Origin: Nilaparvata lugens
Lineage: Eukaryota > Arthropoda > Insecta > Hemiptera > Delphacidae
DNA: 64,000 bases
Assembly (NCBI RefSeq): GCF_014356525.2
Contig: NC_052510.1
Location: 16,540,778 to 16,604,777 of the forward strand
Direction: 5' to 3'
In this document: one piece after another, positions 1 to 64,000 of the stretch
Numbering within the stretch: the stretch's first letter is position 1
Layout of the letters: the number at the start of each line of letters is the position of its first letter
Translations under genes and position numbers: made by a program
Notes under the pieces: model-generated
Told to the model about the DNA's origin: nothing
The model's database searches: none
The model's input: only the letters and a program-made list of their open reading frames with translations

Positions 1-493
1 CGATTCTTGCATGAATAGATGATCATGAATGACAATGTTCATCTAATTCCCTTCGACCTATTGTTTCCTTGACGTGTGGAGTGTAGTTTGCACTTGCACT
101 CCATGATAATTATCATAATATGCAGGATAGTGTATCAATTAGACCTTAATTTGATTAACAATCATGTAGCCTAATTATTATTGATAGCACATACGTTTTT
201 TTGATCTGCACTGCTTATTACCATCTTCAGTATCACAATTAAAATAGAAATCTCAAAAATGATTGCAAAACAGTTTCAAACTATCATGAATCAATACATT
301 CAATATATTTCGCATTTCTTCCTCTAACACAATTGGAAATTTTTTTATGCTTCTAAATATATCTTATGAATTTTGGTTCAAATTGATAACAATGTCAGTC
401 AACGTCAATTGGTCGATGATCAATCAATCACCAACTTGATCAATGATGTTTTGATCTTGATAATAATTGTTTCTAAATGTTATTATAAAATAT
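1..493. other. AT-rich stretch, no feature recognised
   Basis: AT-rich non-coding sequence with frequent stops in all frames. I see no exon, RNA gene or mobile-element end before the repeat tail that begins near 494. Confidence 0.5.
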
Positions 494-592
494 CGAGATT
501 TGGGAACAGAATAGTTTTGGGCTATGCCTGTTGTTCTTCCCCGATCATATTCATGTGATTTGTAATTGTATTAACCAATAAATAAATAAGTA
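494..592 (+). repeat. 3' tail of dispersed repeat, family A, copy 1
   Basis: This segment reads tttgggaacagaatagtttt, then gggct, a ctgttgttc block, an atcattcatg-like block, and ends in aataaataaataag. The same blocks in the same order occur at 49113-49225 (+), and in reverse orientation at 6268-6365 and 60660-60765. The AATAAATAA-type end suggests the 3' end of a retroposed element. The parent element is not identifiable from the tail alone. Confidence 0.6.
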
Positions 593-3500
593 TTGGGGAT
601 GGTTCAACTTTGATTAACAGCATCAAACTATCATCTATTCAAGAGCACTAACAATTTACGATTGATCATTCTTAATATAGCTAAATCTATGGCTATGAAG
701 TCTGATAGTAGCTATCATTCAACATTCAAAAAGAAATACCAATCTCACAATGGAATCATTCTTTGTCACATTCATTGTAGTACGGGGAAAATATCATGAT
801 TCTCATTGACTGTAGTGGCTCAATGTGCCCAGACTTGTGCCTCGTTACTTATTCAACTTTCGGATGAGCTAAGCTGGCCCATTAAGCCAAGTAGCCTTCT
901 GGCTGCTTTCCCTCCCTCGGTGCTTTGTGCTTATATCCCTTTCATTCATCACTATTGGCCAGCTTCTTTCCAAGAAAGCCCTTTTCATCTAGAACTCTGT
1001 GCCGTTGAGATGCTTTTTATACAAGCACTTCCTACTTCAAATCTTATCAAAAAGCACATTTTATGTGTCCTCGAATACTATGTCGATGTTGTATCAAGGA
1101 ATTGAAATTGGAGATTGAGGAGGACTGAAATCTTTATCAGTCTCAATCACAGATGGAAATTGATGAGATTGCACTTATTCAAATGCTAATGCTAGAGCGG
1201 CTGTGAACAAGGTAAAAATCGCCATGATGATTGCCAACCTCCGAAATGGAGACGGTACTTAGAGAAGAAGAAATGCTAATCGATAAATTATTATCATTAA
1301 ACATAAAACCAAGGATTTAACTTTGAATTTTCGTTTAATAATAATTATTATTATTTGTCGGAGTTTCACAGCTTATTCCTAAATTTTTAAATATTCTCAT
1401 GGTTAGATCAATGAATAACTGAATAAATGAATGAGCTTATGAATGATTAAAAGAACCGTATTTGATGAGCTTTCACTCCATCAGACGACAGTGTATTATT
1501 TCTTATCTCATTACTAATGTTCAAATTAACACAGTCTCATGTCCACATAACTACACTATAAACTATTTATATCCCACGTGTTCAACATTGTCATTCAGAT
1601 TACCTTCACGAGCTTGAAAGTAGAAGACATTACATAAGAAATTTGGAATAGGGAGATTTATATGATTGTGAGAGAAGTCAGTACAGAAAGAAGGCTGACT
1701 CTCCAACCCAAACTTTATCCAATAAAGACCACGTATTCAACTCACGATTCACAAAGACGAAAAGGAAAATGTGATCTATCAACTTTTGCATTGTACGCGG
1801 TATTGCCCCGAGGGAAATTCAAAGATCATGTGCACAGCGATTTATATCCTTGTAGTTACTACTCTATTGTCTTCTATACGGTACCTGAGAAACGAAATAG
1901 GAAAATCATGGAGCAGGACCTACAGTTGTGACAGCAACGAAATATGAATCATCACTTCAAATTTCACATAGAGAAAGATGAAGTTACTGTATAAAGGGAT
2001 TACCCGTAAGATACATGAGCTTTGGGATTTTTTCTGCATGCTCTGAACAATCATATTTATTTTGTCACATGAAATGGAGAGTTTTCTCTTGGAAATAATA
2101 AGTTATATTAAAAGGTTAAGAAAATAGACAAATGGCATTACAATAAAATCGTTATCCAACGATAATAGAGAAAGAACAGTTATACTATTTTAAAATCTCT
2201 CTCGTTTGAAAATTCTTTGTTTCATTATATGATTATCTTTAGAATTTGAAACCATTTGTATTTAGAATAACGTGAAACGTTATATTGTGAAGATTGAAAG
2301 CATATCAGAGATATTTGGGACTTCGTATTTCAATTTTGGAGATGGAGCTGTTTCGAACAAATAATTTTTGTTGAGACCCTTTATATTTTATCCATATTTT
2401 CATGCCAATAAATGGACCGATGAGGTTCGAAAAATATATCCTTACAGACATAGAAAACCAGATCTTATGATTTTTTTATTATTCTTCAAACAACTAAGCA
2501 TATTTCTCGCATTCTTCCATCGTTCTTATGAGAAATATTATAAGCGGAGTTGAGAAAATAATTCTGTATACTCTACAGCTCTATACTATTACACTCAAAA
2601 CTGTAATAGAGGCTATGACGTCGTGTCTTGGCACCATAAAATAATTTTGAAGTAAATAACTAATCTTTAGTAGAAATGTGAAGTTGAAAGAATAGATAAC
2701 CTAGTCAAGGTACCACTCAAATAAAATTGAATATTATTTATGATAAAGAGTAGTTATATTATCTATAAAGCGATAAAAGAGCCATGCAAAATTGTAATTA
2801 AGTTATGCAGTAATGAGAATTCTTTGGCAGAAATAAAATTGTAAAGCGGCTTGTTTATTATTGGCAGATTATAAAAAAAAAGATTGCTTGTACAATTTGA
2901 GGTTAGAATCCTTTGTTTTGATTTAATACATCAATCGATCTTAGATCAATCGACAATTTATTGAATCAAATATCTAACAAATCAGCTGATTGCTCAATCA
3001 ACTAATATGAATTAAATTATATTTTTACTCATAAAATTTATATACTATATGTTAGGGAAGGTTTATGCAATAAGATAACAACGATTATTATGTTACTCGA
3101 ATATTTATTGAAATCCAAAACAAAGTATGAAAAATAAGAGTATACCAAGCTCACATAAAAAATTAAATGTATATCGCATTATAGCTTCATATCTTGAGAT
3201 TTATTTATTGGAATGTTCTCAGGCTATTATCTAAGCTACTTATTTATAATTTTTTTATTTATCTTCATATAACAGAGTTGGAGAAACCCTGAATCGTAAG
3301 TAACCAATTACATCACGTTTTACTAAGATTAAAAAGCCAATCAGAGGGAGGCTTACAAATTGTTAAAAGAAGAGATGAAATTTTTCTGAGAATTGCTCTC
3401 TCTGGCTTGTGATCTCGACCTATTTGGAGCACATGGAGAATAGGGTCTTTTTTCCAATTAATTTTTAAAAGCATTGAGCCAATCCCTTTTTAAATTTCAA

Positions 3501-5867
3501 ATATATGTAATTAATGTTTGATTATTTGTGAACTCAGTGTTTGTTAAAGAGTTCTTAACTGTAATTTATTCCCGTAAATATATATTTAATACTGATAGAA
3601 ACTTTTAAGAAATCTGGACCATACACGAGCCTTGCAGAGTCGAGAGGATCCAGCTAATTAATTATTGGAGATAATAATTTATTCTTCAGAGAACTTCAGA
3701 ACATCATTATAGTGAGTCTGCTAATTATCTTAATTGAGCTCATTTAACACTAAGGCCTTTATCAGTGAATTGGGGAATTAATCAAAGCGCTATATGAGTT
3801 TTTATTCAAATTTAAGAAATTTGCAATGTGTCGAACACTACCATATAGTTTATAAGAACTCTTTTTATGAATTTATTTGATATATGTAGGAAGCTTATTT
3901 CCATGCATGGCACGAACCCAGAAACCCTGAGATCTTAAATTATTATTTTTATTAATTATTATTCATTGATCAAAGAATGTTCTATTAAATCTATAGACTG
4001 AACAGGTTCCAAGTTGTTAAGTTCTGAACCGACTTGAAGTCCATATATCAGTATTAATAATATATATATTTTTACAGCTCACAATATTGTGAATGCTAAC
4101 AAATCCTGTGATAATTATTAAACTATTAGAGAATTTATTTATTCAAAGAACATTATATTTATCAAGAAATATTTTTGTCTATGTTATTTTATGGGAATAT
4201 ATTTGTGTTTTATGTCAGCATACAAGATCGTAGAAGTTTTTATTATTTTCCTAATTCATCTCGTGATATACAGTTTGAGCTGTCTTGGTACCAAGCAATA
4301 TTATTCTGCAGCATATATAATTAGTGAATCAATTAATATTGATCTTATTCAGAGCATTTATGACTCATCATCCTTTGATGATAGTAATATTATTCAGCCA
4401 ACATAATCTTACTGATATTTACATTAATAAGTCCACAATATATCATATAAGGATCCAGAGAACTTCAAGAACTGGCGTTGTAAGTTTCAAGGAATTTCGA
4501 AAGGATAAATTGGTGCATACCTGTATTCAAGACGAGCGTTTTAAGGATCAACTAGAAAAACCATAGTTGATTTTAATTATTCTCGATTGAATATATGGTT
4601 ACTGATAATCAGTCACCAACTATCTTTTTGACTTCCTTATTGGTATTCTTCAATAACTTCACGGAAGCAGCGGTGAGAATTATTGATCACCAGGTGTTGA
4701 AACCTATGGTGATTCATTATGTTGGGAGTATTCATGCATCTACTACTGAGCTAGAGCTGTGGTCTGAACCCAGCATATTTGCGAGCCGGACGGCCTTAAC
4801 TTTTTGCAAATTTATTTGCAAGCTAGAGATCTTAACAACCGCTCCAGTATATATCAAGTATACCGCACCACATAAGAATGTCACCCAACATGGATGGCAA
4901 TATACCATTCCACAAGGACTACGAGATGAGAAATTGTACGAAATGTTCAGAAATTTATATTCTTTTATTCAAAATTCTCTCCATGCTCTCATCAGTTTTC
5001 TGTTAAATTTGTAATGTAGAATGAAAGTCATCCACCTCTTTTGTTATTCTGAAATAGCACGAATAATCAGATCAATTGCAAGGATTGTACCGAATGAATA
5101 AATTCACTTGTTCAAAAGAACCCCGCCCATTGATGCGCTATTTTATGGCCAAATATTAATTCGAACAATCTGATGAGTTGAACGCTTGGATTCGAATTTG
5201 CAATGCCTTTGCAGCATGAGGTGATTGAAAATTCGCTCAGACAACAAATAATAATGTTGGTCGACAAACAAACCAATGCAGCGGCAATCTGTATTTCAAA
5301 TATTATGTGAGGATTATCAGCGCTTAATTTGTATGATTATCATTTCACACATAAAATTGCTGTGATATTCTACTCCATTCCGGAGCATTCATTCATGTTA
5401 TATCAAAGCAATAACAAACAATATCGATGGTTTGTTGTCTATTTCTCTCCTCTCATTCTCATCCTTTTTCAATAAAATTGAATCCATCTTCGAAATAAAT
5501 CGAAGCTTTATAAACTGATATAGAACAATAAACTATAAGTGTTGGACATCATATATTTTATTACTTGATTGACTCATTCCCAGGCGAGTAGGTTAGAAGT
5601 TTTCAAATTTATTAAAGCTCATATAATAATTATGTCGTCTCTCTAAGAGAATGTAATGGATAATACATTCACTTCTATCGCTTAAGTAGAATAAATGGAC
5701 CTGGTTTTGTCTAATTGGCTTTATACAAAACAGTGAATTTCACAGATTTTAGGTTTGGTACTTACAATAGACTATAATAATAATATTCATTGGATTGACC
5801 CAAAAATTTTATCAGATTCCAATAAAAAAAATGTTTTAAGATCAAGCCGTGAGCTCATAGACACATT
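593..5867. other. Non-coding AT-rich stretch
   Basis: No gene could be supported here. The longer open frames (for example 806-1105 and 4595-5014) lack recognisable motifs, splice sites and coding-like composition. A short palindromic ATCGATC cluster lies near 2930-2950. Otherwise I see only unassigned AT-rich DNA. Confidence 0.5.
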
Positions 5868-6062
5868 TCTATTGGTGGACTTCTATTTCAATGTCAACTG
5901 AGAGAAAATGTACAAAGTCAAACAGCGTCGACCAATCACAAGCGAGTAAATTTTGGAGTGCTTGCTAGTCCACGCCCACAGGGCGCTCTCATTAGCCGAC
6001 GTCATAACGTCATCATGTTGAGTCTATTTTATTGGTCAAAATGTATTTTATCAATGGAATTT
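5868..6062. repeat. Degenerate dispersed repeat, pair member 1
   Basis: It shares ordered blocks with 11393-11560: a ctattggtgga start, gtcaaac, a ccac...gctctcatt core followed by gc.ga, then gactc.attt.gt-like and caatggaat at the end. The match is patchy, so I take it as an old copy of an unnamed repeat family. Confidence 0.35.
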
Positions 6063-6267
6063 CATTTTTAGAGCCCTAGCCTGTGACAGGTAAGTAGTAT
6101 AATAACAAGAAGTCTCGATAATAATATTGTATTGAAGGAAAAAATTATCATCCATTCAATTTTTTCATTTCAAAAATGCTAATAAACAAGCATATCTTAT
6201 TATAAACGCAATTCTATATAGCATATCTCAATGTAAATGGAGGTAGAGTGAGTGATAATCAGTTATG

Positions 6268-6365
6268 ATTTATTTATTTACTTATCCATTATCAGAGCCA
6301 CAAATCATAGAATACAATATGATTGGGGGATGACAACTACAGTAAGAGCGCAAAACTGTCTCTCA
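6268..6365 (-). repeat. 3' tail of dispersed repeat, family A, copy 2
   Basis: On the minus strand it reads gacagttttgcgct, a gttgtcatcccccaatcat block and an aataaataaatcat end. It is the reverse-oriented counterpart of the tails at 494-592 and 49113-49225. Confidence 0.5.
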
Positions 6366-7845
6366 CACACATTTTGATAAATAGGAGTCTCCAAAACAAT
6401 GAGGTTATGTATACACTTTTCTATATTGTGAGATCAATTTTCACTCAAAAATAACAATAATTGTTTGATAATATTGCACCAGAGAATATTCATTAATTCA
6501 AAATATAAAATGAAAAATTAAACAAATTTTTGTATGTTAGATCAGCTCATTTTTTATAAATAGTACAATTCCTTCATGTAGAGATGTTCTCCGAGTAGAG
6601 AGAAAAGTATTTTATTCTTTCCCGGGAATATAGATGATTGATTGCGAACAACTCAAGTTAAGTGCGACACTCATATTTTCCTCTACGAATTAGAACGTGA
6701 AATTGATTTCCAGAAGAAAATTCTCAATTAGGGATTACGTCATGAGCTCCTGTGTTCAATTAACAGTTAATTGGATGTGAGTGCTCTCTAGCTCAGAATG
6801 CACCAGAAATATAATCCCATACTTACACACTGTACAAAGCTTCATAGATATTACATGCAGCCATGTACCGAGTACATATATGTGAGGATATAAATAGTAT
6901 TCCATTACTCCATAAGGTTATGAGGTACAATATTGTTGTTTCAGAGATTATTTCGAATATCACAATTTTGTACTGTGCACTCAAATGGCTGATGGGGATG
7001 AGGCTGGAAATTCATGAAGCTGCCATTTCCAATCAATTAGCCAGAAATGCGGCTACTCGCGTTATGCATATAAATTCCAACTCTGATCAGAATGGAGTAG
7101 GGCTTTGCTGTTAAATTGAGGAGAACAGCTGCTCTCTGCCTTTGAACAGGATTCAGGTATGTCGTGTTACTTTGATTCAGCTTTTGGAAAAAATTCGTAA
7201 TGAATGTGCTTGGCTCCGCTTTTCCACAACAAGGATTTGGAACGTACAAAACAATGTACTTCAGTTTTTCAAAGTTTCATTGCTACATTTTGATTTCACA
7301 ATAACATATTATAACGAATAAAAAATACCAACTATTCCTTCAATCTTTCTTGGAAGAGCACGTACATTTTCCAATTTTTTCCTCGATCTTCACTCCATTT
7401 TTGTGTGGGAGAAAGAATAATAGCTGCTTGTGGAGTATTTTCACTTCACCGATCTCAGAGCTAGGTGAATGAATCAAACTCTACCGCTGACTCCATAATT
7501 TCATGTTTTCTTCAATTTCTCATGATCTTCACGATTCTTTCTCACTACGCCAAGAATCGCAGTTGTTATTCAGCGTGACAGCTATAAGATGATACGGTAA
7601 TCCGTCCACCACCTATTGAAGACCTGATCGAGATATTTGCAGCTGATATGGCCACCAGTCCACCGTGGATTACCCGCACTCGGCCCTACTTTATTTTATT
7701 CCTTTCCGATCGAAACGCGAACGAGAACAGCCAAGAGCCCATTTCACAGAACCTTAGCGCCTCGGCTTGGATTAGAAACACTTCCAAAGTGCCTGTCTGT
7801 TTTCGTTTCGGCTTTCTTTCCAGGCAAGAAATACAACTCTGTTTT
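6366..7845. other. No gene recognised; GC-richer patch at 7.6-7.8 kb
   Basis: Mostly AT-rich DNA. The stretch 7600-7830 is more GC-rich and open in more than one frame, but I see no domain, clear splice pair or family resemblance. Confidence 0.4.
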
Positions 7846-8552
7846 TAGTGGAGAGAGAAGGAGCAGGATAAGAAGGAGAAGTAGGTAAGATGGTGAAAGA
7901 GTGCTGAAAATGCGGAGGGGTAGAATGGGCATTGGGAGAGAAATATGAGAAGGCTGGAAGGTATTTCAAAAGAAGAACAGGATGGAAAAAGAGAAAGGGG
8001 AAGAAAAGAGGACAATGGAAAGAAAGAGAAAAAGGAGAGAACCAAGAATAGTGGGAGTACAGAAAAGAATTGACCAGGATGATAGTGAATAATTCTATGA
8101 CTTGGGAAAAGGAACAGAATAAATTGGAAGAAGAGATGAGTGAGGAAGTGGAGATAGTGTAATACACGAAGGAAGAGGCAAACAAGATAAGGCCAAGAAC
8201 CTGGACTCAGTGAATGAGGAGATGAAATATGAAGAAGCTGAGAGAAGGAATATTATTAGAGATGAAAAAATGTCTCGGTATAGTAAGAGATAGAAAATTT
8301 GAAAAGCAAAAGCAGAGAAAAAGCTAAATAGGAGTGACCAGCATCATGACTTTGATGGAAAAATAGAATAAGGCGGAACAGGAAAAAGCTAAATGAGAAA
8401 GAAGAAGAGAAAATATGCATAAGAGAGTTTTCCGAAGCCAAGTAGAAATCATGAAATAGGTAACCAAGCGAGAGAAGTACGTATGTCTCCATGAAATAAG
8501 AGAAGATAACGGGGAAAAGTACGAAAATCCTCGAAAAACTAGGAGTGAGAGG

Positions 8553-8770
8553 GATTAGATTAGATTAGATTAGATTCCTTTATCTATGTATGTTACAATA
8601 TTTACTGGCTCATACACTAATTTGCATTACATGACAATAATGCTAGTTATTCAACGAATATCACAAAGTATAAATAATTAATCAATGAGAATAAATATAG
8701 AAATGCAATTAGAATAACGATACTATAATAATGTGATGTAACTTCATAATTCGGCGGTGTTTCAACAAAT
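8553..8770 (-). repeat. (GATTA)n-ended repeat tail, inverted
   Basis: About five GATTA units (8553-8577) are followed by ccttta and AT-rich unique-looking sequence. A pentamer array at one border is how many non-LTR elements end. In this orientation the array marks the 3' end of a minus-strand copy. No coding remnant is visible next to it. Confidence 0.45.
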
Positions 8771-9139
8771 AATTGACGATTCTTCAGAAGGATATAAAAT
8801 ATCCTTCCCAAAAACACACGACCGGGTTGTGAAGAATTAGATGAAATATAGATGAAAAATGGGGAAAAATATAGATGAAAAATAGGGATGAGAGAGTAAC
8901 AAGCAAAAATGAATTATGAAACGAAGATGATGAAGACAACGAAGAGAAATGAATAAGAATAGTATGAAAAGAGACTTTAGTAGAGAAAAGACTACAAGAT
9001 GAGGAAAGTAGAATCAGAGGGAACATTGTTTGAGGAAAAAGAAGTTGTAGCAGAAGTTGAAGAGAACTGGAGCTGAAGATGAGAATGATAGAATAACTGA
9101 TAGCTGCAAAAGAGGCTGAAGAATGGAGAAGGAAAGATA

Positions 9140-9235
9140 ATGAATGAATAATAAATTTATTGCCAAATACAAGTCATATTTTTACAAATAAAATGATCAT
9201 CAAATTACAATAGTTTTTTGCTATTACTTTTACAA
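9140..9235 (-). repeat. Possible short retroposon tail inside the purine tract
   Basis: The sequence aataataaatttattgccaa and the following AT-rich bases interrupt the purine tract. They resemble the inverted TAA/A-rich 3' ends of short retroposons such as the one at 42308-42400. Weak evidence. Confidence 0.25.
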
Positions 9236-9912
9236 TAAGTATGGGAAAATAGAGAAAGGATAGAAGGATCAGAGATGAGGAGAAAAATATGGTGGTGGCT
9301 GTAGTTAGAGAAATGATAGCAGATAGATAAAGTAATGAGAAACTAAAGATGGAGAAAAGCTGTATTAGATAATAGGTAGGTGAATAAGTAATAGCGGTGA
9401 AGAGATTTAAGGAAGAGAAGTGATGAGAAGAGAATATGCGGAGAGGTAATAGAAGGAGGTTGGGAAATGGAGGAGAGTGAAAGAGTGAAAGATTGAGAGA
9501 TAGGAATGTCAAGAAAAAAGGAGAAAGTGAGAATGGATTAGGGAAAGGGTGGATAAAAGATAGAGAAGGTGGAGAGGTAAAAAGCAGGAGTTTATGTTAT
9601 GGAGGAGGGTGAAAAAGTGGAACAGAAGAAAGTAAAGAAAAAATAATAAAGTGAAAGTGGATGGGAGAAAGGATGAAAAGAAGATAGTGAAGGTGAAGAG
9701 GTGAGGGTATAGAGGAAAGAGTGGGAGAGAAAAAGGCAATAAGGGAAAAGGCAAGGAAAAAGAAGAAAGTGGCAGGAGGTGAAGGTATGTAGGGAAGGGT
9801 GGAAGAGAAAAAGTCTAGGAAAAAAAGAGAAGAGAGGCAGCAGGTAAGGGTATAGAGGGCAGAGTGAAAAAGAAAAAGTCAAGAAAAGTGAGAATGAATG
9901 TTGGTGAAGTAG

Positions 9913-10285
9913 AGAGGCTAATCTAGGAGTGCCATTTCAGCATTGGGGCACTCTGACTGATGTGAAGCAGCTTGGGGTCTCCTGAGCTTTTCGTGTCAAG
10001 TGAGTTTGCGGCCGCAGAATTCAAGGCCGGTTGCACACCGTACGTGCAACACATCCAAACAATCCGCTCCGAGCCGAGTACCAATTCCCCCGTGTTACAT
10101 TCATCCTGCACACAACCCGCCATTGTCATAACAATAATAGCCAAACTTTCCGAATTTCAACACCAATCAAATTACGCGGAACTGTGTCTCTTGATACGGC
10201 AATGAATCACAAAACTCCCCCGCTTCATTCAGGAACAATGAAACAGTTTGTGCGATACAAGGGCGATGTTTTTGACAATGAATTT
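9913..10285. other. GC-richer unassigned patch
   Basis: This 370-bp stretch has higher GC, a NotI-like gcggccgc and frames open on both strands. I recognise no protein family, and no convincing splice pair brackets it. It could be a promoter/5'UTR patch or part of an old repeat. Confidence 0.3.
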
Positions 10286-10762
10286 GCTCGCTTGGACAAG
10301 AATAATTATTCTATCAATGCCATAGATGGGGAAATATATTATTATATCTCATTGTAATCAAACAATGAAATTCCATTTCTCAAATTCCCAGTTAGCGAGA
10401 AAATAGGGTAACATAATAATATTATTGTTTGGTTTCAATTATTCTTGTAAGGATACTGCGAATCTACAATATTGTATTGGTTCCTCATTTCAGTCCCTCG
10501 CACTGAAAGAATATACTTGCTTGCTTGGAACTATTATTCTATAGATGCCAGTTATAGGGTAGGATATTATAATATCTCTCTGTAATCAATACATATCAAT
10601 ATAATTCATCCAAATCGATTCCATTTCTCAAATTCCCAGTTGGTGAGAAAATAGGGTAACATGATAATTATTGTTTCGTATCAATTGTTGTAAGCATACG
10701 GTGAATCTACAATGTAGTGGCACCCCATTTAAGTCCCTCACACTGAAATTGAAGAATATATT
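10286..10762. repeat. Direct duplication, two units of about 240 bp
   Basis: Unit 1 (about 10286-10518) and unit 2 (about 10519-10762) share many ordered blocks: gcttgga, attattctat, ccatttctcaaattcccagt, gagaaaatagggtaacat, gaatctacaat and gtccctc.cactgaa. Unit 2 has diverged by indels. This is an old tandem duplication. Confidence 0.7.
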
Positions 10763-11392
10763 ATGAATCATCCATTCAATTATTCACTGCTTGTGACTGT
10801 AATGCATTAACGTACGGTACTTTTCATGACTGGTGGAACAATATTATTGATCATATCGAGTTTGAAAATATATTGAAGTTGCTTTGATATGGTAACACTG
10901 CGAAAGAAACAAAATAGATATTTGAAATAAATGGAATGTCTCTCAGGAAAAACGTTACAAGCGCCAAAATTTGAGTTCTCAATTTTTCATGGAGAACGTT
11001 CCTTGTGATCTTGCCTATCATATAGTGACATCTATTGATAATTTTTATAACTATTACTAGTAGTTATTGGTAGAATTTTAAAAAGTATTTTTAAAATATC
11101 CAGAAAATCAACATTGAAACGTTTTTTTTAGTTCTTGTAAAATTTGAGAAATGGCGCTTGTAAGGTTTTTCCTGGGAGCCATTCTTTCGACGCAAATTGG
11201 TACAGCCAACAATCGAATATGGTTTTTGACAACAGGGTTGGAAGTATAATTGAATAAAATTCCATTGAAAAAAAAACTAATTAATATACAAGTAACTTAT
11301 ACACAATCCATGAATATTGATAAAAGAGAACAGAATAAATTATTAATGAATGGGAAAGCTGATTAGAGGTTGGAACACCATTTTCTTATTCT

Positions 11393-11560
11393 ATTGGTGG
11401 ATCGTGAATCCACGGTACTTGACCATCACATGATCTACTGCACGTCAAACAACCCTGAGCGATTGCCACAATTCCACGAGCTCTCATTGGCTGATGCTAT
11501 TTCCTCAACGTTTAGACTCCATTTTGTAGAATAATGTCATTCTAATCAATGGAATGTAAT
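11393..11560. repeat. Degenerate dispersed repeat, pair member 2
   Basis: Counterpart of 5868-6062, with the shared order ctattggtgga, gtcaaac, gagctctcattggctga, gactccattttgt and caatggaat. Similarity is patchy. Confidence 0.35.
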
Positions 11561-11644
11561 CTCAACTGATATTCTTCCATATTCCATGGACGAGTGATTC
11601 TCAGCCTCAATAATAATTAAAAGTATGAAACTTATGAATCATCA

Positions 11645-11915
11645 ACAAATTTTGTAATAAACTTCTACAATTTACTATTGTATCTTTATTCAAGTTTGCC
11701 TGATTATTGAAATAGAAATTGATAATCATAACTACAATAATTTAAGATTTGTTATAGTCATTATAACAAATGAGCAAAAATTCAATAGCTGGGGAAGGAA
11801 TTGAGTATTATTGTCGTTATGATTATCAATTTCTATTTCAATGATCAGGCAAACTTGAATAAAGATACAATAGTAAATTGTACACGTTTATTACAAAATT
11901 TATTACTCTTTCATT
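11645..11915. repeat. Foldback (inverted repeat) with about 100-bp arms
   Basis: The left arm (11645-11745, through tttattcaagtttgcctga and attgataatcataac) returns as an inverted copy at about 11806-11915 (gttatgattatcaattt, tcaggcaaacttgaataaa). The spacer is about 60 bp. Mismatches and small indels show age. The open frame that starts at 11801 lies within the right arm and is not a gene. Confidence 0.75.
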
Positions 11916-11987
11916 CACGTTCCATTTACTACAAGTGTGAATCGGAACTTCACTTGATAAATCTATCTGTACACACGTTTTTGGATA

Positions 11988-12215
11988 ATGTGTAAGATCA
12001 CTGAAAAAGAAATTATCCTGTTCTCATCAAGTTTACTTCTCATAATCGTTGCACAAGAACAAGTACCTCTTTAGTTTCAGTTACCAAAAACATGATGTAC
12101 GTAATGTGTAAGATCACTGAATAAGAAATCATCATGTTCTCATCAAGTTTACTTCTCATAATCGTTGCACAAGACCCAGTATGCCTTCAATTTCAGTTAC
12201 TATAGTCTCTACCAT
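11988..12215 (+). repeat. Tandem duplication, two units of about 118 bp
   Basis: gtgtaagatcactgaa, then ttctcatcaagtttacttct and cataatcgttgcacaaga, occur from about 11990 and again from about 12108 with few differences. A simple recent duplication. Confidence 0.8.
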
Positions 12216-12470
12216 AAACACCCCTCCATTGATCCCTTTCCTCTACCTGCAGTGACCTTTACTGTATCTCCCTCTATCAGTGTGTCACAGGATATCTCAT
12301 CAAAGCTGCCTGTTGCTCATCAAATGAGTGGCTAACTCATCTCAGCTGCCCCTTACTCATCCTCCCCAACTCATCCCAACACTATGGCCAGAGCGCAGAG
12401 ATAACTCATTTAGAAGGAGATAAATCATCTGGTAATAAGGTACAGACACCCCAGTGACGGAGAGAATTTT
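12216..12470. repeat. Irregular CTCATC-rich patch
   Basis: CTCATC or close variants recur about eight times between 12295 and 12430, at irregular spacing, in a locally GC-richer segment. No coding frame or fixed period. Confidence 0.4.
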
Positions 12471-15400
12471 GGAGCAGATCGTTGAATCTGCTGCGTAAAG
12501 TAATGAAGACACGTAACAATGACTTTATCAAGAGTGTGTTATTTTGTTTGCTTGGTAAAAATTTTTTTCTACAGACTAATACCAAATTTCATACGCATTA
12601 TATTGAGTGGGAGAAGGGCTATTTTACAAATAAAGTGATCGTTATTCTGATGATTCTGTTGTTTGATATTGCTGCATGAGTGGAGTATATTAATGAGAAA
12701 TTTTGTTATTCCGGGCGTACATTCCATTGTACTATGATAATTATCTCGACAGGTATTTGATTGATCGGTACAATCCAATAATGAATATCAAAATATCAAT
12801 ATTTTATGAATACATTACCACTCCACTAGAATGAGAGTTTTGTAAAAGTTGCTATTTTAAGCGCTGCTCAGGATTCAGTCTGCATCCTGCCCCCTCTTTG
12901 GATACCCCTGCAATATCGCTGTGAATAGGATTCAGAAGAAATGTATTCTCCACAACAGACAGTAATACTGTTATCATTGTTTTCAGCAATAATTTGAATG
13001 ATTATTGTCAAACCGTATTCATCGTGATCATCCAATCCTCATTCAAAGAAATTACTCGTGATACTGTATTCTCAAATGCAATATCTACAACAAAGGTGAG
13101 AGAATAATGCTTGAAATTGAATATTGATAGCCGAAGTTATACAAGTTTGATAGCAAAAACCGCATGGGCAGAAAGCTGCATCATCAATCATGTATTCACA
13201 CACATCGGAAGTGGAGTGAAACGGTTTTTCAGCTGCGGATAGGTTTTGTGCATGTGCATAGCACATTAGTCTAGGTCACGCTTCCAAATCCCCGGCGTAC
13301 AGGTATGAATAATGAGAGGTATGAGTGGGCCATTTGTTTGTAATGACCTTTTGCGCACATCTGTGTTTTCAGTATGCGGACAACCACAGAGCAGCTTAGC
13401 AACTGTTTTGAATTAGTCGACTGTTTGAAAAACTTCATTTCCTCCAGGTGTTTCACAAAGGCTGTGTAGGTGATATTGCGATTGTTTCGAATGGCATTTC
13501 TGAATACGAAAATAATCTGAATTCCAATACCATGTTCAGTCTCTCAATTTTGTAGGGAACCAGTCGTCCCCTGAATGTCTATCAGTCTAGAATGATGAGC
13601 TAATTTAGAATATTTCATTGGTCAATTCAGAGAATATTTGAAATTTTAATGACTGTTCGTTTTCTCGTTCTTGAAGCCGATAGGGTTCATTTATTATTAT
13701 TGTTTAGAATAATACGTATAACTTATGCATTACAAGTTGAAAAGTGAACACTTGTAACCACGTTATACAGTCAGTTATTTATAACAAGAGCGCTCTCAAG
13801 TCACGTTCGAGCTATCTACAAGAGTGGTTGTAAACCATTGTTGAAAATGGGTCCAACGTGACTTGAAGGTCCTCCAGTCAGTGAGAGAAAACCCCGTACT
13901 CCTTGTTGAAAGAGGGCTGCATGTATGAACTATGAATATCAAGACTAAATCAGAGTGATATCACTTCCCAAAAGATATAGTAAATTATTCAATGTTGTTT
14001 TCCATCACGAACTGCTTATTATTAAATCACTTTTTTAGCAGTCTATCTGACTGCTAGTCGTTTTTTCTAAAAGCAAAAAGTGGTAGTAAATTACTTTATC
14101 ACCATTTGTACTACTAATTACTAAAATACGACCTTTCTAGGAGTGGAATAACAAAGTCGGCTGATTCTTCTTTCTATTACAAATATCGAATAATAACAAT
14201 AATAATAATAATAATAATATCAACACTGTTACTTTAGTTGAAGCTCGTATTATTTTATTTATTCATCCATGAATGTACATCCATGAACTCAAGGGAAGGT
14301 ATGATTTGTAAGGACAATATTCGTCTACGAATTAGGCTAATCTAACCTAAACCTTCAAAAATTGATTTTCAGGATATTCAAAGAGAATAATCCTATAATA
14401 GAAAAAAGGGGTTTTTTATTTACTTGATTTATGCATGGTTTTTTCAATGAATAGGATTGTCCCCACCAGCAAATCATCATTGAATTCCATTTTTTTTAAT
14501 ATTCACTTAATTGGATTCAGAAAGCATCTGTTCAGTTTCTTGCATAGCAAGATAATAGCTGTTTCGTCCATTAAGACATAATTTATCATCCATTATTGGC
14601 AACCATTCCCGGAAACTATTGAATGTACATTATATTGAACTGTATCGTACATCTGGACTATTCGAATTGTATAGGATACAGAATGCTCAACTGTATTAAA
14701 TACAGCATATTCACCTGTGTTTGCTCCATAACACCTGAACAGCTTCATTCAGCCACAAGCGAGCTATGAGCGTATGAAATTGCTGGATATTAGCAATATT
14801 TCAAACACGCTCACTTAAGCACAGACGCGAGGCTTACAGAATATTGAACCAGTAAATCATTTTGATACGGCGCGTTTAACTACAAATTTCCATTGAATTG
14901 AATAGAACGTGTGAGAGTCGCAACTTTACGCAGTAGCGGGTGTTACTTTGCACCAATTGCAATGGCTGTTTCTCGGGAGCGTTATAATAAATGGTAAAAC
15001 ATAAAAACACCACTTATCTTGCCTCAGAGGCAGGCGCTCCCAACCGCATACTGATGGTCTTGTTTTACTTTCAAGGTTTCGCCATATTTCAACGCTCTCT
15101 TTTCATCATTTCAGTCGAATTTGTTAGTTAAATTTTGTTGAAACTGTATGCTAATTGAACCTGGTTGACATTGGGGGGTTTATTTTTCAACTAACAAACT
15201 TTCATGGATATTGGACCAGCTTCGCAATATATATATATGATTATTTGTGCATGTTCATTTGGTAGGGGCTGTCTTTACATAGTTCAGTTGATTTTTTCAC
15301 AGTAGTTGAATTTTGTTGTAACTTTGGGTAATTGTATACAAATTGAACCTACTTAACATGAAAGTTATCATTTTTCATCAATGTGCATGCACATTGAACC

Positions 15401-17585
15401 TACTTCACAAAGAGTGATTTTTTTAATTTCACAAGTTTTAAGTTTATTTTGTTTGGAGACTTTAAAAACTTGATTTTACTTGATGATTTATTTATTGGAA
15501 TACTGATATTTTTTCAAACAACGTTATATAATTGCTAAAATTGAAGATCCACTGCTGGGTTACGCTGAATGTTTCTCTTCCAATCATCTTCATTATTAAT
15601 TTGTGCATGCATGATCATATAAATCAATTCAGTCAAATTTGGGCTATATGTGAGTATTACAACATACATTTAAGAATATAGAAGCAGGGGAATCACTGAT
15701 AACCAAACCAGTATTTCTGATATCAAACTGTTGCAAAAATTTCAAGAATATATATTCTACGCTATATTATATATAACGAATATATATAATACGCTATATT
15801 CTCGTGAAGGTGATACGTTCATTCCATATGCATCATCCGGTTCATATTATCTACGATTATAAGGCAAAATTTGTATAGTTTTTTCTTTGATTCTAGTTGA
15901 CTTGTCCTTGCTATTCACATTTTTCTTCTTGTACTATTCTCAGTTTATGAAACATACATATTATCTGATACTATCGATCCCCACATTCTATTCGCTGAAG
16001 ATGCATCTGCTTCTTTCACATCATTGTCTATGACACTCATTTACATCTAATTGCACTTGATTCTCTATTTTTTCCGTTACACTAACTCACGGAATGCGTG
16101 TTTAGAATTATTTGTATCAGTACAAATTATCTGTATCAGTACACTCCCAATACTATCAACACAAATACCCATTCAACACTCCTGACTTTCGCATGCAATT
16201 ATTCATAATTTAACCAGCTAAATTAGTCATTCACCTGCACCGGTCCAGACATGATTAGAATTTAAATCCACTACTTGCTCCGACCCAGGCTAGTCAAATG
16301 CTTTATCCGCGATGTATGCAAAATAAGGAATTTGCATGGCTAGCCTGTGACTTACTTTACTTGACATTCAGGCCAGCCGCTATCTGGGGGAGGTGGGTAC
16401 ATGTTGGGGGGGAGGATTAGGAGGTTGAAGGGATGTTTTAAGGGTGAGGCACTTAAGCACTGCTGATCAATTCGTAACGACCATTTGAATTGCAGTTGTG
16501 GCTTTGCATCAGCGGAGAGGTCGAGGGTCGTCTGTTGTCTGAAATGTTTTGTCATCTGTACGCGACACTTCCATTTTCCTAAGTCCCTCCCTTAATCAAC
16601 GACAGGTTATCGGTGGATGAGAGAGTGGGAGCGTAGGCATATTACTAAACAATTCTCTCTACGACTGCAGCCGGTCAGAACAGCAATAAGCACTCATCAA
16701 CATGTCCGAGTCAAACTGACACATATCAGTTTTTTGTTGAAACCTTTCAATTGCATTCGTAGCTTCTGGATTCGGTACAATTTGAGATAGCGGATCTGAT
16801 AAAATGATACGATCTTTTTTGTTCTAAACCTTTCAACTACGTCTGTGGGCTCTGGATACTGCTGAAATTGTACATCTGACATATGGTTTTTCTCTGTTCG
16901 AAATCATCTCTCAATTCTATTCAAAGGCTTCTGGATGAACCTACTAACTACTATACTGACATACAATCTTAAATCAATTCTCGTTCCTGTGTTACAGAAG
17001 TCACTCCAATTTGTATATGCTGTATTTTTCGAAAATTGAAGCTTGTTAAAACACCATCCAATTTTAATCATATTTCCTCAGTTCCTAGGCACAACTTGAT
17101 CTCCCAAATAAATCTAAATCTGCTATTCAATCTGAATCCTGACAATGCATGTTTTCCTATTTCATCATTTCGGCACGGCAATGTATACCGCATATAAATT
17201 TTGGAAAAATAAGTCTATGGATGAATTATATTGTTACAATATCTTCTATAAACTTTAATATCCCGCGTAGTTCTAAGACAAATATGACCTGCTGTATTAA
17301 AAATTATTACATTCTGAAGTACTGGAGTCTACATTCCACATATTTTGAAATTCAACAACTTTTTTTCAATGCAATCTAAACTAAAAAGCCAAATGAGCAA
17401 TTTCCTCTTAATATAGAAATGGGTTGAATATTTATAAGATATAGGTGGATCTCACCAGGACTAGTACTTCTAGCCAACTTACATAGAATTGACAGATATT
17501 GAAAGATAACAATAATAATACATGTTTATAAATAAGTAAGATATCATGTATCATAGATACACATTCACACTATAAACACTGCTCT
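12471..17585. other. Non-coding stretch with small repeats
   Basis: No gene supported. It holds an (AAT)n run at 14199-14230, a short inverted repeat TCAAGTCACGTT/AACGTGACTTGA near 13798-13866, several attgaacct.cttcaca-like motifs at 15150-15410, and an AT-rich palindromic run near 15745-15805. The frame at 16352-16555 (-) is locally GC-rich, but I do not recognise it. Confidence 0.45.
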
Positions 17586-17589
17586 GCTT

Positions 17590-17850
17590 TTGACACATTC
17601 ACTCCACAGCACTACACAACTCGAAGGGTTTGGTCTGCTTCAATCTGCGCAGCATACGTGTGTTGTCAAGTAGCTGAACGACTTCTTCATTTTCATGTAG
17701 TTGGATCCTGTCTGCATGCTTGCGTGCGAAACGCACAAAACGAACTCCACCTCCAGGTCTCTGTGAATGTCGGCGTCCCGGCTGGGTCTTGGAGCATCAA
17801 TGAGTTCCTCAAAATTTTGTTCTGAGATCGTTGAGTACATCCACATTTGT
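17590..17850 (-). pseudogene. Jockey-like LINE ORF2, C-terminal remnant
   Basis: On the minus strand two frames together give the very C-terminal tail of a jockey-clade reverse transcriptase. First comes SRDADIHRDLEVEFV, then after a one-base shift near 17745 comes FVRFARKHADRIQLHENEE and a LLDNTRMLRRLK...KPFEL segment ending at TGA near 17610. In this clade a conserved 'HRDL.VP.V...I..FA.K...RL..H.N' tail follows the RT domain. Nothing of the RT palm or endonuclease remains nearby, so it is a short dead fragment. Confidence 0.6.
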
Positions 17851-17923
17851 ATTTGAATTGTTCATTATTATTGTATATTTTTCGTGAAGGAGGCGAAATG
17901 GGTTTTCACCTGTTGTCTCCATC

Positions 17924-18160
17924 AATCAATCAAGTTTTATTGAACAAAATATTTACATTGAAGGTCCCACTAAACTCGAAGGTTTTTCAGTAGGTGCCTA
18001 TATAAGTATACATAGTAAATCATAGAATTAAGAGAAATAAAATTAACAAATTTGATAAGAGGAAGAGAAAAAAAATGTTTTTGCATGCAAAGGGAAGTTG
18101 GGAAGTGAGAAGAAGATGTAAAGGAAGGATGGTGGTGAGGAAGGTAATCCATTAATAAAA
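17924..18160 (-). repeat. (ATCA)n-ended retroposon tail, inverted
   Basis: atcaatcaatcaa followed by gttttattgaacaaaatatt marks, on the minus strand, an element end of the form AATAAAAC(TTGA)n. This matches the simple-repeat 3' end of a non-LTR element or SINE. The body further right is AT/purine-rich and not identifiable. Confidence 0.45.
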
Positions 18161-21100
18161 ATAATTTTTATTATTGCATTACTCTTGCTGGCACAGTCCC
18201 AGAGTTGAATTCCATTTATATAGGTTCAGGATTTGCTTGTAGATGAAAATCTTCTTATAGGTTGAAAGAGCACAATTTCGGCCTATCAACCAGTAGATTT
18301 TTCTGTATCTTATCAAACAACTGATAAACTTTGTAAACTAAGATTTTTCCAACAACTCAATAAACTTCATATATGCTCCTATCCAGTAAAAATATTTGAT
18401 GTATTATGAATAAACCTAGTAAAAATATAAAATATTACTTGTCTAACTTGCATCTTCTATTATATTCCTGACATTATGTAAACTACTCAAATTAGACGAA
18501 GTGACAAGTTAATAGTGGATGATTTCTGTGTTTCTGATGTAAACTGCTGATTTAACTTGTTGAATGCTATATCCAGGATTCTCTAGCTTCGAGTAGTTTC
18601 TGCTTCCTGATAGGATGGTCTTGAATCACGTGGGATGATAACGAACGCGGAACAGAAACGTGGTTTTCGAAATTTTTGTTTTGGAAATTGAATTTCTATC
18701 AACCTTTCGAGCTGACTGGTAATTACTGACTTATCTAGTCACTTTCCGTCAGCTCCAATTACAAGTTTCCTTTGGCTTCTACTTCCAGTTCAGATTACTT
18801 GATTGAACAAACTAAGCTGAATCAAAGTAAACTAAACTGAGGTAAACGAGAATGGAGTCAAATAGTTGAGAGTAATCTAAGCTCAAGTTGAGTGAACTAA
18901 AACAAGCTGAACTATATAAATACTGTACCCACGCAATGAAATAACTGCACTATTTCAATGACACTCTCATTTTATTATCTCATATTATTCCTTCTCATGA
19001 AAGTTATTCACTATCTCTGTTCCGTATTAGACTATCAAATATTTTATCAAAGATCATTGATAGTGTAATAGTTATTGGTTTAAGAAAAATATGTGATAGT
19101 CCCTACATAATATTATTATAGTGTATTATTCGAACGTATGCACAATTTCAATGAATATCTTAGCATACTAATTCTAGAAAACTTCAATGGTATCTTGGAC
19201 TTATTATCATTTGACTTGTTACTACCAATTGTTTTAAGATTCATTATGATTTGCTACGACTAATTAGAGTTATGATTAGTATGTAGGAAAGGATGTATAC
19301 GAAAGATTTTATCAATTGGTGAAGGTCTATATAATAAATGAAAAAGTGATTAATAAGCAAACATCTAGAATATCAATTGAATTATTACTATGCATTATAT
19401 AAACGTAATTCTTCGAACAGACTGGAAGTGTACAATAAAGTTTTCTGCAACAAGGATTTCACAGTCTATTTATACGAGAAATTTAAATTTAAAAAATTCT
19501 CAGGATTGAGAATATTAAGCCATTTATGAATCCAAGAAGATTTTCCAGTCTAAATTGAAATGAGATTTTCTTCGCCTCTGCTGTCATGAAATGTCTTTGT
19601 CACAGTCATTCTCAAGTTGTTAAAGATTTTACTGTCACCATTCTATCCTCCATAAGGAAATAATTGGATTGGATGATAAGATGTTGAAAAAGGTCCCCAG
19701 CACGGTTTTTTTAGAACTCATCCTTTTGAGTAGAAATGCAAACAAGCAGGTGTTTTCAGATTGTTTGAATTTTAAATTATCGCCATGCTTGGCGCTTCGA
19801 AAATGAATGAGTTGTGAATCGCATTTCCATATTCATGAAGGGAGAGAGAGAAAAGTTTTTCCAAGGGCAAATCTATTCCAGCGACAGACACAATCAGCGT
19901 TTTCCGACTGATCTTAGGTCGGCCCTTTCTTCCCTCATAAAGCTCTCAGGCCCTTTATACAGGGATTTTGTCAATTCCAAGTTCTAGCTGCTGGCTTCTA
20001 GCAATGGGAGCTGAGCCAGAAGATTTAGAGATCAAAACTTTCGCCTGTGTCCTGTGGAATGTGTTTCTTCGGAATGGATCATTTGATTCTGGGGGTGCCT
20101 TGTGTTGTGTAACTTATATTTTGCAATACAGTCTACACGATAGAAATGAGGTAATTCGAGATAGAAGATACCATGATCTGATTTAATTCAAATTCTAGAA
20201 TTCTAGTCGATTACATAATATTTCATTTCATAATTAATTTAATCAATGAAATCAATCAATTCATGTTAAACCAATTTTGGGAATTCTATCTGATTTTCTC
20301 TGATAAAATTACCGAAAATAGAAAGGCTTGATTCAAAACATTAATTGAAACTGAATTTCTTATTTCATCCACAGAATATCATGTAATAAATATAGTTTTG
20401 TAAATAATCAATTCAAGAGTAGAATGATGCATTATAAACTAGAAGCAGAACCAGCTCTGAACATGAAAGAATTGGAAAATTAAGTATATTTTTATTAATT
20501 GATTATTATTTCTATTAGTGAGATAGATTGAATTTAAATTAAATCTTGAGAATTGAAATTGGAATTTTAATTTTGATTCGATTGAATTTTCAATTTAAAT
20601 TGGCAGAGCTGTATAACAGAAGATACTATTTACACTCTATTATTACACTAATAGACTAATTTAGACACTGAATAGACACTAATTTTACTATTACACTAAT
20701 ACTATCAAAACCTTCAAGGCTGAAGCAAATAATGTTCGTTAATAAAAATACACTCTAGCCAGAACTAATATTCTACTACTCTTCAAGAATTCACAGCAAA
20801 TTGAATTTGATTGGAAGCCCAGAGCTTGATTGGAATTTGTTTAATTTGCTAGTAACAACTTTGACCACACAATGGAATTTTATTGAACTCTTTAACATTA
20901 CAGTTGAATAAATACTCAGAAAATACTCAGAGTTGGTATTTTCCAATCTTCGAACATGATACAAAGTTGCTCCGCTCTTTTGAGATAATTATTTTCGATG
21001 AAAAGTTATCAACTGAAGATCAAACTTCCAAATCGTCCTCTGTATAACTGTTTGGAAATTATAATAGGGACGAAATAATGAATTCTGTTTGAAATAGTGA

Positions 21101-23679
21101 GAAAACGTAAGCTATTGATCCATAAATCATTGCAAGCAGAAATTGGAGGGAACACCAGAGAGAGTCAAAATAATGATGTAATGGATGAAATTGACAGCAG
21201 TGTTGGAAATCAATCATGAGCCGTGGGTGGGCCTCTGATTTAGAGGAAGGAAAAGAAATGTAGGAAGAGGAAGGAGGAACAAAAGGAAGACGAAGAAGAA
21301 AGAACAATTTCAAATATCGAGACGTGTCTATAAAGGATGAAGATAGAATTAGGTCACGATTATTGAGAGAAATGGAAGCAACTGGATCAGGTAATGTTTG
21401 CTCAAGTCATTTTTATTGCGAGCTTTTTCATTTAAAATATCAAGTATTGATCGTAACCAATACCTACTATTCCTTAGTATATAGAAGTAATAGTAGGTAT
21501 TGTCGTAAATGCTCCTATTTGACTCTTATTCGCTTTTATTAATTCCTGCATTGCAGCTAACAAAAAAATGTCATCACAAATCACTGGTGTATTATGTATA
21601 GTACGCGTCCCGTAGTTTGCCTCCATGACTTTGAAACTTGGCAAGGTATGGTTCGCGGGGTGATATTCCTACTATTAAAAAACATCCGCTCCAGAGTACA
21701 TAGATCCCTAGATGGAGGAAGCTCCCTACTAGAAGTTCGGTGTTTTTAAACGGGTAGTATTGTAGTCTAGTTGCTCTTCGCTGATAGGCAAACCTATGAG
21801 ACCCGGACTGAATCTTATATTCTGTTTTTCATCCTAATAATGAAAACAAGAGCTTCAGAGGTCAGCAGATAAACGTGGATGATTTTCCACTTCGATAAAC
21901 TCTAAAGGGGTCAAACTGGTGAGCGTAGCCAAGCTGATTCCAAGTAATCACCCAAATACTTGATACGTGATTAATTTTGTGATACCTGATACTTTGTGAT
22001 ACCTGTGATATTGATGAATTTAATCTATACTTCCAGAATGATGGGACAGAAATTTAAATAATGAGTCTCATGGTCTTACAAAATTCTATACAACAATTTG
22101 TTCATTGTTCATTATATAATGAGCAATATATTGAGTTACAAAGGATAAACAATGGATTGTTTATTCTATGGTTATATCTTCGAAATAAACTCATGGTGCT
22201 CTCATTAATGTAATGAAACTACATTGTTAACCACATTGAAACTAAATGTTACCTGGTGTAACTCAAATTAAAACTCACTTCAACTTTGAACCAATCAAAG
22301 TACGAGTATTTATTCTAAATATGAAGCTGTTATCTCAAATCTCAGGATGTAACAATCTTTGATGTGTGAAAGACAAAAATACACCCACTGTTCACTAATA
22401 TCTCTATATTATTAGAATGAACATCATCATGATAGTGTAAACAAAAATTCCTTCAACTTCGTAAGCTGACGTTTCAAAGAGTCTTTGAATTGAGGAAGGA
22501 ACTCACGTTCCTATTTTCATGATGGCAGTTCTAGAAGCAGCTTTTTCCCAGAAACCAGAGAGTAATATTCGAAGTGAATGTGTTTGAAAACTTCCGAAGT
22601 AATTCGTATTCTTGTAAAACTGCTTTAAGCTTGTGACGTGTGTTTGGTTGACTGAATGCAAAATCGACAGCTCTGAAAATTGTAATTTCAAGCTGTCCCA
22701 ATATTTATGCCGTTGTATTCTAAGAGTAGCTTCATATGCTGATGTTTTCTTTGGAGGATTGAAAAAACACAAGAGAAGCTGACGAGCCTTGCATACTCAT
22801 GCCGCAAGTCTTGCATTTTACATCAATTCGTCTCCCGTTAAGCGATTCCAAGAAATTTTGGAGGAGTGATATAACTGGGATCTCTCTCGCTTATATCGAC
22901 ACCAGACAGATACGTTACAAAGCGAGCAAGGGGAAAAATACTCTTAAATTTACAAACACAAAGCACAAATGAACATTCACATCTACCAGCTACTGAGCGT
23001 ACAGTCGTGCAAATCATACGAAAAATGAACGTGTCGTTCTCTTCAGAGTAATTTAAATAAACATATACAAATTTGCCATGGGAAGTTCACGGAATAGTAA
23101 TAATCTTGTGAACCACATAGAGTAGCTTATACAAAATTCTAAGGCTGACACGGGTCATGTCTTCTGAGTTCTGTAGGCTATATGTGGAAGCCTCAGACCT
23201 TATACTTTCAAATTGATAGTAAAGTTTTGTTCCTATTGAGAAACAAAGTTATAAAATAAAATAAAAACAAACACAAAAGGTAGTATTTAGATTCCTCCTA
23301 CAACTTTATCCTTCTATGTGTAAAATATGTGCATGATTTCGAATTCTTATGGAGAACGCATGAATTCGAAATCAAATAGGAAATCTTACTGATCTATCAT
23401 GCTAAAGAACTGCATCCGATCATGCTCTGGAAAGATATTCACGTGAACTGTCCGTATTCTTCTTGCCCAAGCTGACAGTTCTTGAGTGAAACTCACTATG
23501 AATTATGGACATCAATGAACATTCTGATTGGTTCAGACAGTCATGAGGATTCTATTAATTATGTTCCCTGCAACAAGTATAATCCTCTCTCATGACTATA
23601 ATTCATTAGCCTAGTAGCAGTTGGATAATTCCATTTAACAAAAAGAAATCAAGTCGATAACCCTAGTTAATCATATTTT
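18161..23679. other. Non-coding stretch, no gene supported
   Basis: AT-rich DNA. Possible but unsupported points: an open stretch before a GT at about 21262-21392 (+) that lacks an initiator, and a GC-richer segment at 21600-21960 that may belong to an unknown repeat. The frames at 19968-20186, 21059-21313 and 22503-22772 show no recognisable motif. Confidence 0.4.
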
Positions 23680-24215
23680 TAGAATATGATTGATTTCGAA
23701 AAATTATTGATTCATATCTACTCATTCTAATTATCAACTACCTATGACGACATGTAATTCTTTTCATCATTTATGTAGTGGACTGACATCTTATGTTAGT
23801 TGTAGCATCATATTGTTAGAATATGATTTATGTTGAAAAAATATTGATTCATATCCACTCATTCTAATCATGAACTACTTATGATGATTCATATAATTCT
23901 TCCAAAATTATTCATTTAGAGGACTGACATCTAATGTTAGTTATGCCACATATTGTTAGAATATAATTGATGTTGAAAAATTATTTATATTTATATCCAC
24001 TCATTCTAATTATGAACTGCTTATGACGATTCATATAATTCATTCAAAATGATTTATGTAGTGGACTGACATCATATTGTTAGAATTTGATTGATGTTGA
24101 AAAATCATTGATTTATATACGCTCATTCTAATCATCAACAACCTATGGCGATTAATTATTCAACCGATTAATTATTTGACCATTAATTAGTACACTGACA
24201 TCTTATTGAATTGAT
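23680..24215 (+). repeat. Tandem repeat, about four units of 126-140 bp
   Basis: Each unit contains ttagaatatgattgatgttg, gaaaaattattgat, catatccactcattctaat, atgaact.cttatgacgatt and gtggactgacatc. Units begin near 23680, 23816, 23956 and 24082, and copies have drifted. The block is non-coding. Confidence 0.8.
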
Positions 24216-27165
24216 TTATCATAATATCATGAGGTAGAATCGTGACGTTTTGTTGAAAGACTTGTTCATTGAATTCATACACTACTGAATATTATGTTAA
24301 TTAATGAGTAAAGATTGAAAGAGAACAATTTCCATATATTGTGATTTGGCATAAGATTGTAAGACTTTGTTGGATTACTCTCCAAAAATAGCATAATCTC
24401 CCACTCAGGACAATATCAAGCTCAAGCTTATTCCCCAACAGAACCCTATAACTCATGAGGAATACGAAAAACGTTTATATAATCAGGATAGCTCCCATGT
24501 TCTCAACACACAGCCTTCAGTCAGCATCGAGATAAGTCGCATGCAATCTGAATGCACAATACCCAGCTGAACAGATCCAACTGAGATAAAATCAAATGAG
24601 TGTTCCATATGCTTTCTTTTTGAGGGAAGAAAAGAAACGCTGAATTTTCATTTCATATTTTCCGTTTTGTTCGTGACTTGACCCACACAGACGTATTTCT
24701 TCGATACGCATCTTTTCGAGAACACTGCCAGCGGGCAGAAAAATGTAGCTTTGTGTAGTGCTTTTCATCCATGTTTATTGCATTTTTGTTTGATCGATAT
24801 TCTCCAGTCGTTATGAAACGTTTCTCGTCTGGAAAATGAAGCTTGTTCCAATAATATTTTAGTGTGCGGCGGCGATCTTGAGTGCGGTGCTTTGTAACAT
24901 CAATTGCTCGACAATTCATCGTCCGAGAGAGTTATATTTTGCTTCGTCACTCAAAGGATTCATTCTTCATTTATTCATTGCTCTATTCATTCATTCTCCG
25001 TAGTACATAAATATGGAACGTATTTTCTATGCAACCTAGCGGTGCTTTTCATGCGCCATTGATAAAAATGAAACCAGATAGATTAGAAAAAGTAGCATCG
25101 TTGAATGAGACATTGAAAACGCTTTGTTGTTCGATGGATAGCATCAACAAACAATATTTCTGGAAAATGCCTTCTCTCTTTTATTCATAAGTCTGATTAA
25201 AACGAAAAATTTAGGAATATTTCGCGAAAAATTGTACAGTAGATTAACAGGATCGGATGTCTCCTTGTTATTAAATGTTTTGCATTATAATTATTTTGTC
25301 AATTGTTTCGTATCGACTCTCTAATGATAATGATCATTGTAATATGCTTAATGTCTGATACTGACTATAACCTATCGTATCCAATTTCAGAATTTGAAAT
25401 TCATTTATCAATATTGATCTAGGTATCAGGAAAATAATTAATATTCAGTCTAATTGAAGTCTTGTCCCACAAGACGTTTGATAAACTAAGAAAACGTGAA
25501 ACTTCAACTACAATACGATTGAAAATCGCACGTGCAATTCTCAATGACTGAACCAAGAAACTAGAAATCGTGTAACTGTATTGATTCTAATTCTCCTAGG
25601 ACTTCATCTAGGTCCTAGTCTGTTTTATTCTTAATTTCACATGAATGATGATATTGTATCCAATATGGTCTAGTATTTCTCAATAAAATGGATAAATCTA
25701 AATTCAATCATAAATATTTCTCCATTCCCTTTGACATAGATAAAATCATAGCAATCTGTTTCTACTGGAATGCACTTTAAAAATTTGTCATGGCTCAATT
25801 TTTGTATACACTTATGTTCTGGACTGAAAAAAAAGTGGTTTACAAGGAAAATGATGTTCATGATGGAGAAATATTTGTTGATGGCGAATATGAGAACAGA
25901 AATTGATGGGGTACACCATAAAGGGGTAAACAATGATAGAGAAACGCAGAGTGGAAAATCACAAACATGATTACTTTTAATTAAGATAGTACGGTAGTAA
26001 TTTCCTCCAACCTAGTCCATTATCCTACCCTCGTTATGAAGAGGTTTTAAAAGAGAGAATACAATGGAGACGTCGATAATGATTATGGAAAAAGGGTTGA
26101 AGTCGATAGTGATCGATACCATAATGAAAGACTAGACGGTAAATGAGAAGAGTCAGTAGAGAAGGAGATAAATAACTCATCTTTCTTTCTTTTCCTGTCG
26201 TGAAATTCTGTCCAAGTCTCAGACAGACTTGAACCTTCTTCAATATCAAAGAGTTCAATGCTCATTAGCGTTTTATTTTGAAAAAGTAAATGTTTTTGAT
26301 AGTGGTTCTAGTGTTCTCTATTGAGAAAATGTATCATGATATAGTCCACTGGAGCCATCATAATTGATAAGAGGGGGGAATAATTTAATGAGATTAGTTA
26401 GTTCCAGGGTAGAAGTCTGTCGAATCGAATCGATTTATTCATTAATTTTCACAAACACTAATTATTCAAATGATTAGAAGAGAAATTATTTCAGAAGCGA
26501 GCTCTCGGAACATTTCTCTTTGTAGAGTTCCAAGAATTATGAAGAAAAAGAACTACATAGCAGGACTTCAAATTTCTTCATTTGATACCTCTGTAATGAT
26601 AACCCCAGTGATCACCTATTTCATACTTAGTAATCATACGCAATAATATGATACCTATTTATGATTCCTGAGTGAATTCCTGCTCGATATAGAAATCCCT
26701 ATTAAAAAGTCATCTATTCTGAACTTTTACACATTTTTTGTACTGTTTTGAAGCAATTTCATCAGTTTTGAAAAGTGGTGAAGGTTTGGTTTTAGTTTGA
26801 TATACTTTTGAACTTGTACAACTAAACTTGCACTGTCCACTTGTACAAAAAAGTTTAATATTGAAGCTTGAAGTTCATAAATTGTAACGAATTGGTAAAC
26901 CATGTTCTGCAAATATTTGTGATACTCTTATTTATGTTTGTTTATTATGGATACAGAGGAATGGAACAGGCTCTGGATTCTCAACTAGCAGAATCCATAC
27001 GAAAAAAATAACTTGAAAATCTTGCTTTTATCTTGGTACTGCGAAACCGCGTCTACCATCTATTCTCTTCCAATGAACGAGACGAATTTTACATAGGATA
27101 TTCACAGGTACCACTACATTGAGCATAAAAATAGAAACTCTTTATCGTATTCAAAGAGCAGAGCA
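24216..27165. other. Non-coding stretch with one retroposon-like border
   Basis: No gene supported. At 26419-26450 tcgaatcgaatcgatttatt looks like another inverted simple-repeat 3' end (AATCG-type). The frames at 24653-24919 and 26034-26265 have no recognisable motif. Confidence 0.4.
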
Positions 27166-27171
27166 ATAGAT

Positions 27172-27212
27172 GAGGATGAGGAGGAGGAGGAGGAGGAGGA
27201 AGAGGAAATAAC
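27172..27212 (+). repeat. (GAG)n microsatellite
   Basis: gaggaggaggaggaggagga-type run with a GAT-containing 5' part and a GAA-containing 3' part. Confidence 0.85.
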
Positions 27213-27718
27213 GATCTTTTTCAGATTGTGATACTCGAGGCTTTTTGGGGTAAGCGAAGTGAGTACACCGGGATCAAGCTTCATTTTTCATTCCGGCAAC
27301 GGTGAAAAACGTTCGGCTCTGTATTTTTATCCGCATTCAAACGCAGAACTCAGATTTTCATTTTTCCCTCGTGGATTTACATGGATATTGTGGCTCGGCA
27401 TTTACACCAGTGATCTGTCCAGTTATTTAAGCGAGGTATACGTGTATATGTCCTATTCTAATTTTTCGATTCAGATACTCGAGGTGGATGAGGTGCAAAA
27501 TAAAATAAAAATGATTTATTGTATAATTTCACAGCCATTCATCTACGAAAATGTGTGTAAATTTTCACTCTGCATTGATGAAGAATGGTTGATACTCTCG
27601 ATTCATCAGACTTCACTATGACTTTTTTTCTATTCGTGAAATGTTCTTGAAGCATCAACATAGAATAACCAATCTATCAGTATTCCAAGTATCATTATAT
27701 AGTATCAATATTAATTAG
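27213..27718. other. Open but unrecognised stretch
   Basis: A 120-codon plus-strand frame (27259-27621) begins only at a GTG. It has a coding-like first half (about 27262-27440), then becomes AT-rich. I see no domain and no acceptor/donor pair that would make an exon convincing. It may be a repeat fragment. Confidence 0.3.
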
Positions 27719-28002
27719 TATAAGCATAGAGAAACGATAGCTTAGATATCCCATGGTATAGGGCGTTTATGTCGCAAGTTTTACTGTTATCCCAAGCCGA
27801 TAGTTCACATAGTTCTTTCCTATGCAGCTGTGTGACGCTGGTAGTCTCTCAAATTATGCCGTTCATACACTATCACCCCAACAAAACAGTAAAAATTGAC
27901 AATAATCGACAGTAATCGGCTTGAGATAACAGTGAAAGTTGCGACATAAATTCCCTATACCATGGGATATCTACTTACGCTATTGTTTCTCTATGGTATA
28001 AG
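27719..28002. mobile_element. Foldback MITE with about 85-bp arms, 'ACCATAGAGAAA' family
   Basis: The left arm (gcatagagaaacgatagc, gatatcccatggtataggg, tgtcgcaagtt..actgttat) is repeated inverted at the right (ataacagtgaaagttgcgac, ccctataccatgggatatc, gctattgtttctctatggta). TATAAG lies at both borders and may be the target duplication, although one extra base makes this uncertain. There is no coding capacity. The ends are shared with the small foldback at 34883-34946 and the motif duplicated at 36145-36380. Confidence 0.75.
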
Positions 28003-28643
28003 TATCAAGTTTATATAGTATCAATATTAATAAGGCCACTGGTTCCTCAGCTTATCTTCAGGCTTCACCTTTTCAATAGTAAAATATGTCTGATAATGTT
28101 TATCAAATTTAAAAGGTATTGTGAAATTTTTTCTCATGGGACAAGAACTCGCCATTTGTTTATTAATTCAGTTACGGTACTCAAGCGTGTCACTCTTTGA
28201 AGCTTAATCCTTAACTTTTTATAGTTTTCTGTTAGCTCTAATCTTGTTATTCGAAGTCTGGAAATTTATTTTCAAACACCCCAAATTTATAGTTTAACTA
28301 CATCATTAAAGGATTCATATCCTTAAATAATTCCTCAAATTTATTATTACTTGCTAAGCACTCAATTTCATTGAAACAGACAGATATTTTCTACTCGTAT
28401 AAATTTCCAAAATCTATTAAAAAAAAAAACATCAACCAACTCCAGAAACGTCAACTCTTGAACTAAATTCAGTGGCATTTGTTCACACTTATTAATCATT
28501 TTTACAAAACATTCTTTTTAATAATTCAATTTGGCACTTTGGAGTAACCAAATTTGTTGGAACATGTCGATTTTAGCAAATGAAACTCAAATGTACCTAC
28601 TGGTTAATTCATTTGAAATACTTTTCTAATAGGGTCAGCTCAC
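28003..28643 (-). other. Start of the channel gene's first intron
   Basis: AT-rich sequence just 3' (minus strand) of the potassium-channel exon. It opens with the donor GTGAGCTG at 28643. No further channel exon, in particular no selectivity-filter coding motif, is visible from here to position 1. Confidence 0.5.
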
Positions 28644-28839
28644 CTCTGACACAGGAGTTGAGCTCGAGAAACTTGGAGCGATGTTTGCGCAGCTCCTTGA
28701 TACGAAATTCCTCCTCAGGCGACTCGATGGCCGAGAAAATGGCGGCGCCGGCCAGCAAAAAGAGCGCGTAGAACAGTAGCAGACCGAAGAGGCGCAGAGT
28801 TGAGGGCCTGAGGCCCCCGGGAGCGGCATGGACCCGCAT
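28644..28839 (-). CDS. Two-pore-domain K+ channel (K2P), first coding exon
   Basis: This exon encodes the N-terminus and first membrane helix of a two-pore-domain potassium channel, the family that carries background K+ current at the plasma membrane. The 65 encoded residues run from a short N-terminus through a hydrophobic helix at about residues 17-38 (LFGLLLFYALFLLAGAAIFS) into AIESPEEEFR, then ELRKHRSKFLE and NSCV. This is the TM1 plus start of the extracellular cap helix typical of TWIK-like K2P proteins (FS.xE.P.E...R.EL......FL..). The ATG at 28839 is supported by an in-frame TAG just upstream. The exon ends in phase 1 at a consensus donor (CAGAG|GTGAGC). Pore loops, TM2-TM4 and the GYG filters are not in this exon, and I could not find them at lower coordinates, so the gene must have a very long first intron. 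High GC contrasts with the surroundings, as expected of a conserved exon. Confidence 0.8.
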
Positions 28840-29110
28840 CGTGCCGCCTTCAACGCGCTACTGCCGCCTCCGGAAGCCAGATGCCACCCCCGATCGGCGC
28901 TAGCCAGCGCGCAAGATTCCTTCCGCCGCCTCCACCTTCACCACCCCCGATACATTCACTCTCTCTCATGTTCCGGACCTCCCTCACCGGGCCTCACGTT
29001 GCGATGCCCAAATTTCCAAACGATTGATCTGCCACTTCCTCCAGGCTTCTCTTGCCGCTTGCCTCTGCACATCAACTCTGACACCCGGCCGCTGTTCTCT
29101 GATTTATAGC
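28840..29110 (-). promoter_or_regulatory. GC-rich 5'UTR/promoter-proximal region of the K2P gene
   Basis: Directly upstream (minus strand) of the channel ATG lies about 270 bp of GC- and CpG-rich DNA, unlike the AT-rich neighbourhood. It is probably 5'UTR and core promoter. I see no clear TATA box, and the plus-strand open frames here are by-products of the GC bias. Confidence 0.4.
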
Positions 29111-29639
29111 CTACAAAGCTTTGGGAAAGTAATGCAATTTTCTTGTTTTGCTTGCTGGTACCTTTGTACTACTCAACCTGATATAACTTCGATCAAAGCC
29201 AATAATGGCCGTATTTCCGAACTCGTATGTAATTTGGAAATCTGATACCTCATTAGATTAATGATTATACGAAAGTGGAAACGTTGGAAGGAGTACAATA
29301 ATGACCACTCGGCCGCTCTCTAATTTATTGCATAGAGATCTTTAGAAATGTTTTTTGTCTATCTGTTATGCTTGCTAGATACCCTTATACAGAGTGAGTG
29401 AGAAGTCCGAGAACGGCTTAGCATCTAACACACAAAGGTAATGTGACGGTGGGTGTGATTGGGGATCCTACTCAAATTTGATATACTACTTTACTATGAC
29501 TTAAAAAATCTGGTCCGCCATCTTGGATCCGCCATTTAGAATTCAACTTCATGTTTTTAAATAGGAAGGTGGTCATGCGATGATTTCGATACGGAATTTC
29601 AAGAAGAAATTAATGGCGAAAATCGCACATCGATATCTC
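29111..29639. other. Unassigned DNA, probably part of a retroposed repeat
   Basis: No gene seen. The part from about 29390 (gtgagtgagaagtccgagaa) runs without a visible border into the tail at 29640-29790 and may be the body of the same element. Confidence 0.35.
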
Positions 29640-29790
29640 AGGTTTTATAACCTTGCGGGGACCTTCCTTTTTTATTGTATTACTTAGTTTAATACTGTGT
29701 ATTATTATTATTATTATTATTGTAATTCTAATTTCTAAGTTTTTATCTTTTGTTATTATTATTAAGGATAAATAAACGATTCTTGATTTG
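29640..29790 (+). repeat. 3' tail of dispersed repeat, family B, copy 1
   Basis: ttataaccttgcggggacct, then T-rich sequence, an (ATT)n run, and a GGATAAATAAA...TTTGAATC end. The inverted copy at 43548-43675 shares accttgcagggacc and ggataaataaatttgaattt. It is the 3' end of a retroposed family. Confidence 0.55.
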
Positions 29791-30480
29791 AATCAATATT
29801 CATCATTGTTGGCTTCTGCTACTCCGAAAACTGGCCACTTTCTCTTTTATAGGTTACGAATCTTTGTAGAAGTAATTTAGTTTTACTTTTTCTCTTCCTG
29901 GGTATTGAATATACCTTTCATTGAACCTGATAATACTTTGATCGAAGTCATAAGGTGATGACGTCAGCACTTGACACGAATCTTCCGAATCACTCCGGCT
30001 TTTGTCAATTTGATGTAAATGATGAATTCCTCACATGATCAAGTGAATGAATATTTGAGTTTCAATGTTTGTAATGAGAAGCATTCTATCTTATTTAATC
30101 CCACCCTGGAGAAGATTGGTTAGTCTACGAATAGAACTGCATTAACAAAGCACTCTTTTCAATACGTGTCATTTTCCACCCCCATATAACCTATTTCTGA
30201 AACTCTATAATACAAACCTTCTAGCCAGTCAAATTCACAAGTTATCTAACGCCATATCTACAGATTCTTTCAATAATAGCTGGAGCTATTTGTATGCTGA
30301 ACATGATACGCCAATATGTAAATTCCATTTACAATTGAACCTTTCAAAAACAAGTTCCAGAGTTATTTATAATCTTTAAGAATAGCAAGAAGCTCCACAA
30401 TGTTATCTAGAGCTGCTTGTATGAGCATAATACGCCAACACTTTTATTCCCCCGATTTGTTAGCTGAATGCAAGTGTAGG
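29791..30480. other. Unassigned non-coding DNA
   Basis: AT-rich sequence without recognisable features. Two short similar segments (cttgtatg.....atacgcca) near 30288-30312 and 30418-30441 hint at a small duplication. Confidence 0.35.
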
Positions 30481-30483
30481 ATC

Positions 30484-30630
30484 GTGTGCCTTGCTGAATA
30501 GACAGGTACGTGGAAAGAATGGCGAATAAGTTGCAAGTTGTGTTGTTGCGAAAGCTTAGACGCCCGGCAAGAATGTTGGTCGGGGGGAAAGCATGGACAC
30601 GAAGGTGGAAATGGCGAGCGAGGTAAGTTA
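30484..30630 (+). other. Candidate 5' exon of unknown gene
   Basis: A locally GC-richer, purine-rich stretch ends in a good donor (GCGAG|GTAAGT at 30630/30631). An in-frame ATG at about 30593 would give MDTKVEMASE before the donor. There is no clear downstream partner exon. It might be an alternative upstream exon of the plus-strand membrane-protein gene at 42.9 kb, or chance. Confidence 0.25.
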
Positions 30631-31074
30631 AACAAACACTCTTGTGACGTAATAGCTAGGAGAATTTTCAATGCTCAGTGAATATTGGAGTGTGAAAGAG
30701 ACTCGAATCGTATTTTGTATTCTTCCGTAGAGAAACGAGACTGGTAGAATCTACCATACTTCACATGAATGAAGAGAGAAAAGAGACTAAAGAGTCTCAA
30801 CTCCCCCCAATAAAGAATATTCCCGTTTCGATCCAATAGAAGTAGTCTGTCATGGAGATAAAGTATGATACGGAAAGTAATCAATTGAAATTGAAGTTAT
30901 ACCTGTGTTATATCATAGCGAAGAGGAAAATAAATGTAGCATTCATGTCTTTGATAATTCACATTAATTCACTTGAAAAGATATAGAGCTTTAGTGTCGT
31001 ATGAAAGAAAAGCACCTAAAGTTTCTACTACAATAGTTTGGTTATGAAAAATGGCACTGAACCCTTCATTGATA

Positions 31075-31340
31075 CTAGATAAAAAGGGTGTGGAGGAGAA
31101 GAGACACCTCTTCTTCATGGTGACTCACCAAGATGCGGGGGAGAGACATCTCTTTTCTGTGGTGACTCACAAAGATGGGAGGATGCAGGCTATTTGACTT
31201 CAGATGGCTTATACCTTGATTCAACTGAAGCATGATTCTCTATGAGAATTCCAGTCACTTGAGGAACACTCGGTGTGGGTTGAGAGTGGATTTTCCGGGA
31301 ACCCACGACAGTGTCGAGCGCCTCCTATATGGATATGCTA
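31075..31340 (+). repeat. Short direct duplications
   Basis: gagacacctcttcttcatgg/tgactcaccaagatg recurs as gagacatctcttttctgtgg/tgactcacaaagatg about 48 bp later. Further on, cccacgacagtgtcgagcgc recurs as gcacgacagtgttgaatgc. Local low-copy duplications, non-coding. Confidence 0.55.
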
Positions 31341-31534
31341 TGGACGCACGACAGTGTTGAATGCCTCTTGCATGATTGGCTCTCAGCTTAGGAATTGAGA
31401 GTCCCACACATGGTAGGTATGTTGATAAGCTTGATCAGCTTGATAAGCTCGGATCTGTCGTAGATGCATTCTGCCGTTCTAATACAAATGTATAAAAAAA
31501 AGATAAAAGGGTATAGTGACTGTGTTAACACTGC

Positions 31535-31690
31535 TATTGTAAAATTGACATTTCGAAGATCAACAATGATTCTTCTATTTATATAATATCTCCATCCTCT
31601 ACATCCCATTTTATGGAGATCGTCTCTTAATTCATCCTCCCACCTCATTCTTGGTCTTCCTCTCTTCCTCCTGGAATGTAGTCTCTCCTT
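31535..31690 (-). pseudogene. RTE-like LINE remnant, C-terminal tail
   Basis: The minus strand encodes RRKRGRPRMRWEDELRDDLH followed by KMGCRGWRYY, after which the frame turns to unrelated sequence. K-R-G-R-P-x-x-R-W-x-D-(D/E)-(I/L) followed by a G-C-x-x-W motif is the tail found after the reverse transcriptase of RTE/jockey-type non-LTR elements. Nothing else of the element remains. Confidence 0.65.
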
Positions 31691-32095
31691 GAAGTGTGAA
31701 TCACATACGTGTAGATTAATGTGTATTCAATGCTTTGAGTGAAGACTTGAGCTGAAGCATTAAATAATTTCTATTGTTTGCGTTGTGAGTAGATTGGATC
31801 CGTTTCGTTTGTCTTCTATAGAAATTGTGATCAGGAAGTACCGGAATGAAGAAGAATAATATTCTCATGAAGGTATTCTATAGAATTCAGATTCTCAAAT
31901 TGTTGGTTATCGTATAGGGTGGGGAACATAAATGATGATTTCTATCTGCTAATATCATCTGGATTCGTGAAATAATCCATTTTGATCCAAATTTTACGAA
32001 GAAGTCGAATAATAGGAATCATTACTTATAAATCTCAAATAGAGACAATGGATGTCATTTCAAAGAGATGAGGGTGCAGGAAAAAAACAAATTGA
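31691..32095. other. Unassigned non-coding DNA
   Basis: No exon, repeat end or RNA gene recognised. Confidence 0.4.
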
Positions 32096-32198
32096 GGGCC
32101 GTTTACACAGTCAAAGCTTGAACTTAATTCAATCAGCTGGTGGCTTAAACTAAAAATAAACCACATTATTATAATGATCGAGACTTGATATGGATTCA

Positions 32199-33235
32199 AT
32201 CAGGACCTCCTAAATACCGGACCTGCGCCTGTGTGAAAATTTAGGTAAAATGGCGCCGATATTTGGTGGGGTCTCAACTCAGCTGACACTGATCGATATG
32301 TTGTCATCAGTTTTCAGTATTTAGCTGTAGTTGAGTGAAGTTTGCTTACAAATGTCAGGGGCTTTATAATATTATTTACGAGTTTTGAGTTTTTGTGAGT
32401 GTTGAGTGTTCGAAGTGTATTCAGTGTTCAAAGTGCTTTAATCAACGATAATTTTATAAAATTCAACCGTAGTCTAATTAATTTTTGTTTATCATCCGTA
32501 ACTCAACATTTAGCTTGCTAACAATGAGTAAGCCTATGAACAGTTTTAATTGAACATGCCTAGAAATTGTTGTGTCCCTGGGTGTAAATCGAACGATATT
32601 ATAGAAATACCCCCTTAGTGACAATATTTACTTTTCCCAAAGATAAAGAGCTGAGGAAAAAATGGACAAGGTGTAGAAATATTCTAAAGACACCAACAAT
32701 TCGGCTGTGTGTATCAATCATTTTAGAGCATCAGACATTATTAAAGAAGACAAGTTTTGATGTTTAGATGTTTCTTATGTGACTGTTCCAAGAAAAAAGT
32801 AAAACAATGTGATGGTGCCTTCCCTACAATTTTTCCAAATCAACCTTCTTACAACACAATTAAATCGTGTGTAAAGGTATTAGGCAATCTATTTCTGAAC
32901 AATTACTGCAAGGTGAAGTATAATAATCAGTTGCCCCAGCAAGCAAAGTTGCGAAAATATTGAGAACATTGAATTCTTAGGCTAGAATAAAAATAACGAT
33001 AATTATAAGCTATGAGCATGTGAATTGCACTTGAATGACTATCAAATAATTACTTCTTTAATAAACCTTAATTAAATTAATTAAACTCAACCTTATTTAA
33101 ATTCTTAAAAATGATTTTGAACAGTAATAAGTTATTAGAGAGAGCTGGAACCTAGCTGATGGCAGTAAGTTATTCCACCAACCATGGCGGCCATCTTGTT
33201 TGTATGCTCAGGTCCGGTATTTAGGAGGTCCTGAT
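32199..33235 (+). mobile_element. Nested DNA element with 27-bp TIRs and THAP remnant
   Basis: The 27-bp ends are perfect inverted repeats of each other (atcaggacctcctaaatacc + ggacctg on the left). Inside lies a decayed THAP zinc-finger coding segment at 32556-32760. THAP domains are the DNA-binding domains of P-element-type transposases but also occur in host proteins and other transposons. No transposase catalytic part is left, so the element is a deletion derivative. I could not settle a target duplication: the flanking 8-mers are only loosely similar. Confidence 0.65.
32556..32760 (+). pseudogene. Decayed THAP zinc-finger domain
   Basis: ATG at 32556 starts MPRNCCVPGCKSND, matching the N-terminal C-x(2-4)-C of THAP domains. 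A stop at about 32613 and a frame change are followed by VTIFTFPKDKELRKKWTRC, the hydrophobic/FP and invariant Trp region. A further frame change near 32690 gives SAVCINHF, the C-x2-H-F end of the domain. All hallmark residues are present but spread over three frames with stops, so it is a pseudogene. It ends in TGA at 32758-32760. Confidence 0.75.
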
Positions 33236-33625
33236 TTGAAATTTGAAATTCATTTGCCAAAAAATTCATACATTACAAAAATTTGAAATAGACAAGTCTA
33301 ACAAAAACACAATATCTTAAACTAAGAAATAACATAGAATAGAACTTGACTAATCATTAAAACCTAAGATAAAAGTAGAATTTTTTAGGCGCCACCAGCA
33401 AAAGAAAAAACATCTTGCCCGCTGGTGGGAGTATTAATATAAATATATAAATAAAAAAAATTTAATCCAGTTTAAGATGAAATTTAGTTCAAACTGATAC
33501 TGTGCAAACGACCCTTAGTATATCGTGAGTATTCAGTAATTCTCGATTCTACAGGCATTTGGAATTTATCAATAATAAATAAAATAGAGAATGCATTTAT
33601 TCAAATGCTAATAATTAATATATAA

Positions 33626-33745
33626 CTATTATTTAACGAGAATCCTAAATAAATGCTGTACATCACCCCGAAGACTTCTGCTACTGCATACATTGACAAC
33701 AGGGTTAGCAGCTAGATGGAAATTCGATAAGAATTTCAGTGAATT
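33626..33745 (-). mobile_element. SINE tail, inverted, lacking its tRNA head
   Basis: This is the reverse complement, with few differences, of the body of the SINE at 33758-33965: aaataaatgctgtacatcac, cccgaagacttctgctactg, attgacaacag, cagctagatggaaattcgat. The tRNA-like head is missing, so the copy is 5'-truncated and faces the full copy head-to-head. Confidence 0.65.
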
Positions 33746-33757
33746 TCGATGAGATTG

Positions 33758-33965
33758 TCAATTTGGTGTAAGGGTAAGCATTCCCGACCCGACTAGCAAT
33801 TGGGAGGTACCGGGTTCGATTCCCGGGGTGGCAACTCATTTTTGGATAGTAGTTCTCATCGAATTTCCATCTAGCTGTCAACCCTGCTGTTGTCAATTTC
33901 TGCAGTAGCAGAAGTCTTCGGGGTGATGTACAGCATTTATTTAGGATTTTCGTTAAATAATATTT
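33758..33965 (+). mobile_element. tRNA-derived SINE
   Basis: The head (33758-33838) has an A box-like tggtgtaagggtaagcattc and a perfect B box ggttcgattcc inside cgggttcgattcccgg, which pairs as a T-arm. The body (catcgaatttccatctagct, ctgcagtagcagaagtcttc, ggggtgatgtacagcattta) ends AT-rich near 33965. Terminal pairing of the head is incomplete, so it is a SINE promoter rather than a functional tRNA gene. Together with the inverted tail to its left it forms a hairpin-capable unit of about 340 bp. Confidence 0.7.
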
Positions 33966-34600
33966 AATAAATAAAAGTTTCAAATAAACTTGAATATTTT
34001 AATGTTCAGTTTATACATAAACATCTTGCAATGTCGACAAAAATCATGAAGACTAAATTAATTTTAATTTGTTCTAATTAGCATTTTTCTTTCTTTGGTA
34101 GAGATTTATATCGGTTTAATCATAAATATATATCTTAAACTGCACATAATATTATCGAAAATAATCACTGAGCATGATCAACATGCGTGATCCATACATG
34201 TGGTCCATGATTTTAGAAACAAGGTTGTAATCGGATTCTAGGTCCCTCTCTCCCTGTGGTAAACGATAGGATGCAAGACAGGGAGTGTTGGAAGGGATGG
34301 AAAACGGATTGAACGCTGAGCTCAGATGTCTCAAAAGACCATTACTAAGGGATAGAGGCAACCTCGATTCCTCTCAGATACACATATCCACAGTTACCGA
34401 ACCTTAAACAAATCGAATCGTGGCGTGGCGTGTGATCTGAAGTGTTCGATAAATAACATTCGAGGATCGAGGTGCAGTGGATAAGGTGATTTTGTGAACC
34501 GGATAATTCGTACTCAAACCTTCAATTTGAAACTAGGTTCAAAAATAAATTAGTTTTCATTGTTTAACATAGATCGGTGTATAGAATCAGATATTGATAT
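33966..34600. other. Unassigned non-coding DNA
   Basis: No gene recognised. The segment 34150-34400 is a little GC-richer and open on the minus strand, without splice or domain support. Confidence 0.35.
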
Positions 34601-34735
34601 AGTGATATAGTGATATAGTGATATAGTATATTGATATATATAGTATATAGATATTAATATCAGTGTCTATAGATATTCTATGTACATAGAATATATTAGT
34701 GTTTATAGATATTCTGTATACATAGAATGGAGGAT
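34601..34735 (+). repeat. (GTGATATA)n microsatellite and derived repeats
   Basis: tgatatag is repeated about four times from 34597, then decays into tatagatatt/tacatagaatat-type copies up to about 34730. Confidence 0.8.
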
Positions 34736-34882
34736 GAAGAATACGAAAATGTATTCATGATATTCCAACAACGAGTACACAAAGAAAGTATTTAATACTA
34801 TAAGTAGTCTATTTATTACTAATACAGAAATAGAAACTAGATAGGCTTACGTTTATTTCATTGACGATTTATCCATCTGAGA

Positions 34883-34946
34883 GTTATACCATGAAGAAAA
34901 TATAGCTTAATATGCTTCTTATGCTATATTTTCTCTATGGTTATAC
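34883..34946. mobile_element. Tiny foldback, 'ACCATAGAGAAA' family
   Basis: gttataccatgaagaaaata/tagc on the left is inverted as gctatattttctctatggtt/atac on the right, leaving a 16-bp loop. The ends match those of the foldback at 27719-28002, so it looks like an internally deleted relative. Confidence 0.6.
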
Positions 34947-36144
34947 AAGAGTCATTTTTGTTACTTCATCTGCTCTCATGGAGAGGTAAGGTACAGCTAC
35001 CTGATATAATAAACATGAATGCATTTTATATTGCTTGCTTACCTGGAATGCCTTGAACACCTTGAAACAAAATAACCTGGATTCACTAGATACATTTAAT
35101 TCCATTGCTTTCATCTAATTCTGCATTGCTTTTAGGTGTTTAGCTGAGTTTTTCTAGCTACAACTAAAATCTTTGCGAAACTACATTTTCTTACAAGCAC
35201 GTGTTTTCTAGTTTCGGATGGGCTTCAAAGACTAAAAACCACTAAATTGTAGAATTTTATTGTACAGTAGGAACTTTGGAATATCTCAATTCAAATAATA
35301 TGTTGTATTCTTTGTTGAAATATGAAAAAAACAATAATTGAGAAATTTACGATCAAGATGCCATCATAGGACTCTTATATAATGTATTAGTTACAATAAT
35401 TAATACCAATGAGCAACCTTATTATCAAACAGTCTTTACAACAGAATGTGAGATATTTTATTTTGATAATTCAAAAAGTGATGACTTTCGATTTCCATTC
35501 TGAAAAAAAGAGATTTCCTGGACAATTCTACTAGCCTGCGGACTTCAGTTTGAAATTAATTAATTCAAATGTAAAAATTGTAAAATGCTCTCATCAATTG
35601 AGGATTATTTGCGTTATGAATTCCAAATGTGAATGTATGTATAAGTAAGTCTGAAAAATGGACGTACAGTACTTAATCTACAGAATTTTACCCAGCAGGA
35701 GCAGCCCAAGATGAAGATTTACTTAAATATTCATCAACGATTTAGCTCTGAAAACCCGTAATTCTACAGTGCATTCCACATTTAAATAGAAGAATGAGAA
35801 TATGAGTTTTCGTGATGACCTTTTGAGTAACTCAACTCACATCATGTGATTTGTTCACAATAGTTTGTCAACTTATTCCTGAATTATCGCTACAAATCAC
35901 GTCGATATATTGTAGATGGCAGTTTGATACGTGACGTGACAAATCTTGCATCGATCCTGCATGGAAGGATGCTGGGTTGTAGGGCTCAAAGCTTGATTGG
36001 CCCGCTCGCTCACCAAGTTTGTAAATCCCTTTCAAACGTGATTCAATAGAACGCCGCTACTGCTACAAACTCTGCTACTGCACTGCATCTGCTACAAACA
36101 CTCTCGCAAGCAGTGTACGCTATCATGACAAGCTCAAAGATATA
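34947..36144. other. Unassigned non-coding DNA
   Basis: AT-rich with no gene. A short ctgctacaaac duplication occurs at 36060-36100. Confidence 0.4.
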
Positions 36145-36380
36145 TATTATTATCATTGTGTTATATAGTTTCTCTATGGTATTAAAAATATTATGAGCCA
36201 ATATTATAATGGTAATTGCCTACATTGAAAATTCTTCTTCTATTAGATATATAAACTTCTTCTACCATTAACGATTTATATTATAATCATCGTGTTAAAT
36301 AGTTTCTCTATGGTATTAAGAAATATTATGAGCCAATATTATAATGGTAATTGCCTACATTAAAAATTCTTCTTCTAAAA
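36145..36380 (+). repeat. Tandem duplication, about 137-bp period
   Basis: cattgtgttatatagtttct/ctatggtatta...ggtaattgcctacattgaaaa is repeated with few changes 137 bp later (cgtgttaaatagtttctcta...). Each unit contains the tttctctatggta border motif of the foldback family at 27719 and 34883. Confidence 0.75.
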
Positions 36381-36475
36381 GTTATTCTTTGATGAATGTT
36401 ATTTACTAATATTATCCTTAATTTATTGGATGTTTCAACAAACAGATAATCCTCTGAATCTATATTTAGAAGAAG

Positions 36476-36660
36476 TTCACAGTGTCATACGAGATATTCC
36501 ATGAAAATAATTATTAAAAGTTAAGATGTAGTTTTTGGCCACAGAAAAATGTCAAATGAAAAATGTCAGTCATACGAGATATTCCATGAAAATAATTACC
36601 TATTAAAAGTTAGGATGTTGTATTTAATTGGCCACAGAGAAATGTCAATCGTCGTAACAT
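36476..36660 (+). repeat. Tandem duplication, about 90-bp period
   Basis: gtcatacgagatattccatg/aaaataatta..ttaaaagtta.gatgt....ggccacagaaaaatgtca occurs twice in succession with indels. Confidence 0.75.
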
Positions 36661-36818
36661 TTACTTCAACAACAAGAGAATCGTCCTACAATGTGCAGAA
36701 ACATTTAAAGTGTTGATAGAATAAAAATAATAAATTGTTACCTTATTGCTCATTTTACCATTAATAAGCTACTGAAAAATTCAATCGATTTCATTCAACT
36801 CTCCTTCACCACTTTAAT

Positions 36819-37346
36819 GTGTGTTGTCCTCTGAGATCCAAAAAAAACTTCAAGAATAAAAAGAGTGACATAAAAGGTAACTGGATAACTCAGGAGTTGG
36901 AGCAAATGCGCCTATATCTGAACATGGCTACCCAAAGGATGAAGGCAGGACAAGAGGTGGATATGAGTGCAATAAATAGAATTAAAAAACATTATGATGC
37001 GGCGGTTGTCACAGCAAAGAAAAACTTTTACGGCGATTTTATTTCTAAATCTGACAACAAATCCAAAAGTTGCTGGAACGTGATCAATAGCTTCAGAGTT
37101 GATGGGAGCAGAACTACAAGTCAGTCCAGGATTGCTGAAATTAAAGTTGATGATGAGATGATTAGAAATCCAAGTGAGATAGCAAAGATGTTTAATGAGC
37201 ATTTTGTGTCAGTGGGAATGCAAACTGAAAGAGAGAGATTGAAAAGCAGTGCTAGAGAAGGATTTGCGAATAGTATGCCTGAACCAAACCATAATATGTT
37301 TCTCTCTCCAACAAATGCATATGAAGTTCTCTCCATCATTAATTAA
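36819..37346 (+). pseudogene. LINE ORF2, pre-RT linker (upstream part)
   Basis: An open frame of 175 codons with a basic N-terminus (RSKKNFKNKKSD), GNWITQELEQMR, a KKNFYGDFISKSDNKSKSCW stretch and an IAKMFNEHFVSVG motif. This is the segment between endonuclease and RT in jockey/CR1-type ORF2 proteins, where 'W..I.......K..WN.IN' and 'A..FN.HF...G' are recurrent. The ATG is incidental, because the natural ORF began further 5' in sequence that is lost. The frame stops at TAA 37344-37346, just after the protein continues in the next frame, so a one-base indel lies around 37330-37340. Confidence 0.7.
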
Positions 37347-38862
37347 GAGTATAAAATCTAAGCGAAGTAAAGGTTATGATGGATTATCTATGAGTGTAAT
37401 TGAAAAATGTATTAGCGAGCTAATTTCCCCTCTCGTCAACATCATAAACTCAATGCTTGAACAGGGAGTTTTCCCAGATCGCCTGAAAATCTCTAAAGTC
37501 ACTCCTATCTATAAAAAAGGAGATATAACGAATATCGCTAATTATCGACCCATCTCAATTCTGCCCGCCCTCTCAAAAATTTTCGAAAGAATAATCCATA
37601 TAAGATTAACTAGATATTTGTTCAAATTCAAGCTTATTCCTTCCTATCAATATGGTTTCGTCAAGGGGAGATCGACTATTGGTGCAGCAATAAATCTGTA
37701 TGAGAGAATATTAGATGAATTAGATAAAGGAAATCACTCCTCGGCTGTTCTCTTAGACCTCTCGAAGGCCTTTGATCGTGTCGATTTCAAGGTCCTGCTG
37801 ATTAAATTGCGAGGCCTGGGAGTGAGAGGTATCCCCTACCAACTATTGGAATCATACATAACTGAACGCATTCAGTATGTCACCATATCTTCGACCTCTG
37901 GAGAAGTTTCCTCTTCCAAAATGAAACTTAAATTTGGCGTCCCTCAGGGTTCAATCCTGGGCCCGCTACTCTTCCTTCTGTATATTTCTGATGTTCATTC
38001 AGCGGTATCTGACAGAGTTCACTTGACACTATATGCTGACGACACAACTCTTTTTTTCTCAGATAAAGATGTGAATAATTTTGAAATAGACATGAACATC
38101 TCCACAAATGCTGTTGTTCAGTATTTCAATGAAATCTGCTTATCAATTAATTCTACAAAAAGTCAAACTATCCACTTCAAATCTGCCGCTACTCTTCCTC
38201 AATTATGTATTGGAGAAGATGAAATTGAGTGCACGGATACAGTTAATATGTTGGGGGTGTACTTTGATGACAGGTTGACATGGACAATGCATGTTGATAA
38301 TATTGTGAAGAGAATAAGTAAAAGTCTCTTCCTCTTAAGAAATCTTGCGAAGTATGTCCCACAAAACACCGTTAAAGTTGCATACTTCGCTACTTTTTAC
38401 TGTTACCTCACATATGGTATAGAGCTTTGGGGTTGTACCACAAAGGAAAATATGCAGAGGGTCTTTGTACTACAAAAGAGGGCAATACGGTATATAGCGG
38501 GCCTTGGATTTAATCACCCCTGTAGAGATGCGTTCAGATCATTGTCGCTGCTGACGGTGCCTTCGATTTACATGTTTAGAATGATCATGCATACTGTAAA
38601 AAATAGAATGGACCAGACACTTATCTCCGATACACACTCCTACAACACTAGAGGCAGAGACAACTTTGCGATTCAGCCGCATAGGAGGAAGCTTTTTGAG
38701 GGTAAGCCTAGTTACTCAGGCTGCAAATTTTATAATAAGCTTCCTATACATTTAAAGCGTGCATCCACCAGCATTCCTCTTAATAGATTTAAAACCGACC
38801 TTCAAAAATATTTTATAGACAAAGCCTACTACACGGTGCAGGAGTATTTGGAGGATCATTGA
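37249..38862 (+). CDS. LINE reverse transcriptase (ORF2, main part)
   Basis: RNA-directed DNA polymerase of a non-LTR retrotransposon. True homology starts at about residue 28 (SLIKSIKSKRSKGYDGLSM), since the first residues are read out of frame. RT motifs run in order: KVTPIYKKGD...NYRPISILP (about 83-105), YGFVKGRST (135-143), LLDLSKAFDRVD with the first catalytic Asp (168-179), GVPQGSILGPLLF (230-242), and YADD with the paired catalytic Asp (262-265). After these come a WTMHVDNIVKRISKSLFLLR thumb-like segment and the C-terminal tail HSYNTRGRDNF, then YNKLP. All RT catalytic residues are intact. The jockey/CR1/L2 side of the non-LTR tree fits best. No RNase H domain is visible. The upstream part of the same protein is in another frame at 36819-37346. 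Confidence 0.85.
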   Translation: MLEKDLRIVCLNQTIICFSLQQMHMKFSPSLIKSIKSKRSKGYDGLSMSVIEKCISELISPLVNIINSMLEQGVFPDRLKISKVTPIYKKGDITNIANYRPISILPALSKIFERIIHIRLTRYLFKFKLIPSYQYGFVKGRSTIGAAINLYERILDELDKGNHSSAVLLDLSKAFDRVDFKVLLIKLRGLGVRGIPYQLLESYITERIQYVTISSTSGEVSSSKMKLKFGVPQGSILGPLLFLLYISDVHSAVSDRVHLTLYADDTTLFFSDKDVNNFEIDMNISTNAVVQYFNEICLSINSTKSQTIHFKSAATLPQLCIGEDEIECTDTVNMLGVYFDDRLTWTMHVDNIVKRISKSLFLLRNLAKYVPQNTVKVAYFATFYCYLTYGIELWGCTTKENMQRVFVLQKRAIRYIAGLGFNHPCRDAFRSLSLLTVPSIYMFRMIMHTVKNRMDQTLISDTHSYNTRGRDNFAIQPHRRKLFEGKPSYSGCKFYNKLPIHLKRASTSIPLNRFKTDLQKYFIDKAYYTVQEYLEDH

Positions 38863-38999
38863 AGGAATCGCTACTATTTTAATTAGTAGACTATATTTAT
38901 ATTTGTAATAATTTGACGACGTTCAACTGTTTGCTTGTGTAATAATGAGTACACTGTGTTGAATGGATTGAATATCTATCTATCTATCTATCTATCTAC

Positions 39000-39400
39000 T
39001 GCACTCTTTCTCTGGCTCTCATAGTTTGGACATCCACTTACTCATTCATTCATTTATTCACTCGAGTTCACGTAGCTTATAATTAAATTTATCCATCCAA
39101 AGAGATTCAGTCATGTTTCTTAAAGTGATCAACCATAAATTGGAGTGATTATATGTGTACAGTTTTAGGTGCTCATAATCAAATGTGAGCACCGAAGCCA
39201 TGCAGGGAATTTAGTAGCAGCGTTGCTACTTTGTGATTGGCTATCGTCGGCGGTGGGTGGTCCGGACGGCTCGACCAATGAGAATCGTAGGCTAGATATT
39301 GATAAGAAAATTGAATTAAATATTTATAAACAACATTGATTGGGAAGGGGAAGTACAGAAATGAGAACTGACATTCAGGGTGACTCATAAAAAGAAAAGT
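39000..39400. other. Unassigned DNA
   Basis: Short region between the LINE tail and the purine-rich segment that precedes the membrane-protein gene. It includes a GC-richer patch with an inverted-type ggtggtccggac at about 39255. Nothing identifiable. Confidence 0.35.
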
Positions 39401-39840
39401 TTAGAGAAGAACAACAAGTGAGCGAAAGGGTTGAATAAAACAGCTATAGGAGAAAGGATAAGTGGCAGGGAGAAAAGTGAAAAGTTAAATGAATAATGGA
39501 GAGGAAATGCGAAGAAGGAAACGTAAAAAGAGAAAGGCCGCAAACAACTGGAAGGAAGCTCAGTGCTGTATTACAGTGGAGACAAATTAGAAGCAAATCA
39601 TAGAGAGACCTACTAAATAGATGATGAGAGAAGAGCGCTCAGCGGAGTGCCAGTAATGGGGTATTATTATGAGGAAAGACCCGCGATTATACGCTACACC
39701 CTGTCTACATGTATACTACAACACAGAATCTACATGTATATAAGAGAACGAGTATCTGTACTCACAACAGAGAGCGTATATCTGTTTACATTGACAGTGA
39801 CAGAGGGAAAAGGGAAAATTGTTTTGGCAAAACGGGGAAA
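39401..39840 (+). promoter_or_regulatory. Probable promoter region of the membrane-protein gene
   Basis: Purine-rich then GC-richer sequence directly 5' of the inferred untranslated exon. Position and composition suggest a promoter, but I see no TATA box or initiator that I would defend. Confidence 0.25.
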
Positions 39841-39955
39841 AGCGGCGCGGGAGTAATCAATAAACTGGCGCCTGACCAATTGAGAGGGAATTTCCACGCG
39901 CTTAGCTCGAACCAGTCGTACGTTGTAATACAGAAACAGTAACTAGCTGAACAAG
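39841..39955 (+). other. Probable 5'UTR exon ending in a consensus donor
   Basis: GC-richer DNA (agcggcgcgggag, acgcgcttagctcgaacc) ends in AACAAG|GTGAGTC at 39955/39956. The next strong plus-strand acceptor upstream of an initiator is TTTTCTAG|GAAC at 42860. I infer an untranslated first exon of the gene with CDS 42905-46061. The 5' limit is a guess. Confidence 0.4.
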
Positions 39956-40528
39956 GTGAGTCAGTCAATAATGCTACTTATTCTATCAACTTTCTATCCT
40001 ATTCACTCATTTTTTTTAGATTTATCCACATAAATCTTAAATGCATCACCCCAACATTTGTGAAGCTTGAGTAGTTTCTCACGTGTACTGATAGTAGTAG
40101 TAGTGGATAGCTCATTAGAATTCCCACCTGCTCTTTGTTGTGATTTTGGGATCGAGAGGGTTTCACTGGAAACTCAACTCAATGTTTGTTTCTGGTTTCT
40201 AAATTCTGATAGTCGTCATGTAGAGTCTAGTAGTAGGTTATTGAACTCAAGCTTTTTGGAACACATGATAATTCCTTTGTTGATGAAGTATGAATATATC
40301 CCATAGCAGAAAAGTGGATTTTCTGTAGATTTGTAGTTCTCAGTTTTTATTTTAACTTTTTCTGACTCACAGTGAACATTGACTTTTGACAATAATTATT
40401 CTCATTCTCAAGTATTATGAATTGTGCAAAATCGTACGAAATGTGAATTGGAGTCCCCTCCTACTTTGTTGATAAACAGATCTGTGTAAGGGATGGAACC
40501 TTTAGACTAAAATTTGACGATTTTTGGA

Positions 40529-40643
40529 GATTTAGTTTTGGTTAACCAATGTTAACCAAGGTTAATGTATCTAAATTAAATTTGAACTGTGTAGTATGTT
40601 TATACATTAACCTTGGTTAACATTGGTTAACCAAAACTAAATC
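40529..40643. repeat. Perfect 42-bp palindrome arms with 31-bp loop
   Basis: The arm 40529-40570 (gatttagttttggttaacca then atgttaaccaaggttaatg, tat) is exactly inverted at 40602-40643. A partial third copy (tacattaacct) follows. Perfect identity over 42 bp means it is recent or maintained. It lies in the inferred first intron of the membrane-protein gene. Confidence 0.9.
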
Positions 40644-40679
40644 TACATTAACCTCGATTATTGAGTTTTTACAATATTT

Positions 40680-42300
40680 ATGGTGAATTATTTGAACCAA
40701 TACCTACTATTTGTTGTTATAGGTATCTTGTATTAAATTAGGTATCTTGAAGTTTAAATTTCGATGGTAGTTTTCGTTAAGATACTCAGAAATACTTTGA
40801 TCGTTGTCAACTACGATTATAAAATTATCTACAATTAAATACTTTTAGACATTGATCGATTGATCTTATTGAACTCGTGCTGATTGCTATGTAGGGGAGC
40901 TCTACATATAGTAAGACATTCACAGCTAGGAAACTATAATATGGAACAATAGGAAGCGCTTCTGAGAATCTTTTATTCTCGTTTTCTATTTTGGCTTATT
41001 TCAATTAAATTAGAATTAGAATCAGAATTTATTGAATCACAATAAACACTACATTATGGAGCATTGCTCAGTAGTATGTGACATGTCAAAAAGTGTTATA
41101 TAATTATATTTAAAATGTTATATAAAATGGAGTAGGCCAATGTTAGGCCCTATGTTAAACATTGGTTATTCAAATACATTAGGCTACATTAAGAAAAGTG
41201 AATATTTGTCAACAGTAACTATTAAATTCCTCATACATTGAAGGTAGACTGGGCTATGATGATAGCCCTATCCTATCACAAGTGATATAACGTGAATTCA
41301 TCATTCCGACGACATCAATAATCAAGATTGGGAAGACAAAATCAACTTTTTCAAATTCAGCTAATTTTACTAAGAATTAATCATGAAAGAGATTTAGAGA
41401 TGAGAGGGAAGTATTGGTCTTTATTCAAAGGTTCCAGGGGTAGATAAAGGGGAACTATTCATTTGCGAGGGATGTGGGCAACAATGGAAGCAGTCGAAAC
41501 TTGAGCTGTAAGAAGAGGTGTGAAAAAACATGTTCTAAACAGAAGCCGTGAAAGAGAAGCCCTTGAAATGCTATTGAGGTGTTGATGGCAAATGAATTGG
41601 ATGATAAGATCTAAGTAGGCTTAGCTACAAAGGATAAGCTGCAATGATTTCTTTTTATTGACATACCAATAATAACTCCAATAAAAACGCAATCATTCAA
41701 ACCGTTTTGAAATTCAGTCTATTTTTTATTATTTGTATTTTCTTTATTTTATTTGGAGAATATATAGAAATATCAGCAAGGAAAATCTACAACAAAGCGA
41801 TGGAAAGCGTGGGAAGTCTGTCATTGGTATCACTTGATAAAATATAACGAGTACTTGACCTATTGATTGGAAAAAAGTTTGAATAATTGATACACTCGAT
41901 AACGTCAGTGCAGTCACTTGAAAGCATTTCCAGACTTGATAAATTTCAACTCACCATTTGACCTTACAAGGACAAGATATTCACAAGTCACAAAAATAGT
42001 AACTAACAATTTGTTTCTCAGAGATGTACAAGACAATTACTCTCAACACTAAATTTGGAACTGATCATAAAAATTGAAATTCGAGTCCCCAATCATACAC
42101 ATCCGATTGAGGATAATTGCAAAATATTATAGGTGATACAGAACTTGCTTCCAGATTATCAAATCATACCTAATACCTGACAGCAGACCTGACCTTCTAT
42201 CAATACCCATTGATAGCTCCTATGATACTCAAGTATTACAATTCAGTTTTATGGTAAAAAATTTCTCATTGATGAGATATCCATAATACGTGTGCGTGGT
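40680..42300. other. Intronic AT-rich DNA, no feature
   Basis: Within the inferred first intron of the plus-strand gene. No exon, RNA gene or clear mobile-element border recognised. Confidence 0.4.
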
Positions 42301-42307
42301 ACATATT

Positions 42308-42440
42308 AGTCTGTTTAATAATAATAATAAATTTATCTAATCAAAGTAATCATACAAATGGAATTGAGCCTACAAACATAGTAGAAAATACACTCTATAC
42401 ATCACCCTCAACCAAGATCACATATCATTTGTCTTATTTC
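42308..42440 (-). repeat. (TTA)n-ended retroposon tail, inverted
   Basis: ataataataataaatttatc followed by AT-rich DNA looks like the reverse-oriented 3' end of a short retroposon with a trinucleotide tail. The body is not identifiable. Confidence 0.35.
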
Positions 42441-42904
42441 TGCTGCTTTCAACACATAAATGTATACTCTGTTCATTTTCTCCTCTCTCAGATTCGACAG
42501 TAATATCATTAACCAGTCCTCACTATTCACTATATTACTACAATATTTATCCAAAAATTGAGTTTTACGTCCTCTTTGCATGGAACAGTTTATTTTGTCT
42601 ATTCATCTTCCTTACATTTTTGTTTGTATTCATTTTCATATATTAAACGGTCATTATTCATTACTTATATATTATATTTTGTTATGCTTATGTTCTTTGT
42701 ATTACAACTTATACGGCATTATAGAGTCGCATCTACAGTTTGTATTCTAGAGTGGAGACTCTCTTACTATGTTTGTTGTTTCCAATAAACTATCAAAAAT
42801 TCTAAATCGAATCCTAGCAGGACTTATACACCCTTAATGTGTAACTATTCGTTTTCTAGGAACAAATTTTTTGAATCGATTGGACAATTTCGGATTGAAG
42901 CGCG

Positions 42905-43091
42905 ATGGATGGTTGCACAGAGTGGAGGGAGCTCGGACCTCCACCAGATTCCATCATGGAGATCCCCCCTCCGCCAATACCCATGGCTTTGGACATCTCC
43001 AACAACCTCACAGCGATTCCTTGTTCCTTCCTGTGCGACTCAGGCACAGGGCCTTCCAAGGTTGAATTCATCGATCTGAGTATGCACTCAA
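42905..43091 (+). CDS. Single-pass membrane protein, unknown: coding exon 1
   Basis: First of three coding exons (42905-43091, 44194-44290, 45779-46061) that join in matching phases (1, then 2) into a 188-residue protein I do not recognise. The ATG at 42905 has an in-frame TGA 9 bp upstream, and an acceptor TTTTCTAG ends at 42859. The exon gives MDGCTEWRELGPPPDSIMEI, a Pro-rich PPPPIP stretch, an N-glycosylation sequon (NLT), CSFLC and a VEFIDLSMHS end, then donor TCAA|GTAAGT. No signal peptide is visible. With the membrane helix in exon 2 and basic residues after it, this acidic, Cys-containing part is probably outside the cell and the C-terminal half inside. GC is much higher than in the introns, which supports a real gene. 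Confidence 0.7.
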
Positions 43092-44193
43092 GTAAGTTGC
43101 TAAGTTTCATTGAAGCTTTTAATTTTTGGAAAGTTTAAATATGTTTAAAGCAGCCTAGTTGAATTAATTAATGAATCCTATTACACGCATGATTTTATTC
43201 CCGTGATATCACAAGATATTACTTTGATTCCTCTAGATTTTAGAATATAGAATGGAGTAGCCTACATCAATTCAGTAGGAATTTTATCACACAGTGGAGA
43301 ATCATATAGATCATTTTTCATCTACAGCACGACCAATGTCAGAAGTTGCTTGAAAGATAAATTTATGAACATCATTAATCCAAACAGATTCAATGTTATC
43401 TTTATGCTTGAAAATACAATGAAATAACAATTTTGGCTTTCGGCGTTTTGTAGAACAAATTAGTTGAAATATCCAATAGAAATAATATTTATTTATGATT
43501 TTCATGTAGTTTTTGTAAGTGGCGATGAAATACATTATACAGTAAAAACAAATTCAAATTTATTTATCCTCAATGATAGTTACAAAGTTTGAAACTTGAA
43601 GTATAAAATACATAACATAATATACATTAGGTAGTATAATAAGTAATTAAGAAGAGGGTCCCTGCAAGGTTAAAAAAAACTGAGCACAGAGCCGATAGTG
43701 TTGATTTTTTTAATAAATTATCAGCAAATATGGAAGATTCTTAGATCAAATATAACTAGAAGATTTTCACAGTATAAAAATATAAAACTTAAATATTCAT
43801 TATAGTAATGTGGCAGATAATTATGAAGATATGCAGAAGAAGAAGAAGAAATAATTATAACAATGCCAATACTGTAAATTGATAAATTATAAGTTATAGA
43901 ATGCCAGTTATACCTATATTAAGAGAGTGTATATTGGATTCAATTTCTACTTCTCATTAAAATAATTTATTTGTGTGATGAAAAGGTCCACAATTAAAAT
44001 ATCTGTATTGAAAATACTATCGTATCTTAGACTCTATAATTTCAATATTGTTCGCAATGCTCCAAATTTGTAACAAGCTTCAGGCGAAATCTACTATTAA
44101 TTGTACATTAAGAAGTGTTATTTCTCGTTTGAAATTTCTATATCTGCAAAAAATGTTGAAAATTATAATATAATATCTTCATTTATTTTGCAG
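43092..44193 (+). other. Intron between coding exons 1 and 2
   Basis: GT...AG intron. It contains the inverted family-B repeat tail at 43548-43675 and a short (AGA)n run near 43833. Nothing else recognised. Confidence 0.6.
43548..43675 (-). repeat. 3' tail of dispersed repeat, family B, copy 2
   Basis: On the minus strand it reads ttaaccttgcagggaccctc, T-rich sequence, then aggataaataaatttgaatt. It is the counterpart of 29640-29790. Confidence 0.55.
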
Positions 44194-44290
44194 GATTTGA
44201 CAGCACATGGTTGATGCTGATCGCGTCATTTTGCATTGGAATTCTTAGCCTGGGAACTCTCCTAGCTATAATCATGTTGAAGTTCAAAAA
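44194..44290 (+). CDS. Single-pass membrane protein, unknown: coding exon 2 (TM helix)
   Basis: Bounded by TTTTGCAG|GATTTG and CAAAAA|GTGAGT. It encodes RFDST and the only membrane helix of the protein, WLMLIASFCIGILSLGTLLA followed by IIML (about residues 68-91), then KFKK, a basic stop-transfer that suggests a cytoplasmic C-terminus. One helix per exon, with phases fitting both neighbours, makes the gene model internally consistent. Confidence 0.75.
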
Positions 44291-44800
44291 GTGAGTAGCC
44301 TAATAGACTATTGATAAAAAATATGTCAAACAAAGAAATATAATCTTATTTTTCATTCATAAGCCATTAGATGATAGCAGATGATAGCTATACTGTATAA
44401 GGATTAGCGTATAATAATAAATTATTTTTAATAATAATTTGAAAATAATTAATATTAATAATCTTTATTATTAATAGCCTAATTATTTTTTCATTCTGTT
44501 ACATAATTAATTATTATACGAACACACCTGTAGCAGTCTCAACAGTGTATGAAATGAGTGTTTTGCAAAAGTGCCTTCAGTCAACCAAACGGGCCCATGA
44601 CAAATTCGGTCAAATAACAATTGGCGACCGTCATTAGGGATGACACTATATAGAAATACGATGAGTTACCAAAATAATTCGTCTCAATTATGGAAATTTA
44701 TTATCAAATTATAAAAATTCATTATCAGATTATGAAAAAATATTTATTGATGGAATATAGAATTTATTATTATTATGCATCAAATTCCCTTGTATGGAAA
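44291..44800 (+). other. Intron DNA, 5' part
   Basis: AT-rich intron sequence after coding exon 2. No feature recognised before the LINE remnant. Confidence 0.4.
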
Positions 44801-44814
44801 TCGCTAAGTATTTA

Positions 44815-45240
44815 CTTTGGATTTACGTTGCCGTACTAGATCATTATTTCTTCGATTCTCCCAAAATTTTCTCATTCTAGCCGATATAGCCTCTCTTCTT
44901 TCTTGGGAAAGGACTACATTTCTCCTCTTATTTCCCACTTTGCAACATTCCTTCTGAATTGGTTTCTGTCAAATATTATGTCATCATCAATTCCTGCATC
45001 AAATAAGTCCTTCTATAAATTTTAAATCCAATTTCCCCCCGTCTTTTTGCTCTTCACAAAAAGTAGGATTCTCTTCGTCATTCGATCCCCCGGCAGTCTC
45101 ATCAAATGTCCAAAGAATTTTAATCTCCTCCTTTTGATATCGGCAGATACTTTCGAGTATTTTTCAACAACGCAGTTCTTTTGCAGCCTTATAGCCTTCT
45201 TCCGTTTTCCTTGGGCCAATTATTCTCCTGATTATTTTCC
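44815..45240 (-). pseudogene. RTE/jockey-like LINE remnant in an intron
   Basis: The minus strand encodes SADIKRRRLKFFGHLMRLPG, DRMTKRIL, a KKTGGNWI segment and, after stops, DLFDAGIDDDII and DRNQFRRNVAKWE. 'R(R/K)LKF.GH(V/L)MR(M/L)...R..KRI' and the following 'DL...GI......R..FR..V..W' form the region after the RT domain in RTE-type retroelements. Several stops show that it is dead. It sits in the second coding intron of the membrane-protein gene, antisense to it. Confidence 0.65.
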
Positions 45241-45499
45241 TCTCCACAGAATTTATTATTATTAACAACAATCAACAATATATCACGGTACCGTATTTCA
45301 TTATTCATACTATAATGCTGTATGTTGAGTGGAATTGGAACATTACATTTTTATTCGATTTGAATTAATATGAGATCAAATTCACCAGGATAACTTGAAT
45401 CACAGCTATCTTAGTAGAAGGAGGTGAAAAAGCAAAATTGACAGCAAAGATTCCAATGACTTTATAACGTATGCTGGCGTGTGTCAATATCATTGAAAA

Positions 45500-45685
45500 T
45501 ATTTTAATTTCATTTTTCATTGCGGATGATGCCCATATTAGGTTTTTTAGTGTCTGTGTGATTTGATGAAATGATCAAACGTCCTTGTCTACCGGTTGGA
45601 TTCGAACCCACGACCAAGTAGCGCTAGCAGACTGAAGGGTGCATGCACAACACCTTAGTCGTCTCGGCTAACCTGGCCGGCAAAA
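45500..45685 (-). mobile_element. tRNA-derived SINE
   Basis: On the minus strand, 45683-45588 reads ggccaggttagccgagacga then ctaagg (A box TAGCCGAG...GG, as in Leu/Ser-type tRNAs) and gtgggttcgaatccaacc (perfect B box GGTTCGAATCC). A short body runs to an A-rich end near 45500 (aatgaaaaatgaaattaaaa). The anticodon arm does not fold cleanly, so it is a SINE rather than a tRNA gene. The head and tail differ from those of the SINE at 33758. Confidence 0.65.
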
Positions 45686-45778
45686 AGCAAATTAAAATTA
45701 TTTCAGATTGTCTTCTAATAGGACATTCAAAGTGTTTACTGTATAACTGTGTTGTATGCCAAATGTCACTTTTTGCAG

Positions 45779-46061
45779 AGACTTCACGTCGAGCAAAGTG
45801 AAAGTGACGGCCTCAGAGGGCGGCAGGAGTTGCGAGGCAGTGCTGTACCCAGTGGCTGCCGACACCAGAGCCATATGGGCCACCCTCACACCGAAGGGCC
45901 CCACCACATTCGTGGCCCCCGTCAAGTCGGTGCACTTCGACACCGCTCCTGTCACCAAGTCACGAGTCTCGTGTCCCACTCGAATCGACAATCCTAATTT
46001 GCCGCCACTCAATCTGCACAGAACACTGCGCAGCAATAAAGACACCGCACCTCTTGTATAA
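45779..46061 (+). CDS. Single-pass membrane protein, unknown: coding exon 3 (cytoplasmic tail)
   Basis: Starts after TTTTTGCAG and ends at TAA 46059-46061. It encodes about 94 residues: DFTSSKVKVTASEGGRSCEA, then VLYPVAADTRAIWATLTPKG, VAPVKSVHFDTAPVTKSRV and a polar end NLHRTLRSNKDTAPLV. The frame is open on other strands too because of high GC, but only this frame joins exon 2 in phase. There is no recognisable domain. Tail composition (Ser/Thr/Lys/Arg) suits a cytosolic, possibly phosphorylated region. A plausible poly(A) signal AATAAA follows at 46142. Confidence 0.7.
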
Positions 46062-46141
46062 ATTACAAAAATAACATTTGTTTTTCAAGAAATCAAGCGG
46101 TTCAAATAATTTGGTAAGACTTTTTATATGATAGTTAACCA

Positions 46142-46147
46142 AATAAA
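46142..46147 (+). terminator. Candidate polyadenylation signal
   Basis: AATAAA 81 bp after the stop codon of the membrane-protein gene. It is the first canonical hexamer after the CDS. Confidence 0.4.
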
Positions 46148-46195
46148 CTACGAAATGAACGAAACATGATAAATACGGTACTAGTGTATTAGTTA

Positions 46196-46440
46196 AAGAA
46201 TAATCCCATAATACCCTTTTACAGAACTTTTTAAAAGAATACAAAAACCACTAGTTTCGGAGGTTCAATCCATTTTCAAGTTTTCTTTTAAACAACTTGT
46301 TTTATTCTATTTGAAGTAGAGTTTTTATTTAAAATGAAAATCTTATTTCAAGAAAACTAGATAATGAATTGAACATCTGAAACTAGTTGTTTTTGTATAT
46401 AACAAAGTTTTTTTTAAAGGGTACTTTGGGATTATTTCTA
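46196..46440. mobile_element. Foldback element with about 100-bp arms
   Basis: The left arm (agaataatcccataatacc, ctttt.cagaactttttaaa, tacaaaaaccactagtttcg, gaggttcaatccattttcaa) is inverted at the right (gaattgaacatctgaaacta, gttgtttttgtata, aaagggtactttgggattat). The arms have diverged by about a tenth to a fifth. No coding capacity. It lies at or just past the 3'UTR of the membrane-protein gene. Confidence 0.7.
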
Positions 46441-46688
46441 AACTAACAAATCAAGTAGCCCTAATGAAATACGTTATTGAAAAACTAGAGCATTAATATA
46501 CAATACGGTACCTACTATTAATAAATGAGTGGACAATTTCCTACAGTAAACAGATAGCATTGATACAATGTATTTTTGTCTATAGAATATGAAATTCAAT
46601 AGCTAAAGCAACATAGAATAGATGTGGTTCATAGTTGGTAAATTTTAGTTAGTTCAATGAATAAACTACCAAATGGGAGGAAAATTAA

Positions 46689-46840
46689 GTGCCGGTTGCA
46701 CAAAAGCCGGTTAAATTTTAATCTGGATTAATTCCACGAGAACCAATCACAAAAGCCGTCGTATCAAAAAGGCCTTCTCTGATTTGGTTCTCGTAAATTA
46801 ATCATGGTTAAAATTTGACCGGCTTTTGTGCAACCGGCAC
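46689..46840. mobile_element. 152-bp Harbinger-type MITE
   Basis: Perfect outer ends gtgccggttgcacaaaagcc / inverted, near-perfect pairing that continues through ~70 bp per arm (attaatt.cacgagaaccaa), and TAA on both sides (46686-46688 and 46841-46843). A 3-bp TAA/TWA duplication is the signature of PIF/Harbinger elements. Too short to encode anything. Confidence 0.85.
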
Positions 46841-46843
46841 TAA

Positions 46844-49100
46844 GTATGATACAATACTATTGCATTATTTACAGTATATATTACCTACTATAATTATAAA
46901 TTGAATTAAATATGGTTATTCACCACCAGTAAACATGGATTACCGGTATGATTAATTCAGTATTATCCAGTAATACTAAACCAACAAGGAGACCCTATTC
47001 AAAGTGGTTAAAGTTTTGTGATTTTTTTAGTTTGCTTGCAAAATAAACTAGCAAACAGGAGCAATATGAATAATTATAGTGCAATAAACAGTACGTTACC
47101 TACTATAATTAATAAATTAGACTTATGATTTCTCTTCTCCTGAGAATTCATACAATGAATTTTCAATGATACTCAATAAGTTGCGCCACCTTACCAACAG
47201 GGAGGAAATATTAATTATATTTCTAGTGAATAATTAATAATAAGTTACACGGCATTTGCCATAATACAAGTATGAGTATTTGCAAGTTTCCTATTAGTTA
47301 GCAAATTACTTTCATAAATTAAACTTGAGACGGACACAAACACATTTATTGAATAAAAACTATAAAAAGTTAAGTAGAGATTGGTGATGGCGTAGCAACT
47401 TAACCTTGTTTCTTGTTTTTTGATAAATGAGTGTTTCTGACAATATCATGTCCTTTCTCACAATACTTATATCTAGCCTACCATAATACCTATATCAGAT
47501 CACTTTCATTGCTACAAAGAAAGTTCATAAAATGAATTATTTTATTGTCTATCATTCAACTATTTATAAAGAATAAATCATTTTTGTGAAGTATACCATA
47601 GTATAAATCATACCTACCATGAATATTCAATATGGAACGCAGATATTCAAATACTATTGCTATTGTGCTATGAATGAAAAGACTAAGGAAATTTTATACA
47701 CAGTAATATTATTCTTGTATTAAATATTTGACTACAGTAGATAGTGTAAGTAAAGTGTGTGAAGTTCATAAAGTTTAATTTGAGGGTTACCCGATTTTGT
47801 AAAGTTTAGTTATGGAACTTTGGAAAGCTTTTGAGTTTTTGCAAATTCCGTGTAATAGACAAATGTTTGTTAGATTCAACACAACTCAAAACTGAATTTT
47901 GAGAATTTTGTCATGAGGTACAAATATTCTTTTTGAATAGAAATCGGTAGAATTGAAATAAATATTATTAACTGTAGAATTATAAATATTTTTGCAACGA
48001 GACATTTTCTAAATCACATTTTGAAGGAATAATGACATACGAGAGTAAGATATTAGAAGGAATATGAAACTAAAACGTTCATTGTAGATGCTGTGAACAG
48101 CTGGCGAAATTAAGATTATTCAACTTAAACAAAGGGAATAGGTTGAAATAAAATTTAAGCACGTGCATTTTTATTAGATCTTTCATTCAGTAGAGTTGAG
48201 CCTGCAATTATTATTATTATTATTATCCACCTGCTGACGATTATTATATTATTGATTCGATTTTATGGTGCATTATTATATATATATATATGTTGTTAGT
48301 TTTTAAGTTTGCTTTTTTTAATGTTCAATACCAATCAACTTTACACTAACAATGCATGAGAAATTAAGTTTTACCATGGTGAATACGGGTATCGCATTTA
48401 CCATTTAGACTAAATACTGTATAGCATGTTTCAATATTTTATTGCGTGTGATATTTATTGATATTGAGATTCGATATTGTGAGCAATATAATATGATATT
48501 GATACTTGCTGATTCCTCAATACTGTAATAATATATTATATAAAAGATATTTTGAATTAAGAGTTCTGAGCACAAACGTGTTCCTATTAAGTACCTCAAG
48601 TTATTATTATAAATAAGAGTAGGCTTCTGTGATGGATATTACTGATTGTAGCTTTTGTTATGGATAAATATTCTCTTGTACCATAAACTTTATTTAAATA
48701 AAAGTGGAATTTCAAGTGTAGTCTTTTCCTTTGAAACGCGACACTAAATCCTTTGATCCCCTTAAGGAAAATGTAATATGTATGGAGTAATCTGCCGGGA
48801 TTTAAGTATTCCTTGAGGTAGGCCTGTGGAGTTACCGTTGTGTGGAACCTTCCTCATTCTTGAAATATCCTTGTTGGAATTTAGCTGTTGTTTTAGGAGT
48901 AAGATCAAGTTTCTTTTCACGTTTTAAAATTTTCAATTATTAATACAGTATTTTTCAATAATTAGTGATGATTTAGTGAGGTATTCTTATTTAATTTGGT
49001 TTTCAACTTTTCTAAATTCTTAATTTATGTAATTATGTTTTGGACTCAACATTGGACAAAAATCATGAAGCGTAAACATACGGTAACCTATTTTTGTACA
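46844..49100. other. Non-coding AT-rich DNA
   Basis: No gene. Simple repeats: (ATT)n at 48210-48226 and (TA)n at 48278-48291. Nothing else recognised. Confidence 0.45.
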
Positions 49101-49112
49101 ATTTCTATCTGA

Positions 49113-49225
49113 ATTTGGGAAAGGAACAGTTTTGGGCTTTAAGTCTGTTGTTCCTTTTCCAATCATTCATGAATTGAGAATGATATTGTATCTATCAATG
49201 TATAAATAAATGAATACCGTATATG
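49113..49225 (+). repeat. 3' tail of dispersed repeat, family A, copy 3
   Basis: Reads tttgggaaaggaacagtttt, gggctt, gtctgttgttccttttcc, aatcattcatgaatt and ends tgtataaataaatgaata. Same block order as the copy at 494-592. Confidence 0.6.
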
Positions 49226-49394
49226 CAGACAAATTTGAAAGCATAATACAAGTTTTCAATGAAGATTGTGATTTTCAAGATAATTGAGATTGGACCCTCC
49301 TGAATATAAATAATAATGCATATTTGAGCACCTGAATAAGGAGCACTTGACAGTGTCCGTTAACTTTATAAACGTCAATCAAGCATCCCAAAGT

Positions 49395-49855
49395 CACTTA
49401 TTTTACTAATGGTCTAGAAATGGGCATTGAGAGTAATGACAGGAGAAACAAGAAGAACCAGTTGTCGGCCGATTCTTTAAAAACTAAAAATCCTTCCGTT
49501 GCCTAGTCTTTACATTTTCGAGACTCTTGTTTTATAAACAAACACCAACATGAGTTCAATACAGGAGAGGTATTTCACAATCACGAAACTCGATACAGGC
49601 AAAACTTGAGAGACGAGATCCATCACACAACTCTTGGTCAGCAGGGTGTGAAAAGTGCTGGTATAAGATTGTTCAGTTCTCTACCTACGCATCTCAAGGG
49701 AATGAACGGTAAGGATATTAAAACAAAAATAAAAAATGAGTTATTGAATGTGTCCGCATATTCAACTGCGGAATTTACGGCTCATTTCGAGCAACTGACA
49801 AATCTAGACAAGCGTTTAGACTGCTGATTGACGAATCTACATACGAACATACCCC
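49395..49855 (+). pseudogene. LINE ORF2 3'-end remnant
   Basis: A frame starting near 49407 gives LRVMTGETRRTSCRPIL, a stop, then KLKILPLPSLYIFETLV, and after a shift, LRDEIHHTTLGQQGVKSAGI followed by RLFSSLPTHLK. The order 'R.I.G...R.SCR..F..L.IL....LYI.E.L.F' then 'G..LYN.LP..I' is the end of non-LTR ORF2 proteins. It is related in layout, but not close in sequence, to the LINE at 36805. A (TAA)n run follows at 49882-49896. Several stops and shifts: dead. Confidence 0.65.
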
Positions 49856-49899
49856 TTTTAAAGGTGGTCAATAGATGATTGATAATAATAATAATAACA

Positions 49900-52021
49900 C
49901 TATTGAGTCATTACTGGTGCGCTGGTGAATTGAAGACAAAACTAGTTCAGGTTTAGGTGCTATTTTTTTTTTAACAATAAACGAAAAAAATATGTTGAAT
50001 AAACAAAAATGTTATGTAGAAGAAAGTATGAAATTGTTCCGGTTTTTTTTAGAATGATTGTCTTATCACGTGATTCTGATTCTTCAATTTTCTACTACAT
50101 TAGAATATTTGAAGATAGAAATTTCTTGGTTCAGAAAAGTTTATTTTATAAATATCTCAAGAGAAATTCTCTATGAAGAAATTTAGTCATTAGAGGGTAG
50201 GAGAATTTCCAGTTACACTAACAACCAGTTATTTTCAAAGACCAACAGCAATATAGGCTAATAATAGAATCGATACCTGAATGAAATATGTGATTTTTCA
50301 TATTATAAGACTTCCAAGGACCAAGGTGGTAAAAATAATAAATAATTTGTTCTCAATGTTTTATTAGATTTTCATTAGATTTAAAGAACAAATATAAATT
50401 GATACAGAAATTTCAAAGAAATGAGTTGATGAGCTGTACTGAACTTTCAGGAGATTTCATGTTTTTCCGATAGGTACTGAATATATACAATAATTTCATA
50501 TGAATATCATGAGCTATGAATTTCCGATAATCTTGTAATTGGGTCTTTATTACTGTAAGGGAAATTAATTCCCATTTTTTCATTGCGAATATAGAATATA
50601 AAGTTAAAATTCAAATTATGATTATATAAATTACAGATACATAAATTTTCAAGCCTAGAGAGTGAATTTATCTTATTTACAATACGTATCCTATAAATGT
50701 TTCTATTAAAATCAGAGTTTGATTCACAAAATCAGATTTTAATCACATAAATTAATTTGTAATTTTGTAAACTTCATTATTACAAAACACCTATAAAAAG
50801 TGACAATAATGAGAAACCATAGATGATAATTATGAAGAATTAATACTTTCATTATCACCAAATGATAGAAAAATAACTGAATTAAAACGTTATTAATCAG
50901 CTTCATACTCAATTCGAGTGGACAACAAATTCTTAAAAAAAGTATAGTAATACAAATTGCAGTTACGCTAATTCAATATTAATCTAAATTCAAAATTGTA
51001 CTTATTTAATGGTCTGCCAGCATTAAAACGTGCAACGGATATCCTTTTAGGAAGTGGAGTTTTCATAATAATATCAATTAAAATAAAATATCAACCCTTA
51101 ACATTGGGCTAAGTAAAAAATGCACATTAATTTCAAAACTTGTGATTTCTGTTTGTAAAAATACGTAAAAACTGAGCCATTGTCAACTTTATGAATTCTA
51201 GCCTAAGTTTTCACTATGTGACAGTGCATGAGGTTAGTATTTTCCCTCAAATAATTATATCAAATACAATTTGTTGTATTCAGCTAAAAATTAGAATTAT
51301 CAGTCTACTTGAGGAGTCATTTCACTTAAAATTTAATAATATACTTAGTTTATTAACATAAAAAAGTAGGAGAGACTAACGTCATTCTATCATACGATAA
51401 TACTAATTAATTTAATGATTATATTACAGGCAAAAGTTTTACATAAGTAAACTACAAATCGATTTTTTTCTCTTTGTTGAATTGGATTATGATTAGGAGG
51501 TAAAGTAAGAGCTCTAAAATTGAGAATAGTTGATAATTTGAAAAAAATTAAAATAATTTTTTTAATGAAGTTCCAAATTTTTCGATGTTACAAATTTAAG
51601 TTGAGCTTGAATTAAGCAACAAATTGTAATAAAAATCGTCACTAATAACCCAAAAAGTAAGGGGAAGGTCACTCATATTATTGAAAACCCCATCTAAAAC
51701 ATGAGCAGTATCCAAGATGACAAACTAAGAAAATAGGATATATGAGGGAACGAAAAGAAAAATTAGTAAAAGCAGTAAATTCTAACAAATAAGACGATGA
51801 ACTACAACAAACTTGAATAATAATGACTCGTTGAAAGTTTTAATAAGAAAAATCCATAAAAAGTTAATTCTACTAATATTGATAATATTAAATCACAAAG
51901 ACAATGAAAATTACAGATATCACTTGAATGAATGATAAGAATCTATAGGAATTGTACAAGAATAAAAATACGATTCAAGAATATTTACATTGACCTTATT
52001 TACAAGTGAAGTTGAATGTGA
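49900..52021. other. AT-rich DNA downstream of the minus-strand gene
   Basis: No gene or repeat border recognised. It probably includes the 3'UTR of the gene that ends at 52022. A canonical AATAAA on the minus strand close to that stop was not found. Confidence 0.4.
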
Positions 52022-52105
52022 TTACTTCTCAACGCATAGCTGGAATTCCTCGACTTTTTGGAACTGAGAATTGATTGCAGATACCAGTCTTTCAATTTCT
52101 TTCTC
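52022..52105 (-). CDS. Ser/Thr-rich basic protein, unknown: last coding exon
   Basis: Minus-strand exon after the acceptor TTTCATTTCAG. It encodes EKEIERLVSAINSQFQKVEE, FQLCVEK and the stop TAA (52024-52022). The sequence is helical and coiled-coil-like. It joins the 59939-60139 exon in phase 0 across a 7.8-kb intron that holds a piggyBac-like MITE, tandem repeats and the mini-Polinton. The short length makes this exon the least certain of the four, but the acceptor and the immediate stop fit well. Confidence 0.6.
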   Translation of the reverse strand, partial: EKEIERLVSAINSQFQKVEEFQLCVEK

Positions 52106-52603
52106 CTGAAATGAAAAAAAAATTATAAACCATTATATCGTATATAATAATACTCATATTATTATAAAAACATCGAAAGTAAAGCATCTAAATATGAAAA
52201 AAGTTCATGACATATTATGTTCTACAATATTACGATTTCTTGTCGTTATTACTGTTGTGATTGTCGATGCCACAAAATCACAAATATGTAGTAATTCCAC
52301 CCGACCCAACTAAATAGATAATTCATAGAAAAGAGACTTAACAATATTATACAAATCACTGGTTCACAAATTGATTATGATTTGTTCTTGACTCCACTCA
52401 CTATGAAAAGCATGCTATGATGGACTTTGATAAAACTAAGATGAACAGATATTTTAGCTTGCTTATAAGTGGTTTTTAATCTGTTATGCAGACATAAAAC
52501 AGTATACACTGGATTGTAAGTAAAAAGTAGAAAAATCAATTCCAGGTAGTAACTTATGTTAGAATTTCAGTTACAATCATACATTCTTATATTGAAATTC
52601 ACT
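52106..52603 (-). other. Intron DNA (last intron, 3' part)
   Basis: AT-rich intron sequence with no recognised feature. Confidence 0.45.
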
Positions 52604-52607
52604 TTAA

Positions 52608-53565
52608 CCTTCCGGTGTTGTATTTTGTACAACATCCAATTTTCCAAGTGTTATGCACTCTGTTTACTGTCAAAACATATTAATTAATTGTATAATTACT
52701 TTTTCCTACAGTTACGTTGAAAAGTGGCCATTGCTGCACTGATTACAGAACGCAAAGAATCACTTTTCCGCTCTAGTGCGGGAAAAATTTTTCTGCACTC
52801 CAGATTTGCAACATGGCAACGCAAAATACTTAGTAGGTTATATGGAGCAACAGTGCAGCAAAATCAAAATGAAGTTGGTAACAGTGACTGGGCTGCTATA
52901 GTGGGCAGAGGTGCAACGAAGCACAACGAGCACATTATTAATTATATATTATAACCGAGGACAATATTTTTATTCAATTTGACAATAAATTAAGGTTTTT
53001 ATCAATAATAAAATCACACAGAAAAACATTTGATGCATTTCAGGCAATTTTACCCATAATTACCCACTTTTCATATTCAATGGTAACTGTAGGAAAAACT
53101 TAATGTGAAATACGTGCGCAAAGTTCCTCTGCTGCACTCAAGAAACCATTCCGCCCTCGCCTCGTTTCTTTCGGTGCAGCAAACTGTCACTTTGCGCACT
53201 AGTTGCACAAATAACTATTTCCATCTTCTTGGATTATTTTATGCCTATGAACATTTGAATGATTACCATTTCATAGCCCAATAAGGTACATCAAGCAAAG
53301 CCATCAATTCTGTGTTATTGGTTCGTTTACAGTCCTCATATACAGTCTTTCCCTATCTTATGCACAGTGCGACTTATGCACTGTCGCGACTAAATGGCAC
53401 CTAAAGACTGAACCATTGCTCGGTTGATACTGCAACTCAGAGGAGTGATGGGGGAAAAGTTTTGGAATGCATAGGTGACTCATTCACTGACACCACCCCA
53501 ATAGTTTTGTGCAGCAAAAAAACTGACACTGTTGTACTTTTTACGACAGCGCGACTGCCGGAAGG
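52608..53565. mobile_element. piggyBac-like non-autonomous element, 958 bp
   Basis: Flanked by TTAA on both sides (52604-52607 and 53566-53569), with inverted ends CCTTCCGG...CCGGAAGG and, 11-15 bp further in, an inverted GTACAACA pair. A TTAA duplication with C-rich short ends is typical of piggyBac-type elements. The interior is GC-richer, with gtgcagca-type motifs, but has no transposase. The 76-codon plus frame 52724-52954 shows no DDD-type motif. Confidence 0.7.
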
Positions 53566-53569
53566 TTAA

Positions 53570-53990
53570 ACTGTCAGAATTTCTTACAAATAACACCAAT
53601 GGCCCGCCCCATTTACTCAATGCTAACAGTTGCAAGTGAATCTCCCGATGAATGCAGGAGAACATAACACAGTGATGTAGTGAATAAGTATGTTATTCAC
53701 ATAGTACCTATCACTAATGTAAAACTCAAGTAGAGATCCATTGATAACTTAGTAAAATATAAAAAATAAGTAGTCTAAAAAATAAATATATGTATCAGAA
53801 GTTACTGATTTGGATTATGAAGGAATAAAATTCGAAATTCAACCCAGAACTAACTGTCAATATTTGGCTCACGAAATTCATCAAAAAATGTATGTATCAT
53901 GAAGGCAGACAAGCCAACCTATTCCACTGTGCTAGGATAGAGAAAGATTATAAATTGGGGTCGTTTAAGCCTCTGCACAATGATTCTGTG
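53570..53990 (-). other. Intron DNA, no feature
   Basis: AT-rich sequence between the piggyBac-like element and the tandem repeat. Confidence 0.4.
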
Positions 53991-53999
53991 CAATGATTA

Positions 54000-55250
54000 C
54001 TGTGCAAAGGAGACCAGTTTCAAGTAAGTAATCTATTCAAAAAATAGTTCTGGATATGGAGTATAGTACAGGCAATGAATGCTCAAAAAAGGGTACAAAG
54101 GGAAGACAATTTTTGACCCCGCAGTTCTGTAAAGGGTAGAAAGGAGGTAAACATATCAAAATCCCCACCCCTACCCCCTGTGCTAAGGGGGTGGGGGTGG
54201 TTTAAAGGTACCATTTTTTGGTTTCTCGCATAAAACTCAAAAACTAAGTATCCTAAGGACTTGACTCTCCTACAACAAATTAAAGCTTACATAATTTCCT
54301 ACAATATTCAATCTACAACTTTTTTTACATCTCCTCTAGTTTTCGAGATATCCGCTCTTGAAGGTGTGACATTTTTGATAAAAACACGTTTGCTACAATT
54401 TTTTTTCTATTTTTGCTTTTATAACTTTTTGAAAATCGATGGGAAAAATCCATGCTGCATATGAGCTTATAGAGCATTCAATTCTCTTCAATTTGATGTA
54501 TAATTTAACACTTTACGAATTTCCCTAGACCTTTTGCAGCAGCTTTAGTGTTGAGTGTGAACTCTCCATTTTTGCAACAATAGACCAATAAATTGACAAA
54601 GGAATTTGGAGGGAATGTTTTAAACAAAATTTTTGACTTGGCAGCTTTGTTGAGACTAGTTAGGAGGAGAACATTTATCAAAAGTCCCCATTCCTAACTC
54701 ATGAGCTAAGGGGATGAGGGTGGTTTAAAAGTTGCATTTTTCAGCGTTTTGCTTCCACACTCATATATTGAGAACAATGCGCTCATCTTACATAAGTAGT
54801 AACTATTTAAAAATGAAGCTTGATAAATTTTCTACTCTTTTTGTTTTATGGAATTTTGTGATATTCCCAACAGTTCCCCAGATATTCGCTCTTGAAGGTG
54901 TGTTATCCAATGTTTTGCTCTTTCAGAGCTTATAACTCTCCAACAATGCATCTTAAAAACTGATTCTTATCGTGGATTTGTAGATCATTGAATTCTCTTT
55001 GAAATGATGTATTATTCCACTATTCCAAGTTTTCCTTTCAGCAGCTTTAATGTAGGGGATGAAATTTTCATTGCTGCAACAATTGGTCGTTTGATAATGA
55101 CATTTGAAGGGGGTATTGTGACACAATTTTGGACTTTTCAGCTTGATTTGGACTAATTAGTAGGTGAACATAGCAAAAGTGCGCATCTTTATCCCCTCTG
55201 TTGAAGGTGTGGAACCGCTGAATTGACACTTGTTGATTTTAATATAGACT
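54000..55250 (+). repeat. Degenerate tandem repeat, about 500-520 bp period, three units
   Basis: Corresponding points lie at 54143, 54662 and 55161 (ggaggtaaacatatcaaaat, ggaggagaacatttatcaaa, aggtgaacatagcaaaagtg). Others lie at 54345/54881 (cgctcttgaaggtgtg) and 54580/55076 (caacaattggtc.....attgacaaagg-like). Unit 1 has a strong C-run/G-run stem, ccacccctacccc / ggggtgggggtgg, and unit 2 a weaker form. Non-coding. Confidence 0.7.
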
Positions 55251-55620
55251 GGTAGGCTTCCTTGCCATTTACAAGTAATTTATGTTTTGCTGCCTCGTAA
55301 CACACATTTCATTGTATCTCTGTTATGCTTTATCCGATTCTCATTTTTTTGGTGTTGACTGATTGTAAATAAAATTTCCTAAAAAAAATTGTTCTTGGTA
55401 AATTTCTCTATCACCGTTTTCCCGCAATAAATTTTGGATTGAAATTTTAAAATGGCCGCCATTTTGAATTTTCGAATAGGACAAAGTTGAATATTTTTCT
55501 ACAGTTCATCTCTCTTATTTGAACATACCTACCGATTTTTATAGCGATCGGTTGGATAACTTCGAAGATAAAAATTATTGGCTCTTTAGAGGCGCACTAA
55601 GAACGGATTTGGAAAAAATT
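55251..55620. other. Unassigned repeat-like DNA
   Basis: It contains the palindromic aaaatggccgccattttg and agcgatcggt motifs, and leads directly into the minisatellite. It may be the left part of a larger mobile unit that includes the minisatellite. No coding frame. Confidence 0.35.
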
Positions 55621-55623
55621 GGA

Positions 55624-56271
55624 AAGATACGACCAAAATCTGCGTTTTTCCAGCGTTTTCTCAGCTTTATCGAGAACAAATGAACAGAAAATGATCAAAT
55701 TTAGTACAGAAGCTCAGCTAGGGTGTAATAATGTTGTGTTAGAAGTAATTAGCAATAACGTCAAAGATACGCCCAAAATCTGCGTTTTTCCAGCGTTTTC
55801 TCAGCTTTATCGAGAACAAATGAACAGAAAATGTTCAAATTTAGTACAGAAGCTCAGCTAGGGTGTGATAATGTTGTGTTAGAAGGAATTTGTAATAACG
55901 TTAAAGATACGCCCAAAATTAGCGTTTTTTTTTCTCAGATTTATCGAGAACAAATGAACAGAAATAGTTCAAATTTAGTACAGAAGCTAAGCTAGGGTGT
56001 AATAATGTTGTGTTAGAAGGAATTTGAAATAACGCCAAAGTTACGCCCAAAATCTGCGTTTTTCCAGCGTTCTTTTTGCGCTTTCTCAGCTTTATCGAGA
56101 ACAAATCAACAGAAAATGTTCAAATTTACTACAGAAGCTCAGCTGGGGTGTAATAATGTTGTGTTAGAAGGAATTTGAAATAACGACAAAGATACACCCA
56201 AAATCAGCGTTTTTCCAACGTTTTTCTCAGCTTTTCTGCGTTTTCTCAGTAATTTGACGAGCGACGCGAGC
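55624..56271 (+). repeat. Minisatellite, 4-5 units of 134-153 bp
   Basis: Units start near 55624, 55763, 55903, 56037 and 56190 with agatacgcccaaaatctgcg, followed by tttttccagcgttttctcag, ctttatcgagaacaaatgaa and cagctagggtgtaataatgt. The last unit is incomplete and runs into gacgagcgacgcgagc just before the mini-Polinton. Confidence 0.85.
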
Positions 56272-56277
56272 ACGCTG
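56272..56277 (+). repeat. 6-bp target-site duplication, left
   Basis: acgctg immediately left of the element end AGTAGGGG. The identical acgctg lies immediately right of the other end (59821-59826). Six base pairs is the duplication length made by Polinton/Maverick integrases. Confidence 0.85.
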
Positions 56278-57111
56278 AGTAGGGGTAAAGTGAGACTTCT
56301 GGAGAAAAGCTGCCCCCAAGCTGCCCCCAAATCTACCCAAATCTGATTCTTGGTTCTAACCTTGCCCAATCCAATGTAATCCGATCTAACCTAACCTAGC
56401 CATACCCCTAATCTCACAATAAACCTCAAATGAAGATTTCCCACTTTTTTGGAAAAAAAAACCTAGATCCAGCTTTTTTTATTTCTTGAATAACTAAGAA
56501 ACCGTTAATTTTACAAAAAATCTACAAGAGTAACTTTTTCCAGTAAATCTAATAACGAATCCATTGACACCCCATTTGTCAAGATTGAACAAAAAATAAG
56601 GATCTCATAGATCCAGTTTTTTTATTTCTTGAATAACTAGGAAACCGTTAATTTTACAAAAAATCTACAAGAGTAACTTTTTCCAGTAAATCTAATAACA
56701 AATCCATTGTCACCCCATTTGTCAAGATTGAACAGAAAATAAGGATCTCATGGAAAAACTAGATCCAGTTTTTTTATTTCTTGAATAACTAAGAAACCGT
56801 TAATTTTACAAAAAATCTACAAGAGTAACTTTTTCCAGTAAATCTAATAACGAATCCATTTGTCAAGATTGAACAGAAAAAGTAGATCCAATTTCTTGAA
56901 TAACTAAGAATAATTTTTTTCAGTAAATCCATTATTTGTCAAGGGATCCTAACTCTGAAACTGAGCAACAAGCATTTTTATGTTGAGACCCTTTCTTAAA
57001 CCTCAGCACTAAACCCCCCCCCCACCACCCCACAGGGGGGGGGGGGGGGTGCTGGGGGCTTGACCCTCTGCCTTTAACTGAACTACTTGAAAACTCACCT
57101 CAGGTTGTATT
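56278..57111 (+). repeat. Left terminal inverted repeat of the mini-Polinton
   Basis: From outside in: AGTAGGGGTAAAGTGAG, a duplicated agctgccccca, a taacctaacctag patch, three and a half units of a 145-150-bp internal repeat (starting near 56466, 56611, 56761, 56885: gatccagttttttta, cttgaataactaagaaaccg, aatctacaagagtaacttt), then a C-run/G-run hairpin (57014-57047), and gttcag.taaaactcacctcaggttgtatt. It lacks a 9-bp ggaaaaact present in the right arm. Confidence 0.9.
57014..57048. repeat. C-tract/G-tract hairpin inside the left TIR
   Basis: A run of about ten C, then accaccccacag, then sixteen G. It can form a very GC-rich stem in otherwise AT-rich DNA. Its mirror copy is at 59041-59078 in the right TIR with slightly different run lengths. 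Confidence 0.85.
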
Positions 57112-57137
57112 GAGAAGGAAAAAAATATATAATAAAA

Positions 57138-58345
57138 ATGTATAAGAAAGAAGTCAAGTCGGATATATTACTTGTTGATCAGAGTGTACATCTTGATGAG
57201 AGTATTACCAAATATGATTATATCACTCACACACCATATATTCAACAGACATTTAATTACAATGATGAAATTCGAATTAGTTTGAAACAAGAAGATATTT
57301 ATACACTTCCAAGTAGGAGTTTTCTCATAATTGAAGGCGAAATCAAAGTGAAAGATAAGAATGATGTTGAAACCAAGGACTTTTCACTTATCAATAATGG
57401 AGTTGCATACCTATTTGATGAAATCAGATATGAATTGGGAGGGGTTGAAGTTGATCGCACACGTAATGTAGGATTGACAACAACCATGAAAAACTATCTA
57501 CGTCAATCAAAACTCAATGAAAAAATTATGGAGAATGCAGGATGGAAGTTGACTGGATGGAAAAGTTTAGATAAATTCTGCTTTTGCATTCCTTTGGATA
57601 TGTGGTTAGGTGTAATGGAAGACTATAGAAAAGTTCTATTAAATGTTCGTCAGGAAATTGTTCTATTAAGATCATCATCAGACTTAAATTGTATTGAATC
57701 AGAGACAGCAAAATCGGTGAAAATTGATATTACAAAACTACAATGGAAAGTACCCTATATACATGCTTCTGACACTGTTCGTCTTGATCTGCTGAGTTTA
57801 CACATAGTGATATACCAATTACCATTCCATTCAGGTCATGGGAATTGCATGAATTTCCACAATTACCTGAAACTACTAATCTTCAATGGACAGTTAAGAC
57901 AACTTCAAACATATTGAAACCTAGATTCATTATTCTTGGATTTCAAAAGAATAGGAAAAATGTTATAACTGCTAACAGGTCACATTTCGATTTCTGTAAT
58001 CTGAACAATGTTAATCTCTATTTAAATGCTCAATCATTCCCCTATGAAAATATTGTTGGTAATAAACATTTATTGTATCACATGTTCTCTGAATTCCAAA
58101 ATGAATACTATCCTTATAACAGCAGTACATCAATTGAGTATAAAACATTTGATGAATATGCACCATTGGTTGTTATAGACTGTAGTAAGCAAAATGAACT
58201 ATTGAAATCTGGTGCAATAGACATAAAGTTGACATTGGAAACAACAGATAATTTCTCAGAAAAAACCAGTGCCTACTGTTTAATCCTCTATGATAATGAG
58301 TTTGAATATACACCACTGAGTGGAACAGTAAAAAGAGTATTATAA
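57138..58345 (+). pseudogene. Capsid-like protein gene of the mini-Polinton, one frameshift
   Basis: Two overlapping frames (57138-57917 and the continuation to TAA at 58343-58345) together form one protein of about 400 codons. The switch falls between an in-frame stop of the second frame at 57787 and about 57830. Seen in part 1: an N-terminal IYTLPSRSFLIIEGEI strand pattern and a NNGVAYLFDEIRYELGGVEV block. Seen in part 2: PRFIILGFQKNRKN, NVNLYLNAQSFPYENI and VVIDCSKQNELLKSGAIDI, giving a beta-rich layout. The type is familiar to me from arthropod and cnidarian genomes as the probable double-jelly-roll major capsid protein of Polinton/adintovirus-like elements, and 400 residues is near the minimum for that fold. 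The family call is inference. The ATG at 57138 lies 27 bp inside the left TIR after an A/T-rich TATATAATAAAA. The frameshift could be decay, an assembly error or programmed. Confidence 0.65.
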
Positions 58346-58428
58346 ATCTTCTATAAAATAACAAAGAACTAGACAATATTCAAATCGAAAGTATTATCTA
58401 CAAATGTATCAATATTTTACCTTCAGCA

Positions 58429-58554
58429 TCATCCCATTAATTTATAGAATTGTTCTTGTCTTGATCTCCAACCATTTTCTTCAAATTTAATTTTAAAGCA
58501 TTTTATATTATTATTTGATTTATCAGCTTCTTTCAAAGCAAAATACTCACTGTG
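58429..58554 (-). other. Candidate second exon of the small minus-strand gene
   Basis: A 42-codon minus-strand frame, closed upstream by TAG (58557-58555) and ended by TGA (58431-58429). Its composition is protein-like (EYFALKEADK...FEENGWRSRQEQFYKL). Acceptor-like AG sites (AAATAG, GCACAG) sit at its start. Donor-like GTGA sites (ATAG|GTGAAA near 58697, and AG|GTGAGTACACCCAG twice near 58640-58678) sit after the first exon. A splice of about 110-140 nt would lengthen the small protein to around 125-130 residues. Prediction only. Confidence 0.4.
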
Positions 58555-58616
58555 CTATTTATATGAGCTTAGATTTTTCATTAAAGTTGAATAATGTTCT
58601 TGGTCTGGGTAACCAA

Positions 58617-58682
58617 ACCTACATTTTTTCTGGGTGTACTCACCTACATCTACAATTTCTTTCTGGGTGTACTCACCTAAAC
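58617..58682 (-). repeat. Short direct repeat carrying donor-like sites
   Basis: ctgggtgtactcacctaca and ctgggtgtactcacctaaac lie 36 bp apart. Read on the minus strand, each gives AGGTGAGTACACCCAG, a near-ideal splice donor, directly behind the stop of the small gene's first frame. Confidence 0.6.
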
Positions 58683-58955
58683 CTAAGATTTTTCACCTAT
58701 ATTTATTACATTTTTTTCATACCATTCTTTAAAAGAGATTCCAGAAGAAAGTGAGAATTGTTGGATTAAGTTTGGATCAGTCATATACTTCCATTCTTTT
58801 TCATTATTGAGATTGATGTTTGGTATGAAAGTAGCAGCTAATGGTATACATTGTAAAAAATGGAAAAAATTCTGAATCAAATTTTTGATATCAACATTAA
58901 TATCACTATTATTATCTTTATCATACAAATATCGACCAAATTTATCAACACTCAT
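58683..58955 (-). CDS. Small convergent protein of the mini-Polinton, unknown
   Basis: A 90-codon frame from ATG 58955 to TAG near 58683, starting about 25 bp inside the right TIR behind TTATTATAAAAATAG. The protein begins MSVDKFGRYLYDKD, has a short hydrophobic/aromatic stretch (FFHFLQCIPLAATFIP) and a WKYMTDPNLI...ISFKEWYEK part. I recognise no family. Base composition equals that of the capsid-like gene. It runs towards that gene, and the two leave about 340 bp between their ends, of which a second exon could use 126. A minor virion or replication-accessory protein would be plausible from context, but nothing in the sequence proves it. Confidence 0.55.
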   Translation of the reverse strand: MSVDKFGRYLYDKDNNSDINVDIKNLIQNFFHFLQCIPLAATFIPNINLNNEKEWKYMTDPNLIQQFSLSSGISFKEWYEKNVINIGEKS

Positions 58956-58979
58956 GATCTATTTTTATAATAAATGTTT

Positions 58980-59820
58980 AATACAACCTGAGGTGAGTTT
59001 TCAAGTAGTTCAGTTAAAGGCAGAGGGTCAAGCCCCCAGCACCCCCCCCCCCCTGTGGGGTGGTGGGGGGGGGTTTAGTGCTGAGGTTTAAGAAGGGTCT
59101 CAACATAAAAATGCTTGTTGCTCAGTTTCAGAGTTAGGATCCCTTGACAAATAATGGATTTACTGAAAAAAATTATTCTTAGTTATTCAAGAAATTGGAT
59201 CTACTTTTTCTGTTCAATCTTGACAAATGGATTCGTTATTAGATTTACTGGAAAAAATTACTCTTGTAGATTTTTTGTAAAATTAACGGTTTCTTAGTTA
59301 TTCAAGAAATAAAAAAAACTGGATCTAGTTTTTCCATGAGATCCTTATTTTCTGTTCAATCTTGACAAATGGGGTGACAATGGATTTGTTATTAGATTTA
59401 CTGGAAAAAGTTACTCTTGTAGATTTTTTGTAAAATTAACGGTTTCTTAGTTATTCGAGAAATAAAAAAAAACTGGATCTAGTTTTTCCATGAGATCCTT
59501 ATTTTTTGTTCAATCTTGACAAATGGGGTGTCAATGGATTCGTTATTAGATTTACTGGAAAAAGTTACTCTTGTAGATTTTTTGTAAAATTAACGGTTTC
59601 TTAGTTATTCAAGAAATAAAAAAAGCTGGATCTAGGTTTTTTTTCCAAAAAAGTGGGAAATCTTCATTTGAGGTTTATTGTGAGATTAGGGGTATGGCTA
59701 GGTTAGGTTAGATCAGATTACATTGGATTGGGCAAGGTTAGAACCAAGAATCAGATTTGGGGTAGATTTGGGGGCAGCTTGGGGGCAGCTTTTCTCCAGA
59801 AGTCTCACTTTACCCCTACT
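58980..59820 (-). repeat. Right terminal inverted repeat of the mini-Polinton
   Basis: Inverted copy of 56278-57111 with very few substitutions, some G/C-run length changes and a 9-bp insertion. From inside out: aatacaacctgaggtgag, G/C-run hairpin, 145-bp repeat units, gctaggttaggttagatc, duplicated gggggcagctt, and the end CTTTACCCCTACT. Confidence 0.9.
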
Positions 59821-59826
59821 ACGCTG
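59821..59826 (+). repeat. 6-bp target-site duplication, right
   Basis: acgctg directly after the terminal CCCCTACT, identical to 56272-56277. Confidence 0.85.
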
Positions 59827-59925
59827 ATCTTATTTTTATACGATCCAGTCGGGGGTCCAGGGGGCGGAGCACCCTGGCTAGACGGGTATGGCGAGCGAAG
59901 CGAGCCTGACGGCTAGTTCTTTATA
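59827..59925 (+). repeat. GC-rich remnant of the repeat into which the element inserted
   Basis: gatcttatttttatacgatc is followed by a cagggggcggagcaccctgg near-palindrome, then ggcgagcgaagcgagcctga. The left flank holds a similar gacgagcgacgcgagc, so both sides appear to be pieces of one earlier repeat (minisatellite plus GC-rich end) that was split by the insertion. Confidence 0.45.
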
Positions 59926-59938
59926 AAAGGATACCAAC

Positions 59939-60139
59939 CTCTTTCTTTCCAGCTTTGCTGGTCTTCTTATAGGTTTGGTTAGCTTTCTTGGGAGCCGGCT
60001 TTTCTTTGACAGTTTCTTCGAACAGATCTTTGGCCAACTCATCGTCGTCTTTCATCTCATTCTGATCGACAGCAAACGAAGTGCCGAAGCGCACTACTTT
60101 CTTCGCTGTCGGTGTGTGCGTGTACGATTTCCTTGGTGG
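59939..60139 (-). CDS. Ser/Thr-rich basic protein, unknown: penultimate coding exon
   Basis: A 201-nt exon (67 codons, phase 0 at both ends) between TTTTTAG|CCACC and AAAGAG|GTTGGT. It encodes PPRKSYTHTPTAKKVVRFGT, an acidic DDDELAKDLFEE stretch and a lysine-rich KPAPKKANQTYKKTSKAGKK stretch. KKVVRF resembles the K-x-V-x-F type of PP1-docking motif (inference), and the basic runs suggest a nuclear protein. The donor (GTTGGT) is weaker than usual. Its 3' end lies only about 20 bp from the GC-rich repeat that precedes the mini-Polinton insertion. Confidence 0.7.
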
Positions 60140-60659
60140 CTAAAAACACACAAAGAAAATTATCATTTTGAGAATAGAAAAAGGAAGGAGTTTAGAAGTT
60201 TTAAATTATGTATTACAAATGACAAGTTTAATTTCATAGATTAATTTGTCAATTGTAATTTATTTTTCATTCATTAATTTGATACAATATTATATCGTTT
60301 AAGTGGTAATTGAGTGAAATATTTCAAATTATTGATCAATTAACTTAAGCCATCTAAATTCAAAATTTACAGTTTCCATATTTATTAAATTAACTAAAAT
60401 TGTATAGGAATTGTACGTGATTTGCATTATTATTTCAACTACCAATATTATTACATTAGTGTCATTTGTATCGTAAAAGGGAAATAAGAAGAAGAAAGTT
60501 ATGGAATCTTGAAAATGAGCTTTTTTGTGTAACATCACAAGCTCGTTAGTAACTACCAGTACCTGAAATATAATCTGTTCCAAATTATTTTGCAAACCAA
60601 TGTAAAATATCAGGTAGTTAACAATAAACACCTGTATAAAGTGGGTTATATTAAATATT
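60140..60659 (-). other. Intron DNA, no feature
   Basis: AT-rich intron sequence between the 60-kb exon and the family-A tail. Confidence 0.4.
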
Positions 60660-60765
60660 ATAAATAATCAATTTATTTTACATTGAAAATATACACAAAT
60701 CATAAATGAATGATCGGGAAGGAGTCAACAGGGTCAGCCCAAAACTGTCCCCTTCCAAAATTTTA
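60660..60765 (-). repeat. 3' tail of dispersed repeat, family A, copy 4
   Basis: On the minus strand: ggaaggggacagttttgggc, tgaccctgttgactccttcc, cgatcattcatttatgattt and an aaaataaattgatt end. Best preserved of the four copies. Confidence 0.6.
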
Positions 60766-61689
60766 ATATGTTGAATGTTACAAATTATATTGAAAAGAGA
60801 TTAGGATCAGATAGTGGAGAGAATCCGAATAAAAAAGTTAAAAATCCGGTAGTAGAAAACATCAAGCATATCTTACTACAAAATAATTTTGATCTATACT
60901 GAAAACTTGAAATAGATACTTGTTCTATATCTTGATACTTGATCTTAATCTATCTTGAAATAGATACCTTGATATTGATCTATCTTGGAACAGATACCTT
61001 GATCTTGATCTATCTTTGAATAAATACTTGATCCAAATTGCATTTAGTGACAAAGGAACTATTGTCACCAGTCACATATTCGGTTTAGTTACTCCAGATT
61101 AATAGCTCAAGCCTGGGGGACACAAAACGCCGCTAGCATTGTTCAAATAAGGTGCCACTCATAATGGAAAGGAGAGCCAATAATAGAAACATTAAGTTTG
61201 TGTTTGTGCGTATAAAAGTAATGACTACTGTACGCTGTCAACTCTTTTCTTCAACACTGAATCACGCACTGTGATTATTCAGTTGAGCCTAGTTTCTACG
61301 ACACTTATTAAGTATCATTAAGATTTAATGATTCATTGGATTCAATAAGAGTCGGTTTGAAGGAAACTTGAATCTATTGAACCATTCAACCTATATTGAA
61401 TCTATAGGTTTAATGGTGTATTTCATTTAATGTGTTCTGGAAAACGGGCCTTAGTATTATAGATGGAAATTACGGAGATATTGCAATTATAATAATAATA
61501 ATTAATTCCTTAGTATTATGACAAATATCTAAGGTAGCTATTGTGAACTGTTCTGCTGTTCCAATATCAGCTCTCAAACACCATTAAACCCTAAATTACA
61601 ATCACTGGATTGAGAATACAACTTGATATTTATTTCCAACACTTGAAATCCTACTAGAATTAAAACTCCATTTATTAAATTTAAACTTA
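60766..61689 (-). other. Intron DNA with possible old MITE
   Basis: cttgatcttgatctatcttg-type short repeats occur at 60920-61030. At 61283-61452, gagcctagtttctacgacac and the inverted aaaacgggcctt are loosely inverted and may be the ends of an old MITE. Otherwise no feature. Confidence 0.3.
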
Positions 61690-62532
61690 GGCCGGTTACA
61701 GAGCTCGACCAACTGTCAGTGCGTACGTCAGTCACGCTTGTCTTTTCCATAGATATTCCATGTATCCGTACAGAGCAGGACTGACGGCACGCATGCGCAC
61801 GGTCAGGACCATGCGTTTTACACTGCGTACGAAGACCATCGGTCGAGCTCGTGCGCATCCGTTCCATCGGTAGACTGACGCGCTATTGAAACAAATAGAA
61901 GCTTTCAGAGCTGTACTGATCAGTAGCCCGATCACAACATAACCAATGTTCTGACACCTCTGCCCGACAATCAGCTGATATTAAATTGAATAGCATAATG
62001 AATGAATTCAATTAATAGCGTCATATTTAAATTCAGAGTTTTTCTATACATTTCTTTAATCATTTCTAAATTTTTTATTGGAAAAAGCATACATTATTAA
62101 TATTATCTACATTTATTTGATCTGTAGCTTAAAGTGACTGCAAGTATTCCCAATGGTGATACAAGCTCAAAATAACTCATCAAAATTTCTGATGGACATT
62201 CTGAGGTAGTTGAAAATGTATCTTCATCCCCAAGCAATGATGTACCCAATGGTACTAAATACTCTTTGAAATGTTCTTTGGGCGACAATCAGGTGAACTT
62301 GATATCTACGTCTTTTAATCTTTCGTTTACGAAGATAATAAGCTGCAATTAAACAATCTGTAAAGTTGTCTATTTTGTGAGTCAGGAAAACTGATGTATG
62401 GATGCGTATGGTCAGGATGGTGCATACGCACTGACGGTCGATCGAGCTCTGAATGTGTAAAACTGATTTATGGATGCGTATGGTCAGGATGGTAAACACG
62501 CACTGACGGTCGGTCGAGCTCTGTAACCGGCC
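61690..62532. mobile_element. Harbinger-type non-autonomous element, 843 bp
   Basis: Inverted ends ggccggttacagagctcgac / gtcgagctctgtaaccggcc, then c..ctgtcagtgcgt on both sides, flanked by TTA on both sides (61687-61689, 62533-62535). The 3-bp TTA duplication fits PIF/Harbinger. The right end carries a 72-bp tandem duplication (units from about 62389 and 62461: tatggatgcgtatggtcagg, cactgacggtcg.tcgagct). No transposase frame. Its right end lies 35 bp from the exon at 62568, inside the intron. Confidence 0.75.
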
Positions 62533-62567
62533 TTATTCATTCATCCATACGTAGAAAGGATACTCAC

Positions 62568-62791
62568 TTTCAAGAAAGTAGGTGTTAGTCCCAAATTACC
62601 CGAACTAGTCGGCTGAGCGATCGGAGAGCAAATTGTAGTGTCAGCAGCAGACTCATTGCTGACTGTACTCTTATTTTTGAAGCTGCTGAAATTCAGTTTT
62701 GTCTGTTTGGTTGACACAGGCGTGGAAACAGCAGTGATGTTCAACTGTCCTTTCAATCGCTTTATCACATCATTGAATTGTACTTCTGGTT
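62568..62791 (-). CDS. Ser/Thr-rich basic protein, unknown: internal coding exon
   Basis: A 224-nt exon between CTATTGCAG|AACC and TTGAAA|GTGAGT. Read in the frame that accepts one base from the exon at 63809, it encodes PEVQFNDVIKRLKGQLNITA, a polar Ser/Thr/Asn-rich middle (STPVSTKQTKLNFSSFKNKS) and TSSGNLGLTPTFLK. It ends in phase 0, matching the 59939-60139 exon. DVIKRLKGQL is helical, and the rest looks disordered. TPTFLKPPRK across the next junction is Pro/Thr-rich, a possible phosphorylation region (inference). Confidence 0.75.
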
Positions 62792-63808
62792 CTGCAATAG
62801 ACAGACACAAAAACGTGTTGAATGATTTATGAATTATTTTATACAGACACATAAAATATCAAGATAAAAAAACTGAAAAATTGAATGTGAGACACAAAAG
62901 AAGCATAGTTAACTTGACATTTATCATCGAAAATAAAAGTTGGAAAAACATTATGATACTGTATTGTATTTTTTTAATAATTATGAGAATGGAAGTTACA
63001 AAATAATCAATCATTATGAAAAAGGTGGATTGATTTGAATTTCCGAGAAGATTAAGTAGAGAACAATTATTATAACTACATGAAATAAATCAATATTAAT
63101 AAGAGATGGCAGGCATTGAATTGAGTTGAAATGGAATAAAAATAGTTCAATATTACACGTTTAATTGAATTACTCTTAAAAATGGTATATAGTAAGGTCA
63201 GACATCAATTTTGATCCTCGATCACTATTCTCTGTTCAAATTGAAGATGGAAAATATCCAAGAAAAATTCCTAAATCTGGAGCATCTTTACTAGGTTACA
63301 TAGGCCTTAACGGAAATAGTTCAATTCAGTTTCATAGAAATTCAGCTTAGTTCATCCTGATTGGTGCAACCGAGCATCTACAATATACTCAGACTTGTGC
63401 ATAATATTTGCTACTAGTGGTAATACGGTAATATGCGCAATGGAAAAATCTGAAAATACAGCATTGAAAGGAAATCTGAAACACGCTGTAACTAATCTCT
63501 GAAATACATGACACTTTGTAAAATTTCCAATATAGTAAAATAAGATCTCTTAAGGCGAATTTAATCTTATATAAAACTAATTTTCAGAACTTATATGTCT
63601 AAGACATAATGTTCTTTTATGAACATTATATGTCTATGGAATGTAAAATTATCAAGTGAATAAGAGATTTAGTACAATAAAGATGAAAGTAAATTATCAG
63701 TTCAATTAGCTTTCAAATGAAAAACAAGTTCAAGTAGCACGAAATTTATCAGAAAATTGAATTATATGATTTTATTTAGACAATGGATTTAAATAGAAGA
63801 TTACTCAC
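62792..63808 (-). other. Intron DNA, no feature
   Basis: AT-rich intron. A short attatatgtct/agacatataat-like inverted pair occurs at about 63590-63632. No gene or repeat border recognised. Confidence 0.45.
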
Positions 63809-64000
63809 TTTTTGCCTTATCATTTTCCAGACTTGTCGTAGATGCATTTAAAATGGAGCCATTAGAAGTGGACTTGATGGATACACTCGAAGTAGATGCG
63901 AGGGATGTATTTGAAGTAGATTTAATAGATGTATTTGCAGTAGATGCTGTGGATGTATTCGATGTTTTGGTTTTATTTTTGTCAACGATGACCGAATTGG
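63809..64000 (-). CDS. Ser/Thr-rich basic protein, unknown: upstream exon, cut by window end
   Basis: At least 192 nt of an exon that continues beyond 64000. It ends at AAAAA|GTGAGT in phase 1, which fits the exon at 62568-62791. It encodes VDKNKTKTSNTSTASTANTS, then several imperfect repeats of the type (I/L)xSTSNTS / ASTSSVS, and SLENDKAK. The Ser/Thr/Asn repeats arise from diverged 24-30-nt DNA repeats and are probably disordered. The N-terminus is off the window, so the protein family cannot be named. From the visible part (basic runs, acidic patch, C-terminal helix) a nuclear or chromosome-associated protein is my guess. Confidence 0.7.

Follow-up and report, generated by a model that had tools for sequence, protein, structure and literature searches.

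The 3,543 bp insertion at 56278–59820 (coordinates refer throughout to the window, the whole 64-kb stretch of DNA analysed) is most likely a real, young, non-autonomous derivative of an adintovirus/Polinton, with a hexon (capsid) gene that is genuine but broken, and an orphan ORF. We give a probability of about 60% to the reading that it represents a recent germline insertion of an internally shortened adintovirus/Polinton, served by the enzymes of a full-length relative. Particle formation by animal Polintons is still debated, and an element stripped of everything but a recognisably whole shell gene would be a case in which nature had separated the capsid from replication; it would make it testable whether Polinton satellites or divided Polinton genomes exist. 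Should the element have arisen by accidental deletion, it would be an ordinary non-autonomous element, of use chiefly as evidence that these repeats are enough for mobilisation in trans.

The hallmarks of Polintons are a 6-bp target duplication, AG...CT ends and long inverted repeats. The earlier note had claimed all three for this insertion, and each was re-found. The left end reads AGTAGGGGTAAAG from 56278 and the right end CTTTACCCCTACT up to 59820, with the boundary features placed as follows.

56272..56277, no strand: target-site duplication ACGCTG, left copy (perfect, 6 bp)
56278..57111, + strand: left terminal inverted repeat, 834 bp, begins AGTAGGGG (from the repeat alignment)
56463..56860, + strand: tandem array in the left repeat (2.7 copies of a 143-bp unit)
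58980..59820, − strand: right terminal inverted repeat, 841 bp, finishes CCCCTACT (from the repeat alignment)
59221..59641, − strand: tandem array in the right repeat (2.7 copies of a 154-bp unit)
59821..59826, no strand: target-site duplication ACGCTG, right copy (perfect, 6 bp)

The left and right repeats align over 847 columns, 828 of them ungapped, and differ by 4 substitutions and 8 gap events; blastn identity was 97.3%. A young insertion is suggested because the repeats differ at only 4 of 828 sites; with an assumed substitution rate of ~3e-9 changes per site and year, and if the repeats were identical at insertion, the 0.48% divergence would correspond to an age of roughly 0.8 million years. 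The 21-base terminal sequence was matched twice in the window, at the two ends of the element (up to 3 mismatches allowed; 0 matches expected from 100 shuffles), and had 0 matches in the viral contig collection; neither blastn nor the 21-base end scan gave a second copy of the element within the 64-kb window. Near the inner edges of the repeats, at 57012–57051 and 59037–59076, a C-run and a G-run surround a short stretch and could pair, and the lengths of these runs are unequal between the left and right repeats. A tandem array with a 140-bp unit (4.3 copies, 55623–56234) stops ~40 bp upstream of the element.

Between the repeats, the capsid-like gene occupies 57138–58345 in two overlapping frames, and a small ORF faces it.

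57138..57797, + strand: hexon part 1, the first jelly roll, 220 codons (PF21738 profile positions 2–141)
57800..58345, + strand: hexon part 2, the second jelly roll in the other frame, 181 codons and stop (PF21738 profile positions 153–313)
58683..58955, − strand: orphan ORF, 90 aa, convergent with the hexon gene

The hexon ATG at 57138 lies 26 bp inside the inner edge of the left repeat; the first frame encodes 259 aa before its stop at 57917, and the second is open from 57788 to 58345. Both parts matched PF21738 (double jelly roll-like domain, profile length 316) with E values of 1.9e-41 and 1.7e-46, respectively, and their 220 and 181 codons contained 0 stops, compared with shuffle means of 17.8 and 14.0 (1000 shuffles each). 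The nearest relative was P0002 (410 aa; 70% over 87% of the query). The fold of an intact hexon relative is that of a viral double-jelly-roll capsid, and the PF21738 family includes the named adintovirus hexon P0119. The capsid-like gene of the earlier note is, on these three counts, a true double-jelly-roll capsid gene; a misreading is ruled out by the agreement of fold and family, and a new capsid family by the membership of a named adintovirus hexon in the known PF21738. The hexon of the Megastigmus wasp adintovirus, placed in Eupolintoviridae by NCBI taxonomy, was 40% identical to part 1 and 49% to part 2. In two trees part 1 was sister to P0002, the pair being joined next by a Nilaparvata protein and P0026; by path length in the same trees, the nearest rows after P0002 were P0013 and others, not the Nilaparvata protein or P0026. 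Support from these trees for a hemipteran host is therefore weak; the genome is probably that of an insect. Relative to an alignment of 73 proteins, the hexon parts kept 19/19 invariant columns and 69 of the 73 columns conserved to at least 90% (95%), where the 73 reference rows, which themselves defined the conserved columns, kept 97% in the median and never less than 79%. Because these family-conserved columns were kept, we infer that the hexon was constrained until near the time of insertion.

Further searches with hexon-family queries gave no additional relatives. A sequence search of solved structures with A2 found nothing with an E value of 1 or below; pattern scans of the viral contigs with P0030, A2, P0179 and P0119 gave 3, 28, 3 and 0 stretches, respectively, with no relative among them; and a scan of bacterial and archaeal contigs with A3, a collection that says little here, gave 28 pattern stretches and no relative. 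Among the hexon-family matches listed were P0028, P0033, P0120 and P0186 (Venturia canescens), and the parasitoid wasps Venturia, Diachasma, Leptopilina, Microplitis and Cotesia each had at least two listed hexon-family proteins, many of ~400 residues.

A single break near 57.8 kb interrupts the hexon frame between the two jelly rolls, so that the whole protein is not obtainable by ordinary translation. The earlier note was right that the gene is real and had overlooked this break; its suggestion that the element builds its own particle finds no support in this copy, where the hexon frame is interrupted. The coding region is otherwise complete, because part 1 aligns to residues 14–225 of P0002 (72%) and part 2 to residues 227–410 (68%), and the same alignments rule out an intron at the break. 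A programmed frameshift appears unlikely, because the first hexon ORF holds no canonical slippery heptamer in frame, and the one canonical heptamer present is out of frame and far from the break. A deliberately split hexon keeps some small probability, because the break falls at the junction of the jelly rolls and certain adintovirus hexons are reported, in the available part of one source, to be truncated after the first jelly roll, others being duplicated (PMC11071296). In a set of 72 Polintons, the capsid genes were full-length in 46 and split in 13, according to the available text of another (PMC4028283); split capsid genes are therefore common among Polintons, and the hexon break here is ordinary.

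The 90-aa ORF begins 24 bp inside the inner edge of the right repeat. It is probably a real gene, because shuffles of the 634-bp spacer seldom gave an ORF of at least 90 aa (4/2000 on the same strand, 17/2000 on either strand). It had no match in Pfam or PHROGs; its homologue search, which covered proteins of ~50–157 residues, yielded 1 candidate and no match; and the 3 NCBIfam rows and 5 PDB rows all had E values above 0.05. The single-sequence model was helical and of low confidence (pLDDT 64.8). This ORF, with no Pfam match and a low-confidence helical model, is also the sole candidate for a penton in the element.

Beyond the repeats and the hexon gene the element has only 26 + 634 bp, in which the longest ORFs are 90 and 63 aa, and the only stop-to-stop frames of at least 130 aa in the element are the parts of the hexon. 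A protein-primed DNA polymerase B and an RVE integrase are absent from the element, which has no space for them at normal size, and the packaging ATPase and maturation protease are likewise absent and without space. The earlier note held that polymerase, integrase, protease and ATPase had been lost, and this is borne out, genes of normal size being unable to fit within 26 + 634 bp. No Rfam match reached the gathering score within 55500–60500. The element is thus Polinton-like at its ends (ACGCTG on both sides; 834 and 841 bp repeats; AG...CT), yet no full member of the group: the four replication and packaging genes are missing, and its 3,543 bp compare with 15–20 kb for an autonomous Polinton.

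In known Polintons, a protein-primed polymerase carries out replication and a retrovirus-like integrase the insertion, as described in the portions available of two reports (PMC6431247; PMC4028283). We infer help in trans because the element has the duplication and matching repeats without a polymerase or integrase or room for them. In the favoured reading, replication would start from the long inverted repeats, which the integrase would also use as its substrate; both polymerase and integrase would come from a full-length relative sharing these ends, and that relative's integrase would have produced the 6-bp duplication. Each gene starts close to the inner edge of a repeat and is preceded by TATA-like A/T runs, so each repeat may carry a promoter; transcription from the inner edges would then run convergently through the hexon gene and the gene for the small orphan protein. 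The hexon would have been inherited from a full-length parent, of which the middle was lost to give the present element, and would have stayed constrained until about the time of insertion; in this copy it is now broken. Two observations sit poorly with this account. Random deletions would be expected to leave a fragmentary capsid gene more often than the whole coding region seen here; and the small ORF is without matches, although a remnant of a parental gene might have given one (within a search limited to proteins of at most 157 residues).

Of the alternatives, the one that survives best, which we still consider unlikely, is a maintained family of capsid-carrying satellites of 3–4 kb, with hexon and small ORF under selection and with replication and integration borrowed, which would package themselves or interfere with a helper. 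The hexon coding region being whole save for one break, its conservation typical of the family, a small ORF exceeding the usual chance length, and the tidy symmetric layout with both ATGs 24–26 bp inside the repeats all argue for it; a broken hexon, a single copy in the 64-kb window, and the lack of a recognisable penton, protease or packaging ATPase argue against. A bolder form of the idea, which we regard as improbable, places the element within a divided or parasitic adintovirus system: as a hexon-only DNA segment or satellite it would depend for replication and integration on another element with the same repeats, it would supply or poison shell protein under the control of its 90-residue partner, and this copy would be a recently broken one in a family that still works. 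A chance deletion product is preferred over a satellite or segment because the hexon is broken in the only copy seen.

An assembly artefact, in which a longer element has lost its middle or a base error has broken the hexon, is very improbable. Assembly is difficult for long inverted repeats that contain tandem arrays and G/C runs, and the repeats here differ by more gap events than substitutions (8 versus 4); against this stand the orderly gene layout between the repeats and the clean duplication.

Very improbable, too, is one segment of a segmented or multipartite adintovirus whose polymerase, integrase and packaging genes reside on other segments with the same repeats. A single main gene flanked by long terminal repeats is the form that a segment takes, and there is a precedent in a lineage sharing the polymerase type: Vesanto virus of Drosophila (bidna-like) may have as many as twelve segments, with terminal repeats that are similar on many of them, although its authors advise caution over the repeat sequences (PMC8363768, in the part available). 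Vesanto virus resembles the element in its short genome pieces between terminal inverted repeats, and its polymerase is related to that of the adintoviruses. Bidnaviruses differ in having a capsid of parvovirus type (PMC11071296, available text), and bidna-class contigs that appear to be integrated are described without mention of 6-bp duplications in the available part of the report (PMC8363768). The adintovirus contigs described in that same part are, moreover, single molecules of 13–15 kb (PMC8363768).

That another DNA transposon making 6-bp duplications, as other superfamilies likewise do, captured an adintovirus hexon gene is equally very improbable: the terminal repeats were matched to no Polinton here, but one origin is simpler for a Polinton-type duplication, ends and gene together.

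The closest known systems are the insect adintoviruses and Polintons (Eupolintoviridae, e.g., the Megastigmus wasp adintovirus), which have a homologous hexon of ~400 residues (PF21738) and share the Polinton-type ends with a 6-bp duplication. They differ in size (13–20 kb versus 3.5 kb), and the element, unlike them, lacks a recognisable penton and has no room for polymerase, integrase, ATPase and protease. In comparisons with virophages, of which mavirus and Sputnik are examples, identity was ~10%; virophages have larger gene sets and protist hosts. Complete or near-complete adintovirus contigs from Drosophila samples are 13.3–14.6 kb, and the 14.6-kb contig has homologues of polymerase, integrase, capsid, protease and FtsK, as given in the part of that report available (PMC8363768). 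Capsid genes of adintoviruses are plastic, with truncated or duplicate hexons in some genomes (PMC11071296, available text). Nine of 72 Polintons were without capsid (MCP) genes and likewise without protease and ATPase (PMC4028283, available text); these are reduced too, but by the opposite loss, since the present element keeps only the capsid gene. Spodoptera Mavericks, in which a parvovirus-like capsid protein replaces PY, are again insect Mavericks of unusual capsid content, but have five genes and a capsid of another class (PMC5803895, in the portion available). No description of a capsid-only Polinton was found in the literature text examined, and a literature search by name returned no paper on non-autonomous or truncated Polintons. 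Such elements may be in print in subscription journals, most of which lie outside the scope of that search, or in Repbase reports, which to our knowledge also do.

Elsewhere in the window, the strands are asymmetric over two kilobases at ~7800–9900, one being purine-rich (GC skew reaching 0.87 and AT skew 0.62); tandem repeats there are only minor. An open frame of 539 codons (37243–38862, + strand) that encodes a reverse transcriptase domain (PF00078 at E 1e-31) is probably a retroelement, and its start is overlapped by a 192-codon open frame at 36768–37346. A single tRNA-Ala (AGC) was called by ARAGORN at 33756–33835 on the + strand, and may represent a gene or a tRNA-derived repeat.
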